This document shows positions 1 to 64,000 of a stretch of DNA of 64,000 bases, piece after piece. Position 1 is the stretch's first letter. Every line of letters begins with the position of its first letter. Both the position numbers and the translations under genes were made by a program. Source of the stretch: a candidate division Zixibacteria bacterium HGW-Zixibacteria-1 (GTDB lineage Bacteria; Zixibacteria; MSB-5A5; GN15; PGXB01); the NCBI GenBank assembly GCA_002838945.1, contig PGXB01000002.1:151474-215473 (forward strand). Reading direction: 5' to 3'. The notes beneath the pieces are model-generated. The model saw only the letters and a list, made by a program, of their open reading frames with translations, ran no database searches and was not told the DNA's origin.

Positions 1-656
1 GCGATATTAAGCGCCGATTCGATGGTTTCGAGGTCGCGCATCTCACCGATCAGAACCACATCGGGATCCTCTCGCAGAGCATATTTCAGCGCCGATGAAA
101 ACGACTGCGTGTCGCTGTATACCTCGCGTTGATTTACGATCGAATGCTGATGACGATGCAGATACTCGATCGGATCCTCGACCGTAATAATATGGACTTG
201 TCGCTCCCTGTTAATCTTGTCGATAATGGCCGCCAGCGTTGTCGATTTACCCGAACCGGTCGGACCGGTTACCAGAACCAGACCTCGCGGAAGTTTGGCC
301 ATCTCGGCGATGACCTTCGGCAACCCGAGGCTTTCGAAGGTACGTATTTTGTAAGGTATCTGGCGCAGGGCCACGGCGACGTTGCCGCGCTGCATAAAAA
401 CATTGCACCGAAAACGACTCATCTGTTCTATACCGAAAGACAGATCAAGCTCGGAACTGGTTTCGAATTTCAGTCGTTGCTTCTCATTCATTATTGAATA
501 GGCCAGCTTTTTCGTATCATCCGGGTTTAATATATCATAAGGCATTCTCACCAGCTTGCCATCCACTCTGCAGACAGGCGGAGAACCGACGGTAATATGC
601 AAATCGGAAGCGTCCATTTTGACCATTTCTTCCAGAAGCTGACGTAGTCCAACCAT
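1..656 (-). CDS. pilT: Type IV pilus retraction ATPase PilT (partial, C-terminus beyond window)
   Basis: PilT powers retraction of type IV pili at the inner-membrane base of the machine. The visible 218 codons hold the N-terminal PAS-like domain, a Walker A motif (GPTGSGKS), an Asp-box region (TVEDPIEY) and the start of the Walker B segment (DPDVVLIGEMRD), the usual PilT order. The coding region runs off the left edge, so the His-box and C-terminal AIRNLIRE-type motif cannot be checked. The ATG at 656 is supported by a GGGAGA ribosome-binding site about 5 bases upstream and by the family-typical opening of about eight residues before a DLHIT motif. It lies 158 bases downstream of pilB on the same strand, so it is probably the last visible gene of the motility operon. 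PilU is an alternative, because the distinguishing C-terminus is missing. Confidence 0.93.
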   Translation of the reverse strand, partial: MVGLRQLLEEMVKMDASDLHITVGSPPVCRVDGKLVRMPYDILNPDDTKKLAYSIMNEKQRLKFETSSELDLSFGIEQMSRFRCNVFMQRGNVAVALRQIPYKIRTFESLGLPKVIAEMAKLPRGLVLVTGPTGSGKSTTLAAIIDKINRERQVHIITVEDPIEYLHRHQHSIVNQREVYSDTQSFSSALKYALREDPDVVLIGEMRDLETIESALNI

Positions 657-814
657 AATATCTCCCGATATCTAAAAGTGTTTCTTCAGATAAGTCATCA
701 TATTCTATATCGGAAGAAATGGAATAATCTTGAAGACTAAATTTATATCTTTTTGGAGTTAACTCTATGAACTATAAGGAATTCAGGATATACAGCCGAA
801 GCCGCCGGGGAATA

Positions 815-2512
815 TCAGGAAGTTACCGCAAAAACTTCCTCAATCGAAATACTACCCAACTTCATTTTAGCCACTGCGGCCATCCGCAAAGTCAGCATGC
901 CCTCTTTTATGGCCTGATCGCGCAGTTCACTCTCGGGGGCATTGGCCAGAATCATCCGCTCAATTTCCCGTGTAATCGGCATAACCTCAAAAATACCGGC
1001 CCGCCCGGAAAGCCCGGAGCCGTTGCACTCACTGCATCCCTTACCCCGGAAGGCCTTGATATCCTTCAACAGTTCATCGGGAACATGGAGGGCCTCGATC
1101 TGCTCATCGGTCAGTTTATATTCTTCCCGGCAGCCGTTGCAGATTTTACGGGTCATTCGCTGGGCCATGATCAGTCTGGTGGCACCGGCCACGAGATAAT
1201 TGGGAATACCCATATCGACCAAACGATTAATCGATGACGGCGCATCGTTGGTATGCAGGGTGGAAAAAACAAGGTGACCGGTCAACGCCGAACGAATGGC
1301 GATCTCCGCCGTTTCCGAGTCTCGAATCTCACCGACCATGATAATATCAGGGTCCTGACGCAGAAAAGACCTCAGGGCGGCCGCGAAGGTCAACCCGATA
1401 TCTGTTTTCACCGCCACCTGGTTGATACCTTCGAAATTGAACTCGACCGGGTCCTCGGCTGTCATGATGTTGACATCGATCGTGTTAATCTGTTTCAGGG
1501 CCGAATACAGCGTCGTTGTTTTACCCGAACCGGTCGGCCCGGTTACCAGGATGATGCCGTAAGGAAGGTGAATGGCATCGTCAAAACGCTTCAACGAGTC
1601 CGCCACAAAGCCCAGTTTGGTCATATCCACCATTAGCGCCTTGGGATCGAGAATTCGCATAACCACCTTTTCGCCGAAAATGGTGGGCAGCACCGAGACA
1701 CGCAAATCGACTGTTCGATCCCCGATTTTAACTTTTATTCGACCATCCTGAGGCAGCCTTCTCTCCGAAATATCAAGATCCGCCATAACCTTCAGTCGCG
1801 AAACAATGGCCGCCCGATATTTAAACGGAAGCGGCGGCATCTCGCGCAAATCACCGTCTATGCGGTAACGAACCCGGATACGTTTCTCATAGGTTTCGAA
1901 GTGAATATCCGAGGCTCCGCTTCGAATCGCATCGGCAATAATCGAATCGACCAGCTTGACCAGCGGCTTATCCTGGATGGCCGACTGCAGATCGGCCTCG
2001 GACAACCCTTCCTCGGTTTCGACCAGTTCCAGGCTCATATCGTCTTCGAGACCCTTGATTATGGTCGAGAAAGCGCTGTCATCGCGATAATAAGTCTCAA
2101 TGGCCTTCTCGATTGATTTCTCAGGAGAAATGACCGGTTGAATGGAACAGCCGGTGATAAATTTGATGGCGTCGAGAACATAAATATTGTTCGGATCGGA
2201 GATGGCGACAATGAGATTTTTATTCAGCTTGGAGATAGCGATAACGTTGAATTTACGCGCAATATCAACCGGGATCAGCTTGACTATTTCCGGATTAAGC
2301 TCGACGTCGGAAAGCCTCAAAGTTCCCATATTGAGCTGTTTTCCGATAAAACCGCTCAACTCGTCTTCGGAAGTCACGGCACCGATCGTGACCAGTGCCT
2401 GGCCGAACTTCTGGTCTTTATCTTTAACGAGGGTCAGAGCCCTCTGAAGCTGTTCGTCGGATATCTTGCCGGCCTTGACCAGCATTGCTCCCAATTCAGT
2501 AGACATACTCAT
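815..2512 (-). CDS. pilB: Type IV pilus assembly ATPase PilB (GspE family)
   Basis: PilB is the hexameric ATPase driving pilus extension from the cytoplasmic face. The 565-residue length is normal. Residues about 5-60 resemble the tandem MshEN-like T2SSE N-terminal domain (LGxxL..xGxI..xxLxxAL, then a second LxxxG repeat), known in some homologues to bind c-di-GMP. Walker A is GPTGSGKT at 325-332, the Asp box is TAEDPVEF near 351, and Walker B is IIMVGEIRD at 390-398. Two CxxC pairs at 458/461 and 493/496 form the zinc-binding element usual in PilB and GspE. The gene sits between a roadblock gene (62 bases upstream) and pilT on the same strand, so it belongs to the MglA/roadblock operon. The start could be the first or third codon (both Met); no strong ribosome-binding site separates them. 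Confidence 0.95.
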   Translation of the reverse strand: MSMSTELGAMLVKAGKISDEQLQRALTLVKDKDQKFGQALVTIGAVTSEDELSGFIGKQLNMGTLRLSDVELNPEIVKLIPVDIARKFNVIAISKLNKNLIVAISDPNNIYVLDAIKFITGCSIQPVISPEKSIEKAIETYYRDDSAFSTIIKGLEDDMSLELVETEEGLSEADLQSAIQDKPLVKLVDSIIADAIRSGASDIHFETYEKRIRVRYRIDGDLREMPPLPFKYRAAIVSRLKVMADLDISERRLPQDGRIKVKIGDRTVDLRVSVLPTIFGEKVVMRILDPKALMVDMTKLGFVADSLKRFDDAIHLPYGIILVTGPTGSGKTTTLYSALKQINTIDVNIMTAEDPVEFNFEGINQVAVKTDIGLTFAAALRSFLRQDPDIIMVGEIRDSETAEIAIRSALTGHLVFSTLHTNDAPSSINRLVDMGIPNYLVAGATRLIMAQRMTRKICNGCREEYKLTDEQIEALHVPDELLKDIKAFRGKGCSECNGSGLSGRAGIFEVMPITREIERMILANAPESELRDQAIKEGMLTLRMAAVAKMKLGSISIEEVFAVTS

Positions 2513-2574
2513 ACCGCGGTACGCATTTTTATAATTTATCCCCCGGAGTCGGATTTACAGGCAAACACGGACGA

Positions 2575-3063
2575 TCAGTCTTGAAAAATATCATCCAGTT
2601 TATCACCGGCCGAGGCCGCAAACTCATCGGTCAATCCCGGCCCCTCATCATGGGCCTTGGCCTTTAATGAAATAAATATTTTGGCCAACTCGGTTGCGGT
2701 TTCCTTGGCGTACAGCCGGACCATTCCGATCGTCGTGCGATCATCAAAGACAACCGCCAGAATCGAACGATCCCCGACCAGGGACATATGTATGTGGTCC
2801 TTTTTCCCTTGATGGAAAAGGACGGAAAATTCCGATTCGCCGACCAGCCTGGCTATTTCCTTGGTGGAGGCAAATGAACCGGCCAGTAGAGCCGCCAGCG
2901 CGGTCGTATCCAGCGAGTGGGTAAAACCCTGTCGGGTGATCAGATGACCGTCCTTGTCGACCAGCAGGGCACATTTCGCTTCGGCTCCCTTCAACATTCT
3001 GGCCAGTATGAGATCGATCTTCTCTATTTCTTCTTCGTAAATAATCAGATTATCTTCGTTCAT
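2575..3063 (-). CDS. Roadblock/LC7 domain protein, MglB-like
   Basis: This 162-residue protein is built around one roadblock/LC7 domain. After an acidic N-terminal helix (about 1-18) comes the typical pattern of a buried strand (CALLVDKDGHLI), a helix, and later strands around DHIHMSLVGDRSILAVVFDD, then a long helix and a charged tail. Roadblock proteins of the MglB type bind Ras-like GTPases and can act as their GAP or scaffold; MglB does this for MglA in Myxococcus. It starts 16 bases after the MglA-like GTPase gene ends, on the same strand, and precedes pilB. I infer it is the partner of that GTPase. Three other roadblock-like proteins are encoded in the same operon, so which one is the true GAP cannot be told from sequence alone. 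Confidence 0.82.
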   Translation of the reverse strand: MNEDNLIIYEEEIEKIDLILARMLKGAEAKCALLVDKDGHLITRQGFTHSLDTTALAALLAGSFASTKEIARLVGESEFSVLFHQGKKDHIHMSLVGDRSILAVVFDDRTTIGMVRLYAKETATELAKIFISLKAKAHDEGPGLTDEFAASAGDKLDDIFQD

Positions 3064-3079
3064 GACACCACCTCCTTTA

Positions 3080-4318
3080 CTACTTTATTCCAAACAGGCG
3101 TTTGAAGAAACCGCGTTTTTTCTTAATGATGCGTGTCGAAGGCGCCATTGTGGGCATGTGCCAGTCCTGGTAGCCATCGCTCGATTCATCATCGGAATCC
3201 GCCTCAAAATCTTCAACATCATCCGGCTTCGTCGATCGCTGGAAATCGGACACCGTGATCCTTCTCCCCCGCCGGCCCAATTTTGAAGTCGAACCCGGAA
3301 ATGGGCGGTCCTGTCCCCAGTTATCCGGTTCAGGTTCGGGCTCCTGAAGATAACTGTCGCTCCCTGCGGATATGACTTTTTCCTCCACGGGAGAAGCCGG
3401 TTTCTCATTCGTTGCGGGCGCTCGATCGACCGGAGAATGACCTCCATTCATCGCGTCACCGTTGATTTCGCTGTGCTCGAAAGCGGTCTGACCGACATCG
3501 GCAATCTCTCCGTCCTCGACTGCGGACGGGTTTTCCGTATCTTCCTTGTCGACATCATAAGCCGACTCCCTGACCGCATCCATATCCTCGATCGGCGCCG
3601 GAGCCACTTTCGCCGTTGTCTCCACGGCCGTTCCGGCCGTCGGAGCCTTCATCCCGGCCTGTTCGGCCGTCGCTGCTTTGACCTCGGCATGTTTCGGTTC
3701 CGCCGCCGCTTCCTTCTTGGCGCCGGAAGATGACTGCCCGCGGCGCGCCTTGTCGAGTACCAGCTTTATGCTCATTTTAAGAGTATCAAAAACGCCCCGG
3801 CCGTTGACCGCTTCCCCTTCAAAACATTTCCAGCCGTAGGGATTCAGCTGGGCCTCAAGTTCCGCCACCGACAGAACATTGGGCAGGTCGCGCTTGTTGT
3901 ACTGGATCACGATCGGCATCTCATTGATATCATATCCGTATTCAGCCAAATTTTCTTTCATGTTATTGATAGATTCGATATTCTCATCCATTTTATCCGG
4001 CTGGCTGTCGGCGACAAAGACTAGCCCGTCGGCGCCGCGCAACACCAGCTTCCTGGTAGCATTGTAATACACCTGGCCCGGAACGGTATACAACTGGAAC
4101 TTGGCGGTCAGACCGCTGATTTTACCTATATTAATAGGCAGAAAATCAAAATAAAGGGTTCTGTCCGCTTCCGTGGCCAGGGAGATCAGCTTTCCCCGCG
4201 TATCGCCGGGAACTTTATCATGAATGTACTGCAAATTTGTCGTCTTGCCGGACAAACCCGGCCCGTAATAGACAATTTTACAGGTCACTTCCCTGGTTGC
4301 GTAATTTATAGAAACCAT
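3080..4318 (-). CDS. MglA-like small GTPase with long C-terminal extension
   Basis: Residues 1-194 are a complete MglA-family Ras-like GTPase: P-loop GPGLSGKT at 19-26, the diagnostic YTVPGQVYYNATRK stretch near 77-90 (switch II), VFVADSQ near 100, and NKRD at 141-144. MglA switches polarity of motility machines, including type IV pili, according to its GTP state. Known MglA proteins are about 195 residues, but this one is 412. The extra 218 residues are rich in Ala, Glu, Asp and Pro, look disordered, and end in a strongly basic aromatic cluster (KKKRGFFKRLFGIK). Neighbours on the same strand are a roadblock gene 11 bases upstream and another 16 bases downstream. The tail could tether the switch to membrane or to a motor; that is an inference. 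Confidence 0.88.
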   Translation of the reverse strand: MVSINYATREVTCKIVYYGPGLSGKTTNLQYIHDKVPGDTRGKLISLATEADRTLYFDFLPINIGKISGLTAKFQLYTVPGQVYYNATRKLVLRGADGLVFVADSQPDKMDENIESINNMKENLAEYGYDINEMPIVIQYNKRDLPNVLSVAELEAQLNPYGWKCFEGEAVNGRGVFDTLKMSIKLVLDKARRGQSSSGAKKEAAAEPKHAEVKAATAEQAGMKAPTAGTAVETTAKVAPAPIEDMDAVRESAYDVDKEDTENPSAVEDGEIADVGQTAFEHSEINGDAMNGGHSPVDRAPATNEKPASPVEEKVISAGSDSYLQEPEPEPDNWGQDRPFPGSTSKLGRRGRRITVSDFQRSTKPDDVEDFEADSDDESSDGYQDWHMPTMAPSTRIIKKKRGFFKRLFGIK

Positions 4319-4329
4319 AATTCCCTTTA

Positions 4330-4671
4330 TTAGTTATTGCTGTTTATCTTGCCGACTGCGTTCTTAATCTCCAGGCGAATCAAGCCGATGTTCACATCCG
4401 GCTCGGCGGTCACGACAAGGATGCCGATCCCGGCATGTGAGAAAAAGAGTTTGCCCGAACCGGCCTCAATTGTAACCTGCGATAATGCAGCCTGCTGCAA
4501 TCGGTCCATCGACTTCTGTATGTTGCTGGTAATTGATGCCGCCAGTGCTCCAATGGTATCCTCTTCGAAGGAAGTATGGAGGTCGGACGCAATGACAATA
4601 CCGTCATCACCGACAATCATCGAGCCGGTAATTCCACTGGTTTTATTGAGTTCTTCAAGAATTTGATACAT
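4330..4671 (-). CDS. Short roadblock/LC7 protein
   Basis: A single-domain roadblock/LC7 protein of 113 residues, the minimal size for this fold. The features are a first helix (MYQILEELNKTSGITGSMIV), then DDGIVIASD, a middle helix with a run of Ala/Ser/Thr, and the final strand-helix GILVVTAEPDVNIGLIRLEI. These domains dimerise and bind Ras-like GTPases. The gene overlaps the 3' end of the preceding membrane-roadblock gene by 17 bases and ends 11 bases before the MglA-like GTPase gene, so translation of the three is probably coupled. It may be the obligate GTPase partner, or pair with the roadblock domain of a neighbour. Confidence 0.8.
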   Translation of the reverse strand: MYQILEELNKTSGITGSMIVGDDGIVIASDLHTSFEEDTIGALAASITSNIQKSMDRLQQAALSQVTIEAGSGKLFFSHAGIGILVVTAEPDVNIGLIRLEIKNAVGKINSNN

Positions 4672-5623
4672 ATCTTTCCTCCGTACTTGACGGCTTCAGA
4701 TGGCCGTAGCGTTCGGACACATATTTCCTGATCATATCGGCCGCCTGCATAATTCTGATACCGAGCAATTCATCATCCTCATGCCGGAACAGAACCAGCA
4801 GATTGACACTATCCACATTTACTATGACAAGCCGGCGCGGACCGAATATCAAATCCAGCCGCCCGACTCCGTTGTCGTCATTAATTTTCTTCAGTAATCT
4901 GTCGTTGGCTTCTCGAAACAGCAGCGAATACGGCGCCCACAACTCGGGGTCGCATCCGTCCCGCTGAAACGTCGCCATCGTCAGCCCTTCGAAATCGACC
5001 ACCGCCGCGAGTAATACCGCATGATGTTCGCCGATGTATCGAACCGCGCGGTGGAAACCATCGCTTTCTCCTAACATGACTGTCCCGCCTTTTGCTTCGG
5101 TTACACGCTCAGATGAATCGACTGTCGGACGGCCTTCGGATCTGGGAAGGTACGGCTGGGTAATAACATCATTCTCCCGATTGCCGGCGGCCGGCCGGCC
5201 GGCCACGGGACGACGCCGCGGGGAATATGCCGGTTCATCGGCAATGGCCAGAAAGAACGGCCTCATAACAAATGGCGCAGCCAGAACGTGCAGTACTATC
5301 GCCGGTAAATAGCGGGAAACTCCCAGGGCCAGCGATACCGAGAAATCCATAGAGTAGAATATCGATAGAAATACTCCCAATATTGTTCCCATTACGATGC
5401 GATATAAAAATGTCAGACCCGCGCCTGCAAAGAGCTGCAGAAGCGATGATCCGGGACGAAAGATATAAAACAGGAAACCGTAGAAAACGACCTCAAACAT
5501 GGAATATGCAAATGAACCGGTCGCCAGTTCCATGCCGAATCTTGCCGGGAAATAAAACATCGGTACTACAATCAGCAACGCCGAAAACAGTATGACCTGA
5601 GCAAATTTTTTGTTTCCAATCAT
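4655..5623 (-). CDS. Membrane protein with C-terminal roadblock-like domain
   Basis: The 322-residue product has four or five hydrophobic helices in residues about 7-125. A polar, Arg/Pro-rich linker (about 125-180) follows, then a soluble domain (about 180-300) with the strand-helix pattern of roadblock folds (HAVLLAAVVDFEGLTMATF, then GRLDLIFGPRRLVIVNVDSVNLLVLF). I infer a membrane-anchored member of the roadblock set that could recruit the MglA-like GTPase to the envelope. It begins 11 bases after the TPR-roadblock gene and overlaps the next roadblock gene by 17 bases. I know no named family with this exact arrangement. The roadblock assignment of the C-terminal part rests on pattern and context, not on a search. 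Confidence 0.68.
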   Translation of the reverse strand: MIGNKKFAQVILFSALLIVVPMFYFPARFGMELATGSFAYSMFEVVFYGFLFYIFRPGSSLLQLFAGAGLTFLYRIVMGTILGVFLSIFYSMDFSVSLALGVSRYLPAIVLHVLAAPFVMRPFFLAIADEPAYSPRRRPVAGRPAAGNRENDVITQPYLPRSEGRPTVDSSERVTEAKGGTVMLGESDGFHRAVRYIGEHHAVLLAAVVDFEGLTMATFQRDGCDPELWAPYSLLFREANDRLLKKINDDNGVGRLDLIFGPRRLVIVNVDSVNLLVLFRHEDDELLGIRIMQAADMIRKYVSERYGHLKPSSTEERYVSNS

Positions 5624-5634
5624 AATTAAACCTA

Positions 5635-6501
5635 TCAGCTAAGATCATGTTCCAATCTGCTCAAAAGCTTCGGCAGCCTCAACCTGAGTGTTCCCAGATT
5701 AATCTGTTTATTGGCTTTTATAAGCAAAAGGTTACCGTGCAAAGGTATTAACTTCAATATCAAATCATCCGCTTCGAGCAGAATATTCTCATATTCACCA
5801 AAGTCCGATATCTCAATTTGAGATTGAATCGTCTTTTCGATATCCCGGGCCACCGCCCCATACAATTCCGGCGACCCCGGCTCATCCCATCGCTGATCCG
5901 CCACCAAACCCTCGCGATTTATCAGCAAAACACCGTTAACCCCGGCCACCCCGGCGACAAAGTCCAGCAACTCTTTATACGTGATCTTTCTTTCCGGCCG
6001 TGGAGCCGGCTCCGGCCCGTCATCTTCCGAAGCGACAGCCCGAGGGACAGGGGATTCTTCATAAGCCCTGATCGGAGATTCGAGGGGCAGCTTTTTGGTC
6101 AGATCCAGTAGTTTTTGAACATGCTTGTTACCCGGATCCGACTCCAGAAGCTTATTCAATATTTTGGCCGCTTTGGCGAATTCGCCGCGATGGATATGGA
6201 TTTCGGCCAGGGCCAGTTCGGTGGCGTGACTGGTGCCGTCCAGTTCGACCGCCTTTTGTATTTCCATCTCGGCCCAGTCAAAGAGGCCCTTATCAAAATT
6301 GATCTTCGCCATCACCATATGGGCCGATCCATAACCCGGATGAATCTTCAACCCGGTCTGGCATATTCGAAAGGCTTTATCAATCTCGCCCTTCTTTCTA
6401 TAAGCTTCAGCCAATGCCGCAAAAATCTGAGAATTGGGATTCTCATTCAGAATCTTGTTGCATTTGGCTATTCTATCGTCCAGTTCCGTTACCTGAGCCA
6501 T
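5635..6501 (-). CDS. TPR repeat protein fused to a roadblock domain
   Basis: Residues 1-125 contain about three tetratricopeptide repeats (for example AEAYRKKGEIDKAFRICQTG and AEIHIHRGEFAKAAKILNK), which bind other proteins. After a Pro/Glu-rich linker, residues about 168-288 form a roadblock-like domain (VNGVLLINREGLVADQRWD, ILLEADDLILKLIPLHGNLLLIKA, then a closing helix). This is the first gene after the strong promoter at 6576-6604, with a leader of about 68 bases and a GGAG ribosome-binding site. It heads the run of roadblock, GTPase and pilus-motor genes. A scaffold between the pilus machinery and the GTPase switch is a plausible role. TPR and roadblock folds are separately well known; I do not recognise this fusion as a named protein. 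Confidence 0.78.
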   Translation of the reverse strand: MAQVTELDDRIAKCNKILNENPNSQIFAALAEAYRKKGEIDKAFRICQTGLKIHPGYGSAHMVMAKINFDKGLFDWAEMEIQKAVELDGTSHATELALAEIHIHRGEFAKAAKILNKLLESDPGNKHVQKLLDLTKKLPLESPIRAYEESPVPRAVASEDDGPEPAPRPERKITYKELLDFVAGVAGVNGVLLINREGLVADQRWDEPGSPELYGAVARDIEKTIQSQIEISDFGEYENILLEADDLILKLIPLHGNLLLIKANKQINLGTLRLRLPKLLSRLEHDLS

Positions 6502-6575
6502 GATTTAAGCTCCATTATGGTTGACAAGCCATTGATATTCATAGAATTAATATGAGTCATTTTATATAATTTATA

Positions 6576-6604
6576 ATTATAACTCCCAATATAACTTATG
6601 TCAA
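6576..6604 (-). promoter_or_regulatory. Perfect sigma-70 promoter of the roadblock/GTPase/pilus operon
   Basis: On the minus strand there is TTGACA (6604-6599), a 17-base spacer and TATAAT (6581-6576). Both hexamers match the consensus exactly at ideal spacing. Transcription would start near 6569, about 68 bases before the TPR-roadblock start codon. It lies in the only gap over 100 bases between the DUF4388 pair and pilB. Confidence 0.8.
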
Positions 6605-6614
6605 TCAAATAAAA

Positions 6615-6992
6615 TCATCCCAACACTTTTCGTGTTTGATACAGTCCCGCCAACCAAGTTATTGTCATTAATAGATATAAAGCGGTCGAGATATAGGTCG
6701 GCATCATAATCAGGCCGACTTTTTCTCCAACAACCGCCAACTGGGCAGCTATTAAAAAGCAAAATCCGATGACAAACATCTGCCAGCTTTTCGAAATCAA
6801 GCCGCCCTTAACCAGGGTGAGAATCTTAAGCGCCCAGGCAAGGCAGACGGCGGCGCAAACCAGCACCACGATATTGATCATCGCCGTGGTGGAATAAATC
6901 GCATTGGGGCTGAATGAGGCATAAGCCGGGCTTGTTGTCATAATCCCCAATATGATAAATAAATATATAATGTTTAATAGTTTTTTTATCAT
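6615..6992 (-). CDS. Small integral membrane protein of unknown function
   Basis: A 125-residue protein with four hydrophobic helices (about 5-25, 35-55, 67-87 and 93-115) and short basic loops. The first helix could double as a signal sequence. The ATG overlaps the stop of the upstream DUF4388 gene in an ATGA arrangement, so the two are very likely co-translated. A consensus promoter directly downstream starts the next transcription unit. I do not recognise the family. Its position suggests a membrane partner of the DUF4388 protein or of the pilus base, which is inference. Confidence 0.7.
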   Translation of the reverse strand: MIKKLLNIIYLFIILGIMTTSPAYASFSPNAIYSTTAMINIVVLVCAAVCLAWALKILTLVKGGLISKSWQMFVIGFCFLIAAQLAVVGEKVGLIMMPTYISTALYLLMTITWLAGLYQTRKVLG

Positions 6993-8197
6993 GATGCACC
7001 TTTCACCAGCTTTACGACCCGGTCAGCTTTTTTCACTGAGTTTATAAGATTATCGCCAATTTTATATCTCTTGACAAGTTCGCGTCTCATGGCCATCGGC
7101 GCGGTAATCTCTTTCTTGATCTGGCCCGCGGTCCGGCGGTAGACGCCCACGCCAAGGAAATAGAATACATATTCGAGCTGATTACTGAGCATATTTTCCA
7201 GTGCGCTCATAACGACATGCATCCTGACCGGCGCCGGTATTTTAAGAATCTCCATGTAAAATTTATCAAAAGGCGGGGTCAAATCGGCACCCGGATCGAA
7301 TCCCGGGAAATACATCAGGAAACCGTTGCGGAAACTCGACAGATACTTGTTAAACATGGGATTCTGCTCGCCGACGATTTCTTCGACTATGGAGCGAATC
7401 CGGTAAAAACAACTGTTATAAAGTGAAAACAGGATGGACAGGATGACTTCTTCCTCGTTCTCGACCACCTGATTTTCAGCAGTCAATTTTCCGGCCGACT
7501 GCACCAACCCGCCCAAAATCAGCTTATACATCGCCCGGCAGGTAACAAACTCGCCGATCGGCGAGATCTCAATGATATCGGGCAGGGTTCGATCACCGTT
7601 AATAAGAGAGAGAATTTTGAATTCGTCGAGCGTGATTCGGACTTCATCCTTTTTCGTCTTCGGAGACGGCGACAATCGCAGCTTGACGTCGTCGGGCGGA
7701 AGAATCTTCTGAATCTCGACCCATTCATCGATACGGCGCGTCCCTTCCATGATGACATTCATGGTGCTCAGTTCGATCGGCAGAAGGATTCGTTTGGGCT
7801 GGGCATTTTCAAGAAACTTGAAATCCCCCTCCTGCCAGCTGAAAAGATTATACACGATTTCCTCAATCTGCATCTTAAGGCAGTCGAGAATTTCTTCCTT
7901 GTCGAAGAGATCCATATCGACCAGAGTCGTTCCAAGCTGGCGTCCTGTCTGTTTGTGCAGCGTGATGGCCTTTTCCAGGTCCGACTTGGAGATCTTGCCT
8001 CGTTTCAATAAGAGATTCCCCAGCAAATCCTCGCTGGAGTTTATTGATGAGGCATGGACAATATTGCCGTCCTTGAAGGCAATCTCCTTCTGACGCGCTT
8101 TTGTCATGACCTGCAATATTCCGGTTTTCTTACCGGTCGCCAGTAATTGCAGAATATCCGAAAAGGATACCGTTTTTAGATTCCCAGTTAAACTCAT
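6989..8197 (-). CDS. DUF4388 (PATAN) protein with MshEN-like segment
   Basis: Residues 1-60 match the DUF4388/PATAN domain (LTGNLKTVSFSDILQLLATG, KKTGILQV, and a KDGNIVHA-type strand). PATAN domains are common in regulators of gliding and twitching motility. Residues about 58-115 carry a second module, LGNLLLKRGKISKSDLEKAI then GRQLGTTLVDMDLFDKEEI, which resembles the tandem MshEN repeat of PilB/GspE N-termini. The remainder (about 150-402) is helical, with a run of charged helices and no motif I can name. The protein is 402 residues, overlaps the following membrane-protein gene by four bases, and lies upstream of the pilus/MglA operon on the same strand. I infer a regulatory input to that operon's products. 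Confidence 0.8.
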   Translation of the reverse strand: MSLTGNLKTVSFSDILQLLATGKKTGILQVMTKARQKEIAFKDGNIVHASSINSSEDLLGNLLLKRGKISKSDLEKAITLHKQTGRQLGTTLVDMDLFDKEEILDCLKMQIEEIVYNLFSWQEGDFKFLENAQPKRILLPIELSTMNVIMEGTRRIDEWVEIQKILPPDDVKLRLSPSPKTKKDEVRITLDEFKILSLINGDRTLPDIIEISPIGEFVTCRAMYKLILGGLVQSAGKLTAENQVVENEEEVILSILFSLYNSCFYRIRSIVEEIVGEQNPMFNKYLSSFRNGFLMYFPGFDPGADLTPPFDKFYMEILKIPAPVRMHVVMSALENMLSNQLEYVFYFLGVGVYRRTAGQIKKEITAPMAMRRELVKRYKIGDNLINSVKKADRVVKLVKGAS

Positions 8198-8286
8198 AGC
8201 ATATCTTCATCTATCCCGGATGCGAACCGGGAAATCCCTGTAATTCTTGTATTTCTTTAATTTTATCGGGAAATTGCGGTCTAATC

Positions 8287-10599
8287 TTAACCGTCAATTA
8301 TGCGGATTTTTTTATTCCTGATTTCAACCCGCCCGTTGACCACCACCAGCTCGACTGCGCCAACCTGCGAAGTCTCAATCAGTTCGGGGAAGTCACTGCA
8401 AATATGCATCCGCTCTTTGACAAATTGTCTTGCTTTCGGGGTAAGCCGGTTACATATAATAAGTTGTATTTTCCCAGAAGTGACCACTGACAGCCTGTTC
8501 AAATCCTCAACATCCACTCTTGCCTTCACCACGACCCATAAATCGCCGCCTTCATCAATCACCCCTGCCAGCCAATCAGGATCACTGTGGTTCCCTGCGA
8601 AAATAATGCTGGAAGAATCAAATCTGTATATCATGGATCGTCCGCGGACCGCCGACTCATAGTTTTCCCGGCCGATTGGATAGGCCGCCTCGTCATAATA
8701 AATAATTCTCCCCGAATCAAAGGGTGTTCGGCCCGGGCCGATAATATCATTCATGGAACCGCGGGCGCTGGCCGGCGCAAATGCCGAAAGAGAATCATAT
8801 TTATTCATTAAAGAGTAAGCTTCTTTCAGGCTGTGGTAATCGGCCGAAAGGATGAATATCTTATCGGGTTTGATCGATCTGCTGTCCAGAAACGGTGCGA
8901 TCATTTTTTCGGCAATAAGGTAATCCTTTACAGCTAAATCACTCAAAATCAAATGCGCCGGCCCGATTTGACTTACTGCCGCAATTCCCCCGGGGACAGA
9001 GAAGATATCGAGACGCGGCGATTTGTCGTTGCCGATTAGGCCCATCACGAGAATCACATTGGCCGTCAACAGTACAAGAAGAACTATCATACGACGGTAC
9101 AATCGAGAAAATAATGCGGACACGAAGACAAGTAGAAACATATAATACAAAATTAGCATGGCCCCTGGCAGATTATATTTGAAAACAAAACCGACATCGC
9201 CGGTTCCGAAAAAACGAAGCAGCATCAGCGTGAACCTTATCAACGGATCAAGCAACGCCCCCACCATAAGCCCGGCATAAGGCAATAGGAGATATGCCAA
9301 TATGAGAATAATCTCCGCGATTACAATCACGCTTACCAGAGGGACAATGACCAGATTCGAAAGAAACGATATCATCGGCAATCGTTGGAAATAAAAGGCA
9401 CACATGGGTAATGAAACCAGCTGCGCCGTAATGCAGACAATCAGCGGGAATATCATGTATTTATAGTACCACCTTGTCTTATAATCCTTGAATGGCACCG
9501 TCAGCCTGGGCACAAAAAATATCAGCCCCCAGGCCGTCACAAACGAAAGCTGGAAACCGATATCGAAAAGATCGCCGGGTTTAAACAACAGAATAATCAG
9601 GGCCGCTGAGGCTATTATATTATTGAGATCCACCCTTCGCTGAAGCGCCCGCCCGATCAGCACCAGCGAGGCCATGACCGACGCACGGACCACCGATGGC
9701 TGGTTATAAGCCAGAAACGAGAACACAATAATAATCAGCAGCAATAATAAGGTTCTAGCCGGAAGTTTCATCGAAGACGCCCGCAACAGAAAGACAAACA
9801 ACACCGCCACCAGTCCCACATTCGATCCCGATACCGCCAGAAGATGCAAAGTGCCGCTGTCCCGGAAGTAACCGTAAACTTCCGTCGAGATATCCCGGGT
9901 ATATCCAATAAGAAAACCGGCCGACATGGCCGAAGCATCCCGGCCCAGTGATTCCCGGAATGTTTCAAGGATAAAGCGACGCATTCGATCGATCAGCGTA
10001 AAGACATCCCCCTGCCCCGCCGGATCGATCTGTATGGTGTATTGATTGGGCAGGTAGCAGGTTCCGAAAACACTTCTGAGATTCAGATATCTTTTATAAT
10101 CGAATCCGACCGGATTTTTCCCGTCCCTGACCGGGTAAATGACCGCATTGAAAAATATCCGGTCCCCATAATTTATGACCGTTGTCTCCGTGTTGATTCT
10201 AAGCAACAACCGCCCCAATGATCGTTCTCTTCTCCCTTCACATTCGATCGAATCGACCGCCACAAAAATGCCGGTTCGGTTTTCCGAAATCACCGGCCAA
10301 TCGTCGACCTCTCCGTAAATGGTGCAGATTTTATCTATTTCGGCGTAATGAATGACATGCCCGGGCGGAAACGTCTTCATCCGAAAGGTGTAATTATAGG
10401 CGGAGAATAAAAGCAGCACTCCCAGACCGGCCGCGCCTGCGGCCAAAAATTTCCGCGAGGTATGATAAAAGACCAGCAACGGCAACAGGGATAACGCCGC
10501 CAATAAAAATATCCAGGATGCGATTTCAAAGGTGTCGGCAAAGACTATCCCGGAGACCACTGCAACCAGTGCAATTATGGCCGGATTTTTTCTCGCCAA
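8287..10599 (-). CDS. comEC: ComEC/Rec2-family DNA uptake channel with degenerate C-terminal domain
   Basis: ComEC forms the inner-membrane channel for single-stranded DNA in natural transformation. The 770 residues show N-terminal hydrophobic helices, the soluble OB-like DUF4131 segment (about 90-210), and the polytopic Competence domain (about 220-500) with the typical GxxxxLLAVSGSNVGLV stretch near 250. The C-terminal region normally holds a metallo-beta-lactamase domain beginning DVGQGD and carrying HxHxDH. Here it begins DIFSVPGG and I find no HxHxDH, so the presumed nuclease site seems lost. The start is TTG at 10599, 19 bases after murJ. The upstream murJ and the type IV pilus genes on the same strand fit a DNA-uptake role. 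Confidence 0.85.
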   Translation of the reverse strand: MARKNPAIIALVAVVSGIVFADTFEIASWIFLLAALSLLPLLVFYHTSRKFLAAGAAGLGVLLLFSAYNYTFRMKTFPPGHVIHYAEIDKICTIYGEVDDWPVISENRTGIFVAVDSIECEGRRERSLGRLLLRINTETTVINYGDRIFFNAVIYPVRDGKNPVGFDYKRYLNLRSVFGTCYLPNQYTIQIDPAGQGDVFTLIDRMRRFILETFRESLGRDASAMSAGFLIGYTRDISTEVYGYFRDSGTLHLLAVSGSNVGLVAVLFVFLLRASSMKLPARTLLLLLIIIVFSFLAYNQPSVVRASVMASLVLIGRALQRRVDLNNIIASAALIILLFKPGDLFDIGFQLSFVTAWGLIFFVPRLTVPFKDYKTRWYYKYMIFPLIVCITAQLVSLPMCAFYFQRLPMISFLSNLVIVPLVSVIVIAEIILILAYLLLPYAGLMVGALLDPLIRFTLMLLRFFGTGDVGFVFKYNLPGAMLILYYMFLLVFVSALFSRLYRRMIVLLVLLTANVILVMGLIGNDKSPRLDIFSVPGGIAAVSQIGPAHLILSDLAVKDYLIAEKMIAPFLDSRSIKPDKIFILSADYHSLKEAYSLMNKYDSLSAFAPASARGSMNDIIGPGRTPFDSGRIIYYDEAAYPIGRENYESAVRGRSMIYRFDSSSIIFAGNHSDPDWLAGVIDEGGDLWVVVKARVDVEDLNRLSVVTSGKIQLIICNRLTPKARQFVKERMHICSDFPELIETSQVGAVELVVVNGRVEIRNKKIRIIDG

Positions 10600-10618
10600 C
10601 CGGGCCCCGACTTTTTGA

Positions 10619-12181
10619 TTATTTCTTCAAGTGCAACACCGCCAATAGTCTCTTGACTTCATCGACTCTCAGCAGCAACATGAGAACGATATAGATCACG
10701 CTCATGCCGGTTATCTGCAGTCCGACATTCAAAATTTTCCCGATGAGATTTCCAGATGATATAAAATAGTCAATATTTATCGCCTTCATTATAATCACTG
10801 CGGCGACAGAACCCAAGATAATTTTTATGGTCGGAATCATAAAATATAAATAGTTGATTCCGGTAATCTTCTTTTTCATATTGAATACCAGCAGGAAAAG
10901 ATTCATCAAACCGGCCACCGAATTGGCCGCCGCCAGCCCGGCAAATCCCCACAATGGTATAAAAGCAAAATTCAAGACTATGTTGGCCGCCACGGAAATT
11001 ATCGAATAGAACATCGGCCGTCTGGCGTCATCGAGGGCATAGAATACCGGGGCCGCCACCCGAACCCCCGCAAAACCGACCAGTCCGAAAGCGTAAAAAT
11101 ATAGCGCCCTGGCGGTATGAGCGGTGGCTTCCGGTCCGAATGCCCCCCGCTGATAAATGAGCCGAACCAGATCATCGCTGAACCCCGCCAGATAGGCCGC
11201 CGAAGGAATCACCAGAAACATGGTCAGCCCGATTGCTTCCTTGAAAGTCCTGACAAGCTGCGCCGTATCATTGCGCGCCGCATCATCGGAGACCTTCGGC
11301 AGTGTGACCGTTCCGAGCGCCACACCAAAAACTCCCAGGGGAAAATGCATCAGCCGATAGGCATAGTTCAAATAGGACATCGCCCCCTCCATCAAAAGCG
11401 AGGCCAGCAGTGTACTGATCAGAATATTCAGCCTTGAAGCCGACAATCCCAGAACCATCGGGGAAATCAGACGGATTATCCTTCGGATTCCGGAGTCGGC
11501 AAAATCGAGCATAAATTTGAAGCGAAAGCCTATTCTAAGCAGTGACGGGATCTGAAAAACCAGTTGCCCGATTCCGCCAACTATCACGCCCAGCGCCAGC
11601 GTATAAATGGGGACGTCGAAATACTCATTTAACAACAGCGGGGCCAAAATCATGCCGATATTAAAAAGAGCGGGCGACAGGGCCGGTATCCCGAAACGGC
11701 CGACAGAATTAAGAATACCCATCAGGACCGCCGAGATGGATACCATCAGGAGATAAATGAACATTATCCTTGTCAGGTTGACGGTCAGAGCAAACTTGGC
11801 TGGATCTGCCGTGAACCCCTTCGCTGAAGCGTATACTATTGCAGGAGTTGCAATTATACCAATGGCTACAACTGCGCCGACAATCAGAAGCAGGGCCGAA
11901 ATGGTCAGATTGGCCAACCGAAACGCTTCCGCCTGGCCGTTCTTGACTATCTTCTCCTTAAAAACCGGAACAAAAGCCGAAGAAAGCGCCCCCTCCGCAA
12001 ACAGGTCGCGAAGCAAATTGGGTATGCGGAAAGCGGCCACAAAGGCATCGGTGGCCATACCGGCCCCGAAGAAAAAGGCGACGACCTGTTCCCTGACCAG
12101 CCCCAGAATTCGGGAAACCGCCGTGGCCGCCGAAACGGTTCCGGCCGTGGAGGCAATTGATTTACCGGTATTATTATCCAT
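10619..12181 (-). CDS. murJ: Lipid II flippase MurJ (MviN family)
   Basis: MurJ flips lipid-linked peptidoglycan precursors across the inner membrane. The product is about 520 residues with 13-14 hydrophobic helices. It opens with the diagnostic SRILGLVREQVVAFFFGAG stretch and has FRIPNLLRDLFAEGALSSAFVPVF near residue 55, a hallmark of the family. I chose the ATG at 12181 over the in-frame TTG two codons upstream; neither has a clear ribosome-binding site. The start lies in the same short intergenic space as the divergent rpsT promoter. comEC follows with 19 bases between, so the two are probably co-transcribed. Confidence 0.95.
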   Translation of the reverse strand: MDNNTGKSIASTAGTVSAATAVSRILGLVREQVVAFFFGAGMATDAFVAAFRIPNLLRDLFAEGALSSAFVPVFKEKIVKNGQAEAFRLANLTISALLLIVGAVVAIGIIATPAIVYASAKGFTADPAKFALTVNLTRIMFIYLLMVSISAVLMGILNSVGRFGIPALSPALFNIGMILAPLLLNEYFDVPIYTLALGVIVGGIGQLVFQIPSLLRIGFRFKFMLDFADSGIRRIIRLISPMVLGLSASRLNILISTLLASLLMEGAMSYLNYAYRLMHFPLGVFGVALGTVTLPKVSDDAARNDTAQLVRTFKEAIGLTMFLVIPSAAYLAGFSDDLVRLIYQRGAFGPEATAHTARALYFYAFGLVGFAGVRVAAPVFYALDDARRPMFYSIISVAANIVLNFAFIPLWGFAGLAAANSVAGLMNLFLLVFNMKKKITGINYLYFMIPTIKIILGSVAAVIIMKAINIDYFISSGNLIGKILNVGLQITGMSVIYIVLMLLLRVDEVKRLLAVLHLKK

Positions 12182-12208
12182 TGACAAAATATAAATTATC
12201 TATATATT
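12181..12208 (+). promoter_or_regulatory. Sigma-70 promoter for rpsT
   Basis: TTGACA at 12181-12186, a 16-base spacer, then TATATT at 12203-12208. It points toward rpsT, with a predicted start near 12215 and a leader of about 30 bases. The -35 box overlaps the first codon of the divergent murJ gene. Confidence 0.65.
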
Positions 12209-12246
12209 AAAAGGCTAAAAAAAACATAAGGTTGAAAGGGAAAAAA

Positions 12247-12504
12247 TTGCCGCATCATAAGTCCTGTAAGAAACGGATTAAAACATCGGCCCTGGCCAGG
12301 GAGCGCAATCGTGCCCTCCGTTCCAATATGAAGAAATCGGTTAAGGCGATTCGCAGCTGCCAGACTCGCGCCGAAGCGGAAAAAATGATTTCTGATGTCG
12401 TCTGCGTTATCGATAAGGCCGCTCATAAAAATATTATTCATAAGAAAAAAGCCGCCCGCGATAAATCCAGACTGATGGCCATGGTCACCCGGCTTACCAG
12501 CTAA
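12247..12504 (+). CDS. rpsT: 30S ribosomal protein S20
   Basis: S20 binds 16S rRNA early in small-subunit assembly. The 85-residue product is highly basic, opens with PHHKSCKKRIKTS (family form ANxKSAxKR) and ends in a helix with AHKNIIHKKKAARDKSRL, as S20 does. The reading frame is open from a TTG at 12232. I place the start at the TTG at 12247 because GAAAGGG sits six bases before it and because this removes five extra residues absent from S20. A non-ATG start is known for rpsT in other bacteria, where it limits expression. The gene is alone on the plus strand between murJ and a convergent reductase gene. Confidence 0.93.
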   Translation: MPHHKSCKKRIKTSALARERNRALRSNMKKSVKAIRSCQTRAEAEKMISDVVCVIDKAAHKNIIHKKKAARDKSRLMAMVTRLTS

Positions 12505-12515
12505 AATCCGGTAAC

Positions 12516-13694
12516 TCATAAAATATACCTGACCAGCCGGATCAGACGAGGCCGGGTTTTAATTATCCTGGCCAGCAGCTTGCCGGCATTTATCCCATCA
12601 GTAGAATTTTCCGCAAAATGAATTTTCAACGCCTTGACGATGTCAATAAAGTCATCGTCCTCAAGGCGTGTGTACATATTTTTCAGCCGCCGATACCTCG
12701 ACAATTCCTCATCTTTTTCTTCGAGAAAACAGCCCGGATAAAACCTGTCGATGTCATCGATATGGCCGATCCGGCCCGATAAATATTCCACCGCCGCCAA
12801 TCCTGCATAACGGCCGGACATCATGGCATTGACAATACCGGCGCCAGTCAGTGAATCCAGCGCCCGGGCGGCATCACCTGCAACCAGAAGGTTGCCCAGT
12901 CGAAACTGGCCCTTGCTCCGGTACTTGGGCGTCAGTCCGCCCATTTTCTCAGTGACGACGCCACCGGGATAATGCTGATCGACGAAAGTGTCGAGCAGAC
13001 GCATGGCATCGTCGCCCCGTGCACCGTCGGTAATAATTCCAATGCCGATATTGGCCGAACTCCCGGACTTGGGGAAAACCCAGAGGTACCCTTTGGGAGC
13101 CACCTTGTTGCCCACATAAAACTCGATCAAATCCGGGGAGACAGTAATGTTTTCGAGACGATATTCCAGAAGGGTTTCCACTTCATCAAGTTCGACCAAG
13201 GTATCCATTCCGGCCATCCGGGCGATTCTTGATTCGACACCGTCAGCGGCAATGAATATTCGGGCCTCGATCTTCTCGCTGCCTCCTGAGGAACGCTGAA
13301 TATTGATCGTATCAAAATGATTATTATGCCCCGTCAAATTCAGGCCGATGGTCCCGCACTCAAGGCGGCCTCCGGCCTCGACTGCCCGGCCGGCCAGGTC
13401 ATAGTCGAATTTCTTCCGGTCAAGGACATATCCTCCTCCCGAAAGAGTCACGGTCGTATGAGAACCATCCGGCGCGATTACTCTGACCCTGTTTATAACA
13501 GCGGAGATCCATTCCGGTCTGGGCTTGATTAATTTATCGAGACCGCGACTTCCCACTCCTTCGGCACAGCAGACCGGAATTCCCGGACGACTATGTTTCT
13601 CGAGCATCAGGACCGAATGACCGGCCGACGCGATTTCATAGGCAGCCATCGATCCCGCCGGGCCGGCGCCGACTACCACGGCATCATATCGCAA
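12516..13694 (-). CDS. Geranylgeranyl reductase family FAD oxidoreductase
   Basis: The 392-residue flavoprotein begins with the Rossmann FAD motif VVVGAGPAGSMAA, has the family CxEG element (VCCAEGVGS, about residue 38) and the substrate-site signature PKGYLWVFPK. It closes with a GDAARALDSLTGAGI motif for FAD ribityl binding. The family saturates polyprenyl chains of archaeal lipids, menaquinone or chlorophyll; the bacterial substrate here is unknown, with a quinone side chain as one option. I set the start at a TTG (13694) because GAGGAGG precedes it by six bases and the FAD motif follows at once. The first codons overlap the ferredoxin gene by 11 bases. This ferredoxin is the likely electron donor, as in the archaeal enzymes. 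Confidence 0.85.
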   Translation of the reverse strand: MRYDAVVVGAGPAGSMAAYEIASAGHSVLMLEKHSRPGIPVCCAEGVGSRGLDKLIKPRPEWISAVINRVRVIAPDGSHTTVTLSGGGYVLDRKKFDYDLAGRAVEAGGRLECGTIGLNLTGHNNHFDTINIQRSSGGSEKIEARIFIAADGVESRIARMAGMDTLVELDEVETLLEYRLENITVSPDLIEFYVGNKVAPKGYLWVFPKSGSSANIGIGIITDGARGDDAMRLLDTFVDQHYPGGVVTEKMGGLTPKYRSKGQFRLGNLLVAGDAARALDSLTGAGIVNAMMSGRYAGLAAVEYLSGRIGHIDDIDRFYPGCFLEEKDEELSRYRRLKNMYTRLEDDDFIDIVKALKIHFAENSTDGINAGKLLARIIKTRPRLIRLVRYIL

Positions 13695-13878
13695 TTCGGT
13701 CCTCCTCGGAGATGGCGGCAACCGGGCAGAACCGGATACAGATTCCACATAGCGTGCACAGATCGGTATCGTACTTGAGATGATCGAATGTCAGGAATAA
13801 GGCATCCTCCGGGCAGAGAGGAACACAGCCGCCGCATTGAAGGCATATTGAATTATTGATCACCAGTATCACGGGCAT
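13684..13878 (-). CDS. 2[4Fe-4S] ferredoxin
   Basis: A 64-residue ferredoxin with two complete cluster motifs: CxxCxxCxxxCP at CLQCGGCVPLCP and again at CTLCGICIRFCP. It carries electrons at low potential. The gene's last 11 bases overlap the start of the geranylgeranyl reductase-family gene, and the ribosome-binding site of that gene lies inside the ferredoxin coding sequence, so the two are translationally coupled. I infer it donates electrons to that reductase. Confidence 0.92.
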   Translation of the reverse strand: MPVILVINNSICLQCGGCVPLCPEDALFLTFDHLKYDTDLCTLCGICIRFCPVAAISEEDRIAI

Positions 13879-13925
13879 AATCTATATGCCCGCAGTAAGC
13901 GATACAACTACTTTTTGCCGGCGGT

Positions 13926-14732
13926 TTAATAATTCAGAAGATAGACACCGTTTTTTATGAAATCCGAAAATCCGGAATTTAATCGAAGATTGACCAGATC
14001 ATGAAGGAACTGCTCCTTCTGGCCGACCGGGACATTTTCATTCAGGACATCGACCGGGTACTCGATGCCGATTATCCGATTGCCGAAGTTAAACTTGAGC
14101 AGACCCGGAGGAAACAACAGTTCATTTTGAGCGGCGTAAAGAATATCTTTTATCGACAGGTCGTCAATACTCAGAAGCCAGTTATCCGTTCCGCATTTGA
14201 CATTAAAGGCCCTTATTCTCCCCGGCATCAGACCACTGCAAAAGCTCCAGTGCCCCCGCAGATATTTGAGAAATGTAAACAGGGCCGGCGGAAGTTGTCC
14301 CGCCTTATTTCTGAAAAAGTATACTATTACACCGGCATCATCTTTCCTGTTGATTCTCACTCTGGCGGCGTCACAAAAACCGGAGATTTCCTTATCGGCC
14401 GTATGCAGCGCGCGGGGAAACATATCCGAAAACAACCTTACATCCGACAGGACCACTTTTCCCGCGGTGAGGCCGGCATTAAACTTCAGCGTATCGCGGC
14501 ACTTTATCACCTGGGCCGGAATATAATTGATTCTAAGACTATGGATCGCTTCCAGGACCGAGGCATCTTCAAGCAGGATGAATTTATTCCCGGGTAAAGC
14601 CGCCAGGGCAAGAGGATGTCGGATGGTCCCGGTACTCTTAATAATACGCTTCAGATATTCGACTTTCGCCGAATCGGCTTCCATGAGCGGAACAATATCG
14701 GTCAGTTTGACAATCTTCAGGGCTGGCTTCAT
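13926..14732 (-). CDS. Protein with degenerate ParB/Srx-like N-terminal fold
   Basis: The 268-residue product resembles the ParB/Srx (SbnI-type) fold in residues about 1-85: a strand I-x-L-x-D-I-V-P, a helix, then HPLALAALPGNKFILLEDASVLEAI and a closing strand IPAQVIK. In active SbnI-like kinases a G-x-H-R motif follows; here that position reads LEDASV, so any nuclease or kinase activity is doubtful. The remaining 180 residues are unfamiliar. The gene stands 47 bases upstream of the ferredoxin gene on the same strand, with a weak GAGGTAA ribosome-binding site. Assignment rests on pattern alone; treat the function as unknown. Confidence 0.5.
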   Translation of the reverse strand: MKPALKIVKLTDIVPLMEADSAKVEYLKRIIKSTGTIRHPLALAALPGNKFILLEDASVLEAIHSLRINYIPAQVIKCRDTLKFNAGLTAGKVVLSDVRLFSDMFPRALHTADKEISGFCDAARVRINRKDDAGVIVYFFRNKAGQLPPALFTFLKYLRGHWSFCSGLMPGRIRAFNVKCGTDNWLLSIDDLSIKDILYAAQNELLFPPGLLKFNFGNRIIGIEYPVDVLNENVPVGQKEQFLHDLVNLRLNSGFSDFIKNGVYLLNY

Positions 14733-14860
14733 AAATTACCTCGGTTTGTTGCTTTGGCAAAATAATCAGCAAGCATAATGCCGGATGGGGCCAAATTACT
14801 CATCCGATCGTTAAGCGAATAATAATCAATGGATTACGTCAAAATATAGGGCAAAAATAA

Positions 14861-14882
14861 AAGCCGGCTGAACGGCCGGCTT
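14861..14882 (-). terminator. Intrinsic terminator after the propeller-like gene
   Basis: An 8-base-pair GC-rich stem (AAGCCGGC/GCCGGCTT) with a six-base loop. Read on the minus strand it is followed by TTATTTTTG. It lies 37 bases past the stop codon at 14919. Confidence 0.85.
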
Positions 14883-14918
14883 AAAATTAAATATATATTA
14901 TGCAACGAAATTCATTAA

Positions 14919-16028
14919 TTAAAACACGCCGATAACATAAATCAATCCGCTGGTGCGTACAAAAATCGTCCGCCCGTCAGGACCGAAACTGACTTCCGGG
15001 GTCCCCTCAATATAGGTCGTGTATCTGAATTCTTTCATCTCAACCACCTGTCCCCCGATGTCATAGACATAAAGAAAACCCTGAACATGTCTTTTCTCTT
15101 TGACCACTTTTCTTCCGACATTGACATCTACTCCGCAGGCGACAAACTTATTGTCGGGCGAAACATCCATAGAGACAAAACGACCGTTCTCCTTTTCGGT
15201 ATTGTACCGCCACAGATTCTCCCCGTTGTCGAGACGATTAACCACGATCATATCATGAAAAGCCGACACCAGAAGATTCACCTCTTTTCGGACGACCATT
15301 CTCTTGATAAGCAACTGCTGAAAATCATGATCGGCATACAATTTCCTGCCCTTATAAACATTAATAATGCCTTTATCATACAAAGCGAAAAGCTCTCCCT
15401 TTTCTGAAAAGGCGCAGCCCTGAAAAACACCGGTACTGTCCACCAGTTCACCGCTGGAATTGATAAGGCGCCCGCCCTTCAGGCCGCAATCAACCAGAAA
15501 GAACTCACCATTATCCGAAAAATATAAATCCTCGAAAAACTCAATTTTGTAATCAACCGGAGGATGGTTCTTGTGATAAATATGAACCTCATAATCCAGC
15601 CAGCCGGGCGTGCCGGTGACGGTCACGATATAGTCACCCGATGGCGACAGGTAATGATCGCCTTTTCGCATATCAAAGGCTCCCCAGAGGGGCGTCTGTC
15701 GAAGATCATAAACATTCACAATGCCTCCGACGGCATTGGAATCCGGCTCCTGTCGCGCTTCTACAATGGCATAATAGAGGCCGTTTTCAGCCACGATGGC
15801 CGATTGGCCGCTGTCAAGCTTGACAGTACTTCTTACCTTCCAGCGGCGATCATGGAATTTTATCGAGGAACCATCGGTAACAATTATATTACCCGATGAC
15901 TGCCCAAAGACATGGTCGTCATCACCAACCGCAAAACGACCCAATTCCTTTAAGCTGATACCCGAGGCAATCGCCGGCAGGATCAGGACACAGCAAATAA
16001 TCAGAAAAAATAACTGTCTTAAAATCAT
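14919..16028 (-). CDS. Secreted beta-propeller-like protein, unknown function
   Basis: A signal peptide occupies about the first 22 residues (ILRQLFFLIICCVLILPAIASG). The mature part consists of repeated strand patterns with SPSGDYIVTV, SEKGELFALYD, SPDNKFVACG and GPDGRTIFVRTS, typical of WD40/YVTN-type propeller blades. I place the start at the ATG at 16028: AGGA lies five bases upstream and overlaps the stop codon of the preceding M28 peptidase gene, suggesting coupled translation. The longer reading frame begins at a GTG at 16046. Followed by a good terminator, so it ends the transcription unit. Function unknown; perhaps a binding accessory for the peptidase. Confidence 0.72.
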   Translation of the reverse strand: MILRQLFFLIICCVLILPAIASGISLKELGRFAVGDDDHVFGQSSGNIIVTDGSSIKFHDRRWKVRSTVKLDSGQSAIVAENGLYYAIVEARQEPDSNAVGGIVNVYDLRQTPLWGAFDMRKGDHYLSPSGDYIVTVTGTPGWLDYEVHIYHKNHPPVDYKIEFFEDLYFSDNGEFFLVDCGLKGGRLINSSGELVDSTGVFQGCAFSEKGELFALYDKGIINVYKGRKLYADHDFQQLLIKRMVVRKEVNLLVSAFHDMIVVNRLDNGENLWRYNTEKENGRFVSMDVSPDNKFVACGVDVNVGRKVVKEKRHVQGFLYVYDIGGQVVEMKEFRYTTYIEGTPEVSFGPDGRTIFVRTSGLIYVIGVF

Positions 16029-16035
16029 AATATTC

Positions 16036-18765
16036 CTATTCGACACATCCGGGCAGAGGTTGAGCGCCGCCCCGATACAGGTAGTTTATCAGATAGGTTA
16101 CATCGAGCAAAGTGATATTGCAGCTTCCATCGACATCAGCCAGGTTTTGATACGGCGGTGGAGGGCCTGCATGATACAAATAATTGATAATATAAAGGAT
16201 ATCCAGCAGGTTGACCTTGTCATCCCCGGTGGCGTCACCATAATGAATAACCGCCTCGATTCCGAAATACTCCGCAATTTTCGCCATCAGTGCGGCCGCA
16301 CTGCTCTCGGTCAGATGATAAATCGGAAAACCGAGCGCAATTCGCTTGCCGCTTCCGGAATCATAGATGATACCCACCGGGTGGCCGTCAAAATTGGGAT
16401 CGGACGAACTGGAGTTATATGTCAGAATAACTTCTCCGCCGGGAGCCGGCTCCATGATGGTGATACTGGGAAGCAGGCCGCCGAAGGTCGAGTTCCTGGT
16501 TTGAAGATTCGGCCAGCCGTTCTGCCCGGTTGCCCCCGTAAAATCAAAATTGGTGTTGATATCGACCTGCGATATCCTCAGATCGTCATAAGCAAAATCC
16601 CCGGGCGAGGTATAGGTCCCGCCCGTCAGATAATAAATGGTCTGCCATCCGGCCAGACAGAAGTTGGTATTAAAATCAAGGAACCAGCTGATCGTATCCT
16701 CCGAACTCGCAAACCGCTTTACCGAAAGGTCATCATCAAACCATAAAATGTTTTTGTACTGCCCGGCTTCCATGCGGTTGATCCGGTCAGGATCGGTGCT
16801 GACGGCATATGTTTCATACGGCAGATCGCCGAAGATACTGTCATAAAAGGCCGCCTGGGCTACCTCCGAGGGATTTATGCCGCCGGATACGGTCTCGTCT
16901 ACAAACAACAGCGGATAATCAAACGTCGCCGCCATCCCGGTTACAATCGATGAACTGTCCGACATTATCATGTCCTGATCTATGGCCAGGAGACGATACT
17001 CATAAACCACATGGGCCTGAGCCGTCAGATCCTCATACTGGGTGTCGCTAAGATCATCGGAAATGACCGACCACTGTCCGCCCTGCGGTCTTCGGAGAAG
17101 ACGATAATGATCCAGATCCAGTTCCATGTTGGGGGCCCATGATATAAACAATTTTTGATATTCCGGCTCCAGCGCAACATCCTGCGGCATCCGCGGTTCG
17201 ACATAAGAAACACCGCTGTTTTCGATCATGTAAAGCGGCCCGATACCATCCTCATTTACCGCCAGCATGGCAAAATAATAGGTCTGCCCCGTCATGAGGC
17301 CGCTCACATCATAGAAGCAATCGCCGGGCGTAACATCCAGCGTGTCGGTATAAATCTGCGACTCCGATCCCATCAATACCTTATAAGTGTAATTGGGAAT
17401 GCAATTATTCCAGACAAGCCGTAAACCTTGCCCGTCTCCCGCATCATACACTGCGTTTATCGGCGTTGCCCCTGCCGCCACATCGATATGCCCGACCGCG
17501 GCCGCCGCCATCCGTACAACCTGCTCGAAATAGGGGAAATTAAGACGCGAGGAGATATCAATATTGGTGTGCCAGCCGGGGGTGTTAAAATCCCCTTCCT
17601 GGGCATAGGAAACAAGAAAATCGTAATTTGCGAAAGAAGCATGATCCGAACCGCCGCTGGAACCCTGCAGGGCCGGGAGAAGCGGGGTGACCCGGTGAGC
17701 GGCATCCCGCATAACATATGAATAAACCGGAGAGGTGCCGTTGAAAAGTGTAAGATTATTTATTGTATCCGGATTGTATGCCACCATGTCGAAATTGAGC
17801 ATGCATTCCACATCAGTGCCCTGATAATACAATTTGTTAGCCAGGTAATCGGAGCCGACAAGCCCGACCTCCTCGGCTGAAAAAGCCACGAACATAATCG
17901 ATTTCTTTGTCTGAACATTTTTATATATTCGGGCCAGTTCCATGGCCACCGCCGTTCCGCTGGCATTATCATCGGCCCCCGGTGCATAAAGCAGCGGGCT
18001 GGTCTCTCCATTGTAGGAATCATAATGGCCGCCGATGACAATAACCTTATTAGGCTCGGTCGTCCCCTCTTTGAAACAAATGACATTGTGGCACGGATAA
18101 CCATAATAATAAAAGGTATCAATGCCCACATTGACACCGACTTCATTGTATCCGAATTCAATAAATTTATCCATAATCCAGTCGCGGGCCGCAAGAATGG
18201 AATCGGTGGAATAATAGCGCGTATAAAATTGCTCCAAACGGGTATCATAACTATATAGCGAATCCTGGCTGACATGATCGGCCATCGAGTCAAGCGGATA
18301 GAAATCATCCGACACGGCGGCGACTATCGGCGGATTATAAAACAGGGGCGTCTCAAGGCCGCTCAACCGAACCGCCATATAGCCGCTTTTTCTGGCCACA
18401 TCGACACTGCTGACCTCAAGCTCGACCAGGGCAACATCTTTGTCGGAAGCCAGCGGCTGGAAGTCAATGATACTTTTTTGTGCGCGTTCCGACTCAGGCG
18501 ACAAAATATAAATGCGCTCAGGATTAATGTCCTCTGCGATCCGTCTGGGCACAAGCCCGGCGGCCGTCAGCCGGTCGTATCCGGCGCTATCCAGTTCCAC
18601 GATAAAATCATCCCCGAGTTTTCCCCGGGCATGATCGACGACTGAAAGCGCGGTCTTCAGGTCATCCGGACTATTAATGTTCAAAAGATACAAATCAACT
18701 GCGAATGCGCTGCCAAAGGTAAAACACAGTATGACGGTCGCCAGGATAATGGCTGATTTATTCAT
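16036..18765 (-). CDS. Secreted M28 family metallopeptidase with C-terminal dockerin
   Basis: A 909-residue secreted zinc aminopeptidase-like protein. Signal peptide 1-22, then a prodomain-like region and an M28 catalytic domain at about 170-430. The metal and catalytic residues are all visible: GGHYDS (H247), GADDNASG (D265), SAEE (E298/E299), NFDMVAYN (D326) and GWHTNID (H399). Residues about 430-620 look like fibronectin type III repeats. The last 65 residues form a type I dockerin with two calcium-binding repeats (GDATGDDKVNLLDILYIINY and ADVDGSCNITLLDVTYLINY). The dockerin suggests docking to a cohesin on the cell surface, not seen in this window. The start has AAGGGG 8 bases upstream. 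Confidence 0.9.
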   Translation of the reverse strand: MNKSAIILATVILCFTFGSAFAVDLYLLNINSPDDLKTALSVVDHARGKLGDDFIVELDSAGYDRLTAAGLVPRRIAEDINPERIYILSPESERAQKSIIDFQPLASDKDVALVELEVSSVDVARKSGYMAVRLSGLETPLFYNPPIVAAVSDDFYPLDSMADHVSQDSLYSYDTRLEQFYTRYYSTDSILAARDWIMDKFIEFGYNEVGVNVGIDTFYYYGYPCHNVICFKEGTTEPNKVIVIGGHYDSYNGETSPLLYAPGADDNASGTAVAMELARIYKNVQTKKSIMFVAFSAEEVGLVGSDYLANKLYYQGTDVECMLNFDMVAYNPDTINNLTLFNGTSPVYSYVMRDAAHRVTPLLPALQGSSGGSDHASFANYDFLVSYAQEGDFNTPGWHTNIDISSRLNFPYFEQVVRMAAAAVGHIDVAAGATPINAVYDAGDGQGLRLVWNNCIPNYTYKVLMGSESQIYTDTLDVTPGDCFYDVSGLMTGQTYYFAMLAVNEDGIGPLYMIENSGVSYVEPRMPQDVALEPEYQKLFISWAPNMELDLDHYRLLRRPQGGQWSVISDDLSDTQYEDLTAQAHVVYEYRLLAIDQDMIMSDSSSIVTGMAATFDYPLLFVDETVSGGINPSEVAQAAFYDSIFGDLPYETYAVSTDPDRINRMEAGQYKNILWFDDDLSVKRFASSEDTISWFLDFNTNFCLAGWQTIYYLTGGTYTSPGDFAYDDLRISQVDINTNFDFTGATGQNGWPNLQTRNSTFGGLLPSITIMEPAPGGEVILTYNSSSSDPNFDGHPVGIIYDSGSGKRIALGFPIYHLTESSAAALMAKIAEYFGIEAVIHYGDATGDDKVNLLDILYIINYLYHAGPPPPYQNLADVDGSCNITLLDVTYLINYLYRGGAQPLPGCVE

Positions 18766-18902
18766 TGCTGTAACCCCTTTATAAGGCCATGATATAAGTA
18801 TTTGATTTTCTGTCTTTACAGTGGATTATACGCATAAATATCTAATCTATTTCAATTTAGCGGTATTTTGTCAATAATATGACGATTATCCGCCAGGTTT
18901 GT

Positions 18903-19337
18903 TTAGAATTCAAGCGATTCCAACAACTTATCTTTTAATTCGGTCCTGACCTCAAGATATTTACCGGTTGCCGAAGCCACCAATTCTCCGGCATCATTGG
19001 TAACTTCGCCTGTTGTCATAAACAATCGCCCCTTCTGTTGATCGAGTGATCCGGTCAGAGACAGCCTCTGGCCTGTACTTACCGGTTTGTGAAAGCGCAC
19101 CGTCAACTCGACCGTCATGGCATATATATCCCGGGCCAGAAGGGCCTTGATCATAACCTCGTCAAGAAGCGTCGCCGTGATCCCTCCGTGAAAGACACCG
19201 TGATAACCCTCGAACCGCTTTTCGGCAGTATATTCGGTGGAAACCTTTCCCCCTTCATAAAAAAATCTGGCTTTGAGACCGACATGGTTTTCCTGGCCGC
19301 ACACAAAACAGCCGGAATATCTCGCAACTTCCTTCAT
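18903..19337 (-). CDS. PaaI-like hotdog-fold thioesterase
   Basis: The 144-residue product has the hotdog thioesterase pattern: an N-terminal CFVCGQEN segment, the central helix region HGVFHGGITATLLDEVM with the conserved HGG, and later strands VELTVRFHKPVSTGQRL and FMTTGEVTND. Members hydrolyse acyl-CoA or acyl-ACP thioesters. CFVCG at the start is common in the 4HBT subgroup. It stands alone in its transcription unit: an AT-rich gap separates it from the M28 gene, and the terminator of the lipoprotein gene lies just upstream of its start. No ribosome-binding site is evident. Substrate unknown. Confidence 0.85.
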   Translation of the reverse strand: MKEVARYSGCFVCGQENHVGLKARFFYEGGKVSTEYTAEKRFEGYHGVFHGGITATLLDEVMIKALLARDIYAMTVELTVRFHKPVSTGQRLSLTGSLDQQKGRLFMTTGEVTNDAGELVASATGKYLEVRTELKDKLLESLEF

Positions 19338-19385
19338 AATTGGTAATTTAGCAAAATAATCGAATCTGTCAACAGAACAAAAAAA

Positions 19386-19406
19386 AGCCCGGCGACCGGC
19401 CGGGCT
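19386..19406 (-). terminator. Intrinsic terminator after the lipoprotein gene
   Basis: An 8-base-pair stem AGCCCGGC/GCCGGGCT with a five-base loop. On the minus strand it is followed by an uninterrupted T run (19386-19378). It lies 22 bases after the lipoprotein stop at 19428. Confidence 0.9.
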
Positions 19407-19427
19407 CCAAATTGTTCTTCTTATATA

Positions 19428-20294
19428 TTATGCGCCTGCCGGATTGCAGACTTCATACTCATAATTCCAGACTTGATTTTCGCTGGAGATGTTAACATTG
19501 GCGAGACCATTCTCGAAGGTGATCCGAACATCCCAGTTGCGAACCCAAAAATCACTGCTTTCGCCGTAATTGACACTGTAGGCCTGATCAACTGTCAGAT
19601 TGACGCGCCCTTCGCGCGGACATCCGGAAACCCAGCCATAAGTCGCCACGCGGCCGACCGTAATATCATTGATATTCATTTCAATGTTATAGACCGCTTC
19701 CACCGTTGAATCTTCACTTATATAATTCCACTCGACAATCGAGTTATTGACGCCGTTGACGACGCCGAAGTCCTGATCCAGTTCGGTGAACTGCAAATTG
19801 GCATATCCGCTTCTGTTGGTATGGGTGACATCGACCTCATTGCTGGTGTAACCCCAGTGGCGGATATAATACAACGCATCCAAACCTTCGGGATCTTCGA
19901 CCGGCTCGGAAGCAATCTGAAATTGAACCGAGTCTCTGAAATAATCGTCGGCATAAGGATTGAAATGAGCGATATAGGTGATATGCCAGCCTTCGATGTA
20001 ATTGTACTCGACGATATCATCGGGACCCATCGGACCATAATGATTGCGGACATACTCGGTGTCGGTGGGAAGTTGATAAACATTCTCAAATCCCAGAAGG
20101 AAAGTTTCCTCGGTCGAATGAAGGAAATTGTTAATCTGGTCCTGAACAAGCAGGAATTCGGGATTTTCCAGATCGCCGGCGGTGAAGCCGGTCGACGGGA
20201 CCGGATTCTTGTCATCGGAGCAACCCGGCATCAGGAATAACATCGCGGCCAGCAATAAAAGGCCGATTCCCGGAAGACTGATTTTAGGATGCAT
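19428..20294 (-). CDS. Putative lipoprotein, unknown function
   Basis: A signal peptide ends in the lipobox LMPGC (Cys25), followed by SDDKNP, so the product should be lipid-anchored. The 288-residue mature region is rich in aromatic residues and Asp/Asn, with alternating strand patterns and no motif I recognise. AAAGGAG lies about 8 bases before the ATG, so the start is secure. It forms a single-gene unit between the argF gene and a strong terminator. Function unknown. Confidence 0.75.
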   Translation of the reverse strand: MHPKISLPGIGLLLLAAMLFLMPGCSDDKNPVPSTGFTAGDLENPEFLLVQDQINNFLHSTEETFLLGFENVYQLPTDTEYVRNHYGPMGPDDIVEYNYIEGWHITYIAHFNPYADDYFRDSVQFQIASEPVEDPEGLDALYYIRHWGYTSNEVDVTHTNRSGYANLQFTELDQDFGVVNGVNNSIVEWNYISEDSTVEAVYNIEMNINDITVGRVATYGWVSGCPREGRVNLTVDQAYSVNYGESSDFWVRNWDVRITFENGLANVNISSENQVWNYEYEVCNPAGA

Positions 20295-20349
20295 ATTGCC
20301 TCTCCTTTCGCAGCTTTTCCGACCGGGGCCGGCCCTTATCGACAGTGAC

Positions 20350-21252
20350 TTAATGCTGAAGCAAAAAGGCCATTATCGCCTTCTGAATATGCAGCCTGTT
20401 TTCCGCTTCGTCGAACACGATGGAGTGAGGTCCATCCATAACTTCATCCGTGATTTCCCTCCCTCTTTCGGCCGGCAAACAATGCATGACAACATAATCA
20501 GGGCATGCTCCGGACAGAAGCGCCGTATTTAACTGAAAGTTACGTAATTGTTCTTCTTTCTCCTTAATCTGATCTTTCTGGCCCATTGAGGCCCAGACGT
20601 CAGTATAGATAACATCGGCATCCTTAACGGCTTCTTTAGGATCGTGGGTGATCAGGACCGAGCTCTCTTTATTCCGTCTGGCCCTCTCCAGGATGGCCTT
20701 GTCAGGGAGAGTGGCCGGAGAGGTTCCGATTCTCAGATCAATCGGAATCAGGCTGGTTAGATTAAGCCAGCTGTTGGCAACATTATTTCCGTCACCAAGA
20801 TAGGCAATTTTAAATATATCTTTTTTGCGGTGTTCCAGAATCGTGAAATAATCGCCCATTATCTGGCATGGGTGCACCAGGTCGGTCAGGCCGTTAACTA
20901 CCGGCACATCGGCATATTTGGCCAGCCCGGTTACATCGCTGTGGGCAAATGTGCGTATCATAATCAGCCCGACATAGCGCGACAACACCTTGGCGATATC
21001 GTGGATCGATTCCCTCTCGCCGATCTTGATCTCCTTGTCGGTGATGTAAAGGGCGTTCCCCCCCAATTCGTTAATTCCCACCTCAAAAGAAACCCGGGTC
21101 CGCAACGAGGGCTTGGTGAAAATACAGGCCGCCGATTTGCCGGCCAGCGGCTTGGGGGCCTTCGCGCCGCTTTTCATTTCGCGGCACAAATCAAATACTT
21201 CCCAAACCTCTTTCTTGGTGAGGTCGGTAATTTCGGTTAATGATCTCGGCAT
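20350..21252 (-). CDS. argF: Ornithine carbamoyltransferase
   Basis: This enzyme joins carbamoyl phosphate and ornithine to give citrulline in arginine synthesis. Its 300 residues carry the carbamoyl-phosphate motif SLRTR (49-53; family SxRTR), HPCQ, the GDGNNVANSW segment near the domain hinge, DVWASMGQ, and the ornithine-site HCLPAERG. GDGNNVA and HCLP favour ornithine over aspartate or N-acetylornithine as substrate. I start at the ATG at 21252 because GAAAGGAG precedes it by 6 bases; an upstream in-frame codon at 21321 has no such site and would add 23 foreign residues. No other arginine genes are near. Confidence 0.94.
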   Translation of the reverse strand: MPRSLTEITDLTKKEVWEVFDLCREMKSGAKAPKPLAGKSAACIFTKPSLRTRVSFEVGINELGGNALYITDKEIKIGERESIHDIAKVLSRYVGLIMIRTFAHSDVTGLAKYADVPVVNGLTDLVHPCQIMGDYFTILEHRKKDIFKIAYLGDGNNVANSWLNLTSLIPIDLRIGTSPATLPDKAILERARRNKESSVLITHDPKEAVKDADVIYTDVWASMGQKDQIKEKEEQLRNFQLNTALLSGACPDYVVMHCLPAERGREITDEVMDGPHSIVFDEAENRLHIQKAIMAFLLQH

Positions 21253-21370
21253 ATACGCTCCTTTCTTATGTTCCTGTTTAATAAACCGCCGCATATTATA
21301 TTTTAGTTGGGCTTCTGTCAAGCGTCGTTTGTCCCCCTTGAACGATATTCCCGGTAACTCCCTGTTTGTC

Positions 21371-21398
21371 TTGCCAATTGCAACAAAATTCGTAATCT
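21371..21398 (+). promoter_or_regulatory. Candidate sigma-70 promoter for the LiaF-like gene
   Basis: TTGCCA (21371-21376), a 16-base spacer and TAATCT (21393-21398). The predicted start near 21405 gives a leader of about 27 bases with GGGAGG before the ATG at 21432. Matches are imperfect. Confidence 0.4.
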
Positions 21399-21431
21399 TA
21401 GCGTAAGCCTGTTTAAGGGAGGAAAATCCTT

Positions 21432-22022
21432 ATGACGAATAAACGCGAATTTTGGGGATTTCTTATTTTAATCGTGGGAATTGTTCTGCTTTTGAGCAAT
21501 TTTCATATTTTTGACTATTCCGTCCGGCATTTCCTGCGTGACCTCTGGCCGCTTATTCTGGTTATCATTGGTATCGCGATGATTATCCGCCACGCCACCA
21601 AACGAGAAACGGAAACCGGGGGATCTTTTCAAATGTCATCCGATCAGACCATGACCGGCCATATTTCCAAAACCTTCGGCGATATCAGAGCCGACTTCAA
21701 GGACCGCGAGATCGATGGTTTCAGCACCTCAAATACCTTTGGCGACAACACCATCAGCCTGGCCGGGGCCAGACTGAAAAGCGGTATCAACAGAATCCGC
21801 GTCTCCGGTGTATTCGGTGATATCACGATAATCGTTCCGGCCAATATGGAAGTCTTCGCCTACGGTTCAACCACTTTCGGCGACCTGTTTATTCTCGGAA
21901 AATCGGAATCAGGCATCTCCAACAGCCTTCAGAATCAGACCGACGGCTATGATTCAGCCTCGGCCAAAGTTCATATTTCGGCGGGGACCACTTTCGGCGA
22001 CGTAAAAATCTACCGGGCATAA
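21432..22022 (+). CDS. LiaF/VraT-like membrane protein (cell-wall-active antibiotic response family)
   Basis: Residues about 7-50 form two hydrophobic helices split by a short charged loop (the LiaF transmembrane module). After a polar linker, residues about 85-196 form a repeating beta structure with TFGD, TFGDN, VFGDI, TFGDL and TFGDVKIY, the hallmark of the LiaF C-terminal domain. In Firmicutes LiaF restrains the LiaRS two-component sensor; no such partner is visible here. The start has a strong GGGAGG. Length 196 residues is typical. It is a single gene on the plus strand with a hairpin after its stop. Probable role is an envelope-stress sensor, by inference. Confidence 0.78.
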   Translation: MTNKREFWGFLILIVGIVLLLSNFHIFDYSVRHFLRDLWPLILVIIGIAMIIRHATKRETETGGSFQMSSDQTMTGHISKTFGDIRADFKDREIDGFSTSNTFGDNTISLAGARLKSGINRIRVSGVFGDITIIVPANMEVFAYGSTTFGDLFILGKSESGISNSLQNQTDGYDSASAKVHISAGTTFGDVKIYRA

Positions 22023-22031
22023 AATAAAACG

Positions 22032-22077
22032 GGCCGGATTCCGGGAGTGTTGAGCCTGACAAAAATGGAATCCGGCC
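22032..22077 (+). terminator. Long hairpin after the LiaF-like gene, likely terminator
   Basis: An 11-base-pair perfect stem (GGCCGGATTCC/GGAATCCGGCC) with a 24-base loop begins nine bases after the stop at 22022. The following T tract is weak, so termination may be partial. It also lies downstream of the convergent Cys-rich gene. Confidence 0.5.
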
Positions 22078-22100
22078 TGTTACTTCGACTACTCTTTCGA

Positions 22101-22298
22101 CTACTCTTTCTTATCAGACGGGCAGCAATCCGATTTTCCTTCGGTCGGAGGGCAGCATTCCGATTTGTCGCCCTGCACGATTTTAATCATCGGCATCCCG
22201 CAACAGGCCATCATCTCCTTCATCTTTTTGCCGGTGACCTCGATGCGGAAACCATCATCGGTTTCCACACATTTGATCGTCGCGCATTCTTTTTCCAC
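22101..22298 (-). CDS. Small cysteine-rich protein, likely metal-binding
   Basis: A 65-residue protein with eight Cys: two near the N-terminus (C5 and C10), a CCGMP pair at the centre, and two more CC pairs in the charged C-terminal tail (ECCPP, DCCPS). The Cys pattern suggests metal or redox chemistry, but matches no named motif I know. The ribosome-binding site is very strong (GGAGGT, about 6 bases before the ATG). At the 3' end a 12-base tandem duplication (22086-22097 and 22098-22109) duplicates the stop codon in frame. Function unknown. Confidence 0.62.
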   Translation of the reverse strand: MEKECATIKCVETDDGFRIEVTGKKMKEMMACCGMPMIKIVQGDKSECCPPTEGKSDCCPSDKKE

Positions 22299-22434
22299 TC
22301 ATACCACCTCCTTTCAATTTCGATATATTATTATATGCATATATAGCTATATATGTTTCGTAAGATATTCATTTAATGGAATATTTTTTGAAAGACGCCA
22401 ATTAAATAATGGGGAGACTTTGTAAGCGCTTGAC

Positions 22435-23220
22435 TTACAGTGCCTTCCTGCAGTAAATGACCATACTTCTGGAATCAGGACTCAACTTTTTTGAGGACAA
22501 ACTGCCCCTGACATCTTCCACCTGGAATCCCCTGTTTTCCAGCAGATCCGAAATTTCCGGAACGGTGAATATGCGGTAACAAATGGATATTTCGTTCGCT
22601 TTATCATTATCTATAAATAGCCTCTTGACCGTCATCCGCTTGGTTTTCCGGGAAAAGCTCGATTTTTGAACCAGATATCGATCCCCACCCAGTTCATATC
22701 TCGTTTCGTCCCCGTCACGCTTCAGGGCAAAATCCTTGTTCCAGATCTCAAGAAGCAATTTCCCGCCCGGCTTGAGCACCCGACCGATCTCAATTATTGT
22801 CTTCTCGTTATCCTCATCGCTCAGAAAACCGAAACTGCCGAAGAGCGATAATGCCCAGTCGAAAACAGCCGCGCGGAACGGCAGACTCCTCATATTCCCG
22901 CGGACAAAGGGCGCCCGAATATTTTTTTTTGCGGCTTCGGAACCGGCAATATTGATTAGCGTTCGCGAATAATCGAGCCCGAAAGCATGGTATCTGACGG
23001 CTCTCAGTTTAAGACAATGTCTTCCCTGCCCGCAGCCGACATCAAGAATCATCTCATTTTTTGCGAATTGACACAGCGCCGTAAGCTCCCGCACCTCAGT
23101 CGTCGTCCGCTCATCGGTCAGGGCTCCCCAAAAAGGTGTCTGGGTATAGAACTCTTCGAAATAGGTCCGATGCTCCTCGTATTTTCCTTCTTTGCTTTTA
23201 TTTTGATGCATAGGAGCCAT
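22435..23220 (-). CDS. Class I SAM-dependent methyltransferase
   Basis: The 261-residue protein has the SAM-binding core: motif I MILDVGCGQGRHCLKL (about 57-72), then FGLDYSRTLI, RGNMRSLPF, a motif resembling post-I FDWALSLFGSFGFL, and PGGKLLLEIW. This is the Methyltransf_11/25 pattern, usually acting on small molecules or lipids. An N-terminal segment (YTQTPFWGALTDERTT) is shared with a group of uncharacterised methyltransferases. It lies 14 bases downstream of the hydrolase gene on the same strand, so the pair is probably an operon. Substrate unknown. The first two Met codons are both possible starts. Confidence 0.85.
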   Translation of the reverse strand: MAPMHQNKSKEGKYEEHRTYFEEFYTQTPFWGALTDERTTTEVRELTALCQFAKNEMILDVGCGQGRHCLKLRAVRYHAFGLDYSRTLINIAGSEAAKKNIRAPFVRGNMRSLPFRAAVFDWALSLFGSFGFLSDEDNEKTIIEIGRVLKPGGKLLLEIWNKDFALKRDGDETRYELGGDRYLVQKSSFSRKTKRMTVKRLFIDNDKANEISICYRIFTVPEISDLLENRGFQVEDVRGSLSSKKLSPDSRSMVIYCRKAL

Positions 23221-23234
23221 ATTGAGACCAGAGA

Positions 23235-24074
23235 TTATAATCCGCTCCCTGTTATATATTGAAACAAATGGTCGTAAAATTCACCCGAAGCATCGGTCAT
23301 CGGGCAATGCCCCGCTCCCTCGAAGGCACGCTTCGCAATATCGTTCTCTTCCAGAAATTTCAGGGTTGACCGCGCCAGGCTTTTGGTTCCATAACAAAAT
23401 AGCTTCGGTATTTTGAGCGATAGAAAAATCTGTCCGATTTCGCTTTTGTACTTGCCGTCGAGCGAAGTATTCCGCCGCACCAGTTCGAGTGCATTCGCGA
23501 GAAAGGCTTCCCGGCGGCACATGCTGACCCCTACATAATACAGCCGCCCCGATCTGAGCTCCCCCAGCTTGCCCCAGACCAACTTCTCCTTGAAATCATT
23601 CTCGAACCACTTTTCGAAATTGCCCTTATCATGCGCCTTTACCGCCGCTCTCGAAATTGTCAAATCATATTGCGTCACATCACCTTCGATGCTGACATAC
23701 TTCTTGATTATCTTATGCTTATCGGAGGCGCACAGAAGCGTCGTCAGGTCGCCCCCCATCGAGTGCCCGACCACGATTAATTCCTTCAGTCCCAGTTCCT
23801 TAATCAGCCGCCACAACCGCCCGACATGCGCCTCATAGCCGTAATCACCGATATCAGCCGCCCCGGATGAGCGGCCGTAGCCGATCAGGTCCGGCACAAT
23901 GAGATTGAATTGCCCGAACCGATCGTCTCTGAAGGGGTCCTCAAAACTCAGCCCCGAATCGCCCAGACCGTGGACGAACAGAATGGATATTCGTTTCGGA
24001 TCGACTCCATTATGCCTGCAAAACAGCAATTTATTGTCAATTCTCAGGTAATCCTCTCGCATCAACCACTCCAT
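23235..24074 (-). CDS. Alpha/beta hydrolase
   Basis: A 279-residue alpha/beta hydrolase with the oxyanion strand FVHGLGDSG (near 35), the catalytic nucleophile elbow GHSMGG (Ser near 105), an acid in the region YGTKSLARS, and the catalytic His in GAGHCPM near 260. The central lid region (about 130-200) is long and charged. Homologues range over esterases, C-C hydrolases and bromoperoxidase-like enzymes; specificity cannot be given. The start has AGGGAA 6 bases upstream. It is followed closely by the methyltransferase gene. Confidence 0.87.
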   Translation of the reverse strand: MEWLMREDYLRIDNKLLFCRHNGVDPKRISILFVHGLGDSGLSFEDPFRDDRFGQFNLIVPDLIGYGRSSGAADIGDYGYEAHVGRLWRLIKELGLKELIVVGHSMGGDLTTLLCASDKHKIIKKYVSIEGDVTQYDLTISRAAVKAHDKGNFEKWFENDFKEKLVWGKLGELRSGRLYYVGVSMCRREAFLANALELVRRNTSLDGKYKSEIGQIFLSLKIPKLFCYGTKSLARSTLKFLEENDIAKRAFEGAGHCPMTDASGEFYDHLFQYITGSGL

Positions 24075-24223
24075 ATTTAAGTTCCCTTTTTATCATAATA
24101 CGAGAAATCCGCCGAAATCAACATCAAATTGTCAGTTAAATAATCCGGCCGGAGCATTCGACTGCTCCATCGACACTGATACCGCGATGCCCGGTCCGAC
24201 GGTTTTTATTCCCGCCTGGTAAT

Positions 24224-24252
24224 TTGTTTCATTTTGTATCGGAAAGTATTAT
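24224..24252 (+). promoter_or_regulatory. Candidate sigma-70 promoter for the small membrane protein gene
   Basis: TTGTTT at 24224-24229, 17-base spacer, TATTAT at 24247-24252. The start near 24259 gives a leader of about 40 bases that includes AGGAGA before the ATG at 24301. Confidence 0.55.
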
Positions 24253-24300
24253 ATTGGCAAATATCATAAATCGAATAAATCCTTTTAGGAGAAATATACT

Positions 24301-24750
24301 ATGGCGCAGTCTGATGATGATAAGCCTGAGAAGATCGATATAGAATTAACTGTGGAGTTGTACAAAGCCAGCCGCGAAGCGGTCAAACATTATGACGAAC
24401 TGCGTTGGAAAAGGCTGTCCACCTACCTTTATTCGACCGCCCTGTTGTTCGCCGGAGTCGGTTTTACCCAGAAATATTTGCATTCAGGGTCGATGAGTCT
24501 TGTCATCCTGATAGTCGGGTTTCTATTCACCACATGCTTCTTTATTATCGAGTATCGCTCCGCCGAACCATTGATCGGCTGGGTCAAAGAGGCCCACCGG
24601 CTTGAGAAATTACTTGGCGGCGGCAATGAGCATATCAAGAGCCGGATGGCACTTCGTCAGCGGCATGCATTCCGAATCATGTATGGTCTTTTTGCTGCGG
24701 GCTGGCTTGCTACCATTATCATTACTTTTTTTTTGGATAATACCGCCTGA
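24301..24750 (+). CDS. Three-helix membrane protein of unknown function
   Basis: The 149-residue product begins with an acidic cytosolic stretch and amphipathic helix (1-38), then helices at about 42-60, 66-86 and 125-145, the last two separated by a charged loop with GGGNEHIKSRMALRQRHAF. The arrangement of a short soluble N-terminus, a hairpin of two helices and a third helix somewhat resembles SLATT-type small membrane proteins, but the match is weak. It has its own promoter and a good AGGAGA site. No function can be assigned. Confidence 0.65.
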   Translation: MAQSDDDKPEKIDIELTVELYKASREAVKHYDELRWKRLSTYLYSTALLFAGVGFTQKYLHSGSMSLVILIVGFLFTTCFFIIEYRSAEPLIGWVKEAHRLEKLLGGGNEHIKSRMALRQRHAFRIMYGLFAAGWLATIIITFFLDNTA

Positions 24751-24872
24751 CCCTTGCACGGCGGATGCCGCCGGAATCAACGGTCGGCTTGCAGTCGATT
24801 TTCCGACCCGATCCCATTTTACAAACATGTATGGGAACGAATATGCCGACTGCAGAATATTCTTCGGCAATA

Positions 24873-25745
24873 CTACTTCTTAATAACCGCTTTCATGACC
24901 GGCGCCCGGTTGTTCATATCAGCGAAACCAATCTCCCAGGTTGCCTTTTTGCCTTCGGTCAAAGATGCATTAGTCTCGGAGATTGCCCCCGGAAATGTAA
25001 CCGTGAACCGCATTTTGTAGCTCATCATCGACTCGGCCATTCCCGAAAACTGATCCATATAGGCTCCCATTGAGTCATCCGGCATCATCGACATCGCCGA
25101 ATCATAAAATATATCGCCGGTCTCGCCAAATACCATGTCGCTGTCGTCATATATCATCTCGGAGTCAATCGTATTCTCATCCATCCATGCCGAGTAATCG
25201 CCGTCATACATGGCGCTCTCATCCTTATTGGCCGCCGCCACCTCATCGAGCCACCGCGTATAGACCCATGTCCCGTCATCCTGCCTGGAATAAATCGGCG
25301 GCACGGCCGGCTCATCTTCGTCAACAGGCATGTCATCTTCACCAATCGCCAACTCTTCCTCCGGATAAAGAGCCTGATTCAATTCATATATTTTATTGAC
25401 ATCACCCAGGGTGAATTCCATATCCCACGCCGTAGTATCCTCCGTCTCAAGCATATTGAAGCCGGTCAGCTTGATACCGCACCGACAGTTTTCGAGATTT
25501 TTCTCGATAGCGGCCCGGTCGAATATGGTCTTAACAGAGTAAATCTCGCCCTCTTCTTTGGGAGCTTCCGCCTCGACTGCCGCAAACATCGCCTGCATCT
25601 CGCGGATATAATCGGTACTCATTACGAAATGCATTTTAAGAACGCCCGACCCGTCTTTGTTTATAATAAGATTCTCTTCTTATTGGTAGCAACCGGCGAT
25701 AAAAATAATCACCGCGGCGAACAACACGACAATTATACCTTTCAT
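24873..25745 (-). pseudogene. Lipoprotein gene interrupted by an in-frame TAA at codon 22
   Basis: From the ATG at 25745, preceded by GGAGG, the frame reads a signal peptide and lipobox ending IAGC (Cys19) then Tyr-Gln and a TAA stop (25682-25680). The same frame continues without further stops for 268 codons to 24873, first through 15 residues (opening EENLIINKDGSGVLKM) that look like the mature N-terminus of a lipoprotein. An internal Met (25634) begins the remaining 253 residues. The mature part is very acidic in the middle and ends in a strand-rich domain. A point nonsense mutation, a sequencing error or recoding could all explain it; readthrough of TAA is least likely. The intact downstream frame suggests the change is recent. 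Confidence 0.72.
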
Positions 25746-25877
25746 GGATCCTCCAAACGGCACACTCTAGCCATACCTATCAAATCATTAAAGTAAATTT
25801 GTAAATAGAACCGCTAAAAACAACTTCAAGCATAACATACTCAACATTGGCTGTCAAGATTAATCATACAGCCGACA

Positions 25878-26561
25878 CTACACCTCACCCGCTTGCTTTT
25901 TTCGCCTTCCCGCCAGCCAGCCGATCACGACCGGGAGCCAGCAGAGATTGGCCGCGATTGTTTCGAGTGCGGTGTATTTCTGATTGGTCGGACTGAAACC
26001 AAGCAAACGCGCCATCAACAGGCCGACCGGAACAATCAAAATAACCGCCAGGCTGGTCAACATAACCGGGTGACGGAAATAGACTTTGAAAGCATTTCCC
26101 CAGCTTCCTTCTTTTTTTCGAAGATATATCGAGCCGGAAATGTTGGCCCCGATCTGGTCCGACATGGCATAGAAAAACGGAATATAAAATCCCTCGATCG
26201 CATAAACATCGACCCCCGCCAAACGCGAACCCCAGTCAACCACCCATGGCAGCATCATGCCGACAAGCTTCCCCCAACCGTACGCTTCGGCCATCGAGCC
26301 GGCCGCTTTCGAGAGTCTTTTGCGAATCGAGTAAATCCCCTCGAAAATCGACTCCCCTTCGCCCGCCAGGGTGCGGACAATCCACTGCCCCACTGCGCTC
26401 AACTGCAAGCCGAAATAATCGAAAAGGACTCCGGCGATTATGGCGCTGATGAATCCGGGAAGAGTAAATTTGATAAGTTCACCAAATCCTTCCTCTTCGG
26501 ACTCTTCGCCTTCGCCCCTCTCTTTCATTTCTATCGCTGTTTTCTCATCATCTTCCATCAT
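25878..26561 (-). CDS. Integral membrane protein of unknown function
   Basis: The 227-residue product starts with an acidic cytosolic tail (to about residue 28), then hydrophobic helices at about 35-55, 100-118, 130-145, 165-185 and 200-218. It ends with a basic GRRKKQ tail. Charged amphipathic stretches lie between the first two helices. I see no motif of a named transporter or enzyme. It lies between the interrupted lipoprotein gene and the PilZ gene, in its own unit. Confidence 0.62.
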
Positions 26562-26696
26562 ATCACTGACCTGATCCTTATTTATATATTCTCTATACGC
26601 AACCGGCCGCCGGGACTACAAACGATAAGTAATCCTAATAAGACAATATTGATCTCTTTTGTAAAGAGCAAAATTTATCTGCCGATTAAAATATAT

Positions 26697-26718
26697 GGAA
26701 TAATAATTCTATTATTCC
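26697..26718. repeat. Perfect 9-bp inverted repeat upstream of the PilZ gene
   Basis: GGAATAATA and TATTATTCC are separated by the four bases ATTC, 74 bases before the PilZ start. There is no T tract, so it may be an operator site or RNA hairpin. A short GCCC/GGGC pairing follows at once. Confidence 0.45.
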
Positions 26719-26791
26719 GGCCCTTTTGGGCTTCGGCAGTTGAATCAAAGTAGTTTTCAAACCTTTATTTGTGAGGTTTAAGGAGTCGGAC

Positions 26792-27163
26792 ATGAATGAA
26801 AGACGCCATCAGGACAGAATCCGCCCCGGCATCAAAATCAATGTCTATAGCCGCGACACTAACGAGCTTTTCGGTTACCTGGCCGATATTTCCGCGCAGG
26901 GCATGATGCTGATCGGGGAGAAATTAATCATGAGAGACGGCAGCTATCAGCTTCGCCTGCAACTCCCCGTCGAAATCGAGGGTGAGCGCGAGATCTCTCT
27001 TGACGCCGAGAGTATGTGGTGCAAAAGCGACCCGGAATCGTACTATAATAAAGCCGGATTCAAGCTGCGCAATGTATCACCGAAAGATCAAAAAATAATC
27101 GAGGCACTGGTCAGAACCCGGGAATTCCAGAATATGACCAATTACGTGCCCTCCTCGACCTGA
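26792..27163 (+). CDS. PilZ domain protein (c-di-GMP receptor)
   Basis: The 123-residue product is one PilZ domain. Both c-di-GMP-binding motifs are intact: an RxxxR element in RHQDR near the N-terminus and DISAQG (the D/NxSxxG motif) near residue 35. Beta strands and a closing helix follow. I start at the ATG at 26792, since AAGGAG precedes it by 6 bases; a GTG at 26771 is the alternative. PilZ proteins bind c-di-GMP and control motility or secretion. It stands alone here, but the type IV pilus operon in this window makes pilus control a reasonable guess. Confidence 0.87.
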   Translation: MNERRHQDRIRPGIKINVYSRDTNELFGYLADISAQGMMLIGEKLIMRDGSYQLRLQLPVEIEGEREISLDAESMWCKSDPESYYNKAGFKLRNVSPKDQKIIEALVRTREFQNMTNYVPSST

Positions 27164-27266
27164 AATACATTTTCGGCCGATTATGGTGCACGGTATTTAA
27201 AGGGGGGATCTCTTGATCTCTAATGTCTATATTATTTCGACATGATAATATGCTGTCATGCCGGTT

Positions 27267-27650
27267 TCAACTGAGAACGTGCGCCTTCCAATGTTCATCT
27301 ATCCAGATTTTTACTACCGTCAATCCCAGTCCCCAGCTTTTTATCAACTGAACCGATTGATCCAGTTCCTTCAAATGCTGCTTTTCCTCGACCGGATTGG
27401 CGGCACAGTCAAAATGCGCCACGACGCCGACCGTTTTCGAGCCATGCTTCTCCACCGATATTCCCAGCCGATATTTGATTGAATCAATCTGGCTCTGATT
27501 GGCATTATCCGAAAGGACTTTTGATGGCCCCGGCTCGGTAATCATATCGACATAATCGACCGCGTAATATTTTTTCATGACCTCGATAACCGGCATCTGT
27601 GTCCGGCCATCCATACAATTAATAACAGCCGCAAATCTTACACCTGCCAT
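27267..27650 (-). CDS. Beta-carbonic-anhydrase-like protein
   Basis: A short 127-residue protein with the zinc-site pattern of beta-carbonic anhydrases: CMDGR (C12, D14, R16) and HFDC (H79, C82). Known beta-enzymes usually read CxDSR and are about 200 residues, so this belongs to a smaller, divergent group. Zinc binding is likely, carbonic anhydrase activity is unproved. The ATG at 27650 follows hslU by 9 bases with AAGGGG in front, so it is likely the last gene of the hslVU transcription unit. Confidence 0.75.
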   Translation of the reverse strand: MAGVRFAAVINCMDGRTQMPVIEVMKKYYAVDYVDMITEPGPSKVLSDNANQSQIDSIKYRLGISVEKHGSKTVGVVAHFDCAANPVEEKQHLKELDQSVQLIKSWGLGLTVVKIWIDEHWKAHVLS

Positions 27651-27659
27651 AAATGCCCC

Positions 27660-29024
27660 TTATAAAATATATCTGCTCAGATCCTCGCTTTCGAGAATTT
27701 CCGAAAGCATCTTATCGACAATCGCCGCCGTGATTCGAATATTTTTCCTCTTATTGGGGGCCTCGAACATGATGTCCTCGAGCAGCGTCGTCATGATTGT
27801 ATGCAGCCTGCGCGCCCCGATATTTTCGGTCGAAGTATTAACCTGCTCGGCTATCTCGGCAATGCGTTTCAGCGCCCCCTTGTCGAATGATAGATTCACC
27901 CCCTCTGAAGCCATCAGCGCAATGTACTGCTTGATAAGAGCATTCTTCGGCTCCGCCAAGATACGCACGAAATCATCGGCGGTCAGCGAATCAAGCTCGA
28001 CCCGGATGGGAAAACGCCCCTGAAGTTCCGGGATCAGGTCGGACGGCCGAGATGAATGAAAGGCCCCGGCCGAGATAAACAAAATGTGATCGGTTACGAC
28101 CATGCCGTATTTCGTCATTACCGCCGAACCTTCGATAATCGGAAGGATATCGCGCTGGACACCTTCGCGGGAAACATCCGGTCCGGTCTTGGATTTCTCA
28201 CCGACAATCTTGTCGATCTCGTCGATAAAAATGATGCCGGACTGCTGGGTCCGATCCAGGGCCACCGTGATTACATCATCCATATTGATCAACTTGGAAA
28301 GCTCTTCCGAATAAATAAACTTGCGTGCCTCCGACACCGTCATCTTCCGACGTTTGGTCTTCTTGGGCATCAGGCCGGAAAACATCTCCTGAAAGTTGAT
28401 ACCAAGTTCTTCCATGCCCATCGGCGAGAATATTTCCACCACCGGATACCGGTCCTGCGGCGTATCCATCTCGATCGTGCGGTCATCGAGCTTGCCGGTC
28501 AATAGTTTTTCCCGCATCTTCTGGCGGCTGTTTTTATCCGGCTTTTCCACTTCAACCGTTATTTCACTGCCGGCCGGGCCGATTGTCTTGGTGGTCGGAG
28601 GCGGCGGCAAAAGATAATCCAGCAGCTTTTCAATAGTGCTTTCTTTGGCCTTCTCGGAAATTTTTTCGGCGGTATCCTGTTTAATCATATTAACCGCCAG
28701 ATCAACCAGATCACGCACCATCGATTCGACATCGCGCCCAACGTATCCGACTTCGGTGAACTTCGATGCTTCAACCTTCAGGAACGGGGCGCCGGTCATT
28801 TCGGCCAGTCGGCGGGCAATCTCGGTTTTCCCGACTCCGGTCGGCCCGATCATCAAAATGTTGTTGGGCAGAATTTCCCTTCTGATTTCTTCAGGAGCTT
28901 CCTGTCTCCGCCAGCGATTACGCAGGGCAATGGCAACCGCCTTTTTTGCCCTTTCCTGTCCGATAATATATTTGTCGAGATGCTCGACAATCTCTCTGGG
29001 AGTTTTGGTTTCTTTATTGATCAT
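27660..29024 (-). CDS. hslU: ATP-dependent protease ATPase subunit HslU
   Basis: HslU unfolds substrates and feeds them to the HslV peptidase. The 454 residues hold the N-terminal [15 protein letters not shown] opening, Walker [10 protein letters not shown], an I-domain (about 110-240), the Walker B region [11 protein letters not shown], a sensor 1 region, and a C-terminal domain ending in SRYIL that inserts into HslV. I chose the ATG at 29024, which overlaps the hslV stop in an ATGA arrangement. A longer frame from 29066 would add 14 residues. hslV lies immediately upstream. Confidence 0.97.
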
Positions 29025-29557
29025 TTTATCGATTCCACCGTTATATTGCTGTTGGTATAAATGCAAATATCTGCTGCAATCATCAGCGCTTTCCGAACTA
29101 TCTCTTCGGCGTTCATCTTCGAATTGACCGACACCAGCGATCTCGCCGCCGCCAGCGCATAAGGACCTCCCGAGCCGATGGCAAGAATGCCGTCATCCGG
29201 CTCAACCACTTCGCCGGTGCCGGAAATAAGCAGCGAATTTTTTTTATCGGCGACCGCCAATAGGGCCTCAAGCTTCTGCAGATACTTATCGGTCCGCCAG
29301 TCTTTGGCCAGCTCGACCGCCGCCCGGGGAAGATTCCCGGAAAATTCATCAATCTTGCTCTCGAATCTTTCGAAAAGGGCCAGGGCATCGGCCGCCGCCC
29401 CGGCAAAACCGGTCAGAATGGTGTCATTATATATTTTCCGAATTTTTACCGCCTTGGCTTTCATTATGGTGTCATCAAATGTCACTTGACCGTCGCCTCC
29501 AATGGCAACCGATCCCTTGTATCGCAAACATAATATTGTCGTTGATCTGACCTTCAT
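29021..29557 (-). CDS. hslV: ATP-dependent protease peptidase subunit HslV
   Basis: HslV is the proteasome-like threonine peptidase of the HslUV complex. Residue T6 of TTILCLR is the mature N-terminal nucleophile after removal of MKVRS, and the family motifs [18 protein letters not shown], and [14 protein letters not shown] follow. The 178-residue length is normal. The frame ends inside the start codon of hslU (four-base overlap). It lies 15 bases downstream of xerC, a gene order shared with other bacteria. Confidence 0.96.
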
Positions 29558-29572
29558 GACCTGTCCCCTCTA

Positions 29573-30463
29573 TTATGCCCTGGGATGGGCTTTTTTGTAA
29601 ATCACTTTCAGTTGTTCCGTGGTCAAATGCGTGTATTTCTGGGTTGTCGCCAGGGAACTGTGACCAAGAATTTCTTTTATGGCCAGTATGTCCGCGCCGT
29701 TTTCAAGCATATGGGTGGCAAAACTGTGCCGCAGCATATGGGGTGTCACCCGTTTGCCGAGTCGCGAACAGTACTTTTTGACAATTCTGTCGATAGAGCG
29801 CATCGTCAGAGGTTCTCCCCGGTAATTGAGAAACAGGTAACCTTTATGGGCGCTCTTGCCGGTAACAAAACTATTACGAAGATTAGTATAAAATTTCAAA
29901 TCATCGGAAATAACATCACCCAGCGGCACAAACCGCTGTTTGTTGCCTTTTCCAATAACGTTGATAAGATGTTTCTTTAAATCTATATCATGCAACCTCA
30001 ACATGGCCAGTTCGGCCCTGCGCATGCCGGAAAGGTAGAAAATCGAAACCATTATATAATCGCGCCAGGCCAGATAGTTGTCCTTTTCGATCAACTCCGC
30101 CAGTTCCGCCGCCTCTTTCTGCGACAGGAAATCCGGGACCTTCTCGGTATATTTAAGTTTGCTCAATTTACAGATATACTGCGTTTCCTTTTTCTCCTGA
30201 AGCAAATAACGCTGGAAACCGGAAAGAGCCGAAATAAAACCGGCCAGAGTGCGAACCGAAATCGACTTTTGTCTTCTGCCGGCCAGGTATTTTCTCAGCA
30301 GGATGGAATTTATATTCGGATCGGGCGAAGTCGATTTATACTCGTTTTCCAGGAACTCCACCCACGGCATCAGATTGTTCCGGTAGGTCCGGATCGTTCC
30401 GGCCGACAGTCCCCGCTTCTCAACCAAATGCTTGAAATAGTTGTGCAGCATCTTTTTTAGCAT
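29573..30463 (-). CDS. xerC: Tyrosine recombinase XerC/XerD
   Basis: A 296-residue site-specific recombinase with an N-terminal SAM-like domain (1-95) and catalytic domain. Catalytic residues are present: R148 (SGMRRAEL), K172 (GKGNKQR), H242 and R245 (HMLRHSFATHML), H268 (GHSSLATTQ) and Y277. Such proteins resolve chromosome dimers at dif, working as a XerC/XerD pair. The position next to hslVU and after topA matches the xerC (codV) locus of Bacillus and other phyla, which supports xerC over xerD or an integrase. No attachment site or cargo is visible. The first ATG is used for the start; an inner Met four codons on is also possible. Confidence 0.88.
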   Translation of the reverse strand: MLKKMLHNYFKHLVEKRGLSAGTIRTYRNNLMPWVEFLENEYKSTSPDPNINSILLRKYLAGRRQKSISVRTLAGFISALSGFQRYLLQEKKETQYICKLSKLKYTEKVPDFLSQKEAAELAELIEKDNYLAWRDYIMVSIFYLSGMRRAELAMLRLHDIDLKKHLINVIGKGNKQRFVPLGDVISDDLKFYTNLRNSFVTGKSAHKGYLFLNYRGEPLTMRSIDRIVKKYCSRLGKRVTPHMLRHSFATHMLENGADILAIKEILGHSSLATTQKYTHLTTEQLKVIYKKAHPRA

Positions 30464-30531
30464 GCCGCATAATAGGCTAAAATATGGAAGAGGTCAATTA
30501 AAATTGGATACGCGATGGCCGCCGGTTTGTC

Positions 30532-32778
30532 TTACTGCTGATTATCCTGATAGATCTTGTGTTTGCAGTCAGGGCAGGACAGATACGCCCCCCGCTTCTG
30601 GGAGACTTTCTCCAGCATATAGGGGCTGCGGCACTCCGGACAGGGCGTGGTGGCCGGTTTATACCAGGCGACAAAATCGCATTTGGGGTAATTGCTGCAG
30701 CCAAAAAACGATTTGCCTTTTTTGGAACGCTTTTCGACGATATTGCCGCCGCAGCCGTCTTTGGGACATTTAACTCCGGTCGAAAGCGGTTTGGTACTTT
30801 TGCATTTGGGATAGGCTGAGCAGGCCAGAAATTTACCAAAACGACCGCTTTTTACTACCATTGGTGAACCGCATTTTTCGCATTTTTCATCGGTTTCCAC
30901 AACTTCTTCGGCCCCATTGAGAGGCTTGGTCGTTTTGCATTCCGGATATGCGGTGCAGGCCAGGAAACGTCCATTGCGGCCCCACTTTATAACCATCGGA
31001 GAGCCGCAGTTTTCGCAAACATCCTCGGTCGCTTCGGTCAATGACTCCTTTATCTCTTTTTGCATGGACGAAAGCTTACTGAGACGTTCGTCGAACGGTC
31101 CATAAAACTCTTTTATAACATCGACCCAATCGGCCTTTCCGGTCTCGATCTGATCCAGATCGTCCTCCATATGAGCCGTAAATTGGACGCTGAAAATGGT
31201 CGGGAATGATTCGACCAGAATCTTGTTGACCGTCTGCCCAAGCTCGGTGGCAAAAAGACGCCGTTCTTTGGCTTCCACATATTTTCTGTCCAGAAGCGTC
31301 GAAATGATGGTCGCATAAGTTGACGGCCGCCCGATCCCCTCCGATTCCAGCATTTTAACCAATGATGCCTGCGTATAACGCGCCGGAGGTTTGGTAAAAT
31401 GCTGCGATGGGAACAGTTCCACCAGCTTAAGCTTGTCGCCTTCCTTTATATCCGGGATGAAATCAACCAGACCATTTTCGCCGTTCCCGCTTCCGTTCCC
31501 ATTGCCGTTCTCTTTGGCTTCCTGATACACTTTGAGAAATCCATCGAATTTCAATGCCTGCGCCGCCGCATGGAAAATATATTTCCCGGCGTTAATATCG
31601 ACGGTCGTGGTATCATAAACGGCCGGGTTCATCTGGCAGGCCACAAAACGATTCCAGATCAGTGTGTAAAGCTTCAACTGATCTTTCGTGAGATATTTTT
31701 TTAATTTCTCCGGAGGAAGCTCCAGGTATGTCGGTCGGATCGCCTCATGCGCATCCTGGCTGCCCTTCTTCGAGGCATACCTGACCGCTTTGGCCGGAAG
31801 ATATTCTCCGCCGTAGTTCTGATCAATATGCTCCCTGACTGCGGCCAGCGCCGATTCGGCTATTCTGGTCGAGTCGGTTCTCATATAAGTGATCAATCCG
31901 GTGGCGCCTTCATCCCCAAGTTCAACCCCTTCATACAATTGCTGGGCGATCATCATCGTTTTCTTGGGCGTGAAATAAAAATACCGGGCCGCTTCCTGTT
32001 GAAGCGTACTGGTGATAAACGGCGGCGACGGTTTCCTTTTTCGTTCCGATTTCTTGATCGAGTCAACGACAAAAGTCTGTTTGCGGACATCCGCGGTAAT
32101 TTTATCGGCGCTGTCGCCGTTTTCGATTTTTGGCTTTTCGCCGTCAATTTTTGTCAGTTTGGCCCGGAAATGGGCATTCTTCTTATCAGCCAGATCGGCT
32201 TCCAGTTCCCAATATTCTTCGATAACAAAATCGGAGATTTCTTTTTCGCGCTCACATACTATTCTGAGAGCAACCGATTGAACGCGGCCGGCCGAAAGAC
32301 CATAAGTAATTGTCTTCCAGAGAAATGGAGAGACTTTATAACCCACCAGTCGATCCAGAACCCGTCTGGCCTGCTGGGCATTGACCAGGTTTTCATCGAT
32401 ATCCCGCGTGTTCTGTAAGGCATCCAGAACGGCGTTTTTGGTAATTTCGTTAAACGTTACGCGAACAATTTTATCGCTTGTCTTCAATTCGCGAGCCACA
32501 TGCCAGGCAATAGCTTCGCCCTCCCGATCAGGGTCGGGCGCAAGGTAAATCATCTGTGACTTCTTGGCCGAATCCTTGAGCTGCTTAATTACTTTTGTCT
32601 TGCCCTTGATGGTTTCATAATGAACGCTGAAACCATTGTCGGTATCAACTCCGAGCTTGGACTTTGGAAGATCCTTTATATGACCGATAGTGGCCAGAAT
32701 CTCAAAATCCCTGCCCAAAAATTTTTTAAGCGTCTTGGATTTGGCCGGCGACTCGACGATTAGAAGATTTTTTGCCAT
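30532..32778 (-). CDS. topA: DNA topoisomerase I
   Basis: TopA relaxes negative supercoils. The 748 residues show the Toprim domain (about 1-125, with PDPDREGEAIAW), catalytic Tyr at Y298 (ITYMRTDSTR), the gyre of domains II-III to about 580, and four C-terminal zinc-finger-like modules with paired Cys. The fingers begin CENCGSP, CEKCGSP, CPKDGCG and CPECRSP. The start is the ATG at 32778, seven bases after rpoZ. xerC, hslV and hslU follow, an order known in Firmicutes, although trmFO is not present here. Confidence 0.97.
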   Translation of the reverse strand: MAKNLLIVESPAKSKTLKKFLGRDFEILATIGHIKDLPKSKLGVDTDNGFSVHYETIKGKTKVIKQLKDSAKKSQMIYLAPDPDREGEAIAWHVARELKTSDKIVRVTFNEITKNAVLDALQNTRDIDENLVNAQQARRVLDRLVGYKVSPFLWKTITYGLSAGRVQSVALRIVCEREKEISDFVIEEYWELEADLADKKNAHFRAKLTKIDGEKPKIENGDSADKITADVRKQTFVVDSIKKSERKRKPSPPFITSTLQQEAARYFYFTPKKTMMIAQQLYEGVELGDEGATGLITYMRTDSTRIAESALAAVREHIDQNYGGEYLPAKAVRYASKKGSQDAHEAIRPTYLELPPEKLKKYLTKDQLKLYTLIWNRFVACQMNPAVYDTTTVDINAGKYIFHAAAQALKFDGFLKVYQEAKENGNGNGSGNGENGLVDFIPDIKEGDKLKLVELFPSQHFTKPPARYTQASLVKMLESEGIGRPSTYATIISTLLDRKYVEAKERRLFATELGQTVNKILVESFPTIFSVQFTAHMEDDLDQIETGKADWVDVIKEFYGPFDERLSKLSSMQKEIKESLTEATEDVCENCGSPMVIKWGRNGRFLACTAYPECKTTKPLNGAEEVVETDEKCEKCGSPMVVKSGRFGKFLACSAYPKCKSTKPLSTGVKCPKDGCGGNIVEKRSKKGKSFFGCSNYPKCDFVAWYKPATTPCPECRSPYMLEKVSQKRGAYLSCPDCKHKIYQDNQQ

Positions 32779-32785
32779 GAATTAA

Positions 32786-33025
32786 TTATTCCTCGATTAT
32801 CGGCGGGATGGCTACTTTTTTATATTTGATTCTGCCCGCGGCAAGATCCTGTATGGCAATGGTTGTCACCTTGCGGCCGTCGATCGTAATATCTTCTTCG
32901 GCCATCCGCTCCAACTGGGCCAGCCTCATGGAATTTATCTGGCGCGCGCGTTGCGCCGCAATCAGAACCGCCTCATACCGATTCCTTGTCAATTTGTCGA
33001 TATCCTCAAAGGTAAACTTGGGCAT
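32786..33025 (-). CDS. rpoZ: RNA polymerase omega subunit
   Basis: Omega assists assembly of RNA polymerase through the beta-prime subunit. The 79-residue protein has the family pattern FEDIDKLTRNRYEAVLIAAQRARQI, then EDITIDGRKVTTIAIQDLAAGRIKYKK. The ATG at 33025 has a strong GGAGGAG site. The position between gmk (23 bases upstream) and topA, on the same strand, is conserved in many bacteria; coaBC, which often follows, is absent. Confidence 0.9.
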   Translation of the reverse strand: MPKFTFEDIDKLTRNRYEAVLIAAQRARQINSMRLAQLERMAEEDITIDGRKVTTIAIQDLAAGRIKYKKVAIPPIIEE

Positions 33026-33048
33026 AACTCCTCCTATGATTTAATGCG

Positions 33049-33666
33049 TTAACCGACGATACGGTTAATTTGTTCCAAATCAAGATTGCTTTTTCGGCAG
33101 TGAAGCGACTTGATAATCATCTCCACCTCATTAACAGCCGTTTCAAGATTCCTGTTTATGACAGTATATTCAAACTGTTTAAATAGTTTCATTTCGCTCA
33201 ACGCCCGGCTCTGGCGTATCTTAAAGTGCTTATCGTCTTCGGTACCCCGCTTCTTTAGGCGCCGCTTGAGCTCGGCTCTTGCCGGCGGCAGGACAAAAAT
33301 AGTCGCCGCCTCACGGTAAATCTTCTTAAGCTTCTTGGCCCCTTTGACATCGACGTCCAGCAGCATGATCCCGCCGTTGAACAAAACCGACTCCATCGGC
33401 CGCCTGGGTGTGCCGTAAAGAAAACTGTGGACCTTACACCATTCCGCAAATTCTCCCCGATCCCGCATTTTCAAAAAATCGGCGTGCTCCGCAAACCAGT
33501 ATTCGCGTCCATTCTTTTCATTTGGCCGCTTTTTGCGCGTTGTCACCGATATCGAAAATTTCCAGCTTTTGTTTCGCCTGAGAAGCTCATTGCAGATAGA
33601 TGTCTTGCCGCCGCCTGACGGCGAGGAAATAATAATGATTTTCCCTTTTACCTTACGCTGAGCCAT
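33049..33666 (-). CDS. gmk: Guanylate kinase
   Basis: Converts GMP to GDP using ATP. The 205-residue enzyme has the P-loop SPSGGGKTS (about 14-22), SVTTRKKRPNE and GREYWFAEHADF (GMP-binding), and ILDVDVKGAKKL. Length and motif order fit the family. Upstream of the ATG at 33666 is a run of nine G in AAAGGGGGGGGGA. It lies between yicC and rpoZ, the usual bacterial order. Confidence 0.96.
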   Translation of the reverse strand: MAQRKVKGKIIIISSPSGGGKTSICNELLRRNKSWKFSISVTTRKKRPNEKNGREYWFAEHADFLKMRDRGEFAEWCKVHSFLYGTPRRPMESVLFNGGIMLLDVDVKGAKKLKKIYREAATIFVLPPARAELKRRLKKRGTEDDKHFKIRQSRALSEMKLFKQFEYTVINRNLETAVNEVEMIIKSLHCRKSNLDLEQINRIVG

Positions 33667-33677
33667 TCCCCCCCCCT

Positions 33678-34562
33678 TTATTCAATATTCTGGACCTGTT
33701 CCCGCATCTTTTCGATTTCTTCCTTTAATTCCACCACCAGATGCGAGATTTTGGCATCGCTGGCTTTGGCGCCGATCGTGTTGGCCTCGCGATTTAACTC
33801 CTGAAGCAGAAAGTTCAACCGTTTGCCCACTGCATCGGCCTTTCGGAGGGTGCTGCCAAACTGCTTGATATGACTGCCGAAACGGACACATTCCTCGGTT
33901 ATATCGCAGCGCTCGGCGATATATGCGACCTCTTCTTCGAGACGCGTGGGGTCGGTCGGAACCCCATTAAGCACGCCTTTTATCTTCTGCGTCAGCTTTT
34001 CCCGATGAATAGCCACATTATCCGGGCAGATTTTCTCGATCTGACCGATGCCGTCGGCGAGAAGACGCAATCTTTTCATCAGGTCCTTTTTGAGATTGTC
34101 ACCTTCCTGCTTTCGCATCGCCGCCAGATCGGCCAGGGCCCGATTGACCGCGGTCTTGATACAGGGCCAGATCTTGTCCTCGATATTCTCCGCCTTGTCC
34201 ACCTTGAATAGATCCGGAATAGACAGAAATTCTTTTAAGGTAATTTCGCCCGATAGGCTATACTTTTCTTTTAATGTTTTAAGCTGCTTGAAAACTTCGT
34301 CGGCGAGCGTGGTGTTGACGACCAGCTTGTCGATACCGATCCCGTGATCCTCATAATTTATCGACATGGTCACTTTGCCCCGGGATATTTTGGCCGCAAT
34401 CAACTCCTTGACCGCGGGCTCCAGAAACGACAATTGTTTGGGAAAACGAAATGAATACTCCAGATAACGGCTGTTGACGGACGAGAGCTCAACCGCCACA
34501 CCCAGATTTTTGGTCTTCAAATCCGCTTTTCCATATCCCGTCATTGAATTCATGTACACCAT
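33678..34562 (-). CDS. yicC: YicC-family endoribonuclease
   Basis: The 294-residue product opens with the signature MNSMTGYGKA, has an N-terminal YicC_N domain (about 1-155) and the C-terminal DUF1732 (about 208-294), ending with the usual coiled helix. YicC-type proteins are endoribonucleases that cut structured RNA. It precedes gmk by 11 bases, a very common arrangement. The upstream Met at 34562 is listed as the start; the Met four codons downstream matches the family better. Confidence 0.88.
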   Translation of the reverse strand: MVYMNSMTGYGKADLKTKNLGVAVELSSVNSRYLEYSFRFPKQLSFLEPAVKELIAAKISRGKVTMSINYEDHGIGIDKLVVNTTLADEVFKQLKTLKEKYSLSGEITLKEFLSIPDLFKVDKAENIEDKIWPCIKTAVNRALADLAAMRKQEGDNLKKDLMKRLRLLADGIGQIEKICPDNVAIHREKLTQKIKGVLNGVPTDPTRLEEEVAYIAERCDITEECVRFGSHIKQFGSTLRKADAVGKRLNFLLQELNREANTIGAKASDAKISHLVVELKEEIEKMREQVQNIE

Positions 34563-34624
34563 CCCGGCTTTATAAGTTAGCCTGTTAAAATATTAAGAAA
34601 AATCGTTTTGTCAACTCTAATGAC

Positions 34625-35986
34625 TTAATGTCCTCTTGCGGCACTGGAATTTCGTCCTCTGACAAGACTGAAGACGATGGCCGCCAAAAGGATAAATATG
34701 GTAATATTATATACCGATTGATAGGCGCTGAGAAAGGCGTCCTGACCCGAAAAACCGGCCCCAAGCGCAATTCCCAGGGTCCGTAAAGTAGCGATCATGC
34801 CCGAGGCGCTGCCAAGCTGATGCTTGGCCACCGACCCCATAATACCCGACGTATTCGGGGTGCCGAATATGGCCATGCCGACCCCGATTATAGCCAATGG
34901 CAGGGCTATGCCCCACATCGAAGTCTGCCCGTCGAGCCGCCGAATAAATAGAAAACCGATAAACATAATCGCCGCCCCGGCCGTGGAAATAACCCGCGCC
35001 TGGATCCGGTCGGACAGATATCCGGCCAGCGGAGCCAGCATAAATCCGCAGACCGAAGTAATCATCAGGAAGAAACCAACCTGCTCCGGCTGATATAATT
35101 TAACCTCTTCCAAATAGAACGGCATCAGAATGGTCACCGAAATCAGGGCAATAAAAACCATCAGCATCGCCGCCCCCGAAAAGACGAAAACCCGGTTTTT
35201 AAATATTTCGATTCCGATCAGCCGGGTGGCCGGGTTATTCTCAAAATAGAAAAACATCGCAAACAAAAGTCCCGAAACCAGAAGTAACCCGGCCGAAAGC
35301 GCCGTGCCGAGCTGCCCGCGGCTGTACAAAAGAAGCGTCAGCATCAGGGTCAGCATACCCAGCAGAAGACTTGCCGCTCCCGGAACACCGATTTTCTTGT
35401 GAGGATTACTGATTGGAAAATCACCCAGAAATTTGACCGTGAAATAAAAGCCCAGAATACTAACGGGGATATTGACAAAAAATATCCATCGCCAGCCGGC
35501 CAAACCGATAATAAAACCGCCCAATGGCGGGCCCAGCATCAAACCGACCGAAACCACCATGGCAATAATACTCAGACCGCGTCCCCGCTCGGCATCGGGA
35601 AAACTTCGGGTCACCAGAGCCGGCCCCACCGCTACCAGCAACGCCGCCCCGACCCCTTGAATAACCCGCGAAATTATCAGCATATAAATGTTGACCGAAA
35701 GACCGCAGAGAATCGAGCCGGTCATGAAAATCAGGTAGCCATACCTGTATGAAAACTGGAACCCTTTTTTTTCGGAGACCGCCCCGAAAACCATCAACAG
35801 CGGAAAGACCGCAATCGAATAGGCCAGCACCACCCAGGCAACCATACTGACGGTTGTGTTCAATTCCCGGCTGATGGTCGGCAGCGACACATTGACAATC
35901 GAGGCATCAAGAGTGCCCATCAGCGTGCCGAGCCCGGTTATAACCAACGATTTATATTTATAACGGGAAAGGTTTTCCATGTTCAT
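34625..35986 (-). CDS. DHA2-type MFS multidrug efflux transporter
   Basis: A 453-residue major-facilitator protein with about 14 hydrophobic helices. Motif C-like GPPLGGFIIG in helix 5 and D/N-motif GTLDASIVNVSLPTI near the N-terminus mark the DHA2 (EmrB/QacA) family of proton-driven drug exporters. The loop 2-3 motif reads GAVSEKKGFQFSYRYG. The start is at 35986 in a divergent arrangement with the ECF sigma gene, 152 bases away. No MarR or TetR regulator is next to it, so control may come from the ECF operon, which is speculation. Confidence 0.85.
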   Translation of the reverse strand: MNMENLSRYKYKSLVITGLGTLMGTLDASIVNVSLPTISRELNTTVSMVAWVVLAYSIAVFPLLMVFGAVSEKKGFQFSYRYGYLIFMTGSILCGLSVNIYMLIISRVIQGVGAALLVAVGPALVTRSFPDAERGRGLSIIAMVVSVGLMLGPPLGGFIIGLAGWRWIFFVNIPVSILGFYFTVKFLGDFPISNPHKKIGVPGAASLLLGMLTLMLTLLLYSRGQLGTALSAGLLLVSGLLFAMFFYFENNPATRLIGIEIFKNRVFVFSGAAMLMVFIALISVTILMPFYLEEVKLYQPEQVGFFLMITSVCGFMLAPLAGYLSDRIQARVISTAGAAIMFIGFLFIRRLDGQTSMWGIALPLAIIGVGMAIFGTPNTSGIMGSVAKHQLGSASGMIATLRTLGIALGAGFSGQDAFLSAYQSVYNITIFILLAAIVFSLVRGRNSSAARGH

Positions 35987-36024
35987 TTCTTGTCGGCTTT
36001 AAAATGCCTTGGCATAAAAAAGGT

Positions 36025-36052
36025 TTGACATTACAGGTTGGAATGATAATCT
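36025..36052 (+). promoter_or_regulatory. Sigma-70 promoter for the ECF sigma operon
   Basis: TTGACA at 36025-36030, 16-base spacer, TAATCT at 36047-36052. The start near 36060 gives a leader of about 80 bases. I saw no classic GGAAC-N16-GTC element that would suggest autoregulation. Confidence 0.5.
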
Positions 36053-36138
36053 TTCTTCCTTATTGAGTCAACGATTTAATTTTGAACATGAACTTGGCCC
36101 CGGCGTCTATATAAATGCCGACAGGAATGCCGGTTTAA

Positions 36139-36699
36139 ATGAATACTGAATTACCCGAACTTATTGCCAGACTGGCAGATGATGACGCTGAAGCATTTGC
36201 CGAATTGGTACGGAGGTACAGAAAAAAGATTTACGGGATCGCCTTTCGGATGCTGGGAAACCACCTCGATGCCGATGAAGTGACGCAGGAGACATTTGTT
36301 CGAATCTTTGAAAAACGACATGAGTTGGGATCGGTTAAATACTTCTCCAGCTTCATCTTGCGAATTGCGAGCAACTATTCGATCGACCTCTTGAGGAGGA
36401 AACAGAAGAAAAATATTTCCGTTGATGAACTGGCCTTTTTGCCTGAAGTACAGGTGGAACTGGCCGATCGGATTCATAGCCCGGACAAAAACCTCGAGGA
36501 TGCGGAAATTTTGCAGGCGGTTATGGATGCCATCCAGAAACTGCCGCCGCGACAGAAGATGGCGATTATTCTTCATGATATCGAGGGGTACTCTAAACTG
36601 GAAATTGCCAATGCTCTGGGGTGTCCCCAGGCAACAGTCCGATCGAATTTGCACATTGCGAGAACAAAATTGAAAAAATGGCTGAAGAAAATATTTTAA
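36139..36699 (+). CDS. ECF RNA polymerase sigma factor
   Basis: The 186-residue protein has sigma region 2 (about 20-85, RRYRKKIYGIAFRMLGN and DEVTQETFVRIFE) and region 4 (about 125-178, KLPPRQKMAIILHDIEGYSKLEIANALG with a helix-turn-helix). Region 3 is missing, as expected of ECF sigmas. It redirects RNA polymerase to stress or envelope genes. A zinc-binding anti-sigma gene follows after 37 bases and a lipoprotein gene after that, so the three form an operon with its own control loop. Confidence 0.92.
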   Translation: MNTELPELIARLADDDAEAFAELVRRYRKKIYGIAFRMLGNHLDADEVTQETFVRIFEKRHELGSVKYFSSFILRIASNYSIDLLRRKQKKNISVDELAFLPEVQVELADRIHSPDKNLEDAEILQAVMDAIQKLPPRQKMAIILHDIEGYSKLEIANALGCPQATVRSNLHIARTKLKKWLKKIF

Positions 36700-36736
36700 T
36701 GAGACTATTGACGCAATTAATTAAACTTGGATCAAA

Positions 36737-37279
36737 ATGGAAAATTCGATGAACTGCCGCGAATATGAACATATAATCGATGATTATCTGGTTGGCCGCC
36801 TGGGCGAACCGGATATCCGAAGGTTCGAAGAGCATCTGGCCGAATGTGAAAGCTGCCGTATTCGGGCCGAGCAGGATCGCCGACTGTCTGTTCTATTAAA
36901 AAAGGAAGTGGTCACCGATCCGGGTGAAGGATACTGGAACTATCTTGAAAAATCCATTCTGGCCAGAACTTTCGAACGCCGCCCCGATACCATTGAAAGC
37001 GATTACCGGGAAAAACCGGCTCTGACTCACCGGCTGGCAGCATACCTCGTTCCGCTGGCGGCCTCATTGGCACTGATGTTTTTATCCTTCAGCAACCTGG
37101 CCATCGGCCCGGCCCCGTCCATGATGGCCGAAATAAGTATGGATCAGGATTTCTCAGAGGATGAAACGCTATTATTTATGGAAGAATATCTGCAGTCTGA
37201 TCGTCTCGGATCGATAGTATTGTCCCCGCCGGGTTCTCCGCTGCGGACCATATCGATCGGCGAGATTGAGATGCCATAG
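36737..37279 (+). CDS. Anti-sigma factor with zinc-binding (ZAS) domain and one TM helix
   Basis: The 180-residue membrane protein has the ZAS motif HxxxCxxC (H33, C37, C40), with C7 and H12 earlier. A helix at about 94-112 crosses the membrane, and residues 113-180 would lie in the periplasm. ZAS proteins bind and hold an ECF sigma factor until a signal releases it. The gene begins 37 bases after the ECF sigma gene. The periplasmic tail is short and acidic, so the signal is unknown. Confidence 0.85.
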   Translation: MENSMNCREYEHIIDDYLVGRLGEPDIRRFEEHLAECESCRIRAEQDRRLSVLLKKEVVTDPGEGYWNYLEKSILARTFERRPDTIESDYREKPALTHRLAAYLVPLAASLALMFLSFSNLAIGPAPSMMAEISMDQDFSEDETLLFMEEYLQSDRLGSIVLSPPGSPLRTISIGEIEMP

Positions 37280-37295
37280 AAAGGATAAATAGAGA

Positions 37296-38117
37296 ATGAA
37301 AAGAATAATGTTTATAATAATGGCGGTGTTGATTGCGGGAAGCGTCCTGCTTTCCGGTTGTGGAACCGGTGAACAAAATGTCATCCTGACCTACAAGTTC
37401 AACCCGGATAAAATATATCATTATAAATTCGACAGCCGGTCGAAATCAACCATGTTCGAAAATGATAAAGTCGTCCACCGCGGTGACAAATCGCTGGAAA
37501 TTCTCTATACTCAGGAAACTGTCTCCATCATAGACGGTACCAAAGCCAATGTCCGTTTTACCTATACATCGAATAATCTGGAAAAACCGGAAACCTGGAG
37601 CAATGAATTTGTCATGTCGTCTGACGGCCGCGTAATCGGCTTCGGGATGCAGAATGACAGCTCCGGACAATCGCTCGATTACTATCGGAAACTGATGGAA
37701 CAAGCGGCGCCGGTTTATCCCGATGAGCCGATTTCACCCGGCTTTAGCTGGAACAACACGGTCAAGGTCCTTCTTGCCGAGGGCAACACCGATGCCGCGA
37801 CCACCTATAAACTCAGGGCGATCGTTCGCGAAGCCGGTTATAACTGCGCTGTCATTGAATATAAGGGAACCATGTATATTCCGCTGAGTAAAGGGCCCGG
37901 AGATGCTCCTGATGCAAAAATCAGCGGGACCGATAAAATAGAAGTCGAAGGGGTTTCTTATTTCGCTTATGCCGAAGGCATCATCATCAAGGAACAGGAA
38001 ACCTCGCATCTGCTGCGCGAGGGAAGTATCCTTAAAAGCGGAAAATCAATTAATTTCAGGATAGAGGAAGATCGCAAAAGGCAAACTATACTGAAAGAAA
38101 TAGAGAAGAAGAATTGA
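37296..38117 (+). CDS. Lipoprotein of the ECF sigma operon
   Basis: The signal peptide ends in LSGC (Cys22), a clear lipobox. The 273-residue protein begins its mature region with strands (ILTYKFNPDKIYHYKFDSRS) and alternates hydrophobic strands with charged loops to the end, with a lysine-rich tail. I recognise no domain. It starts 16 bases after the anti-sigma gene, so it is co-transcribed, and may sense the signal controlling the sigma factor. Confidence 0.78.
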   Translation: MKRIMFIIMAVLIAGSVLLSGCGTGEQNVILTYKFNPDKIYHYKFDSRSKSTMFENDKVVHRGDKSLEILYTQETVSIIDGTKANVRFTYTSNNLEKPETWSNEFVMSSDGRVIGFGMQNDSSGQSLDYYRKLMEQAAPVYPDEPISPGFSWNNTVKVLLAEGNTDAATTYKLRAIVREAGYNCAVIEYKGTMYIPLSKGPGDAPDAKISGTDKIEVEGVSYFAYAEGIIIKEQETSHLLREGSILKSGKSINFRIEEDRKRQTILKEIEKKN

Positions 38118-38351
38118 TTCGGACTTCTCAAAATTGCCCGTACCGAATCCCGGATCAAACCCCGATCATTTCAATATAACTTTATCTCAATTGGTGAGGC
38201 GGCTCGCTCACCATCAGTCCCTTTTTGGAAAAGGGGATGTCGGTAAGCAAATACTGCCTCAAGTAGAACATAATAGCCACAACGCTGGTAAGAACATTGA
38301 CCGGAAAATTCATTTTGGGTCGTTCTTTTTCTTCATGATTCTAAAATACCG

Positions 38352-40673
38352 TCACCTTCTTGGCGCGTCAAGCCGCTCCCTTAATTCATTCATTATCCTG
38401 ATGCCGAGACCGTCCTTGGGATTGCGCAGTCTATTCTTGGCTTCATTCAAATTGTCCGCCCTGGCGAAATCATGCAACTGGATATGAAACCGCAGCGAGT
38501 TGCCGGTTCCGGAGGGCCTGATCGTAATATGCTCCTGCCTCGCCGGATCATCTTCGAAAAATAGCCTGATTCCCTCATCGGGAAAAACAAAATCCTTTTC
38601 AGGCGGATAAATCTCGTCATACTTACCGGTCCGATATACCGCCGCCGCCTTGACTTTCCGGCCGGCGATTACCAGCTTGCCGCCAAGAGCCTGGTCGTAC
38701 AAATCATACGCCTTAATCAGAATATTTTTCTTGATTCGATCACCCTCGATTCCGGGGTACTCCCCATCGAGCGGGTCCGGTTCATAAAACGTCGCAAACA
38801 GCCCGATATCGGGATCAAGATAAATGTCCTTATCAAGCAATCCGATAATATCGGTTCCTTTTTCCTTGGCCCAGGCCGCAATTTCGGCCACCAGCAGTGC
38901 TGCAAAAGTGCCGTCTTTATCGCGGACATGACCGCCCACCCCCAATGACCGTCCATCGGGAGGCGGCCCGCCCAATATGGAAAAACCGTTGCTCTGCTCC
39001 ATTGCGGCATAGTTGATAGAACGCTTGCCTTCGGTCATACCGTAGGTTTCGCATATAAACGGATGGCATAATTCGATATATTTTTCATCATGGCCATTTT
39101 TTAACCCGGCCATTTCCCGCGCCTTGCCGTCCCAGGTATCTCGGGTAGCCGCCGCCAGCGCCGCAAAACCGACCCAGGTCTTGACCACGCCGAGTCCATA
39201 TTTCAGAGCCAGCCGTGTGATGCTGTCGGAAGTAGTATGCGACAGGACTATGAACTTCTTTTCAGCGTCTTTAATCTTGCCGAATCGCTCAATTTCGCGC
39301 TGAAGCCGATACCAGACCACCAGGGTCCACATATCATCGGCCGGAAGCAGGTAATAATCCTCTTTATTAAAGCTGTAAATATGCCTCTGCTTTTCGGGGA
39401 TTTTAACGACAATACCGCATCGGTCGGCATCAGGATCGGTCCCGATCAGAATATCGACATCCTTGAATGCCTTTTCCCCGTAATCCAGCTTGAAAGCTTT
39501 TACCGCCGTCCGGGCGGCGCGGGGATCCCCCGGATCGGGCTGCTGCTCGCGGCCGGGGTCACTGCAAAAAGCGGGGAACATCCCGTTGAGCTCATTAAGT
39601 CCCATATTTTCGGATGTCCCGTCGATTGACTTAATATTCTCCGGAAGAAAGCCCACATTCTGCAACAGTCTTGGAACCGCCTTGTAACCGGCCCCGTGAA
39701 ACGGACAAAAGGCTATATTAAGCGGATTCTTGCTCTTCTTCTGTTGCTCCGGAAGATTCTCCGTCATAAGAAAGGATTGCATGTGCCGGCGATGTGCCCG
39801 GTGCATATTGATCAAATTCATTTCCTTGCCGGAATAATCAAAATCATCGAGCAGCTCGTCGCCGCCAAGAAAATACAGCTTGTCCTTTCCGGCATCTTTA
39901 AACTTGCAGATATGCCCGACGATATCTTTCGGCTCGATTTTCTGGATATAGTCATGGTACATCTCGTCCCTCTCCTCGGGATCGAACTGCGAGCCGTTGG
40001 CGCACGAAAGCTTATATCCATTGTATCGATAATCGTTATGACTGGCCGAAATCAGCACCCCGATATCCGCTTTGACATCCTCATGCGGTATGGCAAAGGT
40101 CACCTCGGGATAGGGACAGGGCGCGTCGAAAAAATACACCGTATAACCATAGCCAAGGAAGACTTCGGCAACGGCCCGCGCAAAATCATGGCCCCGAACC
40201 CGGCTGTCATACCCAACCACCACTTTCTCCAACACCGGTTTCTGAGCCCTGCCGAACTGCGCCACTCCGGCGGTCGTCATCAGCATGACAAGATCATTGA
40301 TAGTATTCGGGCCCTTGAAAACAGCCGACCCGATGCCGTCCCGGCCGTCCTTCATCCGTCGAATCGACTCCCTGTCGAAGGCCATCATGCCCCGAATACC
40401 GCCGGTGCCAAAACGAACATTCTGCCTGAAAGCATTGACGACCTTTTCCCAGTCGCCTGAATTTATTGTATCAATTATCCCCTTTTTCAAAAGGGGCGAA
40501 ATAATATCGATATTGGGATCCTCAAGCCATAATTTCAGCTTTTTGAATGTATTATTAAGAGCTATTTGATACAGTTGGTCATCGATGCGCCCGGCATCTC
40601 GGGAAGTCTTAAGAAAATTGGCGATGCCCTTCTCTGCCTTTTTCAGGATTTCACCCGAATTTTCAACGGCCAT
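38352..40673 (-). CDS. Alpha-D-phosphohexomutase (phosphoglucomutase/phosphomannomutase family)
   Basis: The 773-residue enzyme has all four phosphohexomutase sites: the substrate segment FGTGGIRGMM, the catalytic Ser in ISASHNDYRYNGYK, the metal-binding loop GTDPDADRCG, and the phosphate-binding RPSGTGNSLRFHI near the C-terminus. It interconverts hexose-1- and hexose-6-phosphates. It is longer than typical PGM (about 550-600), with extra segments between sites. I start at the ATG at 40673, with GAAAGGAA about 7 bases upstream; an upstream in-frame codon at 40700 is possible. The gene is alone on the minus strand. Confidence 0.88.
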   Translation of the reverse strand: MAVENSGEILKKAEKGIANFLKTSRDAGRIDDQLYQIALNNTFKKLKLWLEDPNIDIISPLLKKGIIDTINSGDWEKVVNAFRQNVRFGTGGIRGMMAFDRESIRRMKDGRDGIGSAVFKGPNTINDLVMLMTTAGVAQFGRAQKPVLEKVVVGYDSRVRGHDFARAVAEVFLGYGYTVYFFDAPCPYPEVTFAIPHEDVKADIGVLISASHNDYRYNGYKLSCANGSQFDPEERDEMYHDYIQKIEPKDIVGHICKFKDAGKDKLYFLGGDELLDDFDYSGKEMNLINMHRAHRRHMQSFLMTENLPEQQKKSKNPLNIAFCPFHGAGYKAVPRLLQNVGFLPENIKSIDGTSENMGLNELNGMFPAFCSDPGREQQPDPGDPRAARTAVKAFKLDYGEKAFKDVDILIGTDPDADRCGIVVKIPEKQRHIYSFNKEDYYLLPADDMWTLVVWYRLQREIERFGKIKDAEKKFIVLSHTTSDSITRLALKYGLGVVKTWVGFAALAAATRDTWDGKAREMAGLKNGHDEKYIELCHPFICETYGMTEGKRSINYAAMEQSNGFSILGGPPPDGRSLGVGGHVRDKDGTFAALLVAEIAAWAKEKGTDIIGLLDKDIYLDPDIGLFATFYEPDPLDGEYPGIEGDRIKKNILIKAYDLYDQALGGKLVIAGRKVKAAAVYRTGKYDEIYPPEKDFVFPDEGIRLFFEDDPARQEHITIRPSGTGNSLRFHIQLHDFARADNLNEAKNRLRNPKDGLGIRIMNELRERLDAPRR

Positions 40674-40700
40674 TGGTTGTAGTTCCTTTCTAATTATCAA

Positions 40701-41037
40701 AGAATTGCCATAAAAGACAACTATTTCTCACTTCAATAAATAAGTACTAATTACGTTTGCAAAGCTCAAACCCTTAAAATTTTCAAAAAAGTATTTTTCT
40801 TGCCTATAATCAACTAGAATCTTCAGATTTTGTGCTTTTGCCGGGATGTGATTGACATCACTGTCCCGCCCCATTATGCTTCGGGAGTATGGACACCCGT
40901 TTCAAATTGAATTTTTTTGACTGATTGACCGTAATTTCCACCCCTTGCCTAAACGCTTTTAATAAGCTATAATAAACCGGTGGATTAACTGCAATAAATT
41001 GATATGATTTAAGCATTGGGGACCTTGAGGAGATTAA
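40701..41037. other. 336-base divergent intergenic region with deoC promoter
   Basis: Between the phosphohexomutase gene (minus) and deoC (plus). Besides the deoC promoter (40945-40973) it is AT-rich. The minus-strand frame at 40858-41400 covers most of deoC in reverse and is a shadow. Nothing else is visible. Confidence 0.6.
40945..40973 (+). promoter_or_regulatory. Sigma-70 promoter of the deoC-helicase operon
   Basis: TTGCCT at 40945-40950, a 17-base spacer and TATAAT at 40968-40973. The predicted start near 40980 leaves a leader of about 58 bases ending in GAGGAGA (41027-41033) before the ATG at 41038. Confidence 0.7.
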
Positions 41038-41712
41038 ATGATAGAAAACTTGAATAGATATTTCGACCATTCGATCCTTACTCCCGAGACGGATCAAAAA
41101 GCGATTGAAAAACTCTGCCGTGAAGCCAAAAAATACGCATTTTATGGAATCGCCATAAATCCATATTGGGTCAAATATGCCAAAAAACAATTGTCCGGTT
41201 CTGATATTAAAATCGTTTCGGTTTCCGGTTTTCCGCTTTCGGCCAACACGACCGATATTAAAGTGGCCGAAGCGGTAAAGGGAGTCGATGACGGGGCGGA
41301 TGAGATCGACATGGTGGCCAATGTTGGCCTGATGGTTTCGGGGAAATTCAACAAAGTTGAAGATGAGATATATCAAATTAAGAAGGCGCTCCCTGGCCAT
41401 ATTATCTTAAAAGTAATCATCGAGGCTCCCAAACTCTCCGCGGTCGCCCAGGTCGAGGCGGTCAAGGCCATAATCAATGCCGGAGCCGATTTTGTTAAAA
41501 CCGCCACCGGATTTTTTGGCGGGGCAACCGTCAAAATGGTCGAACGTCTGAAACGGACCGCCAACGGTCAGATCAAAGTGAAGGCTTCCGGAGGTATCAG
41601 AACTCTGGCTGATGCCATGGAATTGATAAGAGCCGGCGCCGATCGGATCGGCTCGTCGGCCTCGGTCGCCATTATGGAGGAATCCTTCGCCGCAAAAGCG
41701 GCTTCGAAGTAA
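41038..41712 (+). CDS. deoC: Deoxyribose-phosphate aldolase
   Basis: DeoC cleaves 2-deoxyribose-5-phosphate to acetaldehyde and glyceraldehyde-3-phosphate. Its 224 residues hold the Schiff-base lysine K154 (FVKTATGF), the proton-relay lysine K182 (VKASGGI) and D91 (EIDMV). All are in family positions. It is the first gene of an operon with its own promoter. The next genes (a small zinc-ribbon-like protein, an archaemetzincin-like protein and a helicase) have no obvious link to nucleoside breakdown. Confidence 0.95.
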   Translation: MIENLNRYFDHSILTPETDQKAIEKLCREAKKYAFYGIAINPYWVKYAKKQLSGSDIKIVSVSGFPLSANTTDIKVAEAVKGVDDGADEIDMVANVGLMVSGKFNKVEDEIYQIKKALPGHIILKVIIEAPKLSAVAQVEAVKAIINAGADFVKTATGFFGGATVKMVERLKRTANGQIKVKASGGIRTLADAMELIRAGADRIGSSASVAIMEESFAAKAASK

Positions 41713-41718
41713 ACCGGA

Positions 41719-41916
41719 ATGGCCGAGAAAGAAAAAAATGATACAATTGGCCGGCCGCATATCGGCATCGTTTTTAAGTGTTGCCATATTTACTCCAGGA
41801 TATATCTTAACAAAAAGGGCGATGCCTTTGTCGGCTGGTGCCCCAGGTGTTCGGCAAAACTGGAAATCAAAGTGTCGCCGACAGGATCGAAAAGAAGATT
41901 TTTTACTGCTGAATAG
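41719..41916 (+). CDS. Small zinc-ribbon-like protein
   Basis: A 65-residue protein with a CC pair (KCCH, near 21-22) and CPRC (near 42-45), separated by about 18 residues, which could form a zinc ribbon. It is packed between deoC (six bases upstream) and the archaemetzincin-like gene (three bases downstream), so it is likely real despite a weak ribosome-binding site. Function unknown. The close spacing suggests a shared mRNA with the two neighbours. Confidence 0.55.
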   Translation: MAEKEKNDTIGRPHIGIVFKCCHIYSRIYLNKKGDAFVGWCPRCSAKLEIKVSPTGSKRRFFTAE

Positions 41917-41919
41917 ATA

Positions 41920-42462
41920 ATGCTTCAGAAAAAATCAAAAATAGTCGTCGTGCCGCTGGGAGATGTTGATTTCATGATGGTCAACCGCCTGGCCACCTCG
42001 ATCGGTCCCGTCTTCGGACGGTCGGTTGATATTCTCAAGGGTATGAAGGTCCCCGAAGAAGCTTTTAACGTCATTCGCAATCAACATTATGGAAGCATCA
42101 TCCTTGCCAAACTGGAGCGGGTCAAAGCCAACCCCAAAGAACTTGTGATGGGCATTTGTGAGGAAGATCTTTATCTTCCCGATGAAACCTACATTCTCGG
42201 CAATTCCGATATCGTGCTGGGTACGGCGGTGATCTCGCTCTTTCGTATCCGCCAGGAGTTTTATGGACTGCCCGAGGATGATATGAAAATTTACACCCGC
42301 CTCTTCAAGCAGGCGGTGCATCAGGTGGCCCATTTGACCGGAATGACCAGTTGCCGAAACCCGAGATGTGTTAATTACTACAGCCAGGATATGTTCGACA
42401 TCGACGCCAAGGGCGAAAAATTCTGCGATATTTGCAAACGCCAGCTTGTGGACAAGAAATAA
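41920..42462 (+). CDS. Archaemetzincin-like protein with altered catalytic motif
   Basis: Archaemetzincins are zinc proteases with HExxHxxGxxHC followed by structural-zinc cysteines. This 180-residue protein keeps the family pattern: H134, H138, G141, C145, C150, C169 and C172 all align. However, the general-base Glu is Gln (HQVAH, Q135) and the third zinc-ligand His is Ser (S144). These two changes should abolish proteolysis, so it may be a pseudoprotease. The structural-zinc Cys are intact. The gene sits in the deoC operon, three bases after the zinc-ribbon gene and six before the helicase. Length is close to the family norm. Confidence 0.82.
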   Translation: MLQKKSKIVVVPLGDVDFMMVNRLATSIGPVFGRSVDILKGMKVPEEAFNVIRNQHYGSIILAKLERVKANPKELVMGICEEDLYLPDETYILGNSDIVLGTAVISLFRIRQEFYGLPEDDMKIYTRLFKQAVHQVAHLTGMTSCRNPRCVNYYSQDMFDIDAKGEKFCDICKRQLVDKK

Positions 42463-42468
42463 AACGAT

Positions 42469-44742
42469 ATGAACCTGATCCAGTTGCTTGAATCGTTCAA
42501 AACCGACCGCGCCATCGCGCCCAACATCGCCAAATGGCAGGTCTTCCCGCCCCGCGCAGGAGTCTATGAAGATTATCCGGATTACCTGGACGAAAAACTG
42601 GTTTCGGTGATGAAAAGGCGCGGCATCCAAAAATTATATTCGCACCAGCGCGAAGCGGTCGATTCGATTCATGCCGGCCATAACACCGTCATTGTCACCC
42701 CCACCGCCTCCGGTAAAACCCTCTGCTACAATCTCCCGGTCCTCGACAGCATCATGAAAAACCATTCCGACCGCGCCATGTACCTCTTCCCCACCAAAGC
42801 GCTTTCACAGGATCAGTTGGCCGAACTGACCGGCTTGATCGACACGCTTGACGTCGATATCAAGACTTATACTTTCGACGGCGACACGCCGCAGACCGCC
42901 CGGCGATTGATCCGCTCCGCCGGACATATTGTCGTGACCAACCCCGATATGCTTCATGCCGGCATCCTGCCGCACCATACCAAGTGGATCAAGCTGTTCG
43001 AGAATTTGAAATTTGTCGTCATCGATGAAATCCATCATTACCGCGGAATTTTCGGCTCGCATCTGGCCAATGTCGTCCGCCGCCTGCGGCGGGTGTGCAA
43101 CTTTTACGGCTCCGATCCCATCTTCATCTGTTCATCCGCCACCATCGCCAACCCGGCCGAACTGGCCGAACGAATCACCGGCAAAAAAGTCAATCTGGTG
43201 GACAAAAACGGCGCCCCGACCGGCGAAAAACACTTTATCATATATAACCCTCCGGTCATCAACAAACAGCTCGGTATCCGAAAATCGGCGCTGGGCGAGT
43301 CATTTAATCTGGCCGAGCGGTTTATTCGCGAAAGAATCCAGACCATTGTCTTTGCCCAATACCGCCTTCAGGTGGAAGTGCTCTTATCATACCTTCGCGA
43401 GAAATTCAAAGAGCCTTTCGGGAAAAATATCAAGGTGGCCGGCTATCGCGGCGGCTACCTTCCAAATCAAAGGCGCGATATCGAGCAGGGCCTCCGCAGC
43501 GGCGCCATCACCGGCGTCGTCTCGACCAACGCCCTGGAACTGGGCATCGATATCGGGGCGCTCGATGTTTCAATTATCTGCGGCTATCCCGGATCGATCT
43601 CCTCGGTCTGGCAGCAGGCCGGACGGGCCGGACGGCGCGCCGATGTTTCGGTAACGATTTTCGTCGCCAACAGTTCGGCCATCAACCAGTTTCTGGCCAA
43701 GGACCCGACGTATCTTTTCAAGAAGACCCCGGAGATGGGCATTATCGACCCCGACAACCTGATCATCTCGGCCAATCATATCAAATGCGCCAGCTTTGAA
43801 CTGCCGCTATCCGTCGGCGAAAAATTCCGCCATGACGGCACCGAGGAAATCCTCGATTACCTCGAATCGCAAAAAGTGGTCCGCCAGGCCGGCGGCAAAT
43901 ATCACTGGGCCTCCGAAATCTACCCGGCCCAGCAGGTCTCATTGCGGTCGGCTTCGCCCGAGAATTTCGTCATCCTCAACCAGACCGACAACAACCGCGT
44001 CATCGGCGAGGTCGATTATTATTCGGCGCCGATCTTTTTGCACCCGGAAGCGATTTATTTGCATGATGCCGACCAGTACCAGGTGACCGAACTGGACTGG
44101 GAAGGACGCAAAGCTTACGTCAAAGAAACCGATGTCGATTATTACACCGATGCCGAAACCAAAACCGATCTGAAAGTGCTCTCCGTCACCGATGAAAAGG
44201 CCAAATATGAGGCCCGGCTGTCATGGGGCGAAGTGACCGTGACTTCGGTGACCGTGCTCTATAAAAAGATCAAGTTCCACACGCATGAAAATGTCGGCTG
44301 GGGCAAGATCGAACTGCCGGAGTTGGAGCTGCATACTAATTCCTATTGGTATTCCTTCCCCGGCGACATCCGCTTCAAGATTAATCTCGATGGCGAGCAG
44401 TTCGGCGGCGCTTTGCGCGGTGTCGCCAACATCCTCGGCAAGATTGCACCGTTGTGGATGATGTGTGACCCGCATGACCTCCGCTCGATTTCACAGGTGC
44501 GCTCGCCGTTCACCGAACTACCGACTATTTATATCTATGAGAATATCCCCGACGGCGTCGGTTATTCCGAAAAGCTGTTCAATATTTCCGATGATTTATT
44601 CCGCGCCTGTCTCGACCAGGTCGAGAACTGTCCTTGCCAGAGCGGCTGCCCGTCATGTGTCGGCCCCGAGATGGAAGTCGGCGAATCCGGCAAATCCGGC
44701 ACTGTCAAATTACTGAAGTGGATGCTGGGGATGGGGGTATAG
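42469..44742 (+). CDS. DEAD/DEAH helicase of the MrfA/YprA type
   Basis: The 757-residue superfamily 2 helicase has Walker A TPTASGKT (77-84), DEIH (186-189), SSATI, and QQAGRAGRR in the second RecA-like domain. The C-terminal third is a DUF1998-like zinc domain with CPCQSGCPSC near residue 725. In B. subtilis this class (MrfA) unwinds DNA with 3'-5' polarity in mitomycin-damage repair. The usual MrfB nuclease is not adjacent. DUF1998 helicases are also parts of phage defence systems such as DISARM, but the single-protein DEAD-DUF1998 form fits repair better. It ends only 6 bases before the TIR gene. Confidence 0.88.
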   Translation: MNLIQLLESFKTDRAIAPNIAKWQVFPPRAGVYEDYPDYLDEKLVSVMKRRGIQKLYSHQREAVDSIHAGHNTVIVTPTASGKTLCYNLPVLDSIMKNHSDRAMYLFPTKALSQDQLAELTGLIDTLDVDIKTYTFDGDTPQTARRLIRSAGHIVVTNPDMLHAGILPHHTKWIKLFENLKFVVIDEIHHYRGIFGSHLANVVRRLRRVCNFYGSDPIFICSSATIANPAELAERITGKKVNLVDKNGAPTGEKHFIIYNPPVINKQLGIRKSALGESFNLAERFIRERIQTIVFAQYRLQVEVLLSYLREKFKEPFGKNIKVAGYRGGYLPNQRRDIEQGLRSGAITGVVSTNALELGIDIGALDVSIICGYPGSISSVWQQAGRAGRRADVSVTIFVANSSAINQFLAKDPTYLFKKTPEMGIIDPDNLIISANHIKCASFELPLSVGEKFRHDGTEEILDYLESQKVVRQAGGKYHWASEIYPAQQVSLRSASPENFVILNQTDNNRVIGEVDYYSAPIFLHPEAIYLHDADQYQVTELDWEGRKAYVKETDVDYYTDAETKTDLKVLSVTDEKAKYEARLSWGEVTVTSVTVLYKKIKFHTHENVGWGKIELPELELHTNSYWYSFPGDIRFKINLDGEQFGGALRGVANILGKIAPLWMMCDPHDLRSISQVRSPFTELPTIYIYENIPDGVGYSEKLFNISDDLFRACLDQVENCPCQSGCPSCVGPEMEVGESGKSGTVKLLKWMLGMGV

Positions 44743-44748
44743 CATTTG

Positions 44749-45528
44749 ATGAAAAAGGATAAATTTAAATTCGATTTTGCGATTTCTTACGCTGGTGAAG
44801 ATGTGGGATTGGTAAGGGATATTTGCAAGCTACTACTTGATAACGGCGCAAAGATTTACTTCGATAGATCCAATAAGCCATTTCTTGTTGGAAAAAAATT
44901 GTCTAGTGAGACCACGCAAATCTATGGTCCGTTATCCTGCTTTTGTGTCCCTATAATATCGAAACACTATGTTAATAAATATTGGACAAAAAGAGAATAT
45001 GTCAGTGCTTTAAAAGAAGAAGAAACAAGGAAAAGTGAATTTATATTACCGATACTTCTGGATGATGTAAATTTTGACCAATTGGCTATTGATAAAATAT
45101 ATATAGATTTACGAAAAGAAGGTATATTTGACACAGTCGATATTCTTATTGCTAAATTAAGTCAGTTACCATCCAGTAAGCCGATCACAGGAATAACGAC
45201 ATGGGTTGCAACTTTTGGAATACATGTCAATGACTTTGCGGCTAGTTATGATAGGCCACCCAATGCACCTTATAAGTATTATGAATTATGTGATTGGCTT
45301 GAGAATGATCTTATAAAACGATTGGAGAAATCTAGGATTAAAAGATTTGCATTGACAGAAGCGTCCGAAAGAAATGGTGAGACATTATCTATAAGAGTCG
45401 CCTTTCGTTGGGATCCCTCGAAAGAAGTTTTGGATTTTGGTGACGTTGCTTGGTGGGACGTCCTGGAAATAATTGAATATGAAAAGGTATATTCGAACAG
45501 CAGCAATCCATTTAATAGTCAAGATTAA
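44749..45528 (+). CDS. TIR-domain protein with unassigned C-terminal domain
   Basis: Residues 1-130 are a TIR domain: FDFAISYAGEDVGLVRDI at the first strand and helix, YFDRS after strand B, GPLSCFCVPIIS, and the WTKREY segment with the putative catalytic Glu at E83. Bacterial TIR proteins often degrade or cyclise NAD in phage defence. The C-terminal 110 residues (from about 150) carry no motif I can name; aromatic and charged, they may sense a trigger. Base composition changes sharply at its start to AT-rich, unlike the helicase, a sign of acquisition. The ATG at 44749 lies 6 bases after the helicase stop; GGGGG in the helicase end could serve as ribosome-binding site. I chose it over a TTG one codon before. 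Confidence 0.82.
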   Translation: MKKDKFKFDFAISYAGEDVGLVRDICKLLLDNGAKIYFDRSNKPFLVGKKLSSETTQIYGPLSCFCVPIISKHYVNKYWTKREYVSALKEEETRKSEFILPILLDDVNFDQLAIDKIYIDLRKEGIFDTVDILIAKLSQLPSSKPITGITTWVATFGIHVNDFAASYDRPPNAPYKYYELCDWLENDLIKRLEKSRIKRFALTEASERNGETLSIRVAFRWDPSKEVLDFGDVAWWDVLEIIEYEKVYSNSSNPFNSQD

Positions 45529-45651
45529 GTTCTGTAGATAGCCATATATTTTATCAATGGATTATGATCTTTTCACATGTTTCCTTCGCGAGATTAAGAA
45601 ATATTTTATTTCGGATTTAAATAACTATAAAGACTGTTAGGGAGATTATTG

Positions 45652-46143
45652 ATGTCACAAGAGGCTGACGGTTTTTGGGGAGTAGTTCTTGGTGGATTAT
45701 TTGGAGCTGCAATCGCATCTCCAAAAAAGGAAGACAAGGACGAATTGAATCAATATAGGCTTTCAAAACAAAGGCTATTGATAAGAATAAATGCCTTGGG
45801 TAAGTTGCCTAATGTTGAGCGAATACGGACAGATCCCATTATAGAACATGCATTTATTGAATCGGTCAATATGTTTATATATGGATTTTATAGAGGTTCA
45901 ACAATTTATGCCGCTTCTCTAATGGAGTATATACTAAGGAAAAGATTAAAAAACAGCGATTTCTCAGGGCTGATTGATGCAGCGTGTGAAAACGGAATTA
46001 TTTCCAAAAGTGAGGTCCACTATTTACATGGATTAAGGCTTGACAGAAATGAACTTGTTCACGATTTAACACGACAAATAAGAGAAGAGGATGCGGAACT
46101 TATCATAAAAATTGTAATAAAAATATTGAATAAGTTGCTCTAA
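45652..46143 (+). CDS. HEPN/DUF4145-like protein, probable RNase
   Basis: The 163-residue product begins with a hydrophobic Gly/Ala segment (WGVVLGGLFGAAIA) and basic region. Residues about 65-163 resemble the helical DUF4145/HEPN domain, with an ending RLDRNELVHDL that carries the RNxxxH motif (R132-H137) of HEPN ribonucleases. Such proteins are toxins or effectors in defence systems. GGGAGA lies about 7 bases before the ATG at 45652. The gene follows the TIR gene by 123 bases on the same strand and shares its AT-rich composition. The DUF4145/HEPN match is by pattern only. Confidence 0.7.
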   Translation: MSQEADGFWGVVLGGLFGAAIASPKKEDKDELNQYRLSKQRLLIRINALGKLPNVERIRTDPIIEHAFIESVNMFIYGFYRGSTIYAASLMEYILRKRLKNSDFSGLIDAACENGIISKSEVHYLHGLRLDRNELVHDLTRQIREEDAELIIKIVIKILNKLL

Positions 46144-46296
46144 TGTCAAGTCTCGCCGGTCTGGTTGGCCACTCCAATTGGTTAGGGTAATAATTGAAGC
46201 CACCATAAAAAGGGCTCACTCTCTTTATAAATTAATCTTTCAAATATTCTGACCTATTTTTTTCATATAAAAATAATTTTCTGCACATGCGCCAAT

Positions 46297-46326
46297 TTGC
46301 AACTATTACAGGTTAAACAATAGAAT
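46297..46326 (+). promoter_or_regulatory. Possible promoter of the small secreted protein gene
   Basis: TTGCAA at 46297-46302, an 18-base spacer and TAGAAT at 46321-46326. Matches are moderate; a leader of about 50 bases would contain the GGAGG at 46371-46376. Confidence 0.3.
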
Positions 46327-46381
46327 AAAAGAAACCTTTTACTCAAACATTAAGTCCTAAACTTTGAAATCGGAGGACGTT

Positions 46382-46714
46382 ATGCGGCTCAAATCAATTT
46401 TATTCCTGACTGTTTTCTTGTCAATTCTCTTTGCATTGACGGTCAATTCTACTCAGATTTGGAGTGAGACAATCGTTGTCGAAGGCGGGAAATCTCTTCA
46501 TTGGTCACTCCCAAAAAATTGCAGTCAGGCTGTGCTAAAAGGAATAAACTGGCTGGATGACAAACTTATTGTTACAGATTTAAAAACAGGGATAAAGTAT
46601 ACTTTATACGGAAAAGGTAGCTATCCTATGACTGTGTATAAAGGAACAAATCTGTTATTAGAGAATGACAACCAACTTAATTTTTCAATAAAAGTCACAT
46701 ACTATTCAGATTAA
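46382..46714 (+). CDS. Small secreted protein of unknown function
   Basis: A 110-residue protein with a signal peptide (about 1-25, LKSILFLTVFLSILFALTV) followed by beta-rich sequence (IVVEGGKSLHWSL, KLIVTDLKTGIKYTLYG). I start at the ATG at 46382 with GGAGG about 7 bases upstream. The composition is AT-rich like the TIR and HEPN genes, which lie 240 bases before on the same strand. It could be a third part of the island or unrelated. Function unknown. Confidence 0.6.
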   Translation: MRLKSILFLTVFLSILFALTVNSTQIWSETIVVEGGKSLHWSLPKNCSQAVLKGINWLDDKLIVTDLKTGIKYTLYGKGSYPMTVYKGTNLLLENDNQLNFSIKVTYYSD

Positions 46715-46743
46715 AGCGGTTAATATTCCTATTTTCCGAGTTG

Positions 46744-46868
46744 CGTCAGGTCTTGATTCCCCGACCAAAATCGGGGAATTGTGACCTGACGGCTTGGGTG
46801 GCCGCTATGAATGGTTGCGGTCGGGTGCCCGCGCCAATCTTGTTTGGGGCGGGATTACAAAATAATCC
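46744..46868. repeat. Cluster of three inverted repeats (REP- or MITE-like)
   Basis: Hairpin 1 (46744-46791) has an outer stem CGTCAGGTC/GACCTGACG and a near-perfect inner stem TTGATTCCCCGA/TCGGGGAATTGT around a loop of CCAAAA. Hairpin 2 pairs CCCGCGCC (46828-46835) with GGGGCGGG (46846-46853), one mismatch. Hairpin 3 pairs GGATTA (46852-46857) with TAATCC (46863-46868). The GC-rich element stands in AT-rich DNA. Confidence 0.55.
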
Positions 46869-46963
46869 AGTATGGCAGTCTCAAGTGAGTTTTGTAAAAA
46901 AACTCGCCTGGGGATGCCGGCCCCTTCCTTGATATTACATCCAATCTCTGAAAAAACCACATC

Positions 46964-47457
46964 AATTTGATGGTAATTCCATCCGAGGGGTCTTATAGAG
47001 GAGACTTTTTATAATTATGGCTATGCGAGCGTCAAAAATTGGAATTGTCGGTTCCTTATCCACTATAAGAGTAGGCCGAATCGCTCTTTCCGTCGCAGGC
47101 GGAATTTCGGTTCCTGCCCTGCTTAAAAGGCTCTTGGCAGGGGAATGGTTATTTCATTTTTTTAAAAACGCAAAAACAAAGCCAATTTCGTGTAAGTCCA
47201 TTATGCATCGTCTATTACAGGAAAATATACATGAATTATCGCATAAGATATGTCGGGTTTCTTTCACGCAGGCATCATCGCTATGGCAGACCGAAGGCCA
47301 AAAGGCGCCACTACGTCCAATTTTACTAACAAAATGAAGTCGAAACTTTAAAAATAGGAAAACGAACCCAATTCCGTGTAATTCAATGAAAGTAAATTTA
47401 GTACAATGAAATTTTCGCTAAAATCGCTGCAAAAACGATAGTAATTTGATGGTAATT
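46964..47457 (+). repeat. 15-bp direct repeat pair flanking about 464 bases
   Basis: AATTTGATGGTAATT occurs at 46964-46978 and 47443-47457 in the same orientation. The preceding bases are partly alike (AAAAAC then A-rich). The pair brackets the second half of the non-coding stretch. Confidence 0.55.
47173..47386 (+). repeat. 28-base imperfect repeat pair
   Basis: Two copies at 47173-47200 and 47359-47386 agree at 23 of 28 positions (AAAAC then CCAATT then CGTGTAA). They lie inside the interval bounded by the 15-base direct repeats. Confidence 0.5.
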
Positions 47458-47589
47458 TGCTACGCAATTTTATACGTAATCCGTTTCGCGTTCGAAGAGT
47501 GTGGCAGCCTCAAACAAATTTCAATACAAAGTGTTGAAAGTTGTTTGGCGATGGCGCTGAAGGACTCTGCCAATAATGCGGAAACCTCC

Positions 47590-48327
47590 TCAACCTTCCG
47601 CCTGCACCACTGCCTCAGCCCTCGCCCAGCGGCTCACATCGGCGAAAATGTCATGAAGTTTCTCGCCCAGCATCAGATTTATCGTCAACTCCTGCTCGAT
47701 ATCCTGGCTGGATCGTGTCCGCCGACCCCGCTTGCCGAGGTTCATCTGCTGATACATGAGAACACCCGACTTGGCCTCGACAATAAGATAATCATCTATC
47801 GCCGCGAACTGATCCCAAACCGTGCGCGGAAACTGCCCGATGGTCTGGTCGCCCTTGTCGGCGAAGAGCGAATATTTCTCGTTGAATTTCGGACACTCCA
47901 TAGGCCGAATCTCGCTCAGTCCAATCCGCGCGACAATCTTCTGGAAAACCGCATCCCAGATCTTACTCAGAAAACCGGGAAGTTTCGGATGCGGCATTAT
48001 GGCGAACCGAGGCAATTTCATGTATTGATTGACCAGCGTGTAAGCGACCGAATACTGCTGCCGATCATGATTGCCGGCGATATCGAACCTGTATATCTTG
48101 TATCCGAACCGCGCATATTCATAAATATTCTTAATCCCCCGTCCCTTTTCCTGGATCCGGTGAAGCTCGCATATCGACTTCATCAGATCGTCATCAAGCC
48201 GTTCCCTCGGCACCAGTCCGCGCATTCGAAGTGTATTATCCAGCTTCTCGCGGCGACGCTTCTCGGCGCGAACGGCCAACGATATGACAAAAACGAAGAG
48301 CAATATAAATCCCAATACAATGTACAT
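47590..48327 (-). CDS. Single-pass membrane protein of unknown function
   Basis: One hydrophobic helix at residues 2-19 (YIVLGFILLFVFVISLAV) is followed by a basic cytoplasmic stretch and about 220 soluble residues. The C-terminal region has an RTRSSQDIEQELT segment and mixed strands and helices. I see no known domain. AGGG lies about 9 bases before the ATG at 48327. It is the first minus-strand gene after the repeat-rich stretch and has host-like composition. Confidence 0.65.
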   Translation of the reverse strand: MYIVLGFILLFVFVISLAVRAEKRRREKLDNTLRMRGLVPRERLDDDLMKSICELHRIQEKGRGIKNIYEYARFGYKIYRFDIAGNHDRQQYSVAYTLVNQYMKLPRFAIMPHPKLPGFLSKIWDAVFQKIVARIGLSEIRPMECPKFNEKYSLFADKGDQTIGQFPRTVWDQFAAIDDYLIVEAKSGVLMYQQMNLGKRGRRTRSSQDIEQELTINLMLGEKLHDIFADVSRWARAEAVVQAEG

Positions 48328-48410
48328 AATTATAACCCTGTCGAAAATGTGACTATTTATCTAATTATCGGCAGTAATAGACAGGAAATAAAGCGGTGGA
48401 TTTGAAGCCG

Positions 48411-48785
48411 CTACAACTGCTCTTCAATCGTCCTGGTTATGGTCGATTTGACGTCGCCGGTATGTTTGGTCGCCCTGGGCTCTATGAGCAGAATCCAGCA
48501 TTCCTGCTCCGAATGAACACGGTGCTTGATGCCTTTTTTCACGATATAATATTCACCCTCGCCCAGCGTGAAATCATCCTCATTCTCGATCTGCATCACC
48601 AGGGAACCCTTGACCATATAAAACATTTCATCTTCGTTGTCATGAATATGCCAGGGAACATCCTGTCCCTTGACTTTGGTGACTTTCACAAAAACATCGT
48701 TCACTTCACCGATGACTTTGGGAGAATAATATGCTTTTAATTGCGGAAATAACTTCTCCAGTTTTCTTTCATTACTCTTTTCCAA
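48411..48785 (-). CDS. Cupin domain protein
   Basis: A 124-residue single-domain cupin with motif 1 WHIHDNEDEMFYMVKG and motif 2 GEYYIVKKGIKHRV. The metal ligands HxH, Glu and the later His are present. Function depends on unknown substrate; homologues include sugar isomerases and small-molecule binders. The start is a TTG at 48785, with GGGAGG about 9 bases upstream. It lies 83 bases upstream of the membrane-protein gene on the same strand. Confidence 0.85.
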   Translation of the reverse strand: MEKSNERKLEKLFPQLKAYYSPKVIGEVNDVFVKVTKVKGQDVPWHIHDNEDEMFYMVKGSLVMQIENEDDFTLGEGEYYIVKKGIKHRVHSEQECWILLIEPRATKHTGDVKSTITRTIEEQL

Positions 48786-48861
48786 AACACTTACCTCCCT
48801 GATTTTGTCATACTAACGCATCCAAATAATGGGGTCATATCGCAATCTCGACTGCACGATT

Positions 48862-49884
48862 TTATTTCATCAGTGATTGCTTGAGATTTTCCAGAGATAC
48901 GCTGTACTCGGCGCCTTCGCTGATTAATTTATAACCCATCTGCTCGTTGACCTTTTGTATGGGGAAATTCACCGCCCGCATATCGGTTGTCATGTATTTG
49001 TTGCCCGGGAAATCCTCCCCGATTTTTCTGAACAGCGCCGCCTTGAGCCATTTCGAAAGCCCCTTTCCGCGGTACTCGCTGATTACTCCGGTCATGGCCT
49101 GGTAGGCATTGGATGGATCATGGCCTGCGACCATGGCATTAGTAAACCCTGTCATATTATCCCGGTCATCATGCATGGTGAAAATATATAGGAAGCGATC
49201 ATTCTTTCGCCGCCACTCGTCATGAACCCTGAATATTTCCGGCGTAATATGGTAGTTTCTGCCGCGATCTCTTTCCCTTGGCATTTCATTCAAAAACTGC
49301 GTAAACAATTCGGCAAACCGCACTAAATATTTATCAGGAATAATCTTATGAAACTCCAGCCGCAATGACGGATATCTTGTGGGAAATTCCTGCAGCCAAT
49401 TATCTATAAGATCCTTATGTGCGATTATTCTCTCAAGCTGGAAACGGTTCAAAATATTCACCCGTATTCCCATCCAGTGTTCCGCCGGCTTGATGGTCCT
49501 CCGGCAGTTCGCCATATATTCCAGTTCCTGCAGACCATAATTTTCGAGCAGTTTCTCCAACTCAGCGCCGACGGTCATTGAGAATTTACGGGGTATCAGG
49601 TCATAATCGGCATCCAGATTCGAGACCAGCGACGGATCCGTCCCGCCGATATCGCGGCCCTGGGCAATCACCCATCCGACCGCTTTGCCTTCATCAAAAA
49701 CACCATATCGGTATTGATGTTTATCGGTCTGTAAAAGTGAAAGATGCTGCTCTTTTAATCGCTGCCATGGGATGTCGAAGAAAAAACTGTTGTATTTCCT
49801 GCGCAGAGCAACAAGCAGCTCCTGACAGGCTATCCATTTCTCGTCGGTAAATTCGGGACCGTCGATTGAGATTATTTTGAACAT
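48862..49884 (-). CDS. Tandem GNAT-fold N-acetyltransferase-like protein
   Basis: The 340-residue product seems to have two GNAT folds. The C-terminal one has the clear acetyl-CoA signature GVISEYRGKGLSKWLKAAL (Q/RxxGxG/A) near residue 275, with MTGFTNAMVAGHDP before. The N-terminal part (about 5-140) has GVFDEGKAVGWVIAQG and SMTVGAELEKLLENYG, a weaker GNAT pattern. The ATG at 49884 replaces a codon six earlier; neither has a ribosome-binding site. Substrate unknown. Confidence 0.75.
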   Translation of the reverse strand: MFKIISIDGPEFTDEKWIACQELLVALRRKYNSFFFDIPWQRLKEQHLSLLQTDKHQYRYGVFDEGKAVGWVIAQGRDIGGTDPSLVSNLDADYDLIPRKFSMTVGAELEKLLENYGLQELEYMANCRRTIKPAEHWMGIRVNILNRFQLERIIAHKDLIDNWLQEFPTRYPSLRLEFHKIIPDKYLVRFAELFTQFLNEMPRERDRGRNYHITPEIFRVHDEWRRKNDRFLYIFTMHDDRDNMTGFTNAMVAGHDPSNAYQAMTGVISEYRGKGLSKWLKAALFRKIGEDFPGNKYMTTDMRAVNFPIQKVNEQMGYKLISEGAEYSVSLENLKQSLMK

Positions 49885-49953
49885 GGGATAAATATAGCAC
49901 AATACCCTGATTAGACAATATGAATTTGAGGACAGACAGTATTTTGATAATAA

Positions 49954-50799
49954 TTAACTTATTGTTATCGCTCGACGACGTCCAATCACGATTATAGCAG
50001 CCGCAGCTAATAATGTCACTAAGATTATCAGCCCTACATTATTAGTTACGGGCACCTGAAATTGTACATCTTTGCATTTGCCGTCGCTGCCGGCATTATA
50101 CAAAGCCGCAACCTCCGATGCATCAAGGGCCCGCTTAAATACTTCGACTTCATCAATCGGCCCCTGATGACGGTTGTCAAATGAATTGGTACCGATTTTG
50201 AAAGATACATTACTACTAACGCTTTGAACACTCTGGGCATCGAAATAGGCCATTATTTGGTTATTGATATATATTATGCCTCCGTTTTGAGCGGATTTAT
50301 TTACCACTACAACAGCATGTATCCAGCCGCTTGATGGATCCGGGAGATCTCCGCTGTATGAAGTGCCGTTTATCGTGAAGACCAGTTGCCACGGAGCCGG
50401 GCCGACTATCTGAGTAATACTTAATTCATATCCTAAATGCGACTGGGGATCATACCTGCTGACCAGCCCTCCCTGATAGCCATATTGAAACCACAGGTCA
50501 ATTGAGAAACTACTCTCATCGATTTCAAGTGAAGCGGATTCTTCCGGCACTTCCAGATAAGAGTTGCCGTCGAAATCAAAGGCTTGGTCAACCATCCCCG
50601 TTATATAGCCGGGCGTGCCGTGCCATAAGGCGGTCTTTCTGGATACAAGATCGCGTGAATGAATATCGCCCGGCCACCAGGCTAACATATTTGATGGGGG
50701 TTGAATACACTGAGCATAAAGACCATCAGCCACTAATCCTGATATTACTACCAGGCAGCTAATAAGGATAGTCACACGTTGCAGTATTCGAATTGACAT
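49954..50799 (-). CDS. Secreted LamG-domain protein with C-terminal TM-Arg sorting tail
   Basis: A signal peptide (about 1-29) is followed by a laminin-G/concanavalin-like domain (about 40-225): MLAWWPGDIHSRDLVSR, FSIDLWFQYG, WQLVFTINGTSYSG, and KIGTNSFDNRHQGPIDEVEVF. The C-terminus is a short PVTNNVG element, a TM helix (LIILVTLLAAAAIIVIG) and RRRA, like IPTL- or PEP-CTERM sorting signals recognised by exosortase-type enzymes. No sorting enzyme is in the window. The gene has its own promoter and stands alone. Confidence 0.78.
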   Translation of the reverse strand: MSIRILQRVTILISCLVVISGLVADGLYAQCIQPPSNMLAWWPGDIHSRDLVSRKTALWHGTPGYITGMVDQAFDFDGNSYLEVPEESASLEIDESSFSIDLWFQYGYQGGLVSRYDPQSHLGYELSITQIVGPAPWQLVFTINGTSYSGDLPDPSSGWIHAVVVVNKSAQNGGIIYINNQIMAYFDAQSVQSVSSNVSFKIGTNSFDNRHQGPIDEVEVFKRALDASEVAALYNAGSDGKCKDVQFQVPVTNNVGLIILVTLLAAAAIIVIGRRRAITIS

Positions 50800-50871
50800 A
50801 ATCCTACACCTTTCTTGATTAAATTTGTTTTAGATTGCTTTCAACTATATACCGACTTCCCGGATATTTAT

Positions 50872-50900
50872 AAAATAGACATTTTAGAATAAATTGTCAA
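50872..50900 (-). promoter_or_regulatory. Sigma-70 promoter of the LamG gene
   Basis: On the minus strand: TTGACA (50900-50895), a 17-base spacer, TATTTT (50877-50872). The predicted start near 50865 leaves a leader of about 66 bases. Confidence 0.65.
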
Positions 50901-50980
50901 CGATTATCAAATATTTCCTAAACCGGATGAACCGCCGGATTAGTCTCTCGTAATCGCTTAATTATATATCATAAAAAAAC

Positions 50981-51002
50981 GGCCGGGGCGGGCGCCCCGG
51001 CC
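50981..51002 (-). terminator. Intrinsic terminator after oadB
   Basis: A 9-base-pair stem GGCCGGGGC/GCCCCGGCC with a four-base loop, followed on the minus strand by a T run (50979-50973). It lies 31 bases after the oadB stop. Confidence 0.9.
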
Positions 51003-51033
51003 TTACGAAAGTGTTGCAGCTTGCATTTTGATG

Positions 51034-52161
51034 CTACAATAGAAATGCCAGAAACACACCGGCTGCCACCGCCGAACCGATAACTCCGGCCACATTCGGG
51101 CCCATTGCCGGCATCAGCGGATTGACCTGGCCGTCGGTTGCATCCGACACGAATTTCTGCACCACACGAGCTGCCATCGGTACCGCCGAAACACCGGCCG
51201 CACCGATACACGGATTAATTTTATGTTTATGCGACAAAAACAAATTAAGAATCTTGGCGAACAGCACCCCCCCGGCCGTACTGAAAGCAAAGGCCACGGC
51301 GCCCAGCACCAGTACCATCAGTGTCCTGACATTCAGGAAGTGCGGCGCGTCCATGGTGGCGCCGACCGTCAATCCCAGGAAGATGGTAACGATATCGATC
51401 ATGGCGCCGCCCGCGGTTTTCTTGAGTCGCTCGGTGACACCGCTCTCGCGGATGAGATTTCCGAACATCAGCATGCCGATCAGCGGTCCCGCGGAGGGAA
51501 TGGCCAGCGATGCAACTATGCCGGTAACGATCGGAAAAAGAACCACCGCCGTCTTTGAAACCGGCTTCGCCTGGGGCATATCAATGGCTCGTTCCTTATG
51601 AGTAGTCAGCAGACGCATGATGGGCGGCTGTATGATCGGTACCAGCGACATATAGCTGTAGGCGGCCACGGCAATCGGACCGAGAAGATCGGGAGCCAGC
51701 TGGCTGGCAAGGTAAATCGAGGTCGGCCCGTCGGCACCACCGATAATCCCGATACTGGCCGCTTCTTTCGGCGTAAAGTCGAGCAGATAGTATGCTCCAA
51801 GCGCGGCGACAAAAATACCCAGCTGCGCCGCCGCTCCCAGCAAAAAGGTCAGCGGCCGCCCCAGTAATGGTCTGAAATCCGTCAAAACACCTATTCCCAG
51901 AAAAATAATGGGCGGGAGCAGTTCCGTCTTGATACCACTGTCGTAGATGATTTGAATAATTCCTTCACCGTACGAGCCCATTTGGGCCAGAGGCAGATTG
52001 GCCAGAATTATACCGAAACCGATAGGGATCAGAAGAAGCGGTTCGTAATATTTCGTAATAGCCAGATAAATGAGGACCCCGGCGACGATAAACATCAGCA
52101 GGTTTCCCCAGCTGAAAAATGCAAAACCCGATTTTGACAAAAGCTCCAAAAACGATTCCAT
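51034..52161 (-). CDS. oadB: Sodium-pumping decarboxylase beta subunit
   Basis: The beta subunit uses decarboxylation of a carboxybiotin to export Na+ across the inner membrane. The 375-residue polytopic protein has about nine helices and the diagnostic IIGGADGPTSIYLASQLAP segment, plus a C-terminal stretch with VNPLMPAMGPNVAG. Substrate (oxaloacetate, methylmalonyl-CoA or glutaconyl-CoA) is set by the alpha subunit. The gene is the last of an operon after oadG and oadA, 10 bases from the latter, with AAGGGGTGG before the ATG. A strong terminator follows. Confidence 0.93.
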   Translation of the reverse strand: MESFLELLSKSGFAFFSWGNLLMFIVAGVLIYLAITKYYEPLLLIPIGFGIILANLPLAQMGSYGEGIIQIIYDSGIKTELLPPIIFLGIGVLTDFRPLLGRPLTFLLGAAAQLGIFVAALGAYYLLDFTPKEAASIGIIGGADGPTSIYLASQLAPDLLGPIAVAAYSYMSLVPIIQPPIMRLLTTHKERAIDMPQAKPVSKTAVVLFPIVTGIVASLAIPSAGPLIGMLMFGNLIRESGVTERLKKTAGGAMIDIVTIFLGLTVGATMDAPHFLNVRTLMVLVLGAVAFAFSTAGGVLFAKILNLFLSHKHKINPCIGAAGVSAVPMAARVVQKFVSDATDGQVNPLMPAMGPNVAGVIGSAVAAGVFLAFLL

Positions 52162-52171
52162 AAGCCACCCC

Positions 52172-54025
52172 TTATGCGATGGTCATGATCGGTTTGGAAG
52201 CATCAATCTCATCGCCGATCTTGACATGTATGGCGGTCACCTTTCCGTCAACCGGCGCTTTTATATCATGCTTGGCCTTCATGGCTTCAACCGCCGCCAC
52301 GACATGCCCTCTGTTTACCGATTCTCCTACTTTAACCAGAATATCAACAACCTCGACAAAACCGGCAAAGGTTGAAAATACCGACGTTCCCCCTGTCGGC
52401 GCCGGTGTGGGATTATTCACCGCGGCAGCCGGAGCCGGGCTCGGATTTCCGGAAGCAGCCGCCGGCTCAACCGTTACCATAAAGGTCCGGGTGACTGCGC
52501 CTTCCTGCACCACGCACCGTGATGTTACCGGCCCGTTAATCGCAGCGGCAATAACGGGAGCAGCGGCAGGTACTTCTGCCGGCTTAGGTTCTTCTTTCTT
52601 CTTAAGTGGGACATCGATTTTGGCATTGCCCATCAGGAAACGAATGCCCTCATTAAGCTCCATCTTTTTGCCAGGAACCATGGCCGACACGACAAGGAAA
52701 ATATTCTTATCGTTGACCGGCAGACCTCTTTCTTCCAGCGCTTTTTTGGCCGGCTCAATATTCTTGGGAGCCGCATCCAGCGCATTACCGGTGAAGACCG
52801 GCAGGTTAAGCTGCTCCGAAGCAACTTTGATGACCTCGGGATCGGGAGGAAGCGGCGTCTTGCCGAAATATCCCAGGACGGCGCGTCCGTATCCGGCATC
52901 GATTTTTTTCCAGCGACCGTACATGACATTATTGAAAGCCTGCAGCCAGTACTGCTGCGAGCCGGGCGTGACCGATGTCCAAGCGCCTCCGGCCTCGACA
53001 ACCACCGGGAATTCGGCCAGAACGTCACCATACTTTTCAAGAATACCGGCTTTAACCATCATGTGCACATTGGGCCCGATAGCGCCCCCCGGCATCGGGA
53101 AACCAAGCACCCGGGCATCAGCCGTCGTGGTTGTCGGGTTGAAATCATAATCCTTCATCAATTCGTTAAGCATCTCCTCGATTTCCGACAGTTTGGAAAC
53201 GTCGATGTCAAGCGCATAGCCGGTTCCTTTCAAAGCATGATCCAGCGAACGAGCATCCGGTTGCACCGTCCCGCTCGCCATCGGCCTTACGGAGAGATCG
53301 ACACCATCGGCGCCGCCGGCAATAGCCGCCATATAGCAGGCCACCGCCATACTGGCCGTATCATGAGTATGCATCCACAACGGCATCTCCGGCGGCATAA
53401 GCTTCCTTAAACCTATCGCCGTATCATAAATAGTCTTGGGATCGGTCGTGCCGCTGGCATCCTTAAGGCAAATGCTGTCTATATGAATACCGTCTTCCAA
53501 CAGACGTTTCCCGATATTTATATAAAATTCCGCCGTGTGTACCTTATTCGACTTAAAAGGCAAGCCCATTAAAGCAATGCAGACCTGATGGTGCATCCCT
53601 GCATCAACAATCGGCTTACCGGTACGAATCAGGTTCTCGACATCATTCATGTAATCGAAATTTCTATCCCATGTTGTACCATACTGCTTCATTAACCTGG
53701 CCTGAAGCTGGAGCCCTTCGGGAGATTGTGTCGTAAGGGTCACTCCCGAAACCGATCGCGTAAGAATTTGCAGATCGACATCCGGACCGACCGCGTCACG
53801 AATAGCTTTCATATCCTCGAAAGGATCCTCACCCAGGTAAAAGAAAGGTGCCTGATACCTGGCCCCGCCCCCGAACTCGAAATGATGAATTCCCAATTCG
53901 GCTGCCCTTTTCATAGCAGGCAGAAAATCATTTAATCTGACCTTACCCCCAAAAGAACTTTGCAAGCCATCGCGAAACGGCATAAACTGCACTCTGATTT
54001 TCTTGGCAGTCTTGGTGAAGATCAT
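52172..54025 (-). CDS. oadA: Biotin-dependent carboxyltransferase, oxaloacetate decarboxylase alpha/PycB type
   Basis: The 617-residue subunit has a carboxyltransferase TIM barrel (about 8-300) with metal motifs FRDGLQS, CLKDASG (a Lys carbamate) and MHTHDT; then a conserved C-terminal domain, an Ala/Pro-rich linker (about 470-545), and a biotinyl domain. The biotin site reads EAMKA, with Lys583, where most have EAMKM. The enzyme decarboxylates oxaloacetate to pyruvate, or the reverse with a pump. The ATG overlaps the oadG stop by four bases and has GAGGAGG in front. Context with oadB, birA and malic enzyme supports a C4 role. Confidence 0.88.
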   Translation of the reverse strand: MIFTKTAKKIRVQFMPFRDGLQSSFGGKVRLNDFLPAMKRAAELGIHHFEFGGGARYQAPFFYLGEDPFEDMKAIRDAVGPDVDLQILTRSVSGVTLTTQSPEGLQLQARLMKQYGTTWDRNFDYMNDVENLIRTGKPIVDAGMHHQVCIALMGLPFKSNKVHTAEFYINIGKRLLEDGIHIDSICLKDASGTTDPKTIYDTAIGLRKLMPPEMPLWMHTHDTASMAVACYMAAIAGGADGVDLSVRPMASGTVQPDARSLDHALKGTGYALDIDVSKLSEIEEMLNELMKDYDFNPTTTTADARVLGFPMPGGAIGPNVHMMVKAGILEKYGDVLAEFPVVVEAGGAWTSVTPGSQQYWLQAFNNVMYGRWKKIDAGYGRAVLGYFGKTPLPPDPEVIKVASEQLNLPVFTGNALDAAPKNIEPAKKALEERGLPVNDKNIFLVVSAMVPGKKMELNEGIRFLMGNAKIDVPLKKKEEPKPAEVPAAAPVIAAAINGPVTSRCVVQEGAVTRTFMVTVEPAAASGNPSPAPAAAVNNPTPAPTGGTSVFSTFAGFVEVVDILVKVGESVNRGHVVAAVEAMKAKHDIKAPVDGKVTAIHVKIGDEIDASKPIMTIA

Positions 54026-54234
54026 TTTACCTCCTCAACCTTGGTAATAATGGTTCCGGGATAGATAGTGTTCATGGCGGACGCCACGGCCGCCAGAACA
54101 GCCGCATCAGTGGTTACCTCCTTATGCGCAAATATCCAGGAGGTCATGCGCATTAAGACGGCCAGCACGGATAGCAGAACAAAAACCGCGATAAAAGCGG
54201 AAATACAAATAGATAGTAGATCAGGTGAATTCAT
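54022..54234 (-). CDS. oadG: Sodium-pumping decarboxylase gamma subunit (OadG-like)
   Basis: A 70-residue protein with one membrane helix (about 8-30) and a soluble C-terminus, as in OadG, which helps assemble the alpha and beta subunits. It opens the operon; its stop overlaps the start of oadA (ATGA). The tail DAAVLAAVASAMNTIYPG is OadG-like. It is preceded by a hairpin 17 bases upstream and a sigma-70 promoter. Confidence 0.8.
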   Translation of the reverse strand: MNSPDLLSICISAFIAVFVLLSVLAVLMRMTSWIFAHKEVTTDAAVLAAVASAMNTIYPGTIITKVEEVK

Positions 54235-54251
54235 ATAAATCCCCCAAAATG

Positions 54252-54275
54252 CTATTGCCGGCTTCCCGGCAATAG
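54252..54275 (-). promoter_or_regulatory. Hairpin in the oadG leader
   Basis: A perfect 10-base-pair stem (CTATTGCCGG/CCGGCAATAG) with a four-base loop ends 17 bases before the oadG start. No T tract follows, so it is more likely a leader structure or protein-binding site than a terminator. Confidence 0.5.
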
Positions 54276-54344
54276 TTATCGCGACATTACAAAAAAACGT
54301 CGTAATAAATACTATTAAGTTTTCTCTTCAGGTGTACCCGCTCA

Positions 54345-54374
54345 AAATTAACACAATAACGGTATTAATGTCAA
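54345..54374 (-). promoter_or_regulatory. Sigma-70 promoter of the oad operon
   Basis: TTGACA (54374-54369), an 18-base spacer and TAATTT (54350-54345) on the minus strand. It starts near 54338, giving a leader of about 104 bases that includes the hairpin. It lies just past the birA stop. Confidence 0.6.
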
Positions 54375-54380
54375 GGAAAT

Positions 54381-55316
54381 TCAGGAAATCAGAACCAGGC
54401 GCCCGGTTGATACCGGCCGCGACACCCCTTCAAGGTGAAGATAAAGATCGTCCCCAATGGCCAATACGCGGCCGGAGCAAATTTCATCGTCCTCGGCATC
54501 ATCGGTGTCGGGCCGAATCACGACTTTTTTGCCGATTATAGCCGATCGGCGGCGGTATTGGTCAATTAACCGGCAATATTTTCCAAAAAGCAGGTTTTCA
54601 ATGTTTCTTTCGAGAGCAAGTATGAGATTGGCAAATATATAATTAAATCGGGCTTTGCCTGGATTTGGCTCAAACTGCCAAACAGATCCGGCCCGCGGCA
54701 CAAAGTCGGAGACCGGTATATGGGGCGTTTTTTCCACATTCAAGCCGATACCGACGGCCGCGGCGGTAATAATATCACCCTCGGCCTGGGTGAAGGCCAG
54801 GACACCCGCAACTTTGGAATTATCTATCAAAACATCGTTAATCCACTTGATTTCGGCCCGACCCGCCAGGCTTTCAATCGTATCAATTGTCTCAACAACT
54901 GAGACCGTGGCCAGAACGGTAAGACTGACCGCAATCTGTTCAATAACCCGATTTGGCTCAAAATAAGCCACAAGATGAATATTTCCGGCCAAACCGGCCC
55001 AGGGTCGACCTTTAAATCCATGGAATCCTCCACCGGAATCGGCCAGAAAAAGAGAACCGTCAGGGATTGGAACATTTTCCCGGCAAAATTCGGACACCAG
55101 ATCATAATGAGAACAAGAAGCCACCTTTACAATAAAAAGATATTTCCAAAATGTCGAAAGACCGTATTCTACCCGAAAAAACGTCTTTGATTCGAACAAC
55201 TTTCCAAGAAGTCGATGATAGACAACAGGTTCACTGCCGATTTCGACACGCTGAAAAGACAGCGATTCTCCCAAAACATATTCGGCGTATTGAATGTCGT
55301 CGGTGTAAACAATCAT
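54381..55316 (-). CDS. birA: Biotin-protein ligase
   Basis: BirA attaches biotin to the lysine of biotinyl domains. The 311-residue product lacks an N-terminal DNA-binding domain. The ligase core shows GRPWAGLAGNIHL (biotin-binding, from the family GRGRxGRxWxS), KWINDVLID (KWPND-like), GIGLNV, and a C-terminal SH3-like domain with GKKVVIRP. The segment 1-75 is unfamiliar. It lies directly upstream of the oad operon, whose alpha subunit has a biotinyl domain, so oadA is a likely substrate. Confidence 0.85.
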   Translation of the reverse strand: MIVYTDDIQYAEYVLGESLSFQRVEIGSEPVVYHRLLGKLFESKTFFRVEYGLSTFWKYLFIVKVASCSHYDLVSEFCRENVPIPDGSLFLADSGGGFHGFKGRPWAGLAGNIHLVAYFEPNRVIEQIAVSLTVLATVSVVETIDTIESLAGRAEIKWINDVLIDNSKVAGVLAFTQAEGDIITAAAVGIGLNVEKTPHIPVSDFVPRAGSVWQFEPNPGKARFNYIFANLILALERNIENLLFGKYCRLIDQYRRRSAIIGKKVVIRPDTDDAEDDEICSGRVLAIGDDLYLHLEGVSRPVSTGRLVLIS

Positions 55317-55375
55317 TCAGTGAAATTACCGGCTGCACCGGCCAATGGCAACAGAAATTTTCCTTCAAAAAAAAA

Positions 55376-55395
55376 GCCGGGGCATTGACCCCGGC
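55376..55395 (-). terminator. Intrinsic terminator after the malic enzyme gene
   Basis: A 7-base-pair stem GCCGGGG/CCCCGGC with a six-base loop; read on the minus strand it is followed by nine or more T (55375-55367). It lies 20 bases past the stop at 55415. Confidence 0.9.
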
Positions 55396-55414
55396 CTGGC
55401 AATCAACAAAGTGA

Positions 55415-57670
55415 TTACTTTCTTCCATTTTGCTGGGCATCGACCACCGCAATGGCCGCCATATCAACGATTTGATTGACGTCATGAGTGCGATGAAGCA
55501 CATGCACCGGTCTGGAGAAGCCCATCAAAATCGGACCGACGGCAATCAGGCCGCCCATCCGCTGAACCAGTTTGTAGGCGATATTGCCCGAGTTAAGATC
55601 GGGGAATATGAAGACATTGGCTTCCTCCTTCAGCTTGGAGAAGGGGAAGTATTTCTGCATGAAATCCGGCATCATGGCGGTATCAGCCTGCATCTCACCT
55701 TCGACCACCAATGTCGGATCTTTCTTACGAACCAGCTCAACCGCCTTGGCTACTTTATCCGATTCCGGGTATCGAGCCGAACCGAAATTCGAGAATGAAA
55801 GCATGGCAATCTTCGGCTCAATATCGAAGGCCCTGGCAACATGCGAAGCGCTGACAGCGATTTCGGCGAGTTCTTCGGCATCAGGGTTAATATTCACCGT
55901 CGTGTCGGCAAACATATAAACCTTGTCCTTCTGAATCATAGCGAACAGTCCGGACACGCGGTGGATTCCCTCATTAAGCGGAATTATTTCCAGCGCGGGC
56001 CGAATGGTCGTCGGATATGTCGATGTAACCCCTGAAAGAACGCCGTCACAGTCACCCATCTCGAGCATCATAAGACCGAAGTAGGTGCGGTCACGCAGGG
56101 TCCAGAGAGCCTGTTCCTTGGTGATACCACGCCGGCAGCGTTTTTCATAAAATCTCTCGGAATACGGCTTGCGCTTGTCAGAAGTAATCGGATTAATAAT
56201 CTCAATCCCGTCGAGACTGACTTCAAGTGCGTCTGCCGCCATCTTGACATTTTCGGGATCACCCAGAAGTATCGGCTTGGCGATACCTTCGCTGACGACG
56301 ATATGCGCGGCACGAAGAATTCGATCCGAATCGCCTTCAGGAAAGACTATTCGCTTGGGACTCTTGCGGGCCTTATCAGTGACTGCGCTCATTATGATCC
56401 GGCCCTTGCCGATTCGGCGCTCAAGGGAACGTTTATATTCCTCAATATCGACCTTATTCAGAGCAACGCCGGAATCCATGGCAGCCTGGGCGACTGCTCC
56501 GGCCTCCCAGGTGAGCACCCGGTGATCGAAAGGCTTGGGAATTATGTACTCGCGGCCGAACTTAAAATGATCGACCCCATAAGCCCGGGCGACTTCATCG
56601 GGAACATCTTCTTTGGCCAGCTTCGCCAGCGCCTTGACCGCTGCAATTTTCATTTCATCATTGATCGCGGTGGCATGGACATCAAGAGCACCCCGGAAAA
56701 TGAACGGGAATCCCAGAACATTATTGACCTGATTGGGATAATCCGAACGTCCGGTCGCCATGATAACATCTTTCCTGGCCGCGACCGCATCAGGATAGGA
56801 AATTTCGGGATCAGGATTGGCCATGGCAAAAATGATCGGATCACGCGCCATTGATTTGACCATTTCCTTGGTTACCATATCCTTGGCGGAGACACCGACA
56901 AAAACGTCGGCATCCTTCATGGCATCTTCAAGAGTCCGGCATTTGGATTCACGCTCGAATTCGGCTTTATACTTATTCAATTTATCGCCGCGCCCCTTAT
57001 ATATGACACCTTTGGTATCGACCATCAGGATATTTTCATGCTTGACACCGAGAGTGCAATAAAGCTTGGCACAGGCAATTCCTGCGGCGCCGGCGCCGCA
57101 AAAAACGACCCGCACTTTGGCGATATCCTTTTTTACCAGTTCCAGCGCATTCAACAATGCCGCACCGGAAATAATGGCGGTGCCGTGCTGATCATCATGA
57201 AAGACCGGTATTTTCATGGTCCGTTTGAGTGTTTCTTCGATGTAGAAGCACTCCGGGGCCTTTATGTCTTCAAGATTTATGCCGCCGAAAGTCGGTTCGA
57301 GAAGCTGGCAGCATTTTATGATTTCATCCGGATCTTCCGTATCGAGTTCGATGTCAAAAACATCGACGTCGCCGAATCGTTTAAACAGAACGCCTTTTCC
57401 TTCCATGACCGGCTTACCGGCCGCAGCCCCGATATTCCCCAGCCCAAGAACAGCAGTCCCATTCGAAACCACCGCCACCAGGTTGCCTTTGGCGGTGTAT
57501 TTATATACATCACCCGGATTGGCGTGAATCTCAAGACACGGCTGAGCCACGCCCGGAGTATAAGCCAATGATAAATCAAGCTGTGTCACGCAGGGCTTGG
57601 TCGGATTCACTTCGACTTTGCCCGGCTTTCCCATGCTGTGATAATCAAGGGCTTGTTGTTTCGTTATCAT
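55415..57670 (-). CDS. maeB: Malic enzyme fused to phosphotransacetylase domain
   Basis: The 751-residue protein has an N-terminal malic enzyme (about 1-425): the Tyr-containing [18 protein letters not shown], the NAD(P)-binding [13 protein letters not shown] and MANPDPEI. The C-terminal part (about 430-751) is a phosphotransacetylase-like domain ([27 protein letters not shown]), usual in MaeB and often regulatory. It oxidises malate to pyruvate and CO2, preferring NADP in known MaeB. It precedes birA and the oad operon, making a malate-pyruvate-oxaloacetate block. Its own promoter is upstream and a terminator downstream. Confidence 0.95.
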
Positions 57671-57725
57671 ATGAGTTAAGCTCCTACTTTAAACCCATTA
57701 AGTTTAGTCCTCCCGTAACGGGTCA

Positions 57726-57753
57726 TATATAATTGTTTAAAATCAATAGTCAA
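57726..57753 (-). promoter_or_regulatory. Sigma-70 promoter of maeB
   Basis: TTGACT (57753-57748), a 16-base spacer and TATATA (57731-57726) on the minus strand. Transcription near 57719 gives a leader of about 50 bases ending in AGGAG before the ATG at 57670. Confidence 0.55.
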
Positions 57754-57936
57754 GCGTTTTTGGCCGACTTCTTCCATTCAAGCTTTTTGCGCCGGTCAAA
57801 CACCTCAAATTGAGAATTCTTTCCAACCCGGTTTTGGCTTTTGAATTGGTTTATTGGCTTTTTGGAAACCTTTCCACCGACTTCTCGTAAAGAACTAATA
57901 GAGAATGGCTATAATTATATTTTATGGGAGGAATAG

Positions 57937-58785
57937 ATGAAATTCACCCTCAAAACCTTATTTTTGACGACTCTCCTTACTTTTGGCTGTTTGCTGGCTT
58001 CCTCAATTGACACCTTCGCCGGCATCGTTCAGACCTGGGAAGAATCATATAATGCCAATTCGGGCGGGACCCTTTACATCGAGTCGGATATCGGCTCGAT
58101 TTATATAGAAACCAATACCGCCAATAAAGTCGAGATAGAGATTGCCGCCAAACTGGACACCCGGAGCGAGCGGAAAACCGAAGAAATTCTTGAAAATCTG
58201 AAATTGGAATTCGAACAGGATGGCGATGATGTGTCTATTTTTGCCGAATTTAAAAACCGCAATATCTGGTCGTTATGGGGCAGCAGAGGGTCATCGCTGG
58301 GATTGGAATTTCATATTTCCGTCCCCGAAGAATATAATCTTGATCTCTTCACTGCCGGCGGCAGCATTGATGTGAACAACTTAACCGGGGAGGCCCGCGT
58401 CGAGACCTCAGGCGGCAGCCTTAGATTCCGGGAAATCAAGGGTCTCATCGAGGGAAAAACCTCAGGCGGCAGTATCAGACTGGAAAGCTGCGTTGGTGAT
58501 GTCGATGTAAAAACTTCCGGAGGCAGCATCACCGCCAGAATCGAAGGTCAGCCCGAAGATGACTGCCGATTAAGCACTTCCGGCGGCGGTGTGACCGTAT
58601 ATCTCAGCCGCAACATCAATGTCGATATCGACGCCAGCACCAGTGCCGGTCATGTTGAAACCGATTTTCCTGTAACAATCCGCGGAAAAGTTCGTAAATC
58701 ATCCTTGAAGGGACAAATTAACGAAGGCGGTCCGGAGCTGTATTTAAGGACTTCCGCCGGAAATATCAATATTTTGGAGATATAA
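57937..58785 (+). CDS. Secreted DUF4097-type beta-solenoid protein
   Basis: A signal peptide (about 1-28) leads to a repetitive beta-rich domain with SGGS repeats (TSGGSLRF, TSGGSIRL, TSGGSITA, TSGGGVTV) at 17-30-residue steps, the DUF4097 pattern that forms a right-handed solenoid. Such proteins are thought to be surface or envelope adhesins; roles are poorly known. GGGAGG lies 6 bases before the ATG. It is convergent with mlaD and ends in a strong terminator. Confidence 0.8.
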   Translation: MKFTLKTLFLTTLLTFGCLLASSIDTFAGIVQTWEESYNANSGGTLYIESDIGSIYIETNTANKVEIEIAAKLDTRSERKTEEILENLKLEFEQDGDDVSIFAEFKNRNIWSLWGSRGSSLGLEFHISVPEEYNLDLFTAGGSIDVNNLTGEARVETSGGSLRFREIKGLIEGKTSGGSIRLESCVGDVDVKTSGGSITARIEGQPEDDCRLSTSGGGVTVYLSRNINVDIDASTSAGHVETDFPVTIRGKVRKSSLKGQINEGGPELYLRTSAGNINILEI

Positions 58786-58851
58786 CATTCCTTTTTACAT
58801 ATAGTCATCGGGGCCGCTTCGGCGGCCCCACCCCAGCCTCAGACCTCACCC

Positions 58852-58883
58852 GAACCCGGTGATCCAATCACCGGGTTCTTTTT
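58852..58883 (+). terminator. Intrinsic terminator after the DUF4097 gene
   Basis: A 12-base-pair stem GAACCCGGTGAT/ATCACCGGGTTC with a three-base loop, followed by five T. A second GC-rich hairpin (GGGGCCGC/GCGGCCCC, TTCG loop) at 58810-58829 lies upstream. Confidence 0.88.
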
Positions 58884-58906
58884 ATGAAATAGATTCGGGC
58901 GGTGCG

Positions 58907-59842
58907 CTAAAACACCGAAAACTTGAAATACTTGCGGGGATTGTTCTCGATATCGGTAACCAGATTCTCAACGCGGACAATCAGATTCTTTATCTCCTGA
59001 TACAATTCGTCATCATTGACCATCGCCCCGGCCGTCCCCTGCCCCTGGTTGATCTTGGCCAGAATCGAATCGATTCGTCCGCTTGAGGCATGAATATTGT
59101 CATACAGCCCGGGATCCGAAAGCAATTTACCTATCGTCCCTTCATTCTTATTGGCCTTCTCGGCGATGCCATCGATGTTATCCGTCAGACTCTCCAGCGA
59201 TGAAACAATTTTCTTCTGACTCTCCTGCATATCATTGATCAAAATTGTCAGCGAGGACATCAGGCGCGTCATTTCATTATACAGCGTCTCCTCGGTAAAC
59301 ATCTTTCCAACCGAACCCTCCCCCCGATTCAGGCGGCCGGTCAGTTCGGTCAGATTGCTGGTCAGGTCCTTGGCCTTGGACATGACCGCCTCGCCCTCCG
59401 TAAAGACAGCCGAGAGATCGCCCGGTTCGGTGCTCGGAATGACGGAGCCTTCGGGCAGTATCGGGTTGGCATATGAACCCGGGATAATCTCAATATATTT
59501 ATCACCGATAAATCCGATTGTCCCGACCTTGATAGAGGCATCGGTTGTGACCATCTTGGTGACAGACTTCAAAATACGAAATTTGACTTCGACCTGGCGC
59601 ATGTCATCGAGATGAACGAATTCAACCTTATAAACATTCCCGACCTCTATACCTGCAACCCAAACCGGGCTGCCTGTCACCAAACCATTAACATTCTTGA
59701 AATATGCTTTATATTTAACTTTGCTGTCGAATATGGAAGTTCCGCCTCCCGAAAAAGAGGCCCAGAGCAAAACCGCTATGGCTATGGCCAGGAGGATACC
59801 GACCCTCAATTCGCCCCATTTTATTTTTGTAGTTCGTTTCAT
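58907..59842 (-). CDS. mlaD: MlaD-like lipid-binding MCE protein
   Basis: MlaD is the periplasmic MCE subunit of the Mla phospholipid transporter. The 311-residue protein has one N-terminal membrane helix (about 12-30), an MCE domain (38-118) with KVKYKAYFKNVNGLVTGSPVWVAGIEVGNV, then a long coiled-coil-like region (150-290). It is longer than the short MlaD of E. coli (about 180) and resembles the MCE proteins with a helical tail. It follows mlaF by 12 bases on the same strand. Confidence 0.9.
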   Translation of the reverse strand: MKRTTKIKWGELRVGILLAIAIAVLLWASFSGGGTSIFDSKVKYKAYFKNVNGLVTGSPVWVAGIEVGNVYKVEFVHLDDMRQVEVKFRILKSVTKMVTTDASIKVGTIGFIGDKYIEIIPGSYANPILPEGSVIPSTEPGDLSAVFTEGEAVMSKAKDLTSNLTELTGRLNRGEGSVGKMFTEETLYNEMTRLMSSLTILINDMQESQKKIVSSLESLTDNIDGIAEKANKNEGTIGKLLSDPGLYDNIHASSGRIDSILAKINQGQGTAGAMVNDDELYQEIKNLIVRVENLVTDIENNPRKYFKFSVF

Positions 59843-59854
59843 TTCATCCTCTAT

Positions 59855-60622
59855 CTATATAAAGTCTATTTTTTTTACATTTTTGATCGCATCGCGGAAG
59901 GGCTGAAGGAAGTCCACTACCAGCGGGCCCTCCTCATTGCGGAGTTCTCCAAGCGACCCGTCAAAAGCGATCCGGCCGTCATCAATAATAATAAATTTTT
60001 CCGCGAGTTCAAAAGCATCCGAAATTTGATGTGTCACGACGATGGATGTGACCTGTTTTACTTCGGCCAGATGGTTAATCAGAATAATAATATTCCTGGT
60101 CATCTGCGGATCCAGACCGGTGGTCGGCTCATCATAAAGCATGATCCTGGGATTGGTCGAAAGAAGAGCCCGCCCGATCGCCACCCGTCGCTGCATCCCG
60201 CCCGAAAGCTGGTCGGGAAGATTATCGATTATTTCGTCCGACAGACCGACAAACCCAAGCATTTCGCGGACCTTAGCATCGATTTCTTCCATCTTCATCC
60301 TGGTATGTTCAAAGAGATAATACCCGACATTTTCACCGACTGTCAGCGAATCAAACAGCGCCCCGTCCTGAAAAACCATGCCGATCTGTTTGCGGATTTC
60401 TCTTAAGTGCTTTTCCTTGAGTTTGCAGATATTTTTGCCATCAATAAATATTTCGCCGCTATTTGGACAAGCCAGGCCAAGTATCAGGCGAAGAATGGTC
60501 GATTTCCCGGAGCCGGAATGTCCCATAATCACCCGTGACTCGCCGTCGGGAACAAGAAATGAGACGTTTTTCAATATCTGTTTATCTTCTATGGAATAAT
60601 TTACGTTGCGAAATTCGATCAT
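59855..60622 (-). CDS. mlaF: Mla ABC transporter ATPase
   Basis: The 255-residue ATPase has Walker A GHSGSGKST, the signature LSGGMQRRVAIGRAL, Walker B IMLYDEPTTGLD and a D-loop His in VVTHQ. These fit MlaF of the outer-membrane lipid asymmetry system. Its start overlaps the mlaE stop by four bases. mlaD follows. Confidence 0.94.
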   Translation of the reverse strand: MIEFRNVNYSIEDKQILKNVSFLVPDGESRVIMGHSGSGKSTILRLILGLACPNSGEIFIDGKNICKLKEKHLREIRKQIGMVFQDGALFDSLTVGENVGYYLFEHTRMKMEEIDAKVREMLGFVGLSDEIIDNLPDQLSGGMQRRVAIGRALLSTNPRIMLYDEPTTGLDPQMTRNIIILINHLAEVKQVTSIVVTHQISDAFELAEKFIIIDDGRIAFDGSLGELRNEEGPLVVDFLQPFRDAIKNVKKIDFI

Positions 60623-61407
60623 AAATATCCCTTCAAATAGCCGGAAATAAACTTGGTGATGACAAAATTGGAGATTAGAATCGTGATCGATGAGACCATC
60701 ACCGACTCGGTCGTCGCCCGGCCGACTCCTTTGGTCCCGCCCTCGGAAGTGAATCCCTTATAACAGGAGACAAAGGCAATGACGAGGGCAAAGAAAAAAG
60801 GCTTAAAAATTCCCACAAAAATATTTCCGAAAATAAGCTTTTCTTTCACCGCCGTCCAGTATGTCAGGGAGCTGATATGAGCAAGGAAAACGGCAATAAC
60901 CCAGCCGCCGAAAAGTGAAATAATATCGCAGACAATGGTCAGGGCGGGTACCATGACCAGCAGCGAAATCAGACGGGGCGCAGCCAGCTTTCTCATCGGA
61001 TCGATCCCGAAAGCAATCATGGCGTCAATCTGATTGGACGATTTCATCGATCCGATTTCGGCCGTGATGCCCGCGGCAACGCGGGAAGCGACCATGATAC
61101 CGGTCAAAATCGGCCCCAGTTCGCGGACAATGGCCAAAACCATGACTCTTCCCAGATAATTCTTGCTTCCGAAATCGGCCAGTTCATTGGCGAATTCCAG
61201 GGCCATGCCCTGCCCGGCCGAAATACCGGTCAGAACGACCAAAAATAAAGACCCTACCCCGATTATATACATTTGCTCGAATGTCTCCGCCGGATAAATC
61301 GGGCGACCGAACAAGGAACCGATCATTCTAATCGAGAAGTAAAATAGCTTCTGAGTCTCAACAATAAAATGCTTGAGCCAGTCATGAAGAAATTTTATTA
61401 AGACCAA
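60619..61407 (-). CDS. mlaE: Mla ABC transporter permease
   Basis: The 262-residue permease has five or six hydrophobic helices and the conserved segment EIGSMKSSNQIDAMIAFGIDPMRKL near residue 125, hallmark of MlaE/permease components of MCE systems. The start is a TTG at 61407, with AGGAG 7 bases upstream. The order mlaE-mlaF-mlaD is typical; mlaB and mlaC are not in the window, so the phospholipid carrier may be encoded elsewhere. Confidence 0.93.
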   Translation of the reverse strand: MVLIKFLHDWLKHFIVETQKLFYFSIRMIGSLFGRPIYPAETFEQMYIIGVGSLFLVVLTGISAGQGMALEFANELADFGSKNYLGRVMVLAIVRELGPILTGIMVASRVAAGITAEIGSMKSSNQIDAMIAFGIDPMRKLAAPRLISLLVMVPALTIVCDIISLFGGWVIAVFLAHISSLTYWTAVKEKLIFGNIFVGIFKPFFFALVIAFVSCYKGFTSEGGTKGVGRATTESVMVSSITILISNFVITKFISGYLKGYL

Positions 61408-61564
61408 ATGTAATCTCCTGTAAAATCTGTTAAGGCTTAATGGTAGAAACCTTGAGGATTGTTGTCAAGACACTTTTGAGGGGTCTTGATATTTGTGCAA
61501 AAGATTCCTATCATAGCCCGATGTTTATACGTTAATTGTGTTATTATCGCGCTTTGCGCCGGAA

Positions 61565-62593
61565 ATGGATGTGAATTTGGAAAATAGAGATTATAAAGGA
61601 CATGCCATCGCTCTTTATTCAGGGGGTCTAGACTCGTCCCTATCTATCCTTCTAATCATGCGCCAGGGGATAAAAGTGACCGCCCTGACTTTTTCCCATG
61701 ATTTCAGCTGTGTCGATTCGGAACGCTCCAATCCGGGGGTCGATCCGATTGAAGTCGGCAAAAAATACGGTTTTGATGTGATTCATCTTCGACTTGGCGC
61801 TGAATTTATCGATATTGTCAGATCACCCGTCCATGGATACGGCAAAAATCTGAACCCGTGTGTCGATTGCCGCATTATGATGCTTAACAGAGCCAAAGAA
61901 TATATGGAAAAACTGGGGGCGGATTTTATAATCACCGGTGAAGTGCTGGGTCAGCGGCCGATGTCCCAGATGCGCAGCAGTATTAACCTGGTAGAGAAGA
62001 TGGCAGGCCTTAAGGGCCTGCTGGTCAGGCCGCTGTCGGCGGGACTGATGGATGAGACGATTCCGGAGAAAAATGGTTTGCTCGACAGAAGCGAACTGGA
62101 GTCAATTTCCGGCCGCTCGCGTAAACGTCAGTTGGAACTGGCCGCAGAATTCGGTCTTGAAGAATTCGGGTCGCCGGCGGGGGGCTGCCTTCTGACCGAT
62201 GTGAATTATTGCCGGCGGTTGAAGGATCTCTTTGACCATTCCGATGTTTTCGACAAACCTGCTGTTTCCCTGCTTCGCTATGGGCGGCATTTTCGCTTTG
62301 ATGACAAAACCAAGGTAATCGTCGGTCGCCATGAAAGTGATAATATTAATCTCGATAAATATGCGCAGGCTGACTATGTGAAACTGGAGGTTCCTGACGC
62401 CGGCTCCCCCACCACGCTTCTGATCGGCAACGCCGATCGTGCAAATTTGGAGAAAGCGGCCGAACTAACAGCCCGATATTCGAATGAAAAGTATAAAGCC
62501 GAGGTCCGGGTGATATGTACCGAGGCCGGCACCGGCAAAATCCTCGCAGAGCTGGTTGTCACGCCGCAAAAACATAGAGACAATCTTATATAA
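61565..62593 (+). CDS. PP-loop protein related to tRNA thiouridylases (ThiI/MnmA-like)
   Basis: Residues about 15-175 hold a PP-loop ATPase with LYSGGLDSSLS (SGGxDS) and a NPCVDC motif that could carry sulfur. A central region follows, then a C-terminal domain (about 235-340) with VGRHESDNINLDKYAQADYV resembling the NFACT-R/DUF814 RNA-binding unit. Together these suggest sulfur modification of tRNA. I set the start at the ATG at 61565; a GTG at 61538 is in frame, but no good ribosome-binding site separates them. It stands alone between mlaE and the FlgD-tailed gene. Confidence 0.72.
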   Translation: MDVNLENRDYKGHAIALYSGGLDSSLSILLIMRQGIKVTALTFSHDFSCVDSERSNPGVDPIEVGKKYGFDVIHLRLGAEFIDIVRSPVHGYGKNLNPCVDCRIMMLNRAKEYMEKLGADFIITGEVLGQRPMSQMRSSINLVEKMAGLKGLLVRPLSAGLMDETIPEKNGLLDRSELESISGRSRKRQLELAAEFGLEEFGSPAGGCLLTDVNYCRRLKDLFDHSDVFDKPAVSLLRYGRHFRFDDKTKVIVGRHESDNINLDKYAQADYVKLEVPDAGSPTTLLIGNADRANLEKAAELTARYSNEKYKAEVRVICTEAGTGKILAELVVTPQKHRDNLI

Positions 62594-62890
62594 AAAAATT
62601 GGACTCCCGCCGTCCCCGGGGGAGCCCAACTCTCCTTGAGCGTGTAAACCAGCAGCTATACCGCCAAATACTCGCTGCTTGCTACAATTGGTCTGACATA
62701 TATATAGTATAACAAATCATATGCCACAATCATCAATGACAACTTAAGACATTGAATAGTAACATGTTGGAGTGTTTTAGCCACCATTTGGGTGGCGATC
62801 TTGCCGGTTAATATCGCATCATTTGCGTTTAGGCCCGAAAGTGGCGCAACTTTTGTGGGACAGCCATTTACGTGCACACGGTCAAAAAAA
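62594..62890. other. Intergenic stretch without a gene
   Basis: Together with the terminator and tail it makes a gap of 356 bases between two convergent genes. It contains an imperfect stem GGACTCCC/GGGAGCCC (62602-62630) with no T tract. The minus-strand frame at 62656-62877 has no supported start or domain, so I leave it out. Confidence 0.5.
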
Positions 62891-62914
62891 ACCCCTCTTC
62901 TATCGAAGAGGGGT
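62884..62914 (-). terminator. Intrinsic terminator after the FlgD-tailed gene
   Basis: A 10-base-pair stem ACCCCTCTTC/GAAGAGGGGT with a four-base loop TATC at 62891-62914, followed on the minus strand by seven T. It lies 36 bases past the stop at 62950. Confidence 0.92.
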
Positions 62915-62949
62915 CCTCACTTGCTGTTGGAAAGGCAATATCTTTTTCG

Positions 62950-63780
62950 TTACTTCAGCATCATCATCTTCCGGGTATCGGAAAAATCTCCTGCATCCAT
63001 ACGATAGAAATAAATGCCGCTCGCAACCGTCGTGCCGGAATTATCACGGCCGTCCCAAATGACCGACTTGGAACCGGCTTCCTGGAATTCGTCAACCAGG
63101 GTTTTGATCTGCTGACCCAGGACATTATAGATTTCCAGTCTCACTTTGGCTGCATTCGGAAGGTCATAAGCAATCCGAGTCTGCGGGTTAAAAGGATTCG
63201 GAGCATTCTGAGCCAAAGAGAATGATTTCGGAAGAAGATTGTCCTCGGGCACGACTGGAGATGGTGCGAAATTAATTCCCGCGAATTCCGGAGTCAGGCT
63301 TAAACAATTGGAAGAACCATCGACAACTTCAGTATAAACAAGCATCAGACTGTGATTCGGATTCTCCAGCTCAATAGGCGTAATATCGATCGCTTTGCTG
63401 CTCGATGGATCATCGAAGCTGAAGACAAGATTGGCAATAGGCCCGCTTCCGGGAGCCAAATCGGGTTTCTCCCCATCCAGTGCGGGAATGAAACCCAGTA
63501 CGACGGTCCTTTCGTCGTTATTAATGTTGGCCCATTTGAAGTCGAAGCCTTCTGACCTCGTGCCTTCAAAGATGACCTCTTCCAAGGTAACTCCCTCGGA
63601 GAATTCCAAAGGAAGATCCAGGGCAGTCATGGCAACCGCATTGTTTAATTCAATGGGAACAACAACTCGGTCCGCTTCATATCGGACTTTAGGTGCCATA
63701 AGCGAATTCGATTCCGCAGAATATACCGAAGTACAAACCAGGAGTACCAAGGCAATCGTGATGATGCCATAATGCTTCAT
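62950..63780 (-). CDS. Secreted protein with C-terminal FlgD/PNPFNP sorting domain
   Basis: A signal peptide (about 1-22) is followed by a beta-rich domain resembling a cohesin or carbohydrate-binding fold (about 25-165). The last 85 residues are the type 9 secretion-like tail: SLAQNAPNPFNPQTRIAYDLP, then VRLEIYNVLGQQIKTLV, WDGRDNSGTTVASGIYFYRM and ending KMMMLK. This module is common in FCB phyla, where it directs surface export. I start at the ATG at 63780; its ribosome-binding site is the GGGGGTGA in the leader. The start overlaps the stop of a 19-codon leader ORF. Confidence 0.87.
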   Translation of the reverse strand: MKHYGIITIALVLLVCTSVYSAESNSLMAPKVRYEADRVVVPIELNNAVAMTALDLPLEFSEGVTLEEVIFEGTRSEGFDFKWANINNDERTVVLGFIPALDGEKPDLAPGSGPIANLVFSFDDPSSSKAIDITPIELENPNHSLMLVYTEVVDGSSNCLSLTPEFAGINFAPSPVVPEDNLLPKSFSLAQNAPNPFNPQTRIAYDLPNAAKVRLEIYNVLGQQIKTLVDEFQEAGSKSVIWDGRDNSGTTVASGIYFYRMDAGDFSDTRKMMMLK

Positions 63781-63836
63781 AGACACTCACCCCCCGTTAG
63801 GGTTAAAGGTTTAAGACTATCTAACGGTTTTGTCAT
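63777..63836 (-). CDS. 19-codon leader ORF coupled to the FlgD-tailed gene
   Basis: A short frame, ATG at 63836, ends in TGA at 63779-63777, overlapping the ATG of the FlgD-tailed gene (ATGA). AAGGAG lies 8 bases before its ATG. The product would be MTKPLDSLKPLTLTGGECL. The size, overlap and strong ribosome-binding site suggest a leader peptide that sets translation of the downstream gene. The frame is open further upstream, but the promoter would place most of that before the transcript start. Confidence 0.5.
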   Translation of the reverse strand: MTKPLDSLKPLTLTGGECL

Positions 63837-63896
63837 AGCAAACGCTCCTTGTCTTGCTAAGTAACCGCTGTTCATCCGCAATACTTGATAGTTACT
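63794..63896 (-). promoter_or_regulatory. Structured leader with competing hairpins
   Basis: In the transcript three stems are possible: AGTAAC/GTTACT (63860-63865 with 63891-63896), CGGTT/AACCG enclosing TAGCAA/TTGCTA (63825-63867), and CCGTTAG/CTAACGG (63794-63800 with 63821-63827). The last two share 63825-63827 and the first two share 63863-63865, so neighbours exclude each other. The leader ORF's AAGGAG lies in the loop of the TAGCAA hairpin. Confidence 0.45.
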
Positions 63897-63948
63897 CTTG
63901 CCAGTGATAAAACGGCGCTGAAAATTCGAGTGAGGATTGCCCATATTC

Positions 63949-63977
63949 ATATTAATCCTATTACGCAACTTTGTCAA
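63949..63977 (-). promoter_or_regulatory. Sigma-70 promoter of the FlgD-tailed gene
   Basis: TTGACA (63977-63972), a 17-base spacer and TAATAT (63954-63949) on the minus strand. Transcription would start near 63942, leaving a leader of about 160 bases before the main ATG. Confidence 0.72.
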
Positions 63978-64000
63978 GAAATAATTGCCTGTTTCAATTC

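Follow-up and report, generated by a model that had tools for sequence, protein, structure and literature searches.

Does a protein that keeps the fold of a zinc peptidase, and has lost residues of its catalytic site, still act as an enzyme, and if not, for what is it retained? The question is raised by a 180-residue open reading frame in the window, as we call the whole 64,000-nucleotide stretch analysed here, which comes from the genome of a Ca. Zixibacteria bacterium (G000; 3.8 Mb, 96.67% complete). The features to which the argument refers are the following.

41038-41712, + strand: deoC (deoxyribose-phosphate aldolase), which opens the conserved gene run; TIGR00126 219.4 bits, cut-off 117.3
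41719-41916, + strand: small zinc-ribbon-like gene (CC-x18-CPxC), 65 residues, 3 bp upstream of the archaemetzincin-like gene
41920-42462, + strand: archaemetzincin-like predicted pseudoprotease, 180 residues; open reading frame, PF07998 match, AlphaFold2 model and match to PDB 4axq
42319-42354, + strand: degenerate catalytic motif H134-Q-V-A-H138-L-T-G141-M-T-S144-C145, by direct reading
42352-42435, + strand: the four structural Cys codons, from C145 through C150 and C169 to C172, invariant inside and outside the clade described below
42469-44742, + strand: YprA/MrfA-family DEAH helicase with MZB, 757 residues, 6 bp downstream of the archaemetzincin-like gene
44746-45528, + strand: TIR-domain protein gene, directly behind the helicase; TIR_2 52.2 bits, PADLOC candidate PDC-S66 52 bits

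An earlier note had described the gene as archaemetzincin-like, stripped of catalytic residues and placed between a zinc-ribbon gene and an MrfA-like helicase, and the flanking open reading frames confirm that placement. The window protein scored 56.4 bits against PF07998 in a Pfam profile search (cut-off 24.4), so the homology is not a matter of chance, and a profile search of the whole genome returned this gene as its only PF07998 match. The NCBIfam archaemetzincin model NF033823 gave 135.9 bits, slightly below its cut-off of 145. Peptidases of family M54 carry HExxHxxGxxHC, whereas the window protein reads HQxxHxxGxxSC: codons 134, 135, 138 and 144 are CAT, CAG, CAT and AGT, and the note was right that the catalytic Glu is replaced by Gln and the third zinc-ligand His by Ser, with G141 and C145 in place. 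The Met of the Met-turn (CxM) is also gone, replaced by Asn (N152). The four structural Cys follow the family pattern C-x4-C...C-x2-C, again as had been read.

AlphaFold2 was run on 62 window and locus sequences and returned a confident model of the window protein (pLDDT 91.7, pTM 0.86). Foldseek placed 3lmc, 3zvs, 2x7m and 4axq at the top of its matches (TM-scores 0.80-0.92), and VIA-align gave Z scores of 23.8-25.5 against solved archaemetzincins versus at most 14.5 against other metzincins, the best match being PDB 4axq (Z 25.5, rmsd 1.7 Å, 163 residues aligned). The predicted structure has the metzincin fold of M54. Set beside the known archaemetzincins (MEROPS M54 / PF07998; AfAmzA, 4axq/3zvs; MkAmzA, 2x7m; MlAmzA, 3lmc), the protein resembles them in its whole fold, its Cys4 structural zinc site and its sequence profile, and differs in lacking the catalytic Glu, the third zinc-ligand His and the Met-turn Met. 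That this fold is inactive is a nearly certain prediction.

A local mutation, a sequencing error or a decaying relic could be proposed for such a motif, and nothing was found in favour of any of the three. Matches occur in 121 of the 132 phylum genomes, including 77 of the 78 best (most complete) assemblies; none of the matches listed from these 132 genomes has an internal stop, and dN/dS within the clade described below is 0.005-0.084 (9 of 24 pairs, those where both methods worked). Close relatives with an intact motif, which the earlier note had named as the sign of such an accident, did not turn up: the same-genus genome G001 reads HQHGS at the five motif positions, and none of the 14 sequences of family code f1 is intact. 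This explanation is already refuted and keeps next to no probability.

To place the loss, we used a maximum-likelihood tree of 151 distinct sequences, with the five motif columns (134, 135, 138, 141 and 144) removed and with no CarG sequence included. It contains a clade of 106 distinct sequences, clade Z, with support 100/99, made up of 101 degenerate, 3 intact and 2 truncated members, and every degenerate sequence of the tree lies inside it. The intact members are L113 and L131 (f12) and L128 (f8); the truncated ones, L141 and L178, have no motif region. All 45 sequences outside clade Z have HExxH..H intact, as do all 35 archaemetzincin loci from other lineages, of which 29 are new and 6 repeat proteins already in the tree (34 were scored by script and L227 by eye, the script pattern having missed its Cys). 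The tree omits L176 (a 47-residue fragment), the masked L170 and L157 and the 73-residue L061 reading frame, and L059 entered it trimmed to its last 200 residues. By position in the tree, or by at least 57% identity for sequences outside it, we placed a clade-Z member in 115 phylum genomes, G060 and G100 being counted through fragments left out of the tree; by our placement, six genomes (G029, G084, G098, G104, G105 and G113) have outside-clade forms only.

Two observations on single records belong here. L027 (titled Calditrichaeota) and L007 (titled Ignavibacterium) encode clade-Z proteins very close to those of Zixibacteria, L027 nesting inside them, so these metagenome-assembled genomes are probably misnamed or contaminated. 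L152 (G070), L154 (G084) and L163 (G113) each have two different intact outside-clade archaemetzincin genes, about 9-11 kb apart; the paired genes are close in the tree across two family codes (f4 and f15), a pattern that points to a segment moved not long ago or to contigs assigned to the wrong bin.

Within clade Z the catalytic site has decayed by degrees. At least one of H134, E135, H138 and H144 is lost in 101 of the 104 untruncated sequences; in 8 of these the third His alone is gone, and in the other 93 the loss includes the Glu, H134 or H138. One of the four residues is missing in 10 sequences, two in 53, three in 20 and all four in 18. The ten single losses comprise the 8 just mentioned, which keep HExxH and carry Asn in place of the third His (f15-f17), and 2 without the Glu (f14). 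The states found vary widely (HQ..H..E/D/S, HR, RV, KH, LQ and others), and since the site drifts among so many, no alternative active-site motif is conserved. The HQxxH/S form, whose conservation in relatives the earlier note had left to be checked, is indeed present in G001 but proved to be just one local state of this drifting site. The deeper forks inside the clade are weakly supported (83/62 and 94/54). Parsimony puts the fewest changes between intact and degenerate at 3, and an AU test did not reject a single clade of all degenerate sequences (p 0.229). However, f14 has all three His without the Glu, whereas f15 and f17 have the Glu without the third His, which, barring reversal, implies an intact common ancestor and at least two routes of decay.

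Might the protein nevertheless still be an enzyme, the remaining His pair and a substitute ligand holding a metal for some other chemistry, as claimed for mammalian AMZ1? In PMC3427221, AMZ1 is described with its third zinc-ligand His replaced by Asn, Ser or Thr. The 8 sequences with Asn at that position share this state and could retain metal binding. Of the 101 degenerate sequences, 73 still have H134 and 68 still have H138. The window protein also has its third His replaced. AMZ1, however, keeps HExxH, which the window protein does not; here the Glu, the third His and the Met-turn Met have all changed. Moreover, the residue found at position 144 may be E, S, N, D, A, Y, Q or H, none of them favoured as a ligand, and the 18 sequences without any of the four catalytic residues still have an invariant Cys4 site. 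We therefore consider continued catalysis of another kind improbable.

In contrast to the catalytic site, other parts of the protein are held tightly. The four Cys are invariant in all 101 degenerate and all 45 outside sequences, and D83, S106, R127 and D162 are kept in both sets. Ten further residues (K7, P45, E47, K64, E66, E74, E82, Y85, D97 and N147) reach 90% conservation or more in the degenerate sequences and stay below 70% outside. The three intact clade members have nearly all of these ten, indicating that the new constraint arose with the clade, before or apart from the loss of catalysis. A retained fold together with newly conserved, clade-specific residues points to a new function, not simply to retention. 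With motif loss across the clade, purifying selection and a model that matches solved archaemetzincins, the earlier reading of a conserved fold predicted to be inactive holds up well, and the gene is very probably a pseudoprotease under selection.

A precedent for such a protein is CarG of Myxococcus xanthus, which, according to PMC3427221, likewise has HQxxH, is proteolytically inactive and requires its four Cys; CarG is required together with CarD and binds it, as stated in PMC4374960. The window protein shares with CarG the bacterial archaemetzincin fold, HQxxH, the kept Cys4 and, by prediction, inactivity. It differs in having lost the third His as well and in its zinc-ribbon and MrfA-helicase neighbours. 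Could it then be a transcription co-regulator of the same type, binding a CarD-family RNA-polymerase-binding protein? A CarD_TRCF profile search found no protein of CarD/CdnL size in the 132 phylum genomes. The 122 matches, in 121 genomes (the other 11 have none), all fall in open frames of at least 588 residues, which marks them as Mfd-like, and the sole match in the genome of the window lies in an Mfd-like reading frame too. NF033824 (non-proteolytic archaemetzincin-like protein), which from its name we take to be the CarG family, gave the window protein 101.3 bits, short of its equivalog cut-off of 250 and less than the general archaemetzincin model gave; among the 395 genomes of the genome group of L051, 147 have a match to it and none exceeds the cut-off. 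A CarD partnership is thus largely refuted, and a CarG-type role is very improbable for the window protein.

Clade Z is real as a phylum-wide lineage of predicted pseudoproteases, dead archaemetzincins whose likeness to CarG does not demonstrate descent from it. The parts consulted of PMC3427221, PMC4374960, PMC12458937, PMC11194089 and PMC4681839 contain no description of it, subscription papers and the NCBIfam description page lying outside that scope. Literature searches joining archaemetzincin with 'non-proteolytic', or Zixibacteria with zinc ribbon, gave no match. Since the CarD route fails, we use CarG as a guide to what the fold can do and turn to the gene neighbourhood for the likely partner.

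Within the taxonomic order, the genes run deoC, zinc ribbon, archaemetzincin-like gene, helicase, with deoC conserved upstream in most members of that order. Counting sequences with enough flanking DNA (L059 excluded), a zinc ribbon lies directly upstream, within 450 bp, in 82 of 100 clade-Z cases versus 0 of 43 outside, and 65 of 96 versus 0 of 43 have a helicase downstream at no more than 700 bp (Fisher p 2e-22 and 4e-16, values that ignore relatedness). The zinc ribbon is adjacent in f1, f2, f4, f5, f9, f10 and f15-f19. An adjacent helicase occurs in f1, f2, f4-f9, f18 and f19 but not in f10, f12-f15 and f17, and in f16 the helicase gene is some 1.4 kb away. The TIR gene behind the helicase has no relative in the loci scanned, which gives it the look of variable cargo inserted where the rest of the site is conserved. 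A defence system was considered and set aside: PADLOC gave no family for the archaemetzincin-like protein or the zinc ribbon, and its best rows for the helicase were partial matches to other helicases.

The helicase itself is well defined. It aligns with Bacillus subtilis YprA/MrfA (6znp) at 891 bits over residues 17-749, contains the Pfam domains MZB, DEAD and Helicase_C, and has the SF2 core, winged helix and MZB (DUF1998) that characterise MrfA/YprA. Contig C9 of the same genome carries a gene for an MrfB-like exonuclease with TPR-like repeats, so the MrfAB pair is present. The resemblance to the MrfAB (YprAB) mitomycin repair pair of B. subtilis therefore consists of an adjacent full-length MrfA homologue and an MrfB-like gene elsewhere in the genome; a difference is that the main text of the YprA-family survey PMC12458937 names no metzincin, metalloprote- or peptidase. 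It has been speculated that MrfAB repair involves a further, unidentified protein (PMC11194089).

Across 46 loci, distances between archaemetzincin-like proteins correlate with those between helicases (r 0.81, and 0.73 when deoC is controlled for, in a comparison without a neutral-gene control). The correlation with zinc-ribbon distances is lower (r 0.445; partial 0.09 given the helicase), the zinc ribbon being too short for a fair comparison.

The small zinc-ribbon protein could instead be the real partner on its own, the two forming a two-protein unit with the helicase a syntenic bystander. It is the tightest neighbour, as the counts above show. All 81 untruncated sequences with an adjacent zinc ribbon have a degenerate motif, and neither of the two intact clade members with enough flank has such a neighbour. 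In 8 loci of f5, f9 and f10, moreover, the zinc-ribbon stop and the archaemetzincin-like start overlap as ATGA. On the other side, a fused zinc-ribbon/archaemetzincin chain was predicted at pTM 0.73 versus 0.86 for the archaemetzincin-like protein alone, both domains folding without confident docking. The zinc ribbon is missing, among the matches listed, from f6, f7, f8, f12, f13 and f14, although degenerate archaemetzincins occur in some of these, and the nine regions of other phyla that contain it have no archaemetzincin nearby. We regard a partnership restricted to the zinc ribbon as unlikely, if worth keeping in mind.

The zinc-ribbon reading frame matched no Pfam family above cut-off. It is present in 95 of the 132 phylum genomes, two of the 95 marginally; in G016, it sits with deoC on one contig and the archaemetzincin-like gene on another. 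Of 386 genomes searched, about 250 lie outside the phylum once its 132 are subtracted, and 10 matching ones are listed among them (9 strong, 1 marginal); the regions read around the nine strong matches (L249-L257) contain no archaemetzincin or helicase, and a Pfam scan of nine neighbours revealed no common theme. The CC-x18-CPxC mini zinc ribbon is thus a small family that also exists beyond the phylum. In one f19 genome the gene (G126:C23:901-1071) has an in-frame TGA and is a pseudogene or an error. Readthrough from the zinc ribbon into the archaemetzincin-like gene was rejected, because just 38 of 84 loci have both genes in the same frame and all three stop codons are used, leaving no readthrough signal.

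A protein that has lost its cutting residues, keeps its fold and is encoded beside zinc-ribbon and helicase genes has probably become a partner protein that does not cut. We think it probable that the archaemetzincin-like protein acts as an adaptor rather than as another enzyme. Going by gene neighbourhood, its likely partner is the MrfA helicase or the zinc-ribbon companion of that helicase, and the helicase pathway as the process served is a tentative assignment that falls a little short of an even chance. The helicase adjacency could also be plain synteny, as deoC is conserved there too. In the proposed mechanism, the Cys4 zinc site would hold an archaemetzincin fold whose catalytic zinc site has decayed, and selection would now act on other parts of the protein. 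It would most likely serve as a non-catalytic, protein-binding adaptor in a module with the co-encoded YprA/MrfA helicase. The process may be akin to MrfAB-type DNA repair, and the small zinc-ribbon protein could be a second accessory. Because the zinc ribbon did not dock and the distance correlation had no neutral control, we infer the helicase-adaptor step rather than assert it; the reading as a whole, a neofunctionalised pseudoprotease serving as a non-catalytic adaptor in an MrfA-helicase-linked module, stands at about even chances.

A bolder version would have an archaemetzincin become genomically tied to the MrfA helicase, gain E47, K64, E66, E74, D97 and N147 while still intact (as in f8 and f12, with helicase adjacency in f8), and then lose its site along two or more routes; the outcome would be a new class of pseudoprotease adaptor in bacterial DNA repair that does not descend from CarG. 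We hold this to be possible, though on balance somewhat unlikely. If the link to the helicase is true, an accessory would be added to the MrfA family. Among inactive bacterial archaemetzincins, CarG alone had an established role in the literature that we met, and clade Z is a further lineage of forms predicted to be inactive. Because a single phylum contains every stage between an intact and a fully degenerate site, natural f8/f12 and f1 proteins lend themselves to comparison for the change of function. The clade also bears on annotation: NF033823 (cut-off 145) passes the degenerate members L127 (HQ; 172.6 bits) and L111 (TQRQH; 157.4 bits), so that automatic annotation would name these motif-less proteins Zn-dependent metalloproteases.
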